From contig JAFGGA010000163.1 of the NCBI GenBank assembly GCA_016930835.1, positions 1-40,799 of the forward strand: 40,799 bases of DNA, given 5' to 3'. Position 1 is the first letter of the stretch. Each line of letters begins with the position of its first letter. The stretch comes from Deltaproteobacteria bacterium. Its GTDB lineage: Bacteria > Desulfobacterota > DSM-4660 > Desulfatiglandales > HGW-15. The position numbers and the translations under genes were made by a program. Of the stretch, positions 1-40,799 are shown one piece after another. The notes under the pieces are model-generated. The model saw only the letters and a program-made list of their open reading frames with translations, did no database searches and was not told the origin of the DNA.

Positions 1-2
1 AT

Positions 3-113
3 TGGATTCCGCGATCAAGTCGCGGAATGACCGTGTAAAAATCAGAGGTGATCATTTACAGTCGCGTAACCATAAATTTGGCTGGTCATTCCGCGACTTG
101 ATCGCGGAATCCA
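3..113. repeat. REP-like inverted repeat pair
   Basis: Two perfect 30-base inverted arms (3-32 and 84-113) are separated by 51 bases. Each arm is itself a hairpin: ATTCCGCGA and TCGCGGAAT around a five-base loop. The unit therefore looks like a pair of REP/BIME-type elements in opposite orientation, of the kind that sits between genes in many proteobacteria. An ORF spanning it is an artefact of the repeat. Its role, such as mRNA stabilisation or a transposase-mobilised REPIN, is not visible here, and no RAYT transposase is in the window. Confidence 0.8.
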
Positions 114-117
114 TAGG

Positions 118-150
118 TTCGCGCCAAGGTTTTCAAAAATCTAAAATGAT
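118..150 (-). repeat. Dispersed intergenic repeat, copy 1
   Basis: On the minus strand this segment carries the core ATTTTAGATTTTTGAAAA followed by CCTTGGCGCGAA. The same core occurs at 2584-2615 and 18865-18897 on the plus strand, each time between genes. After the core this copy runs directly into the REP-like arm ending at 113, through the bases TGGATT that copy 2 also has. Confidence 0.65.
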
Positions 151-191
151 ACCTTTTTTCGGATTCGCGCTGTCAGCCTTCAGCTCTCAGC

Positions 192-250
192 TTTCAGCAA
201 CATCCTTTTTATCATTGTATTCGCTGACGATTAATCGCTGACTGCTGAAA
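192..250. repeat. Small inverted repeat TTTCAGCA/TGCTGAAA
   Basis: Perfect 8-base arms at 192-199 and 243-250 flank 43 bases in a stretch built from AGCTCTCAGC-like short repeats. The right-hand sequence GACTGCTGAAA (240-250) recurs at 1668-1678, on the other side of the dehydratase gene. This looks like low-complexity intergenic repeat material; no function can be assigned. Confidence 0.3.
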
Positions 251-279
251 CCTCATTCGGGTCACGAGGAAACAACATA

Positions 280-1512
280 ATGCAACACTATTTCAAAAAT
301 GTCTTAAATACCTTATCAGCTGTTTCCAGTCGGCATAAAGGTATGATGTCCCCGCAAAAAAAATTCGCTCTTGAGGTAGCGAGATTGGGTTATCTTCTAT
401 ATTCCACTGAAAAGCCCGTGGCCTGGTGTGGGGTGGCAACGCCTTTCGAGCTGTTGCATGCCATGGGTGTCACATCGTGCTTTGTGGAGTATATAGGCGC
501 GGTGCTGTCCGCTGTTGGGGATATTGATTCAATGTTGGAAACAGCCGAGCGGCATGGATATTCAACCGATATCTGCAGTTATCATCGTTCCGTTCACGGG
601 GCGGCCCTCCGATCCATGATGCCCACGCCGGATTTTCTCATCGCCACGACCAGCCCATGCAGCAGTGGTTTTGCGACGATTGAGCAATTTGCAGAATATT
701 ATTCAAAAGATCTTTTTGCGATTCACGTACCCCAAAATTCAGACCCTGAATCTGTTTCGTACCTGGCCGCTCAATTCAAGGATATGACGGCGTTTGCCGC
801 AAAGCATACAGGTCGATCCATTGATTCGAATAATTTGCGAAATGTCATCAAGCAGTCGAACAAGGCCAGGAGCGTCATGCTGGATGTCTATGAAATGGCT
901 AAGGCGATACCGACACCCGTACGTTCAAAAGATATGATCAATTTATATTATCTGATGTCCTTAATCATGGGTTCAGAGTATGCAGTTGAGATGGCCGAGG
1001 CCTACCGGGATGACTTTATGAATAAAATGAAAAATAAAAAACAAGGCCTGGCAGGAGAACAAATTCGGTTAATGTGGTACCAGAATCGAATTCAATTTAA
1101 AAATCCCTTGGAGCGAATGCTGGAAAATGAATTCAAGGCGGTCGTGGTGGTAGATGAGTTAAATGATATCACTTGGGACCCGATCGATCCGGATGACCCG
1201 TACGAAGGACTGGCAAAAAGAATCTTAAATAATCCATTGGTCGAATCCTTGGATAAACGTATTGAACACCTTATAAAACTGGCGCAGACCTATCATGTAG
1301 ATGGTATGATCAACCCCTGTCATTGGGGATGTCTTCAGGGTACGGGGGCCAGAGGATTGGTTGAAGCCGGATTAAAAAAGGCCGGCATACCGGTTTTAAA
1401 TCTGGAGGTCGACTGTGTGGATGCAAAAAATTTTTCTGAGGGTCAGGCACGTACTCGCTTGCAGGCCTTTATTGAGATGTTGCTGGAGCGAAAGGCGACG
1501 GCAGATCCATAA
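280..1512 (+). CDS. 2-hydroxyacyl-CoA dehydratase family subunit (HgdB/BcrB-like)
   Basis: A 410-residue protein of the 2-hydroxyacyl-CoA dehydratase/benzoyl-CoA reductase D-component family. Members carry a [4Fe-4S] cluster and take part in radical alpha,beta-dehydration of 2-hydroxyacyl-CoA thioesters or in reduction of aromatic CoA esters. Visible hallmarks are the N-terminal TPFELLHAMGV segment (residues 54-64), Cys99, Cys127 in the SPCSSGF segment, NPCHWGC (345-351) and the C-terminal LNLEVDCVD. These cysteines are the likely cluster ligands. Length is normal for one subunit. The start is supported by GAGGA nine bases upstream. The usual partner subunit and the ATP-dependent activator (HgdC-like) are not next to it, so it is an orphan gene here and its substrate cannot be named. 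A GC-rich hairpin follows the stop. Confidence 0.88.
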   Translation: MQHYFKNVLNTLSAVSSRHKGMMSPQKKFALEVARLGYLLYSTEKPVAWCGVATPFELLHAMGVTSCFVEYIGAVLSAVGDIDSMLETAERHGYSTDICSYHRSVHGAALRSMMPTPDFLIATTSPCSSGFATIEQFAEYYSKDLFAIHVPQNSDPESVSYLAAQFKDMTAFAAKHTGRSIDSNNLRNVIKQSNKARSVMLDVYEMAKAIPTPVRSKDMINLYYLMSLIMGSEYAVEMAEAYRDDFMNKMKNKKQGLAGEQIRLMWYQNRIQFKNPLERMLENEFKAVVVVDELNDITWDPIDPDDPYEGLAKRILNNPLVESLDKRIEHLIKLAQTYHVDGMINPCHWGCLQGTGARGLVEAGLKKAGIPVLNLEVDCVDAKNFSEGQARTRLQAFIEMLLERKATADP

Positions 1513-1515
1513 ATC

Positions 1516-1555
1516 CCCCCCCTCCCCTTGCGGAGCGATTAGGGGGATGGGGAGG
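1516..1555 (+). terminator. GC-rich hairpin after the dehydratase gene
   Basis: C-rich bases 1519-1527 (CCCCTCCCC) can pair with G-rich bases 1542-1552 with one bulged T, closed by further C-G pairs outside. It lies directly after the stop codon at 1512, but no T tract follows. It may act as an mRNA 3'-end structure or be a repeat unit rather than an intrinsic terminator. Confidence 0.4.
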
Positions 1556-1789
1556 TAAACCTTGGGCCCATTCAACGGGCGCGTGATGATGCAATTCGTT
1601 AATCTCACATTGACCAGAAAAACCTTACAGACATCCGACGACGACGTGTTTTGATGAGCTTTGGCCGACTGCTGAAAAGTGATAACACGAGTTCAAAAAC
1701 GTCAGTTTATGGATGAGTGCCAATAAAAAAACCCGATTCTTTGACAATCCATCGGCATTCGAACGAATAAATCACGAAGGTCAAACAAA

Positions 1790-2218
1790 ATGAAAGCACA
1801 ATCTCATGGAATCATCAGCCTGGGACTCATATTCGCCGCTGTCATCCTCGCCGCCATAGCCATTTTTCGAGTATCTTGGGTACCAGGTGTTATTTATCTA
1901 GCGGTTTGTGGTATAGCATCAATCGCCTTGTTATATGCTTATTGCGCCAAATGCCCTTGCAGAGACCAATGCGGGCACGTTTTCCCGGGTAAAATGGCCA
2001 GAATTTTCAAAACTCGGCGACCGCCCTATACAATATTCGAATTGGTCGTCACCGGCCTTATACTGATCTTGTTCATAGGCCTGCCCCAAATCTGGCTGTA
2101 TCGATATTTTGGACTGTTCATAGCTTTTTGGGTAATGATCGTCATCGCCGTAATAGAGATACGCACCGTTGTCTGTCGCGTGTGCAGCAATACCTATTGC
2201 CCGGGTAAAAACCTATGA
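1790..2218 (+). CDS. Cys-rich four-helix membrane protein, unknown function
   Basis: I do not recognise the family. The 142-residue product has four hydrophobic segments (about 8-28, 32-50, 83-101 and 105-126). Two cysteine clusters lie at matching ends of the helix pairs: Cys52, 55, 57 and 61 (CAKCPCRDQC), then Cys129, 132 and 137 (CRVCSNTYC). With both hairpins inserted the same way, the clusters would face one side of the membrane and could form one metal or Fe-S site, or a set of redox thiols. This is inference from spacing only. A TTGACA lies at 1741-1746 without a convincing -10. A terminator follows at 2244-2280, so it is probably monocistronic. Confidence 0.7.
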   Translation: MKAQSHGIISLGLIFAAVILAAIAIFRVSWVPGVIYLAVCGIASIALLYAYCAKCPCRDQCGHVFPGKMARIFKTRRPPYTIFELVVTGLILILFIGLPQIWLYRYFGLFIAFWVMIVIAVIEIRTVVCRVCSNTYCPGKNL

Positions 2219-2243
2219 TGGAACATCTTAACCATGCGATGTC

Positions 2244-2280
2244 GGATACTGTATATGCTGAATGCCAGATATCCTTTTTT
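2244..2280 (+). terminator. Intrinsic terminator after the Cys-rich membrane gene
   Basis: GGATA plus CTG (2244-2251) pairs with CAG and TATCC (2266-2274), leaving one bulged A and a 14-base loop. T6 (2275-2280) follows immediately. It lies 25 bases past the stop codon. Confidence 0.6.
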
Positions 2281-2363
2281 AAATGATATAAACGAGGTAT
2301 ACTCAAAAAAAGTGGCTCACATTGGAATAACCAGCCGCTTCTCTTGATAGGTGGGGATTCTCA

Positions 2364-2561
2364 TTACTGGGGTTTAGAGGTCGTCGGTTCCACTAGTGGG
2401 AGGGCTTTTTTGATCTGAATAAGAAAGTCGCTCTGGTTTCGCGTTTTACGATGACGCCCTCGTGATTGGATACCAAACATTTTTTTTGTTTCCGCCTGAA
2501 ATATCTTCTGCAGTTCATCTTCCGGTATATCACGATATTCATTTAAAGTAAGATCCGCCAT
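2364..2561 (-). CDS. Small hypothetical protein
   Basis: A 65-residue ORF of unknown function. The in-frame ATG at 2561 is preferred over one nine codons upstream because AAAGGTGA sits about five bases before it. The product (MADLTLNEYRDIPEDELQ at the start) has an acidic N-terminal half and a basic middle (RGRHRKTR, around residues 34-41), with no membrane segment or signal peptide. It is divergent from the selenoprotein gene, and the 361 bases between them hold a perfect palindrome and a dispersed repeat. It could be a spurious ORF; the ribosome-binding site is the main argument for it. Confidence 0.45.
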   Translation of the reverse strand: MADLTLNEYRDIPEDELQKIFQAETKKMFGIQSRGRHRKTRNQSDFLIQIKKALPLVEPTTSKPQ

Positions 2562-2583
2562 ATTTTCACCTTTAATTATTTGT

Positions 2584-2615
2584 ATCATTTTAGATTTTTG
2601 AAAAACTTGCGCGAA
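2584..2615 (+). repeat. Dispersed intergenic repeat, copy 2
   Basis: It carries ATTTTAGATTTTTGAAAA followed by ACTTGCGCGAA. It matches copy 1 (118-150, minus) through GCGCGAAC and TGGATT. It matches copy 3 (18865-18897) both in the core and in a second block, TAAATGATT, about 44-47 bases further on. Confidence 0.65.
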
Positions 2616-2636
2616 CGATTGGATTTATAAAAACCT

Positions 2637-2654
2637 AAATGATTGCAATCATTT
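2637..2654. promoter_or_regulatory. Perfect 18-base palindrome
   Basis: AAATGATT-GC-AATCATTT is fully self-complementary and lies between the divergent small ORF (2561) and the selenoprotein gene (2923). It could be an operator for a dimeric regulator. It also falls in the second block of the dispersed repeat, where copy 3 is not palindromic, so the symmetry may be fortuitous. Confidence 0.35.
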
Positions 2655-2842
2655 TCATCCGATAATCGTTTATATTGGTGATGAGCAACAGATGTGCCAA
2701 GTCTTTTTATCGCCAAAACACCAATGATAAAAGGCTGTTACACGATATGTTCTCAGACCCTTGTCATAAAACATGTAAAATAATGACCATATCGTATGTA
2801 TGCCGTTTCTATTATTGGGAAATAAATTTCATGTTTTCAAGA

Positions 2843-2871
2843 TTGACACTTGATGCCGTTTTTCATAGACT
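2843..2871 (+). promoter_or_regulatory. Sigma-70-type promoter of the UGSC gene
   Basis: Consensus TTGACA (2843-2848), a 17-base spacer and TAGACT (2866-2871, four of six to TATAAT). Transcription would start near 2878, giving a leader of about 45 bases with AAGGAGG before the ATG at 2923. Confidence 0.55.
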
Positions 2872-2922
2872 CCATTGCTCAAACAGCATTTCATCTTAAT
2901 CATCCCCAAGGAGGTTCCCTGA

Positions 2923-4623
2923 ATGAATGCAGATCATGCAAATCCGGAATATGAAGTCATGAGTCCATGGGCGGAGGCTGATCCCATTCCGCTTAAAGGA
3001 ATTACCTCACGATTAACAGTCCTGGAAAACAAGACCATCGGATTGTTCCATAATTCCAAACGTGCCGCGCGCCCCATTCTGAGCGTGGTGGAAACCAAAT
3101 TAAAAGAAAGATATCCTTCAATGAATTTCAGCAGCTTTCTGCTTATGCCCAACGCAGGTGTTGATGAAACCGAGGATCGGGAGCGATTTGACGAATGGGT
3201 AAAAGAAGTCGATGCCGTCATCCTCGCATACGGGGATTGAGGTTCATGCACCAAGTACCTTGTGTACTGTTCAATCTCCACGGAAGCCAGAAACAAGCCA
3301 TCCATAACACTCGTCAATGAAGGTTTTGCCAATGATGCCGGATCTGCAGCATCGAGTAAGGGTATGCCGGGAATCCGCTTTATCCCAACACCCATCCCCT
3401 GTGAAGCGAGTGTGATGAAAGACATCGAGGCGGGTATCGACCAGACGCTAGATGCCATTATCGATGGTCTGATCAAACCATTAACGGCCGAGGAAACCTC
3501 TCCAAAACCAAAAGAAATGGAGGCACCTTCAAGGATCGTATTTCAAGGGAACCTTGATGAGACCAACCTGTTTTTTTACCGAAGGGGATGGACGGATGGT
3601 CTGCCCGTTATTCCACCCACTGAGGCAGCGGTTGCCGAGATGCTGACGGGAACGGACCTGCCACCGGATCATCTGGTGGGCAAACTTATCCCACGGTTGG
3701 GGAAAGTGACCGTCGAAAAAATCGCGGTTAATGCGGTCATGGCCGGTGCCTTGCCCACCTATATGCCTGTATTGGTAGCCGCTGTCCAGACCCTTATGGA
3801 TCCCGGGTCCAATTTCGGCACCTGGGGCGTCAGCACGGGTTCATGGGCGCCGTTTTGGGTGATCAACGGTCCCATCCGTAACGACATCCGCCTCAACTGC
3901 GGCACTGGGGTCTTAAGTCCCGGTGATATGGCCAATGCGGCCATCGGCCGTACCATGGCGCTCATTATTAAAAATATCGGGGGAGCCCGTAAGGGCGTGG
4001 AGGATATGGGGACCCTGGGGAATCCTGGGAAATACAGCTTGGTCATCGCGGAAAATGAGGAAAAAACACCTTGGGAACCGCTTCATGTCGAATACGGCTT
4101 TAACAAGGAAGACAGCACCGTGATGGTATCCTCCCCCAATACCTATTTGCAGATATGGCCGTATGGTTCGGATGATGAAGGTATTTTACGGGCCATTGTC
4201 TACAACCTCATCCCCAGAGGAGGACCATTTATTATCATCACGCCGCAACACGCAAAAATCCTGGCGGACAGAGGCTGGACCAAGCGAGACATCAAAGAAT
4301 TCATCTCTAGATATGCGAGGGTGCCAGCCTACCAACTTCCGACCTATTGGGGAACCAGCAGCCCCATGACCACACCAGGCGCCCGGCCAGGGCTATATAA
4401 AGGAAAAGTTCCCATGAGGGAAACGGACATGGTGCCATTGATTCATGATCCCGGTGACATATCCATACTGGTGGCTGGCGGGGCAGGCGCGTTTATCGGT
4501 CTGCTCATGCCGGTAGGTGTGTTCGCAAGCCGAAAGACCACTCGGAAGATCGAACTGCCCAAAAAATGGAAGGCATTGGTCAACAAATATAAGAATGTCG
4601 TACCGACATATGCGAAGTATTAA
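2923..4623 (+). CDS. UGSC-family selenoprotein fused to a large C-terminal domain (TGA at 3238-3240 = Sec106)
   Basis: The reading frame is open on both sides of TGA 3238-3240, which is followed by GGT TCA TGC. This gives U106-G-S-C, the defining motif of the UGSC (seleno)protein family. Read through, the product is 566 residues. Residues 1 to about 183 are the UGSC domain: a Rossmann-like start (IGLFHNSKRAARP), DAVILAYGD-U-GSC, then IRFIPTPIP and a helical tail. A linker leads to a second domain from about 205 to the end (FFYRRGWTDGLPVIPP near its start). A hairpin at 3247-3266 fits a bacterial SECIS. AAGGAGG precedes the ATG, and a TTGACA promoter lies upstream. Its biochemical function is unknown to me; Sec next to Cys suggests a redox or metal-binding site. 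A nonsense mutation is the alternative, but family position and sequence quality on both sides argue against it. The stop codon interlocks with that of the convergent FAD oxidase gene. Confidence 0.85.
3247..3266 (+). promoter_or_regulatory. Candidate bacterial SECIS hairpin
   Basis: TGCAC-C-AAG pairs with CTT-GTG-TA with one bulged C, around the loop TAC (3256-3258). Opening the top G-C pair gives a GUACC loop containing the G-U typical of SelB-binding hairpins. The loop lies 16-18 bases after the UGA, in the usual bacterial range. Found by eye; no folding energy was computed. Confidence 0.5.
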
Positions 4624-5996
4624 GGAAAGATCTTTCCCGGATTCAGGATCCCGTTGGGATCAAAGGCCTTTTTGATGCGTATCATGAGATCCATGGCGGG
4701 TTTGGAGATCTCCATTTCCAAATAGGGGGATTTGGTAATACCCACACCATGTTCACCGGTGATGGTGCCGTTCATCTCAAGGGTCTTCTGAAAAACCGCC
4801 TTTACGACATGATTGACATTTTCCGTTTCCGTTGGGTTGGCTTTGTCGAACATGATATTGACATGAATATTCCCATCACCGGCATGGCCAAAGGCTGGGA
4901 TGGGCAATTTATATTTTTTACTCAATAGATCTAAAAAAGAAATAAACTCAGCCAACCGGCTCCGGGGCACCACCACGTCCTCACTGACCTTATAGGGACG
5001 AAGTCGTAATAATGAAGGCGAGAGATTTCTCCGGGCCTCCCACAATTTTTCCACATCCTCTTGATTAGTGGCGGATTGAAAACGAATGGCCCCCAATCCA
5101 TGGGTTATCGACTCTACCCTTTTCGCCTCTTGCTCAATGGAGTGTTGATCTCCGTCCACCTCGATCAGGAGTATGGCTTTCGTATTCATCGGGATATCAA
5201 TCCCCATCTCCTCCCTTACGCAACGAATGCAAAGGTGGTCCATGAATTCCAATGTGGCAGGCATGATCTTTTCACTTATGATGGATGATACAGTCTGCAC
5301 GGCCATGGACAGGTCCTTGAAAAAAGCCAGCATGGTCTTTTTGGAAGGTGGTTTCGGGATCAATCGCAGGGTTACGGCAGTGATCACCGCCAAGGTCCCC
5401 TCCGATCCCACGATAAGTCGTGTAAGGTCATAACCGGCCACGCCTTTTACGGTTTCCACACCGGTTTTGATGATTTCTCCTGTGGGCAATACGACGTTCA
5501 GACCCAATATATAGTCCCGGGTCACGCCATATTTAAGGCCCCGGAGACCACCGGCGCATTCGGCCACATTCCCCCCAATGGTGGAGATATCGGCACTGGC
5601 CGGGTCCGGCGGATAAAAAAGTCCGATCCGTTCCACCCGTTCTTGGAGATGAGCGGTGATCACGCCAGTTTCCACTTTCGCGATGAGGTTATCCGTATCA
5701 ATGGACAGGATGCGATCAAAACGATCCATAGCCAGAACAAGACCGGCCTGAACCGGCAAGGCCCCTCCGGTCATTCCGCTCCCTGCCCCACGCGGAATAA
5801 TAGGGAAACGATCTCTGTTGGCCAAGAGAAAAATTTGTGAGATTTCTTCACTCGTTCCGGGAAAAACCACGGCATCCGGGAGGAACGCCATCTTGGTGCC
5901 GTCACTCCCGTGCTTGTCTAACTGATCTTTATGGGTAGTCAGATATGCCGGGCCTACAATCCGGGATATCTCTTTCAAGGTATGGGAAGGGATCAT
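4620..5996 (-). CDS. FAD-linked oxidase of the GlcD / D-lactate dehydrogenase family
   Basis: A 458-residue flavoprotein of the VAO/PCMH family, C-terminal FAD-oxidase type, that oxidises 2-hydroxy acids such as glycolate or D-lactate to 2-oxo acids. It has the FAD-binding loop PRGAGSGMTGGA (68-79), the SADISTIGGNVAECAGG stretch (about 134-150), FGHAGDGNIHVN (369-380) with likely catalytic histidines, GEHGVG (414-419) and the terminal NPGK (452-455). Length is normal and no domain is missing. Its start codon overlaps the recR stop as ATGA (5993-5996), so it is probably translated by coupling from the dnaX-ybaB-recR transcript, an unusual place for this enzyme. No GlcE/GlcF-like or LutA/B-like electron-transfer partner is adjacent, so the electron acceptor and exact substrate are open. 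Confidence 0.9.
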   Translation of the reverse strand: MIPSHTLKEISRIVGPAYLTTHKDQLDKHGSDGTKMAFLPDAVVFPGTSEEISQIFLLANRDRFPIIPRGAGSGMTGGALPVQAGLVLAMDRFDRILSIDTDNLIAKVETGVITAHLQERVERIGLFYPPDPASADISTIGGNVAECAGGLRGLKYGVTRDYILGLNVVLPTGEIIKTGVETVKGVAGYDLTRLIVGSEGTLAVITAVTLRLIPKPPSKKTMLAFFKDLSMAVQTVSSIISEKIMPATLEFMDHLCIRCVREEMGIDIPMNTKAILLIEVDGDQHSIEQEAKRVESITHGLGAIRFQSATNQEDVEKLWEARRNLSPSLLRLRPYKVSEDVVVPRSRLAEFISFLDLLSKKYKLPIPAFGHAGDGNIHVNIMFDKANPTETENVNHVVKAVFQKTLEMNGTITGEHGVGITKSPYLEMEISKPAMDLMIRIKKAFDPNGILNPGKIFP

Positions 5997-6598
5997 GGCT
6001 CTATAGTGATTCGGCTGTTAAAGGAATGGCGAAGGGTCATTGGATCTATGTATTTCAGATCACCACCCATGGGGATACCCAGCGCAATGCGGGTCACCTT
6101 GAGGCCTTTATCGGCCAAGATCTTAGCCAGATATGATGCCGTAACCTCCCCTTGGGTGGTGGGATTGGTGGCCAATACCACTTCCCGGATCTCTTCTTTT
6201 TCCAAGCGGCCCAGCAGTTCACCAATCTTTAGATCTTCGGGTCCGATGTGATCCAAAGGTGAAAGAACACCATGAAGGATGTGATAACGTCCCTTAAAAA
6301 TCCCGGATTCTTCAATAGCCAGTTGATCACCCGGGCCTTCTACCACACATAACACACCATTGGCCCGATTCGTATCTCGGCAGATGGCGCAGGGCTCTTG
6401 ATCCGTAAAATTAAAACAGGTCGGGCAGAAACGAATCTTTTCCTTGACCTCCAAAAGGTTCTTGGCCAGTTCTTCCGCCAATCCCTTTTGATTCCGCAGG
6501 ATATACAATGCCACCCGTGTAGCGGATTTCTGCCCGATACCGGGCAGTTTGGTCAACTGTTCGATCAGATTTTCTAAAGGACGTGGATAGATTTCCAT
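5993..6598 (-). CDS. recR: Recombination mediator protein RecR
   Basis: RecR works with RecO/RecF to load RecA on SSB-coated gaps. The 201-residue product has the N-terminal helix-hairpin-helix (LPGIGQKSATR, 18-28), a C4 zinc finger (Cys58, 61, 70, 73), a Toprim domain (LCVVEGPGDQLAIEE from 83, with the acidic Glu87) and the C-terminal GIPMGGDLKYIDPMTL motif. The ATG at 6598 is chosen over an in-frame TTG five codons upstream, because RecR proteins start close to the first helix. It is third in the conserved dnaX-ybaB-recR order, 152 bases after ybaB, and overlaps the next gene by four bases. No strong ribosome-binding site is visible. Confidence 0.95.
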   Translation of the reverse strand: MEIYPRPLENLIEQLTKLPGIGQKSATRVALYILRNQKGLAEELAKNLLEVKEKIRFCPTCFNFTDQEPCAICRDTNRANGVLCVVEGPGDQLAIEESGIFKGRYHILHGVLSPLDHIGPEDLKIGELLGRLEKEEIREVVLATNPTTQGEVTASYLAKILADKGLKVTRIALGIPMGGDLKYIDPMTLRHSFNSRITIEP

Positions 6599-6750
6599 GG
6601 ATATCAAATACAATGAGTTAATGTCTAAAATACGACATTATCTTTTTCAATAATCTCAAATTTATTTAAGAGGCATAAGGTATACGGTGTAAGCTTTACG
6701 GTATAAAGATTAACGCTTTTGCTTTTGAACCCCGAACCCTGAACCTATTT

Positions 6751-7086
6751 TTACGTTAACCCCGGAATATTGGGCAGATTCAAACCGCCCGTGAGTTTGG
6801 TCATTTCTTCATTGGCCATATCCTTGGCTTTGTTTAAGCCGTCATTCACCGCGGCTACAATAAGGTCCTGAAGCATTTCAACCTCCTCGGGATCGATTAC
6901 TTCCTTTTCAATCGTAATAGAACGAACCTCCTGTTGGCCATCTACCACAATCGTGACCATCCCTCCACCGGAAGATGCCTCAACAGTCTTATTCTTCAAT
7001 TCTTCCTGCAATTTGGCCATCTTGGATTGAAATTCCTGTGCCTGCTTCATAAGGTTTCCCATATTGGGTATCCCTTTAAATTTCAT
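6751..7086 (-). CDS. ybaB: YbaB/EbfC family nucleoid-associated protein
   Basis: A 111-residue DNA-binding protein of the YbaB/EbfC family, which forms dimers with a tweezer-like fold and is associated with the nucleoid. The typical features are present: a Met/Gln-rich N-terminal helix (MGNLMKQAQEFQSKMAKLQEEL), the EASSGGGMVTIVVDGQQEV core and a C-terminal helix with DLIVAAVNDGLNKAK. A very good GGAGG lies eight bases before the ATG. It sits between dnaX and recR as in most bacteria, with 14 bases separating it from dnaX, so the three are surely one transcript. The conserved clustering suggests a link to replication or recombination, although the exact role of the family remains unsettled. 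Confidence 0.95.
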   Translation of the reverse strand: MKFKGIPNMGNLMKQAQEFQSKMAKLQEELKNKTVEASSGGGMVTIVVDGQQEVRSITIEKEVIDPEEVEMLQDLIVAAVNDGLNKAKDMANEEMTKLTGGLNLPNIPGLT

Positions 7087-7100
7087 TCTCGTTCGCCTCC

Positions 7101-8747
7101 TTATTTATTATCTAACCTAACTTCAGTCTTTATTTTTCCCTTAAAGACCCGAATGACTTCTTGAACCGGGGCGGGTATTTCCGAATGAAGTCCTTGATTT
7201 ATGTCACCCCGTACTTTTTGTGACTGGATGGTCTTTGTATGATTCGGATTGCCGTTGATTATCCTGATCACAATATCACGAGAAAAAAAATCACGACAAT
7301 ATCCCGTTAATCTTTCCAACCGATCGGAATCATCCAGGTATGTTGAAGAAAACGAGCTGGTACCTTTTATCAATTCAAGGGTGTTATCCTTAAACTCCTT
7401 TACATGCCATTCCTTCATGACATTGGCCATGGCCTGATTTTTTTTGATCAGATATTCTAAAAAATCATGCCATTCCAGCCCATCATGATCTCTTTTTAGG
7501 CCAGGCTCATCTGCTTTCTCAGTTTTTTTTTCAGCCTCCCATGTGGATTCAGACTCTGAAATTTGATGGACAGGTGCAGTATCCGGACTAGAAGGTCTAG
7601 ACATCGAAAGCCTTTTCTCCAGGTCTTCAACCTTTTTGATCAATTCATCGAACGAAAGCCGATCACCGATGCGACAAAGCTTGATCATGATGGTTTCTAA
7701 GATCAACCGGGGATGTGATGTAAATCGCAAATCCTCTTCCTTGGCAATGAGGATATTCAATGCCTGCTGCAATTTTTCCAGGCCCGCTATTTCAGCCTGA
7801 CTCTTGATCTCTTTCGCATCCGAATCGGTCGTGCCGAGCAAATCATTTGGGGATGAAACCAGGCTGACCATCAAGTTTCTGAATTGATCCATCAGGGCAC
7901 GGTAAAACTCCTTAATATCATAACCATAATTGTATATTTGTTCAACAATGCGGATGCAATCCACGGCCGACCCCTCGATAATGGACTTAGATGTCTCAAA
8001 CAACAGATCCCGGTCTATGATACCTAAAATATCAATGATATTCTTGTCCTCAATCGTTGTTCCGGAAAAAGAAGCTACTTGATCCAACAGGCTTTCGGCA
8101 TCCCGCATGCTCCCTTCGGCTTCTCGTGCGATAATGGCGAGGCCTGATTTGGTGATCTGGATCCCTTCTTTTTGAGTGATGGCCTCCAGGTGATTGATGA
8201 TCGAGATGAGAGAAATCCTTTTAAAATCAAAGCGTTGGCATCTAGATAAGATCGTGACCGGGACCTTATGAGGTTCGGTGGTGGCAAAAATGAACTTCAC
8301 ATGCGGCGGAGGCTCTTCCAAGGTTTTTAGAAGGGCATTAAAGGCAGGAAGGGTCAACATATGGACTTCGTCAATAATATAGACCCGAAACCGCCCGGAT
8401 GATGACATATATTTGATATTTTCTCTTAACTCCCGGATCTCATCAATGCCTCGATTTGACGCCCCGTCAATCTCCAACACATCAATGGATGAGCCGTTCG
8501 TGATCTCCACGCATGAACTGCACTGATTGCACGGATTCCCATCCCTCCGGTTTTGGCAATTCACGGCCTTGGCCAAGATCCGGGCTACGGATGTTTTTCC
8601 AACACCCCGAGCACCGCTAAACAAATAGGCGTGTGCCAACCGATCTGTTTGGACGGCATTCAAAAGGGTCTGGGTGATATGTTCCTGGCCGATGACATCC
8701 TTAAAAATCTGAGGACGCCACTTCCTGGCCAAAACTTCATAAACCAT
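7101..8747 (-). CDS. dnaX: DNA polymerase III tau subunit (with predicted gamma form)
   Basis: The clamp-loader ATPase of the replicative polymerase. Residues 1 to about 370 form the AAA+ and collar domains: Walker A GARGVGKT (45-52), zinc-binding Cys64/73/76/79, Walker B IIDEVHM (124-130) and the sensor SRC (168-170). After a charged linker the protein continues to residue 548, giving a tau-length product. In the linker, codons 406-408 lie on an A9 run (7531-7523) where a -1 shift or a one-base insertion gives an immediate TGA, making a roughly 409-residue gamma-like protein. GGGAGG lies just before the run, as E. coli dnaX has a stimulating SD-like element. The start MVYEVLARKWRPQ matches the family. 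It is first in the dnaX-ybaB-recR-FAD oxidase run, downstream of tRNA-Ser. Confidence 0.96.
   Translation of the reverse strand: MVYEVLARKWRPQIFKDVIGQEHITQTLLNAVQTDRLAHAYLFSGARGVGKTSVARILAKAVNCQNRRDGNPCNQCSSCVEITNGSSIDVLEIDGASNRGIDEIRELRENIKYMSSSGRFRVYIIDEVHMLTLPAFNALLKTLEEPPPHVKFIFATTEPHKVPVTILSRCQRFDFKRISLISIINHLEAITQKEGIQITKSGLAIIAREAEGSMRDAESLLDQVASFSGTTIEDKNIIDILGIIDRDLLFETSKSIIEGSAVDCIRIVEQIYNYGYDIKEFYRALMDQFRNLMVSLVSSPNDLLGTTDSDAKEIKSQAEIAGLEKLQQALNILIAKEEDLRFTSHPRLILETIMIKLCRIGDRLSFDELIKKVEDLEKRLSMSRPSSPDTAPVHQISESESTWEAEKKTEKADEPGLKRDHDGLEWHDFLEYLIKKNQAMANVMKEWHVKEFKDNTLELIKGTSSFSSTYLDDSDRLERLTGYCRDFFSRDIVIRIINGNPNHTKTIQSQKVRGDINQGLHSEIPAPVQEVIRVFKGKIKTEVRLDNK
7523..7531 (-). promoter_or_regulatory. 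dnaX: Predicted dnaX frameshift/slippage tract (A9)
   Basis: On the coding (minus) strand nine A residues read GAA AAA AAA ACT GAG. Slipping back one base, or inserting one A in the mRNA, gives GAA AAA AAA AAC TGA and stops at once. Losing one A gives a stop after about eight further codons. GGGAGG lies four bases upstream. This parallels the known gamma-producing sites of E. coli (ribosomal -1 shift) and Thermus (transcriptional slippage at A9). Experimental use in this organism is inferred. Confidence 0.55.
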
Positions 8748-8975
8748 GTTGAATGACGAAACCCCGTTATCTTAAAAGTGATAGTAGTATCCAACCAAAG
8801 TTCAATGGTTTGCACAGCGAGCATTCGGCCGTCAACACTCAGCCATCAGTTAATTACATTGTTTAAAGATCCGAGCAGACAGCAGAATTCTGATGGCTTC
8901 GACGTGAACTCAGCCGAACGTCTGATAGCGTGAATCCAGAAGCTTTAAATGATGGATGAACATTCGATAAAAAAA

Positions 8976-9069
8976 TGGCGGAGAGAGAGGGATTCGAACC
9001 CTCGGTACCACTTGTGGTAGTACACGCGATTTCCAGTCGCGCTCCTTCAGCCAACTCGGACATCTCTCC
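8976..9069 (-). tRNA. tRNA-Ser (anticodon GGA)
   Basis: A complete 94-base type II tRNA. The acceptor GGAGAGA (9069-9063) pairs with TCTCTCC (8986-8980), followed by discriminator G and an encoded CCA (8978-8976). The anticodon arm is CGCGA-CTGGAAA-TCGCG with anticodon GGA (9034-9032), reading UCC/UCU. A long variable arm (TACCAC-AA-GTGGTA type) and the T-loop GGTTCGAATCC are clear. A run of seven T (8975-8969) directly after CCA would end transcription. The tRNA precedes dnaX on the same strand, a common neighbourhood. Confidence 0.97.
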
Positions 9070-9457
9070 GTAAATTTGTCGAACCGATATGAATAGTATT
9101 TTACCAATAATATCGATTAATTACATTTTATTCTGGTATAATTCATGAACCTCCACGCCCACAACGTAGATGATGTACCACATGACTCAAATTTTGGAAA
9201 GAGGAAATTTTTCGATTCAATACTCGTTAGGAAGAATTCATGTTTAAAAACCCGGGCCCCCATACAGAGTCCTTTCGGAACGACCCCGCACTCATATGAT
9301 GATGATCCAAAGTGTCAAGGAATCGGGGATTCGAATGCAAAATAAAAAAAAATACAATGTTTCCAATCCACAAAAATGCTGTTATATTAAAATATAACCT
9401 TAATCAAGGGTTCTATTTAAATCACTTGCGACAGCTTGGAATTGTAATATTTTCAAC
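9070..9457. other. 388-base region between tRNA-Ser and the envelope genes
   Basis: AT-rich and without a credible gene; an open frame at 9145-9345 lacks a ribosome-binding site and family features. Near the right end lies a dyad, GTTATATT-AA-AATATAAC (9381-9398). Promoters for the divergent tRNA/dnaX and envelope transcripts should lie here, but I cannot define them. Confidence 0.5.
9381..9398. promoter_or_regulatory. AT-rich dyad upstream of the envelope block
   Basis: Perfect 8-base arms GTTATATT and AATATAAC are separated by AA, 60 bases before the ATG at 9458. It is a candidate operator or upstream promoter element. AT-rich dyads arise easily by chance. Confidence 0.28.
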
Positions 9458-10357
9458 ATGATGGATTGGTCTGAACCCAAAAATTTGAGTGAATGGGCCA
9501 AAAGGCTTTTTGCTCCCCGCCCTCTGGTGTTCATCCTCCTGATATCCTTTGTTCTCATATCGGAATTCAGGTTTGATTGGATCGAGCGAGCCATAGGTGC
9601 CTATCTTTTCACAACCAACGCGAAAAGGCCTGAATCGGGTGTGATTTGGGAGATCGGGCATCGAACCAGCACGGCACGGCAGACCCTCGATCATCTTGTT
9701 GCCGATCGTCTGTCTCAACAACGTGAGGCACGCGGAGCAACTTCCATTACCCAGATCGCATCCAACCTCCCCTCCGGGCAAGGGGTCATGCTGTCTGCGG
9801 ATCAATTCAAAAAGCTATATCTTAACCTTCCTCAGACCATCGCCCAGGAGATCATATCTCCATTCACCCTGATCCAGATCTTCAGCAGGGGAGATTGGAT
9901 TCGAACATACATCGAAAAGGAGGATCTCGGCCTCAAGGTGTATTTTTTGAACGCTGAAACCCGAGTGTTTCAAGAGTTGAGGATTCCATCCCGCTTGCTA
10001 TCACAAATCAATAAAACCGAAATGGCATTAGACGGGACACTGGAGGATTTTCCATCCTTCCTAGACCGAATCTATACCGCTGACCGTTTTTTTAAGGCCA
10101 TGGAATCCTTGTCGGAAGAAGATCGCCGGAGTGTGATTTCACACCCCGATAGGCTTTTAAGTGAACAGGGTCGTATTGTTAGGATAGGCATTTCGGATGA
10201 GGTCGTGTCCGGGTACATTGAACTCGGCTTTGAAATTGAAGAAGGAACCGGTCGAAAAGTCATTGTAATGAGGAGTCCCGAATGGGCTGTGTGGATCTTA
10301 CGATCCCAACTGGAAGAAAGAAGGCTTTTTTCGGAGCCAATGGATAATTATCCATAA
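9458..10357 (+). CDS. Membrane-anchored protein of unknown function
   Basis: I do not recognise a family. The 299-residue product has one hydrophobic segment (about 24-40, VFILLISFVLISEF) after a short charged N terminus. The remaining roughly 255 residues are soluble and would lie outside the inner membrane if the segment is a signal anchor. There are no obvious catalytic motifs, repeats or cysteines. It is co-oriented with a class A penicillin-binding protein 149 bases downstream, which suggests an envelope role, but two hairpins in the gap could limit read-through. The start could be either of two adjacent ATGs (9458 or 9461); neither has a strong ribosome-binding site. Confidence 0.7.
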   Translation: MMDWSEPKNLSEWAKRLFAPRPLVFILLISFVLISEFRFDWIERAIGAYLFTTNAKRPESGVIWEIGHRTSTARQTLDHLVADRLSQQREARGATSITQIASNLPSGQGVMLSADQFKKLYLNLPQTIAQEIISPFTLIQIFSRGDWIRTYIEKEDLGLKVYFLNAETRVFQELRIPSRLLSQINKTEMALDGTLEDFPSFLDRIYTADRFFKAMESLSEEDRRSVISHPDRLLSEQGRIVRIGISDEVVSGYIELGFEIEEGTGRKVIVMRSPEWAVWILRSQLEERRLFSEPMDNYP

Positions 10358-10376
10358 AATGGCTTCGCCATTTTAT
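10354..10376 (+). terminator. Hairpin overlapping the stop of the membrane-anchored gene
   Basis: A perfect 10-bp stem ATAAAATGGC/GCCATTTTAT around the loop TTC includes the TAA stop at 10355-10357. A short GC hairpin (GCGC-CGTTT-GCGC type) follows at about 10383. No long T tract follows, so it may be an attenuator or mRNA-stabilising structure between this gene and the penicillin-binding protein. Confidence 0.45.
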
Positions 10377-10506
10377 AAAACGCGCCGTTTGCGCGACGCT
10401 AAAAAACCAATCTTTTTGGCAGGGGCAGTGATCCTGCTGCCCTGAGACATGGGTACGAATAAGGGACAGGCGCCGGGGATCAACAAAAGGAAACCAAACC
10501 AAGAGA

Positions 10507-12546
10507 ATGACCACTATCGGAAACACAATCAGATTTTTTCGGACTGTTTTTTACATCATACTGGCCATGATGAGTATTGCCGCCGTTGTGTGTATGGGCC
10601 TGTTTTTCATTACCGTGAGGGATCTTCCCCGTGTACCCGATCCGTTAAGTCGTATTATCGAAACCCCGCCTACGGAGATCTATGCTGCCACAGGGGAAAG
10701 GATCATGGTAATAGGGGGCCGGGAATATGTGTCGTTAAACCAGGTTTCAACCGACTTTATCAAGGCCATCCTGGCCACCGAAGACCACAGGTTTTGGGAA
10801 CACCACGGTGTAGATAAACTCCGCACATTAAAGGCCCTCTGGGTGACCCTTTTTTTACCGGGCAGGGTCGAAGGCGCATCGACCATTACCCAGCAACTCT
10901 CTAAAAACCTTTTTTTCAGCTTTAAGCGAAGCTATCTGCGGAAATTCCGCGAACTCATGGTGGCCCTGCAGATTGAGTCACAATACGGCAAAAGCGACAT
11001 CCTCGAAGCATATATCAACCAGATTTCCATGGGTGTGGGAGCTAATGGGATTGAGCAGGCATCACGCACCTTTTTCGGGAAACCAGCAACGGAATTATCC
11101 CTGGCTGAGTCGGTGCTGTTAGCTGGTTTGCCCAAATCACCAACCGGCTATAATCCCTATCTTCACTTTGACCGTGCCAAGGAACGCCAGAAGGTCGTGT
11201 TGTCTCGAATGTTGGCGGCCGGATACATTACACCGGCACAGGCCGAGAGTGCGTACGAAGCCGAATTGAAACTCCGGCAAGCCTCCAATGGGAGGCGCCC
11301 TGGAGGTTATTTTTTGGATATGGTGGTGAGGTACCTTGAAGAATCGTATGGGCCGGAAGTGGTCTATCATGGGGGATTAAAAATCACTACCACCCTGGAT
11401 CCGCAAATGCAATCTTGGGCCACGGAATCTTTACAAGAAGGATTGACAAAGCTCGATCAGATGATCGGGATTGATGAAGATATGACACGGCCTCAAGGCG
11501 CCCTGGTGACTGTTGAAGTCAATTCCGGAGCGGTGAAAGCCATTGTCGGAGGAAGAAACTACGATGAGACCGAGTATAACCGCGCCATACAAAATAATCG
11601 CCTTCCCGGTTCGGGGTTTAAACCATTTCTTTATTATACGGCATTTGAAAATCTGGACCTGAGTCCTGCGACCGTGTTTTATGATACCCCAGTCACTATA
11701 CCGGTCACGGGCGCCCCTGACTGGACCCCCAAAAATTTCGAGATGACATATGGGGGCCCCATGATCCTAAAAAAGGCCTTTATGGAATCCATCAACACGG
11801 TCGCCGCCCAGATCATGGAACAAACCGGACCCCAAGCCGTTATCAAGACCGCCCGCCGGTGCGGCATCGAAAGTCCGTTAGCACCTGTCTACTCACTGGC
11901 CTTGGGAACATCAGGAGCCAGCCCTCTGGAGATGGCCTCAGCCTTTGCCACCTTTGCTGATGGTGGCATCCGGCATCAACCTTTCTGGATCTGGAGGGTT
12001 GAGGACGCCTTGGGCAGGATTCTGGAGGAGCACATCATCGAAGGTGAGAGGACCTTGGATGCCAACATTGCTTATCAGGTTCTAGACCTTATGCGTGGTG
12101 TCATGGATGAAGGTACGGGCACGGTGATCAGGCATATGGGCTTTGGTCTGCCAGCAGCGGGAAAGACCGGTACCAGTGATGGCTACCATGATGCATGGTT
12201 CACGGGATTTACGCCCACACTGAGCACATCCGTGTGGGTGGGCTTTGATCAAGGAAAAGGTCTGCGGGATAAACAAGGCAGAGGCATTACTGGCAGCCGG
12301 GGGGCCGCCCCCATATGGGCCGATTTTATGACCAAGGTCACACAAGATGACCCTCCAAGAGAATTTACGGTTCCCCCTGATGTCCGCACCGAGTTAGTGG
12401 ACCCCATGACAGGCAGAAAGGCCACTGAAGCCACAATCGACCCCATAACCGTGATACTCCGTAAAGGCCAAACCGTGGAGAGCAGTATCATTGGTTATGG
12501 AACCACCACAGATTCTGAAGCAGAAGAATATGGATGGGGATATTGA
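10507..12546 (+). CDS. Class A penicillin-binding protein (PBP1A type), bifunctional
   Basis: A bifunctional peptidoglycan synthase of 679 residues. A single N-terminal membrane segment (about 13-37) is followed by a GT51 glycosyltransferase domain with EDHRFWEHHGVD (92-103, catalytic Glu92), GASTITQQLSKNLF (123-136) and the NQISMGVGANGIEQASRTFF segment. The penicillin-binding transpeptidase domain has SGFK (369-372, nucleophile Ser369), SIN (428-430) and KTGTS (553-557). All catalytic motifs are intact. It is shorter than E. coli PBP1a and I see no room for the inserted OB domain. The next gene, with a SPOR domain, starts seven bases after this stop, so the two are translated together and probably act in the same wall-building process. 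Confidence 0.95.
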   Translation: MTTIGNTIRFFRTVFYIILAMMSIAAVVCMGLFFITVRDLPRVPDPLSRIIETPPTEIYAATGERIMVIGGREYVSLNQVSTDFIKAILATEDHRFWEHHGVDKLRTLKALWVTLFLPGRVEGASTITQQLSKNLFFSFKRSYLRKFRELMVALQIESQYGKSDILEAYINQISMGVGANGIEQASRTFFGKPATELSLAESVLLAGLPKSPTGYNPYLHFDRAKERQKVVLSRMLAAGYITPAQAESAYEAELKLRQASNGRRPGGYFLDMVVRYLEESYGPEVVYHGGLKITTTLDPQMQSWATESLQEGLTKLDQMIGIDEDMTRPQGALVTVEVNSGAVKAIVGGRNYDETEYNRAIQNNRLPGSGFKPFLYYTAFENLDLSPATVFYDTPVTIPVTGAPDWTPKNFEMTYGGPMILKKAFMESINTVAAQIMEQTGPQAVIKTARRCGIESPLAPVYSLALGTSGASPLEMASAFATFADGGIRHQPFWIWRVEDALGRILEEHIIEGERTLDANIAYQVLDLMRGVMDEGTGTVIRHMGFGLPAAGKTGTSDGYHDAWFTGFTPTLSTSVWVGFDQGKGLRDKQGRGITGSRGAAPIWADFMTKVTQDDPPREFTVPPDVRTELVDPMTGRKATEATIDPITVILRKGQTVESSIIGYGTTTDSEAEEYGWGY

Positions 12547-12553
12547 GGCTTTT

Positions 12554-14008
12554 ATGATTCATGCATTAAGACATTTCGTGTTTAGGACCTGGGTCACTAT
12601 CTTGATAGCATGGCCCCTGAGCCTTTTGACCTTACCGGCTTTGCAGCCGTACATGACTCTTGACTGGATCATTTTGCCGGTCATCGCCATCTGGGTCCTG
12701 GTCTTCATGGTGATCGGCTGGATTTTAAACCGCCTCGGCATAAATACCATCGAGCATCGGATTAAGGAAGCCACTTCATTGGAACGAATGGGCGTGATCC
12801 GAAGAACGGAGAAGGTATTCCATGAGGCCATGGCCGTGCTCGACAGTGTCATACTTTCACCTCTAGCCAAAAAGAAAATATCCACCCTTCTCGCCGCCCG
12901 CCTGGCCCGGTTCTACCTTGCCCGTGTGGACAAGGATCATGCATCCGAACAATTCATCTTCTCTTATCTCCAATCTCATCCCGATGACGAGGAGGTTGCG
13001 GAAAACTGGCTTCGTCAAATCGAAGCGCATGATGAAATCAAAAAAGAACATTACGAACTTTTAAGCCGTATCGGGAATACACAACCCGATAAACTTGCGG
13101 TGCAACATCTGCTTGCACGCTTTTACCTGGCCGCCAATCGAACGGATTTTCGGGCACTTCAGACCTACAGGCGTGTTTTGAATGCGGATATCTCCGCGGC
13201 CACGGATATTATTCAGCAATTGGCCGTCTTATTCATCCAGGAAGGGCGTGCTGACGATTGGGCCATGCAGGTCTACCTGCTGGCCTTCAAACATGGTGGC
13301 GACCCGTCTCAACTTTTAAAAGGCATCGCTGCGTGTACTTATTGGATCCCGGAAACGGAACGTAACAAACATTCTTTATCAACAGCACGCAAATTATTGG
13401 TCAACTTTGGTGAAGAAACTCTGGAACAAATGAGGACCGGATTCAATCCGCCCCGCCTGGAACCTATTACGGAGAAGATTCCACGTAAAAGGAAAAAAGG
13501 GATACCCATTGGGAAATTATTTTATCGGGCAGCGACTCTATTATTTCAGGTCATGACCTCGGTCTTATCCATACTTATCAAACAAACAACAGCCATTATC
13601 CTGTTCATCAGGCATTCTAAAAGATCAAGACCCATTATCAGGTGGTCCATGATAACGCTTTTGGCTATAGGGGTGGTGATTTTGGTCATCAACACGACCC
13701 GCTATCTGGTCAAACCGGAAAAACCCGTCACGGAGGAAAAAGATCTTACCGAGGTGATTATTACAGACCCATTCACCATCCAGGTGGCCGCCTACCTGAG
13801 GCCCGAAGATGCCCAGATTTATCTGAAACATCTTAAAGAGCGGGGATTAGATGCTTATATAACCAAAAGGCAAGGCACAAAAAAAATCTATTACCAGGTA
13901 AGGATTTCTCATTTTAAAGACAAAGAATCCGCCAGGGCTTATGGCACATCGCTCAAGGCCCAAGGAATCATTGATGATTTCTTTGTCGCCAACTATGAAC
14001 GACCTTAG
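12554..14008 (+). CDS. Membrane protein with helical repeats and C-terminal SPOR domain
   Basis: The start at 12554 is chosen because GAGG lies five bases before it and it follows the PBP stop by seven bases; in-frame ATGs at 12491 and 12530 would overlap the PBP gene. The 484-residue product begins with two membrane helices (about 8-60). A long helical region follows, resembling degenerate TPR-like repeats, then a basic stretch (PRKRKKG), one further clear membrane helix (RWSMITLLAIGVVILVIN) and a SPOR domain in the last 75 residues or so (FTIQVAAYLRPEDAQIYL onward). SPOR domains bind denuded glycan strands at division sites, so this protein could recruit or regulate the neighbouring synthase at the septum. 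That pairing is inference from adjacency. The overall architecture is not one I can name. Confidence 0.8.
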   Translation: MIHALRHFVFRTWVTILIAWPLSLLTLPALQPYMTLDWIILPVIAIWVLVFMVIGWILNRLGINTIEHRIKEATSLERMGVIRRTEKVFHEAMAVLDSVILSPLAKKKISTLLAARLARFYLARVDKDHASEQFIFSYLQSHPDDEEVAENWLRQIEAHDEIKKEHYELLSRIGNTQPDKLAVQHLLARFYLAANRTDFRALQTYRRVLNADISAATDIIQQLAVLFIQEGRADDWAMQVYLLAFKHGGDPSQLLKGIAACTYWIPETERNKHSLSTARKLLVNFGEETLEQMRTGFNPPRLEPITEKIPRKRKKGIPIGKLFYRAATLLFQVMTSVLSILIKQTTAIILFIRHSKRSRPIIRWSMITLLAIGVVILVINTTRYLVKPEKPVTEEKDLTEVIITDPFTIQVAAYLRPEDAQIYLKHLKERGLDAYITKRQGTKKIYYQVRISHFKDKESARAYGTSLKAQGIIDDFFVANYERP

Positions 14009-14318
14009 GGGGTCCCTAGTCATTCTGCCCTGTCCAAGTCACCAAGAGATTGTCGGAATGTCATCTCGACTGAAAAAACAAATCTGCGCCAAAAAACAGG
14101 TATCCCACATCAAGAATCCAGAATCCAGAGAAAAAAATCCTGAACTGCAATCATATCCAGAAAGAGATACCTGAGGAACCGGGTTATCCTTTGTCAGGCG
14201 TTGAGAATTCCTCAAACGCATTATTGTTTCCATGTTCGGTATTTTTACTTCAACCGTGATTATCGGCAATCCTTCTTTCCACGTTTTCAAGGGCGGATAC
14301 TGGTTCAGGGCTAAGGTT
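14009..14318. other. 310-base intergenic region
   Basis: It lies between convergent genes. A near-perfect dyad GCGTTGAG/CTCAAACGC (14198-14219) around AATTC could be part of a bidirectional 3' end. A short repeat, GAATCCAGAATCCAGAG (about 14114-14130), resembles the spacer before flgG. No gene is credible. Confidence 0.45.
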
Positions 14319-14702
14319 TCATCGAAATTGAAGGAACAGGAAGCTTCCGATGAAAGTAACAATCCCAGTCAGTACCAAAAGTCTAATAAGATCACGAACT
14401 GCTTGTGCAAATTTGTATCTACCTGCTTCCGAAACTTCCGCCTTGAATGTGCGATGTAAAGGAGGGATCATCAGTGTAATGAGATGAGTGAAAATAAGTC
14501 CAAGCACCTTACCGAAGAACAATCCCGGAAGGATTACCAAAAGGGAACGTAAAAGATCCGTTTGAAATAGAACCTTCATACTGGATCCGCTAATTTTTGA
14601 TAAAACCACCATCAAATCATAAACCACAACAACGGCAATGGCCCATGATATGGGCATCAATATCAAATGCGTTTTTTTTGCTTTTTCCTTATTGGATTGC
14701 AT
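14319..14702 (-). CDS. Small membrane protein, unknown function
   Basis: A 127-residue protein with three hydrophobic segments (about 13-34, 51-76 and 107-124) and an amphipathic basic stretch between the last two. GAAGGA lies about six bases before the ATG, supporting translation. No family is recognised. It stands alone on the minus strand, divergent from the IclR regulator gene 216 bases away. The operator-like repeats in that gap could therefore also affect this gene. Confidence 0.65.
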   Translation of the reverse strand: MQSNKEKAKKTHLILMPISWAIAVVVVYDLMVVLSKISGSSMKVLFQTDLLRSLLVILPGLFFGKVLGLIFTHLITLMIPPLHRTFKAEVSEAGRYKFAQAVRDLIRLLVLTGIVTFIGSFLFLQFR

Positions 14703-14806
14703 TTTGATCCTTCAAAAGGCCATCGGATTGGTCATGAAAACGTTATCGTCAGACAGCCCGTATAAGATTGAATCATTTTTTTTCCAGATGATCCAATCTT
14801 TTTTGC

Positions 14807-14836
14807 TTGACAATATTCATAAAACTGGAATAGTAA
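14807..14836 (+). promoter_or_regulatory. Possible promoter of the IclR-family gene
   Basis: Consensus TTGACA (14807-14812), 18 bases, then TAGTAA (14831-14836), a poor -10. It lies directly before the paired CCATATATGG palindromes, as expected for an autoregulated gene. Confidence 0.35.
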
Positions 14837-14865
14837 CCATATATGGATATATGCTCCATATATGG
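14837..14865. promoter_or_regulatory. Twin palindromic operator candidate
   Basis: Two identical 10-base palindromes CCATATATGG (14837-14846 and 14856-14865) are centred 19 bases apart, just downstream of a TTGACA element and 54 bases before the IclR gene start. The spacing, close to two helical turns, puts both on one face of the DNA, fitting a pair of dimers or a tetramer. It is a likely site for the IclR protein itself. Confidence 0.5.
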
Positions 14866-14918
14866 AAAATTTTTATCCATAAAGATTTGACATAATATTT
14901 TCTTCAGCAAAAGTTTCA

Positions 14919-15668
14919 ATGAATCCACTCAATAAAGTGTTTTCAATAATCGAAACCGTGATCGCCGAGCAGGATAAGGGGATGACCTATTCTCAGATCG
15001 TTGCGGAACTAGACTCACCCAAATCGTCCACGCACAGGATACTTAAAGATCTTACCGACCTGGGCTACTTGAACTTTAATCCGGAAACGAAACGATATTT
15101 TGGAAGTCTAAGACTGGCCGCACTAGGGGCTGAGGTGATGTCCCATTTTCAACTACGCGATCATATTCGTCCTTTCTTGTTTGAACTACACAGAGAAACC
15201 AATCATACAGCTAACTTGGGGGTCCTGAATGGAAGCGTAGGCGTTTTCGTGGACAAGATTGAATCCAAAGATTTCGGGATTAAGCTCTTTTCCGAGATTG
15301 GGAAGACCTTTCCCCTGCACTGCACGGGATTAGGGAAAACCCTATTGGCTTTTTCATCCCAGGATATCGTGACGAAAATACTGGATACTCCCCGTCAAGC
15401 GTTTACGGACAAGACCATTACGGACCCTGAATCGCTTAAAAAAGAGTTAGCATTGATTCGAGAACAAGGATACGCACTGGATAAAGAAGAAATCACTCGG
15501 GGCATCATGTGCGCATCCGGGCCGGTATTCGGCTTTAATGGATCGTTGGTTTGTGCTGTTAGCATTACCTTTCCTGCATATATTAAGGATGATCGCGATA
15601 TAGAGCCGGAAGTCAACATCATAAAAAAATATTCATCATTAATTTCAAGATCTTTCGGCAAACGATAA
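14919..15668 (+). CDS. IclR family transcriptional regulator
   Basis: A 249-residue regulator. Residues 1 to about 65 form the winged helix-turn-helix (MTYSQIVAELDSPKSSTHRI is the recognition region). Residues from about 75 on are the effector-binding IclR domain with the family segments LHCTGLGKTLLAF (about 128-140) and GYALDKEEITRGIMC (about 185-199). The nine N-terminal residues usually seen before the HTH are short here, but the length is normal. The gene lies 211 bases before a co-oriented TRAP transporter, so it probably senses the transported compound or a CoA or acid derivative of it and controls the transporter. The twin CCATATATGG palindromes upstream suggest autoregulation. The ligand is unknown. 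Confidence 0.92.
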   Translation: MNPLNKVFSIIETVIAEQDKGMTYSQIVAELDSPKSSTHRILKDLTDLGYLNFNPETKRYFGSLRLAALGAEVMSHFQLRDHIRPFLFELHRETNHTANLGVLNGSVGVFVDKIESKDFGIKLFSEIGKTFPLHCTGLGKTLLAFSSQDIVTKILDTPRQAFTDKTITDPESLKKELALIREQGYALDKEEITRGIMCASGPVFGFNGSLVCAVSITFPAYIKDDRDIEPEVNIIKKYSSLISRSFGKR

Positions 15669-15879
15669 GAAAAAAATAGCATACCGTATTGGATAAATCT
15701 TTTCTCTAATCATGCAGGAATTATCCATCGGACAATATTTTTATGGGGAATGGTCGGCGACAACCATACGTTCAATGAAATGGACGTAATTGACCTCGGC
15801 CAGTGTATTTTATAACCCGGAATGGACGTGAAGAACGATCCTTCCAATAAGAACCTTCCATAGGAAAGGAGGATTTAAG

Positions 15880-16884
15880 ATGAAAAAAATTGTAATGGTT
15901 GGGTTTTTTGTATGTTTGGTGTTATCCCTGAGCCTACTGGTTGTTCAGGCCCAGGCGGCCGGAGATTATGTGTTTAAGTACTCCAACTCCCAATCCGACC
16001 AGCACCCGAGGTCTATGTCTATGTTCTTTTTCAAGGATTTGGTTGAAAAGGCTTCCAGCGGCAGGATCAAGGTTGAGCTTTATACATCAGGGGTTCTGGG
16101 CAAGGAAGCCGAGGTGTTGGATATGGTCAAAACCGGATCTTTACAGGGTTGCAGGGGCGGTTTATTCGAACGGGCAAATATGATGTATCTCCTCTACACG
16201 CTGCCTTTTTTCTTTGATAATACAGACCAGGTCCTAAATCTCATGCGAGGTGAATTCGGTCAAAAAGTGAATGATGATGCGAGAAAAAATGGTTTCTACA
16301 TTCCGGCATGTGGTGTGGCCGGAGGGTTTCGAAACATCACCAATAATGTCCGCTCTATTACCAAGCCCGAAGATCTTAAAGGTTTGAAGATGCGAACGCC
16401 CCCCATTGACATGACGATCAAGACCTTTCAGACGCTTGGCGCCAATCCGCAGATGGTGGCCTATACGGAAACCTATATGGCCTTAAAATCAAATGTGGTC
16501 GATGGTCAGGAAAATCCATTTTCGAATACCGTGGATATGAAATTTTATGAAGTGCAAAAATATTTATCCGTCGTGAATTGGCAGATTCACCCGGATCCAT
16601 TTTATGTGAATCCGGATTGGTATAATAAGCTCCCAGGAGATCTGAAAAATATTTTCGATGCCTCGGCCAAAGCGGCTTTGATTTTTAGTGACACGATCTG
16701 GCTTAATTCGGAAAATAATTACCTCAACTTCCTGCAAACCAAACTAAAAACCAACATGCTTTCTCCGGAAGACACAGCCAAATTTGCTGAAGCGGCCAAA
16801 CCTGTCTGGCAGAAATACGTGGATGACGGCTCTTTTTCATGGGACGACATCAATAAGGCCCAGAAGATGGCCAAGGGTAAATAA
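15880..16884 (+). CDS. dctP: TRAP transporter substrate-binding protein (DctP family)
   Basis: The periplasmic solute receptor of a TRAP transporter. It starts with a clear signal peptide cleaved around residues 26-27 (VQAQA-AGDY) and has the DctP fold signatures RNITN (151-155) and GLKMRTPP (168-175). Arg172 is the usual salt-bridge partner of a substrate carboxylate. AAAGGAGG eight bases upstream of the ATG is a very strong ribosome-binding site. A terminator directly after the gene should make it more abundant than the membrane subunits. The ligand is probably an organic acid, but the sequence does not identify it. It is regulated most likely by the IclR protein upstream. Confidence 0.95.
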   Translation: MKKIVMVGFFVCLVLSLSLLVVQAQAAGDYVFKYSNSQSDQHPRSMSMFFFKDLVEKASSGRIKVELYTSGVLGKEAEVLDMVKTGSLQGCRGGLFERANMMYLLYTLPFFFDNTDQVLNLMRGEFGQKVNDDARKNGFYIPACGVAGGFRNITNNVRSITKPEDLKGLKMRTPPIDMTIKTFQTLGANPQMVAYTETYMALKSNVVDGQENPFSNTVDMKFYEVQKYLSVVNWQIHPDPFYVNPDWYNKLPGDLKNIFDASAKAALIFSDTIWLNSENNYLNFLQTKLKTNMLSPEDTAKFAEAAKPVWQKYVDDGSFSWDDINKAQKMAKGK

Positions 16885-16891
16885 TGAACTG

Positions 16892-16931
16892 GGGCGTCTC
16901 TACGAGTTACTCAGGGAGGCGCCCTTTCTTT
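16892..16931 (+). terminator. Intrinsic terminator between dctP and dctQ
   Basis: GGGCGTCTC (16892-16900) pairs with GAGGCGCCC (16916-16924) including one G-T pair, with a 15-base loop, followed by TTTCTTT. Partial termination here would give more binding protein than membrane subunits. Confidence 0.7.
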
Positions 16932-17016
16932 AGAAAATCCTTATCCCTTAAGGGTATATACTCAAAGGATCTGGCCAATCGCAACCAAATGATCCTACGA
17001 TACCGAGGTTCCCCGG

Positions 17017-17517
17017 ATGGTCATGAAAAGATATAATGAGATGGAAGGCGCATTGACAATCCTACTTGACGCAGCCATTGGCTTCTTTTTCGCCGTGATT
17101 CTATTGATCACAATTCTTCAAGTAATATTGCGCTATGGATTCAACGAAGCGGTCTTGGGCGGTAACGAGACGATGGAAGGGCTTTTTATCTATACGACCG
17201 CCCTGGGCGCGGCCGTTGCGGTTCGCAAAAGACAACACATTAACATTCATTTCATGGTTAGGTTGCTTCCTTCCCGGCTTCAAAAAATTGCAGATGTTTT
17301 GGTGCACACGCTAATCGCTTTCATCAACACCGTGATGATCTATTACAGTATCAACTGGATCAGCAAGGTCGGTGGGAATGAGTCACCGGTCATGCGAATC
17401 CCCGAATGGACCACCCAGATAAGTATCCCCATCGGGTGCGGCCTTGTCGTCTTATATTGTCTGTTCAATATCATTATGACCATTTGTGGTGGAAGAATGG
17501 TCATAGAGGAGGGTTAA
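17017..17517 (+). CDS. dctQ: TRAP transporter small membrane subunit (DctQ family)
   Basis: A 166-residue protein with the four membrane helices of DctQ subunits (about 15-38, 47-65, 87-110 and 130-152). The conserved loop RKRQHINIHF lies after helix two. DctQ pairs with DctM to form the Na+-driven transporter core. GAGG lies eight bases before the ATG at 17017; an in-frame ATG two codons on is an alternative. The stop is two bases before the dctM start, so the two membrane subunits are translationally coupled. It follows dctP after 132 bases that include a terminator. Confidence 0.93.
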   Translation: MVMKRYNEMEGALTILLDAAIGFFFAVILLITILQVILRYGFNEAVLGGNETMEGLFIYTTALGAAVAVRKRQHINIHFMVRLLPSRLQKIADVLVHTLIAFINTVMIYYSINWISKVGGNESPVMRIPEWTTQISIPIGCGLVVLYCLFNIIMTICGGRMVIEEG

Positions 17518-17519
17518 GC

Positions 17520-18797
17520 TTGCTGATACTCCTGGGTAGTCTATCCATTTTTTTGTTGCTGGGAGTTCCCATCGCTTATTCCCTGGGTCTATCCAGCTTC
17601 GCTTATTTTGCCGTTGTACATCCGGACCTTCTGCCCATCCTCCCTCCCAGGCTGTTCGCCGGTATGAATTCATACCCTATGATTGCCATGCCGTTATTTA
17701 TTTTCATGGGACTCTTAATGAATTCCGGTGGGATTACGACGCGATTGATCAACTTCAGTCTTCTTTTCGTGGGACGTTTTCGAGGCGGATTGGGCCTGGT
17801 AAATGTCGTCGCTAGTATGATTTTCGGCGGAATATCGGGATCTTCTGTTTCCGATACCGCTTCCATCGGTGCGGTGCTTATTCCGCAAATGCATAAAAAG
17901 GGATATACCTTACAATTTTCCAGTGGAATTACTGTGGCTTCCTCAACCATGGGCATGATTATTCCGCCGAGCGTCCCGATGGTAATCTATGCCTATGTCT
18001 CTGAAGAAAGCGTGGGCAGACTCTTTCTGGGCGGTTTGATACCGGGCGTTATGATCGGTTTGTTCATGCTGGCCATTACAATCATTGTATCCTATTACAA
18101 AAAGTATCCCAAGGAAGAGACGAAATATTCGGGAAAGGAAATGGTCTCCCTTACGGCAAAGGCGTTTCCGGCGCTCATTATGCCGGTATTCGTTGTTGGC
18201 GCCGTTGTATTCGGACTCGCCACAGCCACGGAATCGGCTGGTCTGGGCGTGCTCTATTCCTTTATTATCGGTCTGATAATAATCAAAGAATTACACTTAA
18301 AGGTCATCCCCAGTCTACTGCGCGATGCCATTCAAACAAGTGCGACCGTCATGATCATCATTGCCCTTTCACAGCTCTATGTCTGGATACTCGCCTTGGA
18401 ACGAATTCCCCAAACCCTGTCTATGTTCGTTACTGGGTTGAATCTGCCCGTATTTGTCCTCCTGTTTATCGTTCTGTTAATCATTCTCGCTGTGGGCACC
18501 TTTGTGGATGTAAGCCCGGCAATATTATTGCTTACCCCCGTTTTCCTCCCCGCCATGAAAGCGATAGGTATTGATAGTGTTCAATTCGGTGTGATCCTTA
18601 TTTCAGGACTCGCAATGGGGTTAGTCACTCCACCGGTTGGCATGTGCCTGAATGTATGCTCGGCTATATCGAAGCTCCAGATCGGAACGATTTTCAAGGC
18701 CGCATCGCCATTCTTACTAGCCAATTTAATGACTCTTATCCTGGTTACGTATATCCCGGGCTTGAGTCTTTGGTTACCTTCTTTATTGATGGATTAA
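17520..18797 (+). CDS. dctM: TRAP transporter large permease subunit (DctM family)
   Basis: The transport subunit: 425 residues, about twelve hydrophobic segments and the family signatures FGGISGSSVSDTASIG and PPSVPMVIYAYVSEESVGRLF near the elevator sodium sites, plus LVTPPVGMCLNV near the C terminus. The start is taken as TTG at 17520, six bases after GAGGAGGG and two bases after the dctQ stop. It gives the standard N terminus (MLILLGSLSIFLLLGVPIAY). A longer frame from 17406 would overlap dctQ by more than 100 bases and adds a non-hydrophobic extension, so it is rejected. No clear intrinsic terminator follows. Confidence 0.94.
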   Translation: MLILLGSLSIFLLLGVPIAYSLGLSSFAYFAVVHPDLLPILPPRLFAGMNSYPMIAMPLFIFMGLLMNSGGITTRLINFSLLFVGRFRGGLGLVNVVASMIFGGISGSSVSDTASIGAVLIPQMHKKGYTLQFSSGITVASSTMGMIIPPSVPMVIYAYVSEESVGRLFLGGLIPGVMIGLFMLAITIIVSYYKKYPKEETKYSGKEMVSLTAKAFPALIMPVFVVGAVVFGLATATESAGLGVLYSFIIGLIIIKELHLKVIPSLLRDAIQTSATVMIIIALSQLYVWILALERIPQTLSMFVTGLNLPVFVLLFIVLLIILAVGTFVDVSPAILLLTPVFLPAMKAIGIDSVQFGVILISGLAMGLVTPPVGMCLNVCSAISKLQIGTIFKAASPFLLANLMTLILVTYIPGLSLWLPSLLMD

Positions 18798-19229
18798 CGT
18801 CCTGTTGGGTTTAACCACCCCTCTTACAGGGTTGAACCGCCAATTGAATGATTTACAAATCCGTATGATTTTAGATTTTTGAAAAACCTTGGTCAAATTC
18901 ATGGGTTTTGAAAAAATTTAAATGATTACAAAATCCGAGAATCTGAGATTATACTCTTTTCACGGGTAGCTGCCTCCCCCTCCCATGGCAAATACAAATC
19001 AGGCTCAATGGAATCCCCTTCATTTTCGACTGAAGATTCCTTTTCCTTATTTCCGGATGTCCGCTGTCGTTAGGAAAAAGCAGCGGTTTGACTGAGCCGT
19101 CCTATTCAGACATCGAATCAGGCACACTCACTGGATGTAGCTGTCTGTGCTTATCCGTCATGCTATATAGCGGGCTTGCTCGCCCAGGTTTTTTGGGAAG
19201 CCGTGGTAAAAAGGTTATTGAGAGGTAAG
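18798..19229. other. 432-base intergenic region after dctM
   Basis: Between the convergent dctM and lipoprotein genes. It holds repeat copy 3 (18865-18897) and a 6-bp hairpin CCGCTG/CAGCGG (19061-19086, 14-base loop) of unknown role. An open frame at 19176-19370 lies mostly antisense to the lipoprotein gene and is not called. Confidence 0.5.
18865..18897 (+). repeat. Dispersed intergenic repeat, copy 3
   Basis: Core ATTTTAGATTTTTGAAAA then ACCTTGGTCAAA. The following block contains TTTAAATGATTACAAAATC (about 18917-18935), which corresponds to TAAATGATTGCAATC after copy 2. Together they suggest a repeat of about 65 bases of which the first part is best conserved. Confidence 0.62.
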
Positions 19230-19637
19230 CTAGATCTTGTCCAGGATACGAGTAATGCGATCATTTTCCGCGTAAGAATCTCGAATCTCGAAGACAACGG
19301 CGATGAGGTGTCTTTTACCGTTAAAGCGGTCGATAGGGCTGATCATGAGGCTGGTCAGGCCGAGAGATAAAATATCCGCGATATCTGTGGAAGCTGTGTA
19401 CAACGCACCCCTTTCTTCTTCGTATTCATAAATATTCTTGTAATGGGTCTTATCAACTGGGATCTTGAAAATGGGAATACCGACGTGCCTCTCGGCGTCT
19501 TGACGCGTCATTCCCATGTACAGAGGACCGAAAGTGGGTGCGGTGGAATCCATTCGGGTGTAAAGACCGGGAGTGCAACCCACAAGGCCGTAAAGTAATA
19601 AAATAAGGACGATGATTTGTTTTTGTATATTGGACAT
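19230..19637 (-). CDS. Small lipoprotein, unknown function
   Basis: A 135-residue lipoprotein: a hydrophobic N terminus with lipobox LVGC (lipidated Cys21) and GGAGG five bases before the ATG. The segment LYMGMTRQDAERHVGIP (about 40-56) resembles the start of SmpA/OmlA (BamE)-like domains, where a short helix follows a G-M-T motif. The resemblance is weak and I do not assign BamE. Most of the rest is polar with one hydrophobic stretch (TDIADILSLGLTSLM). It is monocistronic, divergent from the flagellar operon with 438 bases between. Confidence 0.75.
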   Translation of the reverse strand: MSNIQKQIIVLILLLYGLVGCTPGLYTRMDSTAPTFGPLYMGMTRQDAERHVGIPIFKIPVDKTHYKNIYEYEEERGALYTASTDIADILSLGLTSLMISPIDRFNGKRHLIAVVFEIRDSYAENDRITRILDKI

Positions 19638-19745
19638 TTTATCCTCCGCGGTGATCTTTCCGTATGAAATTCAAATTTTATGCCAAGGAGATTTTCAAAT
19701 CATCTCAACGCATATCTCTTTGATCTACCCGATCATTTATAGGTG

Positions 19746-19778
19746 CCCGGATTCCGGATCTTACTTCGCTCATCCGGG
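19746..19778. repeat. REP-like hairpin
   Basis: CCCGGAT (19746-19752) pairs with ATCCGGG (19772-19778). The flanks GGATTCCGG and GGGATGACGG parallel the GGATTCCGCG and GGAATGAC ends of the repeat at 3-113, so it may belong to the same class of element. Confidence 0.45.
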
Positions 19779-20016
19779 ATGACGGATTTTACCTAATGGG
19801 ATGTTCTCCGTTCCCGGAGTGATCGTTTTTTCATATCGAATCAGGGAAAAGAAGGACAGATAGGTAATATTTTCCCACCCTCCAGGAAAGGACGTATGGT
19901 CACCCTATTCCTGATCCTGTTCCACTTCATATTCAAATCGGCGTAAAAATGAAAAAACACCCACAAATTCAATATGTTATCCAGCATCTTACCATAACAT
20001 GACTTCTTTTCCAGGG

Positions 20017-20032
20017 TGGTATGGGAATTGCT
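20017..20032 (+). promoter_or_regulatory. Sigma-54 promoter of the flgF operon
   Basis: TGGTATGGGAATTGCT matches the RpoN consensus TGGYRYRNNNNTTGCW at every defined position. GG at -24 and GC at -12 are ten bases apart. Transcription would start near 20043, 33 bases before the flgF ATG. It requires an AAA+ activator; the regulator at 29526 is the likely one. Confidence 0.8.
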
Positions 20033-20075
20033 CTGTTTGAGAAACGAATGTCAAAAGCCATATGAGGGGTAAATA

Positions 20076-20822
20076 ATGATCAACGGTATTTTGGAGACAT
20101 CACGGGGTTGTTTAAAAGAAGAGATCCGAATGGATATTATTTCTAATAATCTGGCCAACATCAACATGATCGGTTTTAAGAAAGACCGGATTTCATTCAC
20201 GGAATTTCTGGACCAGGCGAAGGGGGGCACCCCTCAACCCGTAAAAGCCGCGGGCGGCACCTCCAATAGCCTGTCACTCATCAATATTCAGACGGATATG
20301 GAACAAGGGGATACACGTTTCACGGGTAACCCGCTGGACCTGGCCATCTATGGCAAGGGATTTTTTAAGGTGAATACCCCTGACGGGGTTCGGTACACCC
20401 GGAAAGGTAACTTTGCCTTGGATGATCAAGGGACCATCATTACCCAAGACGGCTATCATGTGCTTGGCAAAAGCGGCTCCCTGACGGTTCCCGGCGATGA
20501 CCCGGTCATCGACGGTCAGGGGAATATCACGGTAAACGGCATTTCAGTAGGACAGTTGGACGTGGTGGATTTCGATGACCCCAAAAGCCTCGCAAAGACC
20601 GGGCAAGCCCTTTTTAAAAACATCACCGGCGAACCGGAACGTACCCCGACCATGGAAATGAACGTCAAACAGGGGTATCTGGAACTTTCCAACGTGAATA
20701 TCGCCGAAGAGATGATCAGCATGATCCATAGCCTCAGGGCCTTCGAGAGCTACCAGAAGGCCATCAAGGTGTTGGATGAGATGAACAGCAAGGCCGTAAA
20801 TGAAGTATCAAGATTGAGATGA
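20076..20822 (+). CDS. flgF: Flagellar basal-body (proximal) rod protein FlgF
   Basis: A rod protein exported by the flagellar type III system. The 248-residue product has the N-terminal rod signature SNNLANINMIGFKKDR (about 24-39), the central SLSLINIQTDMEQGD and GKGFFKV segments, and the C-terminal LELSNVNIAEEMISMIHSLRAFESYQK helix typical of FlgF/FlgG. It is somewhat shorter than FlgG and lacks the FlgG-specific insert, supporting FlgF. GAGGGG precedes the ATG. It is the first gene of the operon, directly behind the sigma-54 promoter and 78 bases before flgG. Confidence 0.94.
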   Translation: MINGILETSRGCLKEEIRMDIISNNLANINMIGFKKDRISFTEFLDQAKGGTPQPVKAAGGTSNSLSLINIQTDMEQGDTRFTGNPLDLAIYGKGFFKVNTPDGVRYTRKGNFALDDQGTIITQDGYHVLGKSGSLTVPGDDPVIDGQGNITVNGISVGQLDVVDFDDPKSLAKTGQALFKNITGEPERTPTMEMNVKQGYLELSNVNIAEEMISMIHSLRAFESYQKAIKVLDEMNSKAVNEVSRLR

Positions 20823-20900
20823 TCCTGGATTCTGGATTGATACTCCTCTTCATCCAGAATCAAGTATCTATTATCCAGTAACCAGAAAAGGAGAAACATT

Positions 20901-21686
20901 ATGATTAGAAGTCTGTGGACATCCGCTTCGGGCATGGCCGCCCAAAAACTGAACATGGACATCATTGCCAATAACCTGGCCAATGTGAACACGAGCGGGT
21001 TTAAAAAGAGCCGGGCTGACTTTGAGGATCTGATCTATCAAAACCTAAAATCCCCGGGTGCGGATACCAGCTCTGGAGGCAAGATCCCGACGGGTATACA
21101 GGTGGGCATGGGAACCCGGCCTGTGTCGGTGCAAAAACTCTTTTCACAGGGTGATTTTGTCCAGACCCAAAGCGAGCTGGACTTTGCCATCGAAGGTAAA
21201 GGCTTTTTCCGCATCCTGAGTAACGGTGAAGAGATGTATATGCGATCCGGATCGTTCAAGGTCGATAACGAAGGATACCTGGTCACCTCACAGGGTGACC
21301 GGCTTCAACCGGAATTCTCCATCCCCTCGGATTCAGTCACATTCACGGTGGACCCGGGCGGCAACATGGTAGCCATGGCCGCCGACGGCAGCACGGTAAC
21401 GGCCAGCGCCCAATTAACCATCTATAATTTCGCCAACCCATCCGGTCTACTGAGCGCCGGAGGCAACCGGTTCCGACCCACCGCCGCGTCTGGTGACCCG
21501 GTGGAAGGCAACCCCGGCGTGGACGGCATGGGCACCATCGCACAAGGTTTCCTGGAGATGTCCAATGTGGATGTGGTGGAAGAGATGGTGAACATGATTG
21601 CGGGCCAAAGGGCCTATGAAGTCGCATCCAAGGCCATCCGGGCCGCGGACGAAATCATGCAGATGGCCAATAATATCAGGAGATAA
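20901..21686 (+). CDS. flgG: Flagellar distal rod protein FlgG
   Basis: The distal rod subunit, 261 residues. The start MIRSLWTSASGMAAQ, rod box NNLANVNTSGFKKSRADFEDL, IEGKGFFRI, and the C-terminal LEMSNVDVVEEMVNMIAGQRAYE are standard FlgG signatures. AAAAGGAG precedes the ATG. The 78-base gap after flgF holds inverted ATTCTGGAT/ATCCAGAAT arms (about 20828-20860), a structure that could uncouple or stabilise the flgF and flgG parts of the mRNA. FlgG polymerises on FlgF-containing rod and passes through the L and P rings encoded further on. Confidence 0.97.
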   Translation: MIRSLWTSASGMAAQKLNMDIIANNLANVNTSGFKKSRADFEDLIYQNLKSPGADTSSGGKIPTGIQVGMGTRPVSVQKLFSQGDFVQTQSELDFAIEGKGFFRILSNGEEMYMRSGSFKVDNEGYLVTSQGDRLQPEFSIPSDSVTFTVDPGGNMVAMAADGSTVTASAQLTIYNFANPSGLLSAGGNRFRPTAASGDPVEGNPGVDGMGTIAQGFLEMSNVDVVEEMVNMIAGQRAYEVASKAIRAADEIMQMANNIRR

Positions 21687-21688
21687 AA

Positions 21689-22684
21689 ATGAAAACCCTG
21701 GGACGTGACAAAACAAATATGATCATGAAGCGGTCCTGGCTGGCCCTCATCCTATTGGGACTGATTCCGTCGACCCATGCCCTTGATATCAAAATCCATG
21801 AGCAGGCCACCGTCTCGACCAATGCCATATCCCTCAAGGATATAGCCACCTTTACCCCTGCCGATGATGAACGCATCCTCCGACTAAGAGACGCCAGGAT
21901 AGCATCGGCTCCCCCGCCGGGCAAAATCTTTCGCATTCATGATCGCTTTCTGATCCGTGAGTTGGACTCGACCATCGCCACCATTCCCGATAATCAAGAT
22001 ATCCACGTGAAAATCCCGGACTCCCTGCTGGTCAAACGAACCGCACAGGTGATGACCCCGGAACAACTCAAAGAGATTTACAAGGAATACATATTCAGCC
22101 ATTCCCCGTGGCCGGCCAACCAAATCATATTTGAACGGATCAATGATCCGGGAAACGTCACACTGCCGACGGGTGAGTTGCATTGGGAAGTTCATGAAAG
22201 GAAGAACCATCAGTTTATCGGCAATATGTCCATCACCGTGAACCTATGGGTGGATGGGGTGTTGATCCGAAAGGTCCCTGTTTCGGGCTGCATCATGATT
22301 AAACAACAAGTCATTAAGGCCGCAAAAGATATAAAAGCCGGTCGGATGATCTCCGGTCAGGACCTTGTTCGCGGCGCGGAAAATCATTCGCGACACCAGG
22401 ACGATATGGTGGCCGACCTGAATGACGTCATCGGCAAGAGGTCCGTGGGCAGTATCCAGGCAGGTCAGAGGATTACATTCAACATGATTGAAACCCCTCC
22501 TCATGTGGAAAAGGGAAGCCAAGTGATGATCCGCGCGGAAAACAAGGATATCCGAATCATGACCCCGGGTCGTGTGCTGGAAGACGGACGTGTGGGCGAC
22601 CAAATTCGAGTGGTGAATATCAGCAGCGGGAAAGAAATCTTCGCCACGGTCGCCGGTCCCGGACTGGTGGAAGTGTACTTTTGA
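21689..22684 (+). CDS. flgA: Flagellar P-ring assembly chaperone FlgA
   Basis: A periplasmic chaperone for P-ring (FlgI) assembly. The 331-residue protein starts with a signal peptide after a short extension (hydrophobic at about 17-30, ending near THA). The C-terminal half is the SAF/FlgA domain, with KAAKDIKAGRMISGQDL (about 211-227) and the final VRAENKDIRIMTPGRVLEDG-type segment and V-F stretch. AGGAG six bases before 21689 supports the long N terminus; internal ATGs at 21719 and 21725 are alternatives that would shorten the n-region. It begins two bases after the flgG stop. Confidence 0.9.
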   Translation: MKTLGRDKTNMIMKRSWLALILLGLIPSTHALDIKIHEQATVSTNAISLKDIATFTPADDERILRLRDARIASAPPPGKIFRIHDRFLIRELDSTIATIPDNQDIHVKIPDSLLVKRTAQVMTPEQLKEIYKEYIFSHSPWPANQIIFERINDPGNVTLPTGELHWEVHERKNHQFIGNMSITVNLWVDGVLIRKVPVSGCIMIKQQVIKAAKDIKAGRMISGQDLVRGAENHSRHQDDMVADLNDVIGKRSVGSIQAGQRITFNMIETPPHVEKGSQVMIRAENKDIRIMTPGRVLEDGRVGDQIRVVNISSGKEIFATVAGPGLVEVYF

Positions 22685-22700
22685 TAGGAGTTCAAGGAAT

Positions 22701-23420
22701 ATGAAAAAAATATTATTGCCCATCATTGTTTCTCTATTTCTTATCTCATCCTGTGCCGGATATCCATCCAACATGAAACATGAGGCCGCCGTATTGCCGT
22801 CTTTCGAGGTACAGGAGACCAACCCGCTAGATCGCGGTATTCACGATCCGACCATTAACGCGGGCCTATGGACCGATGTATCATCAAGAAACTTTTTTCA
22901 GGACCTGCGCGCCCATGAGGTGGGCGATCTGGTGACCGTGAATATTGTGGAGACATCCAAGGCCAGCAAAAAGGCCGATACCAAAACCTCACGGGATTCA
23001 TCCATCAGTGCGGGCATTGATAATGCCATGGGCTGGGAAGGAAAGCTTGGCCGCATCGGCGTACCGGATCTATTTGATAAAACCACCATGTTCAAGGGAT
23101 CCATCAAAAATGGTTATCAAGGGAATGGCACCACCAGCCGGGATGAAAGCATGACGGCATCCATAACGGCCAGGGTGATACAGGTCAAGCCTAACGGCAA
23201 CCTGTTTATCAAGGGAACCCGTGAGATAAGGGTCAATAACGAGACCCAATTTATCATCCTGTCGGGCCTGATCCGACCGGAGGATATTTCACCGGATAAT
23301 ACCGTGCTTTCAAGTTACATCGGGGACGCCAAGATCGAATACACCGGCTCCGGCTCTGTTAGCGACAAGCAGAGACCAGGATGGCTCACACGCATTGTGG
23401 ACTTTATCTGGCCGTTCTAA
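22701..23420 (+). CDS. flgH: Flagellar L-ring lipoprotein FlgH
   Basis: The outer-membrane ring protein of the flagellar bushing. The 239-residue precursor has a lipobox (LISSC, lipidated Cys18), the RDGS-like segment here read as LWTDVSSRNFFQDLRAHEVGD and the FlgH core VTVNIVE...SKKADTKTSR. The C-terminal beta-rich part includes FIKGTREIRVNNE and LSGLIRPEDISPDNTVLS. GGAG/AAGGAA precede the ATG, 16 bases after flgA. The presence of FlgH and FlgI confirms a Gram-negative flagellum with L and P rings. Confidence 0.96.
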   Translation: MKKILLPIIVSLFLISSCAGYPSNMKHEAAVLPSFEVQETNPLDRGIHDPTINAGLWTDVSSRNFFQDLRAHEVGDLVTVNIVETSKASKKADTKTSRDSSISAGIDNAMGWEGKLGRIGVPDLFDKTTMFKGSIKNGYQGNGTTSRDESMTASITARVIQVKPNGNLFIKGTREIRVNNETQFIILSGLIRPEDISPDNTVLSSYIGDAKIEYTGSGSVSDKQRPGWLTRIVDFIWPF

Positions 23421-23433
23421 TCAGGAGGATCGC

Positions 23434-24555
23434 ATGAAATCATTATTCAGATATATCCATTTTATTCTTTTCATATCCATCATGATAGCGCTCCTGCTTG
23501 ACCTCAATTCGGCTTCCGGCGCCAGGATCAAGGATATCGCCTCCCTAAAAGGCGTGAGGATCAATCAATTGGTCGGCTACGGCCTGGTAGTGGGTCTTAA
23601 CGGAACCGGTGACGGTTCAGGGACGAAATTTACAGTCCAATCACTTATCAACATGATGGAGCGTTTAGGCATCCATGCCCTGCCCGACCAGGTAAAGGTC
23701 TCCAACGTGGCGGCCGTCATGGTCACCACGGACTTGCCGCCGTTTGCCCGGGCCGGCAACGAATTGGATGTCTTGGTGTCATCCGTGGGAGACGCCAAAA
23801 GTCTCCAGGGCGGCACATTGCTCATGACACCACTAAGGGCGGCCGACAACAAGGTATACGCCGTAGCTCAAGGTCCATTGCTGGTGGGTGGATTCGCTTC
23901 TGGCGGAGTGGCTGGCGGGGGGGTACAAAAAAATCATCCAACCGTGGCTCGCGTACCTGGAGGCGCCACCATCGAACGAGAGATCCCATTTGATTTCAAT
24001 GCGATGGACGATCTAACCATTGCCCTTAATCAACCGGATTTCACCACCGCACTCAGGGTATCCAAGGCCATCAACCAGGGTCTGGGTGAAATGCTTGCAT
24101 CTCCTCTGGATGCAGGAACGGTAAGGGTGGATGTACCGGATGTCTATAAAAATAACCTGGTGAATCTCATCGCCAGTCTTGAACAGATTGATATTCAACC
24201 GGATATGGGGGCCAAAATCGTCCTTTCCGAGAGGACCGGTACGGTGATCATGGGCGAAAACGTCCGTATCATGTCCGTGGCCATCGCCCACGGGAATCTG
24301 AGCGTCCAGATCAAGGAGACATCCAACGTGAGCCAGCCAGCCCCATTCTCCGGAGGGGAAACCACCGTGACCCCCGATTCCCAGGTCAATGTCTCAGAAG
24401 AAAATAATCAATTAATTTTAATGCCCCAGGGGACGAGTTTGGGGAGTTTGGTACGGGCCTTGAATGCCATAGGGGTATCACCTAGAGATCTGATTACCGT
24501 TTTTCAAGCCATCAAGGCGAGCGGTGCCCTTCAGGCCGAATTGGAGATCATTTAA
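23434..24555 (+). CDS. flgI: Flagellar P-ring protein FlgI
   Basis: Periplasmic P-ring subunit, 373 residues from ATG 23434, which has AGGAGG six bases upstream. A longer frame from 23395 overlaps flgH and is rejected. After the signal peptide (about 1-30, ending SASG-A) come the FlgI signatures RIKDIASLKGVRINQLVGYG and GLNGTGDG, FTVQSLINMMERLG, and the C terminus SLVRALNAIGVSPRDLITVFQAIK. The stop overlaps the next start by one base (TAATG). Confidence 0.97.
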   Translation: MKSLFRYIHFILFISIMIALLLDLNSASGARIKDIASLKGVRINQLVGYGLVVGLNGTGDGSGTKFTVQSLINMMERLGIHALPDQVKVSNVAAVMVTTDLPPFARAGNELDVLVSSVGDAKSLQGGTLLMTPLRAADNKVYAVAQGPLLVGGFASGGVAGGGVQKNHPTVARVPGGATIEREIPFDFNAMDDLTIALNQPDFTTALRVSKAINQGLGEMLASPLDAGTVRVDVPDVYKNNLVNLIASLEQIDIQPDMGAKIVLSERTGTVIMGENVRIMSVAIAHGNLSVQIKETSNVSQPAPFSGGETTVTPDSQVNVSEENNQLILMPQGTSLGSLVRALNAIGVSPRDLITVFQAIKASGALQAELEII

Positions 24556-25268
24556 TGAAAGAGATCAAGGTTCAACCATCACAATACCTGCCCGAGACGA
24601 ATAATCGGTCCCAAAGGGATCAAGATCTGAAAAAGGCTTGTAAGGATTTTGAGTCCATATTCTCGTATGAGCTCCTTAAGACAATGAGAAGAACCATTGA
24701 AAAGAGCGATCTGTTCCACGGAGGACAAGGAGAGGAGATCTATGAATCTTTGCTTGACCAGGAACTGGCTCAAAAAATGGCCGGACAAGGCAAAAATAGT
24801 ATAGCCGAACTCCTCTACCAACAACTCAGATACAAGGATTTAGGAGATACGGGACAAATCATGGGCGGCGATATGGAAGACAATTCGCTTCAATGGCCTT
24901 TAAAGGCCGCGGTTTCCTCTCGTTTTGGCTGGAGAAAGGACCCCATCACCGGTGCCGCGCAATTTCATCACGGCATCGACCTCGCCGCCAAACAAGGAAC
25001 CACGGTAAGGGCGGCACTTACAGGAAACGTTGCCTTTTCCGGCCATAAAGAAGGATATGGGAATGTCGTCGAATTGGATCACGGCAATGGGGTGACCACC
25101 CTTTACGCCCATAATCAGAAGAATTTGGTAACCCTTGGGGACACGGTCAAGGTGGGAACACCTATCGCCAGGGTAGGTTCCACGGGTCGCAGCACCGGAC
25201 CCCATTTGCATTTTGAATTCAGAAAAGACGGCCAAGCCATGGACCCCCTGAGCGTGATGGGGGCATGA
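24555..25268 (+). CDS. flgJ: Rod-cap/peptidoglycan hydrolase fusion: FlgJ rod-binding domain plus M23 peptidase
   Basis: A 237-residue protein. Residues about 20-95 are the FlgJ rod-binding domain (DLKKACKDFESIFSYELLK, then SLLDQELAQKMAGQGKNSIA). Residues about 114-232 are an M23/LytM metallopeptidase with HHGID (138-142), YAH (184-186) and PHLHF (216-220), the complete zinc and catalytic set. In enterobacterial FlgJ the wall-cutting domain is a glucosaminidase; here an endopeptidase takes that place, cutting peptide cross-links so the rod can pass. No signal peptide is seen, consistent with export through the flagellar system. The start overlaps the flgI stop by one base. Confidence 0.92.
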   Translation: MKEIKVQPSQYLPETNNRSQRDQDLKKACKDFESIFSYELLKTMRRTIEKSDLFHGGQGEEIYESLLDQELAQKMAGQGKNSIAELLYQQLRYKDLGDTGQIMGGDMEDNSLQWPLKAAVSSRFGWRKDPITGAAQFHHGIDLAAKQGTTVRAALTGNVAFSGHKEGYGNVVELDHGNGVTTLYAHNQKNLVTLGDTVKVGTPIARVGSTGRSTGPHLHFEFRKDGQAMDPLSVMGA

Positions 25269-25305
25269 AAAGTTGATCCGGAGCCATAATGATCATTGAG
25301 CGCTT

Positions 25306-25332
25306 TAATATTTTAGCGGATTTGACCGATGT
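25306..25332 (+). promoter_or_regulatory. Possible sigma-28 promoter before flgN
   Basis: TAATATTT (25306-25313; six of eight to TAAAGTTT), exactly 11 bases, then ACCGATGT (25325-25332; five of eight to GCCGATAA). It would start transcription at the flgN ribosome-binding site (GGAGG 25339-25343). A late-class promoter for flgN-flgK-flgL is biologically sensible, but the match is imperfect. Confidence 0.38.
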
Positions 25333-25350
25333 ACCTTTGGAGGAACGATT

Positions 25351-25794
25351 ATGGATGCATCAATCCAAATAATTGAAGAAACATATAAAAAAAAGATAGC
25401 TCTCTTTAGCGATCTTCTCAACTGTGTGGAACGGGAAAGATTGAATCTGATGAATCTGAATGCCCATAATCTGTGGTCTTTATTGGAGGAAAAACAGCGG
25501 ATCATACGATCCATTGAAGAATTGGGCAGCACTCAGGAAATGGAAACAAAGGACTACAATATTCCCCAGCAACAAAGAAAAGTCATCTTGAATCTTCGAG
25601 AAAAATTATCTCGAATAAAAGAAGAGCTCCGGGTCAGGGTTCACGAAAATGTGACATTTATAAGGGAATCATTGGACTGTTTTCATGAGATCATATCTAT
25701 TTTCAGTACGGCAGGCAGGGATGATGAAGGGTATTTACCCAAAAAGGCCAAGCGAAAGCAGATGCCCAGCCTCATGTACCAAAACGAGGTGTAA
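25351..25794 (+). CDS. flgN: Flagellar export chaperone FlgN
   Basis: A 147-residue, almost wholly helical protein of the FlgN family, the chaperone that keeps the hook-filament junction proteins FlgK and FlgL soluble and delivers them to the export gate. The coiled-coil start (IIEETYKKKIALFSDLLNCVERERLNLMNLN region) and the LLEEKQRIIRSIEEL helix are typical; the C-terminal tail is basic. GGAGG lies seven bases before the ATG. It directly precedes its two clients, flgK two bases later. Sequence identity in this family is low, so the call rests on both pattern and position. Confidence 0.85.
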   Translation: MDASIQIIEETYKKKIALFSDLLNCVERERLNLMNLNAHNLWSLLEEKQRIIRSIEELGSTQEMETKDYNIPQQQRKVILNLREKLSRIKEELRVRVHENVTFIRESLDCFHEIISIFSTAGRDDEGYLPKKAKRKQMPSLMYQNEV

Positions 25795-25796
25795 AC

Positions 25797-27569
25797 ATGG
25801 GCGGAATCGGACTCGTACTCAATGTAGCTAAAGATGCCCTGCTCACACAGCAATATGCGGTGGATGTGGTCAGCCATAATATCGCCAATGTCAGCACGGA
25901 AGGATTTACCCGGCAGAGCCCGGTAATCTCGGCCAATGACGCAGCCCCCTATGGCGGTTTCATGTTCGGCCGGGGTGCATCCCTTGATGAGATTATCCGC
26001 ATTGGGAATGATTTTATTGAAAAAAGGGTCCAACAAAGCCAGACCGACCTGTCCAGCCTGACCGAAAAAGAGATCTACATGAATGTCATGGAGGGGGTCT
26101 TTAATGAAAACTCCAGCCAGAGTCTCAGCAGCCAGTTTATCGGTTTTTGGAATGCATGGAACGATCTGGCCAATAATCCCTCCGGTTTGTCTGAGCGAAA
26201 TCTTTTGGTCGAAAGCGGCGAACTCTTATGCCAAAGCTTCAAAAGCCTGAACAGCGACCTGACGACTCTCATCCAAGAAATCGATAATTCCATTGAAGCG
26301 GGTATTGGAGAAATGAATCAGATCATCACACAAATCGCCGATCTGAACGATCGTATCCTGACACTTCAAATAGAAGGGAATCCCAATGACTTGATAGACC
26401 AAAGAAACCTGCTCGTCCGACAATTATCGGAATATATGGATATCAACACCTATGAGCAGGATGACGGCAATCTCACGGTGGCCACCGGGCGAGGTTATAT
26501 CCTGGTCAGCCGTAATTCTACATATCCATTGGCCTATGAAAACAATGAGGTGGTCTGGCAAAGCTCTTCCAGCACCACCGTCACCATCAGCGACACTGTA
26601 AGCGGCGGTAAGATGGGGGCATGGCTGGAAATGAGGGATGAGATGATTCCCAAGTACCAGGCCGATATCAACTCCTTGGCCGAATCAACCATATGGGAAG
26701 TAAATGCCCTCCACACCCAAGGTATCGGATTACAAGGCCTCACATCCGTCACCGGATCTTATGCGACCACGAACAGTGCCGAAGAGATCGGGACGGTGGA
26801 TTCGGGATTCAATTATTACGACAAGATCCAAGACGGGAGTTTTGATATTTGGTTGTATGACACCACCGGCGCCGTGGTAGGTTCCACCACCATCAGCATA
26901 ACGGCCAATACCACCACGCTGGACGCCCTGGCCACGGCCATCGACGGTGTATCCATAGGGGGTGAAGACGCACTCACTGCTTCCATCTCAGTCGATGGAA
27001 ACCTCTCCATCGCCGTTGATACAGCTTCCGGGTACAGTGGTTACACCCTCGCCTTTGCAAACGATACAAGTAACACCCTCGGGGTCTTGGGCATAAACAC
27101 CTTTTTTACCGGCACCGATGCCCATGACATGACCGTGAACAGCGTCATCAGCGCTAATGAGGATCTCATTGCAGCGGCCCAGGTGGATACAACGGGAGCC
27201 TTTACCACAGGGAATAACAGCAACGCCCTGGATATCGCTGGTCTGCAATATCAAGGGGCTACGGTTCAGCGTTGGACCTATGAAAGAGGAAGCGCCGCCA
27301 CAGCTCAAGATATTACCAATACCACGCTGGAGACTTACCTCCACTCTTTGGTAGGAGCCATAGGGATCGAAAGTCGAAGTACTCGAAATGAAAAGGAATA
27401 CTGCGAGGTGATTTATAATAAACTGAATGAGACCAGAGACAATATCTCGGCGGTCTCTTTGGACGAAGAGATGGCCAACCTGATCAAGTATCAACATGCT
27501 TACACGGCGGCCGCCAAACTCATCTCCGTGGCGGATGAGATGCTGACGACCATTCTTCAGGCCAAATAG
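25797..27569 (+). CDS. flgK: Flagellar hook-associated protein 1 (FlgK)
   Basis: The first hook-filament junction protein, 590 residues. The N-terminal D0 box is SHNIANVSTEGFTRQSP (about 28-44), followed by ERRNLLVESGELL-like and DLIDQRNLLVRQLSEYMDI (about 197-215) helices. A variable middle domain rich in Thr, Ser and Gly follows, then the C-terminal VSLDEEMANLIKYQHAYTAAAKLISVADEM D0 helix. GAGGTG precedes the ATG, two bases after flgN. It is exported unfolded after hook completion and assembles before FlgL. Confidence 0.96.
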   Translation: MGGIGLVLNVAKDALLTQQYAVDVVSHNIANVSTEGFTRQSPVISANDAAPYGGFMFGRGASLDEIIRIGNDFIEKRVQQSQTDLSSLTEKEIYMNVMEGVFNENSSQSLSSQFIGFWNAWNDLANNPSGLSERNLLVESGELLCQSFKSLNSDLTTLIQEIDNSIEAGIGEMNQIITQIADLNDRILTLQIEGNPNDLIDQRNLLVRQLSEYMDINTYEQDDGNLTVATGRGYILVSRNSTYPLAYENNEVVWQSSSSTTVTISDTVSGGKMGAWLEMRDEMIPKYQADINSLAESTIWEVNALHTQGIGLQGLTSVTGSYATTNSAEEIGTVDSGFNYYDKIQDGSFDIWLYDTTGAVVGSTTISITANTTTLDALATAIDGVSIGGEDALTASISVDGNLSIAVDTASGYSGYTLAFANDTSNTLGVLGINTFFTGTDAHDMTVNSVISANEDLIAAAQVDTTGAFTTGNNSNALDIAGLQYQGATVQRWTYERGSAATAQDITNTTLETYLHSLVGAIGIESRSTRNEKEYCEVIYNKLNETRDNISAVSLDEEMANLIKYQHAYTAAAKLISVADEMLTTILQAK

Positions 27570-27580
27570 GAGGTCTTAAG

Positions 27581-28477
27581 ATGAGGATTGCCAACAAAAC
27601 TTTGTATGACAACATCATAACCAAACTCGGTCAGGTCACCACGGATCTGATGGATGCCCACGAGGTGGTTAATACAACCAAAAAAATAAACTCTCTCTCC
27701 GATGATCCGGTTGGACTGGTGACTGTTTTGAACCTTAGCTCCTCTCTTGAGAATCTCGAACAGATGGAACGGAATATATCCCTGGGAAAATCATGGCTGA
27801 CAGCCGGAGAAACCGCCCTCAGTCAAGTACAGGACATCCTTTCTCAGACCAAGGAACTCTGCGTTCAGATGTCAAGCGCCAATGTGGATCCTACGGAACG
27901 CTATAATGCCACCGCCGTTGTCGATGGGCAATTGAGACAAATCTTATCTCTAGCCAACACCCAATCAGAAGGAAGATATATATTTTCAGGGACCAATACG
28001 GAGACCATTCCATTCGGCTTTAACGGCACGGAAACCCAGGTCCTCTACTCCGGCAACGATACCCCTTTTTCCATCAAGACCGGTAAAGATACCAATATTG
28101 AAATCGGCAGGGATGGTGAGGACATCTTTGGGGGCAACTGGGATGATAATAATATCTTTAGAACCTTGATGGACCTCAAGACACACCTTCAAGGAAATGA
28201 TGTTACGGAAATACAAGCTACCTTGACCAAGCTTGATGCACACTTAACCACTGTTCGAGGGGCTGTTTCCAATAATGCCGGAAAGACGATTCGGCTGAAT
28301 GTCAGGGGTGAGATTATTCAAGATCTACAATTAACCTATACGAACCGGAAATCCGAACTGGAGGATGCCGATATTACCGAAGCCATTATCAACCTGAATG
28401 CAAAGGAATTGGCCTATAACGCCGCTCTGAACTCCGCATCAAAGGTGATGAAGCTTAGTTTGGTGGATTATATCTAA
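27581..28477 (+). CDS. flgL: Flagellar hook-associated protein 3 (FlgL)
   Basis: The second junction protein, 298 residues and flagellin-like. It has the N-terminal helix with INSLSDDPVGLVTVLNL (about 36-52), SQVQDILSQTKELCVQMSS, the central GRYIFSGTNTETIPF motif (about 129-143) and the C-terminal LEDADITEAIINLNAKELAYNAALNSASKV helix. AGGAGG lies eight bases before the ATG and flgK ends 11 bases upstream. Filament genes themselves are not in the window. It is followed after 40 bases by csrA, an order shared by many bacteria in which CsrA controls flagellin translation. Confidence 0.95.
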   Translation: MRIANKTLYDNIITKLGQVTTDLMDAHEVVNTTKKINSLSDDPVGLVTVLNLSSSLENLEQMERNISLGKSWLTAGETALSQVQDILSQTKELCVQMSSANVDPTERYNATAVVDGQLRQILSLANTQSEGRYIFSGTNTETIPFGFNGTETQVLYSGNDTPFSIKTGKDTNIEIGRDGEDIFGGNWDDNNIFRTLMDLKTHLQGNDVTEIQATLTKLDAHLTTVRGAVSNNAGKTIRLNVRGEIIQDLQLTYTNRKSELEDADITEAIINLNAKELAYNAALNSASKVMKLSLVDYI

Positions 28478-28517
28478 TAAACCAATACCGGATCCATCTG
28501 GAACCACGGAGGGTGCA

Positions 28518-28754
28518 TTGCTTGTATTAACCAGGAAGGTCGATGAAAGCATTACCATAGGAAACCATATTACGGTCTCCATATTGGGTATCAGGGGGAA
28601 CCAGGTCAAACTGGGTGTTGAAGCACCGAAGGATATCCCCATTAATAGGACCGAGATTTGTGAGAGCATCAAGCAAGAAAATTTACTGGCATCACAAGTC
28701 CCCCGAGACCTGGAACAGATATCAGCCATTATCAAGCATAAAAAGGAACAATAG
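28518..28754 (+). CDS. csrA: Carbon storage / translational regulator CsrA
   Basis: A 78-residue RNA-binding homodimer that blocks or protects ribosome-binding sites carrying GGA motifs. The canonical start MLVLTRKVDESITIG and VKLGVEAPKDIPINR (about 34-48) are intact, including Leu4 and Arg6. The C-terminal extension is somewhat longer than in E. coli. The start codon is TTG, with GGAGGG four bases before it. The GGA in ACGGAGG of its own leader could serve as an autoregulatory site. It is paired with its antagonist fliW 11 bases downstream. Confidence 0.96.
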   Translation: MLVLTRKVDESITIGNHITVSILGIRGNQVKLGVEAPKDIPINRTEICESIKQENLLASQVPRDLEQISAIIKHKKEQ

Positions 28755-28765
28755 GGAGGCACATT

Positions 28766-29194
28766 TTGATTATTCAAACCGACCGTTTTGGTGAAATAGA
28801 AGTGGATGAAAAATTGACGATTCACTTTCCAGATGGACTATTGGGTTTTCCGGACCATAAAGACTTTGTCATTCTGGAGCATAAACCCCAGTCGCCTTTT
28901 TGTTGGCTTCAATCGACCGATTCTCCGGAATTGGCATTCGTCATGACCAATCCCCTCCTATTTAAGGTGGATTACATTGATGGCCTTTCTTTTGATGAAA
29001 GAGTACAGTTAGTCAACGATAACGGCACCAAAAACGTCATTTTTTCTATTGTCACTATTCCCCCTGGTCACGCAGAGAATTCAACCGTCAATCTTCTTGG
29101 CCCACTGTCCATTGATACGCTGACGAGAACCGGCCGACAGGTCATTTTGGCCAATTCCGGATACAGCCATCGTCATCCATTGGTGATATCTTAA
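28766..29194 (+). CDS. fliW: Flagellar assembly factor FliW (CsrA antagonist)
   Basis: A 142-residue protein that binds flagellin and CsrA. When flagellin is exported, freed FliW sequesters CsrA and relieves repression of flagellin mRNA. The family features are the start (IIQTDRFGEIEVDE), FPDGLLGFPDHKDFVIL (about 20-36), PFCWLQSTDSPELAFVMTNP (about 47-66) and the final NLLGPLSIDTLTRTGRQVIL. The start codon is TTG with GGGAGG six bases upstream. The csrA-fliW pair closes the operon; 331 bases without a gene follow. Confidence 0.95.
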   Translation: MIIQTDRFGEIEVDEKLTIHFPDGLLGFPDHKDFVILEHKPQSPFCWLQSTDSPELAFVMTNPLLFKVDYIDGLSFDERVQLVNDNGTKNVIFSIVTIPPGHAENSTVNLLGPLSIDTLTRTGRQVILANSGYSHRHPLVIS

Positions 29195-29525
29195 TAATTT
29201 CTGGATTTAAACAAAAATTAATGGTATCCTATAAGTATACGTTATCGGGGATGCCATCACGTTAAACATCTAAGCTTACTATTGATCTTTTCGGGGCTTT
29301 AATCCTTTCCGATCTCTCGTTCAGATATCAGAAATACGAGAAGATGCACTTCCCATTTAACATATTAACTCCATTCAAATTACAGCATGCTTTTCCAAAC
29401 AGACTATATACAGATTAAATAGCTTTGATATTAAATATTTTAATGTTAAGATATTGACGTATGTCATTCTATCGCCAAGATCCTGGCGAAACGAGGGAAA
29501 TTTAATCTAGATTGGAGACGATTCG
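29195..29525. other. 331-base intergenic region before the sigma-54 regulator
   Basis: AT-rich, with no credible ORF. A 6-bp dyad (29472-29489) lies 36 bases before the regulator start. No intrinsic terminator for the flgF operon and no full-consensus promoter could be picked out. Confidence 0.5.
29472..29489. promoter_or_regulatory. Dyad TCGCCA-AGATCC-TGGCGA
   Basis: Perfect 6-base arms with a six-base centre containing GATC, just upstream of the ribosome-binding site of the sigma-54 regulator gene. It could be an operator, for example for autoregulation, or a leader hairpin. Confidence 0.35.
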
Positions 29526-30920
29526 ATGACGGAACTAAAGGTATTGGTTGTGGATGATGAAGAAAATATCCGAGAATACTTTTCGGATGTCCTGCGGCAT
29601 GAAGGATACCAGGTGGATACGGCCAATAATGGTGAAGAGGCCATTAAAATGATTGATCAAGAATTTTATGATGTTACCCTCATTGATCTAAACATGCCTA
29701 AAGTGGACGGCATGACTGTTCTTACATATCTTGTTGAGCATTCCCCGGATTCAATAGGAATCATCCTCACAGGGTATGCAACCATTAAAAATGCCGTAGA
29801 GGCCATGAAATGCGGCGCTTTTGATTATTTGGCGAAACCGGTCAAGATGGAAGAAGTCCTAATGGTGATCAAGCGCGCTTTGGAGTTCAGAAATCTGAAA
29901 CGGGAAAACATAGCCCTTAAAAAACAGCTCAAGAAAAAATACAAGTTTGAAAATTTTATCGGCGACAGCCTTCAGATGAATAAGATCTTTAGAGTGATCG
30001 AAAAGGTAGCGGACACGGACAGCACCGTACTCATACTTGGTGAATCTGGGACGGGGAAAGAGCTGGTTGCCAGGGCCATCCATTATCATAGCATGAGACG
30101 GGATAATCCCCTTATTCCCGTGAATTGTGGCGCCATCCCAGAAGAGCTGTTGGAGAGTGAGCTTTTCGGCCACGAAAAAGGGGCCTTTACCAATGCCATC
30201 CGCACACGCATTGGTCGTTTCGAACTGGCCAATGGAGGGACCATCTTTCTGGACGAAATCGCTGAAATGAGCCCTCATCTTCAGGTCAAGCTGCTCAGGG
30301 TTTTGCAGGAACAGGAATTCGAAAGACTGGGAGGAACCAAAACCATCAAATGTGACATACGCGTCATTGCGGCCACCAACAAAAACCTGGACAAACTGGT
30401 CCAAGAGAATGCCTTTCGTGAAGACCTGTATTATCGCTTAAAGGTGATTCCGATTGAGATCCCGCCCTTACGTGAACGCCGTTCAGACATTCCACTCCTG
30501 GTACATCATTTTCTAAAAATGACCATCAAGGCCCGAAGCATGGCAGCTAAAACCATATCCAGAGATGTCATGAAGGCCCTTTCCAAATATGACTGGCCCG
30601 GCAATGTTAGAGAACTGGAAAACATCATTGAACGGATGGTGATTTTATCCGAAGGGGATCAAATTACCATGCAGGATTTGCCCGATAAAATCTTCCAGGA
30701 ACAAACATCCGAGAAAGTCTCACAAACCTTGATTCCGGAAGATGGTTTTTCATTAAACAACGCCATCAACGAATATGAACGGCAGCTGATCCTTCGCGCC
30801 CTTGAAAAGGCTGATTGGGTGAAAAATCGCGCGGCAAAACTTCTCAATATGAATCGCACGACCCTTGTTGAAAAGATCAAAAAACAGGGTATTGAGAGAC
30901 CGCGCAGTATGGCCAATTGA
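29526..30920 (+). CDS. Sigma-54-dependent response regulator, FleQ/FlrC-like flagellar activator
   Basis: A 464-residue NtrC-family activator. The receiver domain (1-120) has Asp10/Asp11, phospho-acceptor Asp54, Thr82 and Lys104. The AAA+ domain (about 143-375) has Walker A GESGTGKE (172-179), the sigma-54 loop GAFTNA (219-224) and Walker B FLDE (241-244). The Fis-type HTH at the C terminus includes [18 protein letters not shown]. The loop is normally GAFTGA; Asn223 replaces the second Gly. The HTH resembles that of flagellar regulators. Lying just after the flagellar operon, whose promoter is sigma-54 type, it is the natural activator candidate. No cognate histidine kinase is adjacent. GGAG precedes the ATG. 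Confidence 0.92.
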
Positions 30921-30970
30921 CTGTTTCATATGATTGATCATCCGCATTGAATAAAACATGTCTAGTGGTC

Positions 30971-30991
30971 AATGGATCCTCCATTTTTTTT
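30971..30991 (+). terminator. Intrinsic terminator after the sigma-54 regulator
   Basis: AATGGA (30971-30976) and TCCATT (30980-30985) around TCC are followed by a T run to 30991. Outer arms GGTCAA/TTGACC can extend pairing. The stem is short, so efficiency is uncertain. Confidence 0.5.
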
Positions 30992-31001
30992 GACCGTTTT
31001 T

Positions 31002-31029
31002 TCAAGATTTCCCCAGTTTCTGCCGATAA
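31002..31029 (+). promoter_or_regulatory. Sigma-28 (FliA) promoter of the flgM operon
   Basis: A perfect GCCGATAA -10 (31022-31029) with TCAAGATT (31002-31009; six of eight to TAAAGTTT) 12 bases upstream. The predicted start near 31036 lies right at GGAGG (31037-31041), giving a very short leader. It fits late-class control of flgM by the sigma factor that FlgM inhibits. Confidence 0.62.
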
Positions 31030-31050
31030 AAGAAGTGGAGGCGATATAGG

Positions 31051-31335
31051 TTGATCGAGACATACCAAATAAGGAATGTTTTAAGGGTCTATAGCACACA
31101 GTTAAAAAAGAAGGCCGCGACCATCAGAGATTCGGCGGAACCTTTACAGCCGGCTCATGACATTATTGATATCTCTATTAAGGCGAGAAGAAAACAGATG
31201 CTCAACCAGATATCGGATCATCTGATATCTCAGATAACATCACGAAAAGACCAACAAAATGCCTCAAAAAATATAGAAAAGAATGAGCTGCCGTTCAATG
31301 TTAGCGGAGATTGGAGTAACCATGAAACTGAATGA
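31051..31335 (+). CDS. DVU0524-family FlgM-associated protein
   Basis: A 94-residue protein beginning MIETYQIRNVLRVYSTQLKK. This matches the small family found directly upstream of flgM in deltaproteobacteria (DVU0524 type). It is helical and basic, without membrane segments. The start is TTG at 31051, nine bases after GGAGG. Its 3' end overlaps the flgM start by 14 bases, so the pair is co-translated. Function is unknown to me; the constant partnership with FlgM suggests a role in late flagellar gene control or FlgM handling. Confidence 0.8.
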   Translation: MIETYQIRNVLRVYSTQLKKKAATIRDSAEPLQPAHDIIDISIKARRKQMLNQISDHLISQITSRKDQQNASKNIEKNELPFNVSGDWSNHETE

Positions 31336-31636
31336 TATTTCGCAAAGTATTAACAATCTAAAGGGATTGGATTCTTCATCCAGCCCAAAGGAACATCAGC
31401 CTCCTCAAGAAGTGGAAAAAGTCGCCCCACCGACTCGAACCGAGGTTGATTTATCCGATAAATCGGTGGAGTTCAGCCGTGCCACGGAACTGATGCATCA
31501 AATTTCGGAAGACCACACCCAAAAGATTGAAGATTTGAAAACAAAGGTAAGAGACGGCTCTTACAATGTCGAATCAAAGGACATTGCGTCAAAAATCATC
31601 GAGCATGCATTGACCAATATCGTGAACCCCGAATGA
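31322..31636 (+). CDS. flgM: Anti-sigma-28 factor FlgM
   Basis: FlgM binds sigma-28 (FliA) and is exported once the hook is finished, releasing late gene expression. The 104-residue product shows the family pattern: a disordered N-terminal half with a proline-rich stretch, DLSDKSVEFSRA (about 53-64), and the C-terminal binding helices with KIEDLKTKVRDGSYNVESKDIASKIIEHAL (split around 78-100). The ATG at 31322 has GGAG five bases before it; an upstream in-frame start at 31283 lies inside the preceding gene. It is co-transcribed with the DVU0524-type gene from a sigma-28 promoter, a negative-feedback arrangement. A strong hairpin follows. Confidence 0.9.
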   Translation: MKLNDISQSINNLKGLDSSSSPKEHQPPQEVEKVAPPTRTEVDLSDKSVEFSRATELMHQISEDHTQKIEDLKTKVRDGSYNVESKDIASKIIEHALTNIVNPE

Positions 31637-31700
31637 TTCACCGCCTGGTTCGGGTAAAAAAGAAAGGCATCTATCTAAGTCGATTCGACTGGATGAAAAA

Positions 31701-31737
31701 GCCATTCACACCTGGATTCGGGTGAAGGGTGAATGGC
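31701..31737. terminator. Bidirectional terminator between flgM and the FliL-like gene
   Basis: GCCATTCAC (31701-31709) and GTGAATGGC (31729-31737) form a perfect 9-bp stem, preceded by A5 and followed by T3. It lies between the convergent flgM and FliL-like genes and can serve both. Confidence 0.75.
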
Positions 31738-31739
31738 TT

Positions 31740-32162
31740 TCAGTTATAAAACCAGTTTTCCAGATACAACTTCTGGATAGACCTCTCGGAATAGTTATTG
31801 ACCGTTTCGAGTATTAATTTCTTCATGGCCCTAAAACGCCGCTCTTCAATAATCCGCACCATTTCCGGACGGCTTAATGTCATGATCATCTCATGTTGAA
31901 TCACCGGGAGTTTGCCCAGTAGGGAATCACGCTGTTGAATATCCTGACAAGGCAGGAGAAATCTCAGGCGCAATGTCTTGTCGTTGATGCTCGCCGTAAC
32001 AATAACCCTTACATAGATACCAGAAAGCTTCGCTCCCTCTTGTTTATTATAAAAAAATCTCTCGATCCTGATTTGATCTCGAAATTGATAAGCAACAATC
32101 GCCCCTGATATGATCATGCAAATGATAATTAAGGACATAAAAATTTTTTTAATTTCCGACAA
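31740..32162 (-). CDS. FliL-like membrane protein
   Basis: A 140-residue protein with one N-terminal membrane helix (about 8-27) and a periplasmic domain. The region from about 82 to 140 (LPVIQHEMIMTLSRPEMVRI, then helical to KLYLENWFYN) resembles the C-terminal part of FliL, the stator-supporting ring protein, in which a paired-strand stretch is followed by a helix and a final strand. The match is by pattern only and sequence similarity is low. The start is TTG at 32162 with GGAAG eight bases before; an ATG eight codons on is possible. It is monocistronic, at the edge of the flagellar block. Confidence 0.6.
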   Translation of the reverse strand: MSEIKKIFMSLIIICMIISGAIVAYQFRDQIRIERFFYNKQEGAKLSGIYVRVIVTASINDKTLRLRFLLPCQDIQQRDSLLGKLPVIQHEMIMTLSRPEMVRIIEERRFRAMKKLILETVNNYSERSIQKLYLENWFYN

Positions 32163-32345
32163 TTGGTTATCTTCCGTATATTTTAAACATGGATAATTAC
32201 AATATTTATCCTCAATAGACTAAAAAAAATGATCCATTTGCTTTTATATCTTGAGATCCCGGATCAAACAATTAAGACAGTTTTAGCTTGAACCCAATTC
32301 ACCCTCTGTAATATAATTCACCTGTTCATTATGCATCGGCATAAC

Positions 32346-32374
32346 TTGAATTAAACTTGATAGGTCTATATAAA
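32346..32374 (+). promoter_or_regulatory. Sigma-70-type promoter before the small ORF
   Basis: TTGAAT (32346-32351), a 17-base spacer and TATAAA (32369-32374) in an AT-rich stretch. The start would be near 32381, about 34 bases before the ATG at 32415. Confidence 0.4.
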
Positions 32375-32414
32375 TAAAAAGACTATCTCTTTTCACTCAG
32401 CTAAGTTGGCTTTA

Positions 32415-32642
32415 ATGATGAATATAAGCCGTATTAAAGCGCTTGTGCCTACGACTGATAGGGTAAAACCTATCATTCAAAGCACGCGGGTAAGTCTTTT
32501 TAACGACCCTGATCATCTGCATGAAAGGATGCAACTCATGGATCATAGGTTCAACCTGTTACATCATGTCTATGATCCATATAAAAATTCTCGGGAGGAG
32601 GAGTATACTAAGGTTGGTGGAATGGTTGACATCTATGTTTAA
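32415..32642 (+). CDS. Small hypothetical protein
   Basis: A 75-residue ORF of unknown function, with no membrane segment or signal. The ATG at 32415 is preferred over an in-frame TTG three codons upstream. The protein reads like a folded helical segment (DHRFNLLHHVYDPY near residues 47-60). A promoter-like pair lies 34 bases upstream. Its TAA (32640-32642) interlocks with the stop of the convergent PilZ gene as TTAA. No strong ribosome-binding site is seen. Its location between FliL-like and PilZ genes hints at a motility role, without further support. Confidence 0.45.
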   Translation: MMNISRIKALVPTTDRVKPIIQSTRVSLFNDPDHLHERMQLMDHRFNLLHHVYDPYKNSREEEYTKVGGMVDIYV

Positions 32643-33361
32643 TTATCTACTAGAGAACCCCACTTTCTTAACACCACTCTCTGGCTCATATAAATAAAGA
32701 CATGCAATTGTCGGATCGTGTCCTTATTCAAGTCTAAAAATTGGATGGCATACCCGTATTTTTCAATCTCTTCATTTTTTTCCACACGAACAATCTCACT
32801 CTTTGGAATCTTTATTCGCATTTGAATTCCTTTATCTTCACATATCAGAAGGATATCTCGCAGATACCGACCTTTGTAGAAGGTTTCTTTATTATGAAAT
32901 ACTGCCTCCTGTGATACCAGCAAACCCCCCATACTCAGATTAATGACATTGAGTTGAGATTTTCGATCCTTGGTCATAAAGATCACACTGGTCCCCATAA
33001 GGGGTTCAATTCTAAAATGCCTTCTTCTTTGAACCCGGTTAATCTCTTGAGGAAATTGAATGAATATATCTTCATCACCTTCTTTTTCAATAATGGTTTT
33101 GAAATTATATTGGATCTTATCCTTGCCGATAAACTCAAGAAATATCCTCTCACCGGTTGTGTCCTGGAAATAATCGGAGTATCCGATGGGCCGATCGATG
33201 AGGATGAGCGGAATATTTTCCATCGTATAAACTCCCATGACCATCGTTAATCCTTCATAGCCTTTTCCCAGTAGATTGATTCGAATAATCGTCCTGTCTT
33301 TCAGCAATCCTTTAATGATTTCGAATCTTTTCTCACCAGTAATCTTATTTGGATCGAACAT
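32639..33361 (-). CDS. PilZ-domain c-di-GMP receptor, YcgR-like
   Basis: A two-domain protein of 240 residues. An N-terminal YcgR-type beta domain (about 15-105) is followed by a PilZ domain. The c-di-GMP binding residues are present: the arginine motif RRRHFR (112-117) and NLSMGG (141-146, the D/NxSxxG motif). YcgR proteins slow the motor when c-di-GMP rises, so this one probably acts as a flagellar brake or motility switch, consistent with its place beside the flagellar genes. The start is taken as ATG 33361; a TTG six codons upstream (33379) is an alternative. The stop overlaps that of the small ORF. Confidence 0.88.
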   Translation of the reverse strand: MFDPNKITGEKRFEIIKGLLKDRTIIRINLLGKGYEGLTMVMGVYTMENIPLILIDRPIGYSDYFQDTTGERIFLEFIGKDKIQYNFKTIIEKEGDEDIFIQFPQEINRVQRRRHFRIEPLMGTSVIFMTKDRKSQLNVINLSMGGLLVSQEAVFHNKETFYKGRYLRDILLICEDKGIQMRIKIPKSEIVRVEKNEEIEKYGYAIQFLDLNKDTIRQLHVFIYMSQRVVLRKWGSLVDN

Positions 33362-33629
33362 GGATGAATATTTCTCCAAACCACTTTCTTATGATCAGGA
33401 TTCCACAGGAGGAAACTTTTGCAACGTCTATGCCATGGGACCTATCGTGAGAAAGGGGTTTTCAAGGGTGAGAAAGGAAAGACAACATCGATGGGAAGGA
33501 GGTAACATGGATGGCATCATCGAAAGTGCCACCCAACCCTAAAGACTTAAGGCTAAAAATCTGAGACACAATGTTTTCAAATCGGTTCATGGGCTTTTTT
33601 TGCCCTTGCGGCATGCACCTTGGGCCTTC

Positions 33630-34277
33630 TCAACCCAACCATTTTATGACAAGAAAACCGCCGATTAAAAGGACGGCAAAGATAAGGGAAAGTAGGTTAA
33701 AATATTTTTCAATAAAGGGTCGTATAGCCTCACCCTTCCATCCGAACAGGCCCGCCACAAGAAAAAATCTGGCCGATCGACTGGTAGTGGAAGCTATGAG
33801 AAAACCGATAAAATGAATCTCGGCAATCCCTGCCGATATCGTACAAACCTTATAGGGGATCGGAGTAAAACCACAAAGAAATACGATCTTAAAGTCATGC
33901 TTATCGTACCATTGTTGAAAAATCTGAAAATTGGCCTCGGTCAATCCGGCCCATGCCATGTGGGAAATAACCCAATCACCAATTATGGACCACAAAAACA
34001 TACCAATCATATAACCAAAAATGCCTCCTAAAACCGATGCAATGGAACAAGATAAAGCGAATCGGAACCATTTCCGTGGTGACCCTAAGGCAAGCGGACC
34101 AAGAAGGACATCAGGCGGAACCGGGAAAAAACTGGATTCCGCAAAACTCAATGCAAAAAGGGCGGCGCCTCCATGTCTTGAATCAGCAAGGCCGATAACC
34201 CAATTATATAGATGCCGATGCCACTGCCACCAAGCAATCTGTTCGGGCTGTTGCGTGTGTGTATAGGGAGGGTTCAT
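33630..34277 (-). CDS. VTT-domain membrane protein (DedA/YqaA family)
   Basis: A 215-residue inner-membrane protein of the VTT/SNARE-associated family, YqaA branch, related to DedA flippases for undecaprenyl phosphate or phospholipids. Visible are ESSFFPVPPDVLL (about 47-59), the glycine-rich helix with GGIFGYMIG, GFTPIPYKVCTISAG (about 139-153) and TSRSARFFLVAGLFG, the conserved re-entrant loops and helices. The ATG at 34277 is used; a longer frame to 34382 adds a charged, unrelated extension. It is monocistronic on the minus strand. The exact lipid substrate is unknown. Confidence 0.88.
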   Translation of the reverse strand: MNPPYTHTQQPEQIAWWQWHRHLYNWVIGLADSRHGGAALFALSFAESSFFPVPPDVLLGPLALGSPRKWFRFALSCSIASVLGGIFGYMIGMFLWSIIGDWVISHMAWAGLTEANFQIFQQWYDKHDFKIVFLCGFTPIPYKVCTISAGIAEIHFIGFLIASTTSRSARFFLVAGLFGWKGEAIRPFIEKYFNLLSLIFAVLLIGGFLVIKWLG

Positions 34278-34482
34278 ATAGATTCTCAAAGATATTTTTA
34301 TGAAAGAATAATGATTACTGAAAAGTCTTAGGTTTATTCTCCTAATTTGACGCAATAAGGGGTCCCACTTTCGAAGATTCACAGGAGTCGAATATCCATC
34401 TTTTAAGCATTTTACTAAGATCCCTGTATCCTGGAACCCTTGGATCCTTACCCCTGACTGATGAATTCGGATATTATTTTTG

Positions 34483-34505
34483 AAAAAAAGTAGCCCGACG
34501 GGCCA
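34483..34505 (-). terminator. Intrinsic terminator of the DUF4301 gene
   Basis: On the minus strand TGGCCC and GGGCTA (34505-34491) form a 6-bp stem with one G-T pair around GTC. T7 (34489-34483) follows one or two bases later. It lies about 30 bases past the DUF4301 stop. Confidence 0.65.
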
Positions 34506-34533
34506 TTTTCAAAGACATCGGATGCTTTGCCAT

Positions 34534-36102
34534 CTAAGGTTGATGTTCCTTTCGTAATAGGTCCAAAATGGTTTTGACCGGATTAAAGGTCATGATGGGA
34601 ACCTCCACGAATACAGTATTCCAAAAGGCCATGGCGCCATTCCAAAGGCCTGGTAATTCCAGGGCCTTGAGATCCCTACCCTCTTTAGATTTGATAGAGA
34701 TAAAACCCGCATCGGGATCTCTGTATCTTTTCAGATCAAATGGGTGACCGGAAAAATCCCGGACACCGCATACAAGGTCCACCGGATTGAAATGAGTGGA
34801 AGACTCCCATATCGCTCTTTGTTTGGAGGATGCCATATCCACTTGGGCAGACTCGACAATCTGCATGGATGGCGTCCCATCCGGATGTACAACCCAAAAA
34901 GGTCCTCCTCCGGGTTCGCCCTCGTTTTTAACCATCCCACAGACCCTGAGTGGTCTGTTTAATTTGGAGATCAAAAATTCAACCTTTTCCCTTTTAGGCC
35001 TCCTCAAAATATCATTCGGGGGGGCGATGAAAAGTCTTTGTCTGATAAAGTCGAATGCTTCATCTAAAAACTTTTGAGGGGTATCATTCTGATAAAATCG
35101 AATTAAATATCTGAAAATCTGGACCTGTAATTCCGACAAATAACCGCCCAGTGCCATTTTGTATGTATAGGTCATGGATTTGAGCCTGTCCGGGACGACA
35201 TTATCAATATTCTTGATAAAAACAATATCCCCCTCAAGCTCCTGGAGGTTTTCCAATAAGGCCCCATGTCCGCCGGGCCGAAATTCGAGCCGACCATTTA
35301 CATCACGAAAAGGTTGGTTTTCCATGTCCACGGCAATGGTATCCGTGGAAGGTTTTTGCGTGGAAAGAGTAATCTGGTATGTAAAGCCGGGTTGTTGAAA
35401 AAATTCCGTGGCCGTTTCAATATGATCTCGAATCATTTCTAGATGGCTCCCTGGCACCGTGAAATGCAAACGTATAACCCCATACCGATCTCGTGTGTAA
35501 TTCTCGGCCTCTTTGATGTGTTCTTCAAAGGGCGTCCGATTATGATCAGGATATCGATGAAACAATATGAGCCCTTTGGGGAGATCGGCCATTTCCAGCC
35601 CCTTAGGGGTTAAGATATACTCTAATATCGGTTCAAAATCTCCTTGAGACAAAAGGACCTCCATATCCAAACCGTCTTTTGCCATCTTGAATCTCAAATC
35701 ATCAAAAAATGCAAACCGCCTTAGACCTTCCATTGCGTCCCGTACCATCCGATAATCCGTGTCATTTTCACCAGATTCACGATTTTCTTTGTCTACATTG
35801 GTCTTCCCATATCGATGATAAACAGTCTGGAATGATTTGAACATGCGCGTGGCGGCCCCTGAAGCAGGGACAAACTTCATGGTCCTGCCGGTTGCCGCGA
35901 TCTTTGAGTATCCATGACTCAGCCTTTTGATATCCGTTTCCTGAAGAACCACAATCCCGTCATCCACCCGGCATGGCCTTAATAATCTTGAAAATAAAAT
36001 TCCTTTACGGAAAATCTTTATTTGAGACAGGACCGTTTCCCGAGAGATACCTCTCGCTCGCATTTGCTCAAGATCCTTTTGACTGAAAATGTCATTCGTC
36101 AA
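34534..36102 (-). CDS. DUF4301 family protein
   Basis: A 522-residue cytoplasmic protein that fits the DUF4301 family along its length. It begins with the family's ARGISRETVLSQI segment (about 16-28), then RPCRVDDGI (42-50) and the glycine-rich FVPASGAATRMFK (77-89). That last motif recalls nucleotide-sugar pyrophosphorylases and suggests a nucleotidyltransferase-like fold. Further conserved-looking stretches are GHGALLENLQEL and GMVKNEGEPGGGPFWV. The biochemical role is not established, and nucleotide-sugar synthesis is speculation. The start is TTG at 36102 with AGGAG six bases before. An ATG seven bases on is out of frame. A terminator follows; the MCP gene lies 66 bases upstream on the same strand. 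Confidence 0.87.
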   Translation of the reverse strand: MTNDIFSQKDLEQMRARGISRETVLSQIKIFRKGILFSRLLRPCRVDDGIVVLQETDIKRLSHGYSKIAATGRTMKFVPASGAATRMFKSFQTVYHRYGKTNVDKENRESGENDTDYRMVRDAMEGLRRFAFFDDLRFKMAKDGLDMEVLLSQGDFEPILEYILTPKGLEMADLPKGLILFHRYPDHNRTPFEEHIKEAENYTRDRYGVIRLHFTVPGSHLEMIRDHIETATEFFQQPGFTYQITLSTQKPSTDTIAVDMENQPFRDVNGRLEFRPGGHGALLENLQELEGDIVFIKNIDNVVPDRLKSMTYTYKMALGGYLSELQVQIFRYLIRFYQNDTPQKFLDEAFDFIRQRLFIAPPNDILRRPKREKVEFLISKLNRPLRVCGMVKNEGEPGGGPFWVVHPDGTPSMQIVESAQVDMASSKQRAIWESSTHFNPVDLVCGVRDFSGHPFDLKRYRDPDAGFISIKSKEGRDLKALELPGLWNGAMAFWNTVFVEVPIMTFNPVKTILDLLRKEHQP

Positions 36103-36168
36103 TTTTTTCTCCTAACACCCAATATAGAATATTGTTCAATAAACGAAATGAATGGATGATTTGCGGTT

Positions 36169-37659
36169 TTAAATGGCTTTCAGCTCTTTAACCATTTCGT
36201 TTAACGTCTTTGCAAGCTTCATGAGGTTTTCGGCGTTGTTATTAATTTGTGAAAGACTCCGAGCCATTTCTCCAGCGGCTTGGCTGACATCCGTAATACC
36301 ATTTGATATCTTCTCCACCACGCGTGTACCCCCGGCGATACTTTCGCTGACTTTCTTTACGCCCCTTGATGTCTGAGCGACATTTTCAACAATATCTTTG
36401 GTCGTGACGGATTGTTCTTCCACGGCGGCTGCGATGGCAGCGACGATCTCGTTTACTTCATGGACAATACGCGATATTTGCCCTATTTCCTCAACCGTTT
36501 CCGTAGTCGCCGCTTGTATGCCATCGATTTGTTTCTTGATCTCAAGTGTTGCATCAGCCGTTTGCCTGGCCAATTCCTTTATTTCATTGGCCACAACGGC
36601 GAAACCCTTTCCCATCTCCCCTGCGCGAGCCGCTTCAATGGTTGCGTTTAAGGCCAGTAAATTGGTCTGATCCGAGATCTCCTTGATGGCTTCCGTGACC
36701 TTACCGACCTCGCGGGCAGCCGTTCCCAAATGATCAATCTTATCCGTGGCGCTTTTTGACTGCGAAACGGCTGAATCTGCGATTCGATGAGCATGGGCGG
36801 TATTTTTAGCGATCTCATTCAGTGTGTTGGTCATCTCCTCAATGGCTGTTGCGACCATATTTGAATGATCGGCCAGGGTCTCCATCGTATCGGAGACCGT
36901 TTTTGCATGAGAGCTGAACTTATTTGATTCCACGGCTACATCCTTTGATTCCGCGGACATGGCATCCGCACCCATAGCCATCTGGGTTGAAAGGCTGGTA
37001 AGATCCGTGGAAGACGTATTTAACATATCGGCATTTTCCCGAATCGTAGAAATCGCATTCTGAAGCTTTTCCTTACCTGCTAGAAGCTCCTTTTCCCTCA
37101 AGCGCAATTTTTCTCGTATCCGGTTCAAATAGTTCCATATAAATGACAGCCATATAAGGCCTACGAAGAGAATCACCCACTGGAATAGATTAATGGCGAA
37201 TCGAAAACCTGGCGTCTCTAAGGCGATATCCCAAATAATGACAGTACCATATCCCAGTAAGGCCATAAGCGAAACAGTAATACATTCTCGTTTTGTTAAA
37301 CGAAATGCCCCTAGAAGAATAATGATAAAGTATAAGAGGAGCATTGCCCCCCGAATGGGTTCGGCAAATAAGATAAAAAATGAAATCCAAATAATGGATA
37401 TAATACTCTGGGGTATGGTCAAACTTGAATCTTGAAAACGAAGATTTATTCCTGTGCGTATGATGGAATAAAAAACAACCTGAACCACAACAATGGAAAC
37501 AACCAAGAAGGTGAAATACCGGGTAGACATTTCCAGCAATCCGGCCGACTTGGCAAAACCCATCATGATCATCCAGATTAATAAAAATGCATCAACCATC
37601 AAATGACGGCTCATTAAAAGCGCCTGTTTTTCGGCATCATTGGGTATCGACTTAGTCAT
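36169..37659 (-). CDS. Methyl-accepting chemotaxis protein with six-helix membrane sensor
   Basis: A 496-residue transducer. Six predicted membrane helices (about 22-40, 47-68, 82-100, 103-121, 127-146 and 155-177) have no large periplasmic domain between them, so it senses within or near the membrane or by the loops. A coiled-coil follows (about 180-210), then the signalling domain, whose CheA/CheW contact tip lies at about 327-352 ([20 protein letters not shown]). No HAMP domain is evident; the membrane block joins the coiled-coil directly. GGAG lies eight bases before the ATG. It is co-oriented with the DUF4301 gene but probably separate from it in function. Confidence 0.92.
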
Positions 37660-37807
37660 GGTCTTTTCTCCACTCTAGAATAGAAGTTTATGAACAGATC
37701 AAACGCGATTATTGAAGTCTTCTTTTGCCTGCATCCACCTCAATGGTTACCTTTTGCCAAACCAAAAAATAACGGCCCTAAATACTCTTTATTTTGAAAG
37801 ATTTCTT

Positions 37808-38086
37808 TTATATAGGCAGGAGTATAGATAAATTAGTCACATTTGTCAAATGAATATATTCACACGATAACTGGATCTCAGCTTTAAAGGCCTCATGGTC
37901 GTTAATAAAATGGTTTCCACTCGTTGTGAAATACTCGATTCCGACCATAAGAAACAAATCCGTAAGAGACCCCCATGGACCAGGCGACATGATGTTAATG
38001 GAAAATCCAGACCGGAAAATACCGGACAACAATAAAACGATGAGGATGGTTGAAAATAAAAAAATGAAGGGGCTAATGGGCTTCAT
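37808..38086 (-). CDS. Small membrane-anchored hypothetical protein
   Basis: A 92-residue ORF whose ATG lies 14 bases inside the 3' end of polA in another frame. The N terminus (about 6-24) is hydrophobic and could be a signal anchor. The remainder has no known motif and ends in a mildly hydrophobic stretch. The ribosome-binding site is weak, so expression would depend on coupling to polA. It may be a genuine small gene or a chance frame. Confidence 0.42.
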   Translation of the reverse strand: MKPISPFIFLFSTILIVLLLSGIFRSGFSINIMSPGPWGSLTDLFLMVGIEYFTTSGNHFINDHEAFKAEIQLSCEYIHLTNVTNLSILLPI

Positions 38087-40757
38087 CCCAATTTTTACCG
38101 AACGCCAGATCGACCTTTAAAGGTACCCGTAAAGGATAAACACCTTCCATTTCCTCCTTGATCATTGATGAAATCATATCAATCTCTTCTTCAGGGACCT
38201 CAAAGACCAATTCGTCATGAACCTGGAGCAGCATCCTCGTCTTGAAACCTTCTTGATATAATCGTTTATGAATTTGGATCATGGCCTTTTTTATGAGATC
38301 CGCAGCGGTGCCTTGGATCGGCGTGTTGATGGCCATTCGTTCTGCCTCGGCACGTATTCTTTGTTTATCACTGTTAATCTCCGGCAGATATCTCCTTCGA
38401 TTAAACAACGTAGTGACATAACCGTTTTGTTTGGCAGATTTTACAATCTCTTCTCTATAACGTACGACCCCTTGATACCGATGATAGTAGGATTCAATGT
38501 ATTGTTTTGCTGTTTTGGTGTCGACATCCAGCTCATCCGCTAATTTGATCGGACCCATTCCGTAAATAATACCGAAATTGATGGCCTTGGCGATTCGTCG
38601 CATATCCGATGTGACGTCGGCCAAAGAAACACCAAGAATCTCGGAGGCCGTACGGGAATGAATATCCTGCTTTTTCTTAAATGCCTCAATAAATGCTTCA
38701 TCCCCTGAATAATGAGCGAATACACGCAACTCCACTTGACTATAATCGGCTGAAAGTAAAAAATGATCCTTTTCCGCAATGAATCCTTTACGAATCTCTC
38801 GACCTTCATCACCACGTATAGGAATATTTTGAAGGTTCGGATTGCTGCTGCTTAAACGACCGGTTGCCGTAACGGTTTGATTGAAAGAGGTATGAATCCG
38901 ACCTGTTATGGGATTTACCATTTTTACCAATGCATCCAAATAAGTAGACTTCAGCTTTGCTAAGGTCCTGTGACGCAGGATAAGTTGAGGAATTTTATAA
39001 TTGGATGATGCCAATTTCTTCAAGACCTTTACATCAGTCGAATAATTCTTTGTTTTGACGGTCTTGCCCTGTACCGGCATCTGCAGTTTCTCAAACAATA
39101 CAAAGCCTAGCTGCTGTGGAGAGTTCATATTGAATTCCATACCAGCCTCTTTAAATACATCCCTCTGCAGATCCCGTATTTGTTCGCTGAAGCGACGGGA
39201 CATATCCTTAAAAAATAAAGTATCTATTTTGATCCCTGCTTGCTCCATATCCATTAACACGGGCAAAAGACTCATTTCAAGATTATAAAAGAGGTCCTGA
39301 TTCTGCTCTTCATGCAGTTTTTTTTGAAGCTTGGACATCAAACGAAAAGTGATATCCGCATCCTCGCATGAATACTCCTTTGCTGTTTCCACATGTACAT
39401 CTGAAAAACAGACCGCATTCTTACCTTTACCCACAACCTCCTGGTATGTGATCATCTTATGATTCAGGTAATGCTGGGCCAAATAGTCGAGATTATGCTG
39501 TCTCAACCCGGGATTAATGACATAACTGGCAATCATGGTATCAAAATAGATTCCCTTTAGGTCGATGCCGTAACGTTTAAATACAAGGGCATCATATTTG
39601 ATATTTTGCCCGGCCTTTAAAATTTTTTCGCTCTCCAATACCGTATGAAGGAGTTCTAATGCCTTGCTTTTTTCTAATTGCTCCGGAGCTCCGATATAAA
39701 TGTGGCCGAGTGGAAGATAGTATGCGACGTTTTCCTCCAACGCAAATGATATCCCCACCAGTTCAGCACGATGAGGATCGGGACTGGTCGTCTCCGTATC
39801 AATAGAAACCAACCCTTTATCTTGAATCCGATCGATTAAGGCACCAAGCTCTTCCTCGGATAAACAGAGTCTATAATCTGTTTGAACCTTTTCTTTGGCC
39901 GGTGCAAATTGGTCCCATAAACCTCGAAATTCCAACTCATGAAATACTTCAGCCAAAACATCGCGGTCTGGTTTGCCAGCTCTTAGATCCTCAATCGAGA
40001 TATGGATCGGCACAAACTGATCGATCGTAACCAACTCCCTGCTCAAGAAGGCTTTTTCTTTATGCTCCTCTAAATTTTTCCTGAGTTTCTCTCGCTTGAT
40101 CCCATCAAGGTTTTTATAGAGATTCTCGATGGTTCCATACTCTCGAATCAACTCAGTGGCAGTCTTTTCACCCACACCAACGACACCGGGGATATTATCG
40201 GAACTGTCACCGGAAAGCCCCATAAGTTCAATCATATGCCGTGGTTCCAGATTATATTCCTCATGTAGCGTATTAAGATCCGTAACCCGATCCCTCATGG
40301 TATCCCACATGGATATATGTTTTGAAAGAAGTTGTTTAAAATCCTTATCTCCGGTGACCACGATGACATGAAATTTTTTTTCATCACCAAGCCTGGCTAA
40401 GGTACCGATGATGTCATCTGCTTCGAATCCTTCCATCTCAAGCATTTTTATATTCAACCCCTGTACGATCTTTTTGATGAATGGTAACTGGACAATCAAA
40501 TCATCAGGCATGGGTGGACGTGTAGCCTTATAATCCTTGTAAAGTTTATGCCGAAAGGTTGGCCCCTTTGCGTCAAAAGCGATGGCTAAAAATTCAGGTT
40601 GTCTGTCCTGATAAAGCTTAAGGATCATCTTGGTAAAGCCGAATATGGCATTGGTGGGAAAGCCTTTTGAGTTCGAAAGATGACCAATGGCATGGTAGGC
40701 CCGATGGATATAAGAGCTACCGTCAACGAGATAAACGGTTTCATCTTCTTTATGCAT
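38073..40757 (-). CDS. polA: DNA polymerase I
   Basis: Full-length PolA, 894 residues, for Okazaki-fragment processing and repair. The 5' nuclease domain (1 to about 290) has FDAKGPTFRHKLYKDYKATR (61-80), FEADDIIGTLA (111-121), GDKDF (136-140) and LSGDSSDNIPGV (181-192). The 3'-5' exonuclease domain keeps the acidic SIDTET motif (around 320), so proofreading seems active, unlike in several phyla. The polymerase domain contains motif A DYSQVELRVFAHYSG, motif B RRIAKAINFGIIYG and motif C QVHDELVFE. GGGT precedes the ATG. All three active sites look complete. Confidence 0.97.
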   Translation of the reverse strand: MHKEDETVYLVDGSSYIHRAYHAIGHLSNSKGFPTNAIFGFTKMILKLYQDRQPEFLAIAFDAKGPTFRHKLYKDYKATRPPMPDDLIVQLPFIKKIVQGLNIKMLEMEGFEADDIIGTLARLGDEKKFHVIVVTGDKDFKQLLSKHISMWDTMRDRVTDLNTLHEEYNLEPRHMIELMGLSGDSSDNIPGVVGVGEKTATELIREYGTIENLYKNLDGIKREKLRKNLEEHKEKAFLSRELVTIDQFVPIHISIEDLRAGKPDRDVLAEVFHELEFRGLWDQFAPAKEKVQTDYRLCLSEEELGALIDRIQDKGLVSIDTETTSPDPHRAELVGISFALEENVAYYLPLGHIYIGAPEQLEKSKALELLHTVLESEKILKAGQNIKYDALVFKRYGIDLKGIYFDTMIASYVINPGLRQHNLDYLAQHYLNHKMITYQEVVGKGKNAVCFSDVHVETAKEYSCEDADITFRLMSKLQKKLHEEQNQDLFYNLEMSLLPVLMDMEQAGIKIDTLFFKDMSRRFSEQIRDLQRDVFKEAGMEFNMNSPQQLGFVLFEKLQMPVQGKTVKTKNYSTDVKVLKKLASSNYKIPQLILRHRTLAKLKSTYLDALVKMVNPITGRIHTSFNQTVTATGRLSSSNPNLQNIPIRGDEGREIRKGFIAEKDHFLLSADYSQVELRVFAHYSGDEAFIEAFKKKQDIHSRTASEILGVSLADVTSDMRRIAKAINFGIIYGMGPIKLADELDVDTKTAKQYIESYYHRYQGVVRYREEIVKSAKQNGYVTTLFNRRRYLPEINSDKQRIRAEAERMAINTPIQGTAADLIKKAMIQIHKRLYQEGFKTRMLLQVHDELVFEVPEEEIDMISSMIKEEMEGVYPLRVPLKVDLAFGKNWDEAH

Positions 40758-40799
40758 AATATTACCCGATGATTTGATTTTTCTTTAGATTGATGAGTG

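Follow-up and report, generated by a model that had tools for sequence, protein, structure and literature searches.

Proteins of the UGSC family are among the commonest selenoproteins of ocean metagenomes (255 sequences in PMC2398784), and the literature examined gives no function for them. A 'Trx-like fold' was suggested for UGSC in 2008, and in the same year Figure S1A of PMC2398784 reported a fusion of UGSC with a conserved but functionally uncharacterised domain, 'Unknown_1'. The other described system that bears on the present locus is protein B, by which is meant here the GrdB selenium-subunit system of the glycine, sarcosine, betaine and fluoroacetate reductases. Glycine reductase, too, is fed by thioredoxin (PMC10298544), and the fluoroacetate reductase FarB/FarE (PMC10838667) suggests that GrdB-type selenoproteins adapt to other substrates by duplication. 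UGSC and GrdB are treated as separate families in the literature examined, and a partial search found no statement that links them.

The window, the whole 40,799-nucleotide stretch that was analysed, belongs to a deltaproteobacterial genome of 4.7 Mb in 224 contigs and carries a fused UGSC gene on its forward strand. A sequence-only reading had proposed a single frame from 2923 to 4623, broken solely by TGA at 3238-3240 and giving U-G-S-C; translation confirms this, yielding 566 residues with one TGA read as a residue, a terminal TAA, and the motif U106-G-S-C109. As that reading anticipated for standard gene callers, the unrecoded frame falls into exactly two fragments, 2923-3240 (105 residues) and 3262-4623 (453 residues, GTG start), and the domain limits that it gave (to about residue 183, and from about 205) match the profiles. 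Judged from sequence, decoding of the TGA as selenocysteine to give a single fused product is almost certain. The features of the gene are as follows.

2908-2914, forward strand: ribosome binding site AAGGAGG, 8 bases 5' of the ATG, read in the sequence
2923-4623, forward strand: fused UGSC selenoprotein gene, 566 residues, single in-frame TGA, stop TAA (frame translation; full-length homologues L025 and L026)
2965-3471, forward strand: UGSC domain, residues 15-183, PF24696 (Pfam, GrdB profile alignment, AlphaFold2 model)
3238-3240, forward strand: TGA codon 106, selenocysteine (translation, homologues, sel genes)
3247-3249, forward strand: Cys109 of the UxxC motif (Cys in 52 of 59 aligned sequences)
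3254-3268, forward strand: weak candidate SECIS hairpin AGUAC(CUUGU)GUACU, with GU in the apical loop and the loop starting 18 nt past the UGA
3262-4623, forward strand: false 453-residue open reading frame with GTG start, expected from a standard gene caller in the unrecoded frame
3526-4620, forward strand: partner domain, about residues 202-566, without a Pfam, NCBIfam or PDB relative

Cys109 is the probable resolving partner of Sec106. About 1.4 kb upstream of the gene, on the same strand, lies a gene for the D-component of 2-hydroxyglutaryl-CoA dehydratase (HGD-D; window positions 280-1512).

The Pfam UGSC model matches residues 15-183 across the TGA with 92.2 bits against a gathering threshold of 25, and the motif has selenocysteine followed by cysteine three residues on (U106-G-S-C109), as the family requires of its first (Sec or Cys) and last positions. 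With the NCBIfam model NF041046 (UGSC_fam) the score is 79.6 bits where an equivalog needs 125, so the window protein represents a divergent branch rather than an equivalog. An AlphaFold2 model of the UGSC domain (pLDDT 74, pTM 0.77) is a beta-alpha-beta sandwich in which Sec106 opens the helix after the third strand. VIA-align places small GTPases, flavodoxin-like reductases and receiver domains at near-equal Z (8.7-10.3), matches that are taken only as a common arrangement; no thioredoxin is among the matches listed, which excludes nothing. The flavodoxin/Rossmann-like model speaks, with moderate confidence only, against the 2008 suggestion of a 'Trx-like fold'.

A relationship to a characterised enzyme emerged from profile comparison. 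In HHalign, a profile of 57 UGSC domains and one of 12 GrdB-type sequences aligned over 91 columns with a probability of 96.1% (E 3.4e-9), selenocysteine being placed on selenocysteine (UGSC on UGTC), and the probability was still 92.1% when the motif columns were masked; 60 column-shuffled GrdB profiles gave at most 1.0%, and a reversed profile 1.5%. The GrdB motif in the same phylum reads VIITSTUGTCTRCGATMAKEIEKAGIPTV (L095). Because the score survives masking while the controls stay low, the UGSC domain can be regarded with good confidence, on profile evidence, as a remote homologue of the selenocysteine-bearing end of GrdB. The full GRDB model (PF07355) has no match in the source genome and none in the window protein, which, without the rest of that model, is not a member of GrdB; a sequence search found no GrdB structure in the PDB. 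In many genomes (L100-L105 and similar) the GrdB model picks up short proteins, some 150-240 residues long, over its last third only; these are possibly a further small relative.

The partner domain has no relative that could be found in Pfam, NCBIfam or the PDB. Weak matches to HisF (E 0.001) disappeared with a 47-sequence profile, and a full-protein AlphaFold2 model built with five sequences was unusable for the C-terminal domain (mean pLDDT 45), so that the Foldseek result from it was discarded. No relatives were found in viral contigs or phage records. Profile comparison detected no relation of the partner to GrdB or to a GrdC-like cluster, and gave 0.1% for a GrdE-like cluster, which was named by reading its sequence rather than by family search. 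Near-invariant polar residues include D225, N338, R343, E377 and W384; the alignment shows no conserved cysteine, so a GrdE/PrdA-like pyruvoyl group is not expected, and the window protein lacks the GrdE-type pyruvoyl partner of a protein B complex.

The tie between the two domains is nearly complete. The partner profile matches 38 of 395 genomes, and 37 of these fall within the 38 genomes that have UGSC (Fisher p ~1e-49). UGSC and partner lie close together in one frame, UGSC first, in 41 cases; where UGSC is short, a same-strand partner gene adjoins it, preceding UGSC in 18 cases and following it, in a different frame, in 8; in these split forms homologues of the second domain do stand beside separate UGSC genes, as had been suggested for checking. 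For 23 UGSC matches the partner is not among the matches listed, which comprise the best five scored candidates per genome; a true absence does not follow from this. On a quick unrooted tree of 67 pairs, the partner-first order comes near to forming one group (2 changes) and the fused state needs 9 changes, at least 5 of them forced by well-supported branches, which indicates that gene fusion or fission has been repeated. That UGSC and its partner nearly always co-occur and have been joined repeatedly is good evidence for their acting together; genome linkage thus strongly supports the earlier proposal of a functional partnership between the second domain and the selenocysteine site, and the two domains very probably constitute one functional unit.

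The neighbours of the pair indicate where its electrons may come from. A TrxB-type flavoprotein gene (TIGR01292) lies on the strand of the pair in eight loci of different phyla, three of them scoring above the cut-off: it follows the pair by 11-12 bases in L082 and L084, follows it in L089 and L120, and precedes it in L086, L088, L092 and L114, the order in L092 being trxB-trxA-partner-UGSC. L092 (Arthrobacter) and L089 (Roseovarius) are split pairs of the cysteine form. Strong TrxB matches number two or three per genome in the three genomes counted, from which fewer than one chance neighbour is expected in the neighbourhoods read (a rough hand estimate). No trxB gene adjoins the window gene itself. 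Other recurrent neighbours encode CoA-transferase III, MmgE/PrpD, and the TctA/TctC (tripartite tricarboxylate) and DctP (TRAP) transporters, and further ones acyl-CoA ligase, enoyl-CoA hydratase and DUF6282; they are mostly catabolic rather than oxidative-stress genes. Two plasmid fusions of Vibrio and Sporomusa (L090, L091), which have MGTS in place of UGSC, adjoin genes for aconitase X and DUF126.

These observations suggest that the product of the window gene is probably a selenium-dependent reductase. From the TrxB-type neighbours, the organic-acid and CoA neighbours, the link to GrdB and the precedent of FarB, we infer a thioredoxin-fed reductase of small organic acids in which the partner would hold a substrate for attack by selenocysteine; that it works in this way, by analogy with protein B, is given even chances. 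The UGA at 3238-3240 would be read as selenocysteine to give one protein, whose partner domain would most likely bind and activate the substrate. The selenolate of Sec106 might then attack the substrate to give a covalent Sec-substrate intermediate, which Cys109 would release by forming an Se-S bond, and this bond would be reduced by thioredoxin, itself fed by a thioredoxin reductase that is sometimes encoded in the same operon. Each paralogue would probably have its own substrate, a small organic acid or the corresponding CoA ester. The combination of a constant partner, a relative among characterised enzymes and a likely electron donor turns an 'unknown redox protein' into a testable reaction.

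The strongest alternative makes UGSC an ordinary redox module of thiol-disulfide or peroxide chemistry, which keeps its partner protein or enzyme reduced, as might be expected from the UxxC motif, from the prevalence of thiol-redox proteins, which make up the majority of prokaryotic selenoproteins, and from the thioredoxin genes beside some pairs. It is considered unlikely, given that the modelled domain is a flavodoxin/Rossmann-like sandwich with no thioredoxin among the matches listed, that profile homology points to GrdB, and that the pair is surrounded mostly by catabolic rather than oxidative-stress genes. Somewhat less probable again is some other chemistry, such as that of a lyase, hydratase or isomerase, in which selenocysteine would be a nucleophile or ligand and most of the catalysis would fall to the partner domain. 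The partner stays intact in persisting paralogues that have Ser, Thr or Met at the site, it has many near-invariant polar residues, and CoA, PrpD and aconitase-X enzymes are neighbours, all of which would suit such an enzyme; yet selenocysteine is otherwise strongly conserved and is exchanged mainly for cysteine, in plasmid homologues, and the linkage to trxB suggests a net reduction.

The gene family is expanded. UGSC copies number 12 in the source genome and 15, 17 and 23 in three relatives from its family, but are missing from several further genomes of the same family. Besides the window gene there are eleven further UGSC-partner fusions, on C119, C221, C132, C167, C198, C207, C129 (two), C142, C68 and C57 (L029-L038). 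Neither Sec nor Cys occupies the site in L037, L038, L064, L090 and L091; PTSS or PSSS replaces UGSC in L037 (C68) and L038 (C57). An in-frame TAG in C68 was ruled out as a second selenocysteine codon, being well before the motif. In the second C129 paralogue (L035:4765-6524) the frame is lost near the C-terminus and a different one carries the rest of the partner domain, the result of a frameshift or a sequencing error. Hydrophobic, signal-peptide-like starts are found in L031, L035:2535-4469 and L038; their sequences suggest exported forms, which would be a bad fit with a cytosolic thioredoxin partner. Copies without Sec and Cys, or with such a start, fit the reductase model poorly.

The evidence that the TGA encodes selenocysteine comes from several directions. 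Genes whose presence the sequence-only reading had made a test of its proposal are all in the source genome: SelA (616 bits), SelB (404 bits), SelD (374.5 bits) and a tRNA-Sec with anticodon UCA. A second tRNA-Sec-like match, near an EF-Tu-like match, proved to be tRNA-Trp. An in-frame TGA also lies within SelD of this genome (G000:C103:21087-22016, L135). TGA stands at the motif in 10 of the 12 UGSC genes of the source genome (UGSC, UGTC, USTC, UGSF, UGIC, UGVC), the other two having neither Sec nor Cys there, and 83 of the 91 UGSC matches in 395 genomes of the phylum contain exactly one TGA. The motif codon is TGC or TGT in seven plasmid homologues (haloarchaea, Neorhizobium, Variovorax, Roseovarius and Arthrobacter), the hosts of these cysteine forms being haloarchaea and aerobic bacteria; a TGA form in Paracoccus has selB a few kb away. 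The expectation of Sec or Cys in homologues at the motif therefore holds for most of them, but a few have neither. Two public plasmid records, of Acidovorax and Paracoccus, end the homologous gene at the TGA, a clear case of misannotation.

Across the family a hairpin recurs that has some 6-9 pairs and a loop lying 18-19 nt past the UGA; its median energy is -9.2 kcal/mol, compared with -2.5 for codon shuffles, and at the SECIS position it beats 95% of shuffles in 45 of 56 UGA loci; it is absent from three relatives (L065-L067). In the window, the hairpin at 3254-3268 beats 97.7% of codon shuffles; a stricter hairpin rule finds no SECIS there, and shuffles of the stretch fold freely just as well as the stretch itself (z +0.5). 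This weak hairpin is the one soft spot of the selenocysteine reading. Compared with L025, pN is 0.35 and pS 0.81 before the TGA, and 0.26 and 0.75 after it; nonsynonymous change well below synonymous change on either side indicates purifying selection on both. Taken together, the sel genes, the 10 of 12 TGA copies, the cysteine homologues and the hairpin across homologues make the TGA almost surely a selenocysteine codon. That it is a true stop or a sequencing error, and the halves a broken gene or two separate genes, gains something from the weakness of the window's own hairpin but is very improbable in view of the cysteine homologues, the full selenocysteine machinery, the purifying selection on both sides, and the full-length homologues, about 57% identical, in two independent Dehalococcoidia-type records that have TGA in the same codon.

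Compared with the UGSC family (PF24696/NF041046), the window protein has in common the motif with Sec or Cys first and a full-domain Pfam match, and differs by the partner domain in the same chain and by a sub-cut-off NCBIfam score. The UGSC/Unknown_1 fusion from the Global Ocean Sampling data (PMC2398784) resembles the window gene in that UGSC is joined to a conserved unknown domain, and the fusion is accordingly not new in kind; Unknown_1 is probably the partner domain of the window protein. With GrdB (PF07355) the window protein shares a homologous C-terminal region, the Sec of UGTC falling on the Sec of UGSC, and GrdB is linked to thioredoxin; the large N-terminal part of GrdB is absent from the window protein, whose partner has no detectable kinship to the GrdE-like or GrdC-like clusters of that system. 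FarB/FarE (PMC10838667) likewise has a GrdE-type partner, unlike that of the window protein. A tentative extension of these comparisons, doubtful as a whole, is that UGSC and its partner may form a two-domain counterpart of protein B that dispenses with a pyruvoyl subunit and cleaves carbon-heteroatom bonds of organic acids, present in more than 20 copies in some anaerobes with one substrate each, and constituting an unrecognised thioredoxin-driven class.
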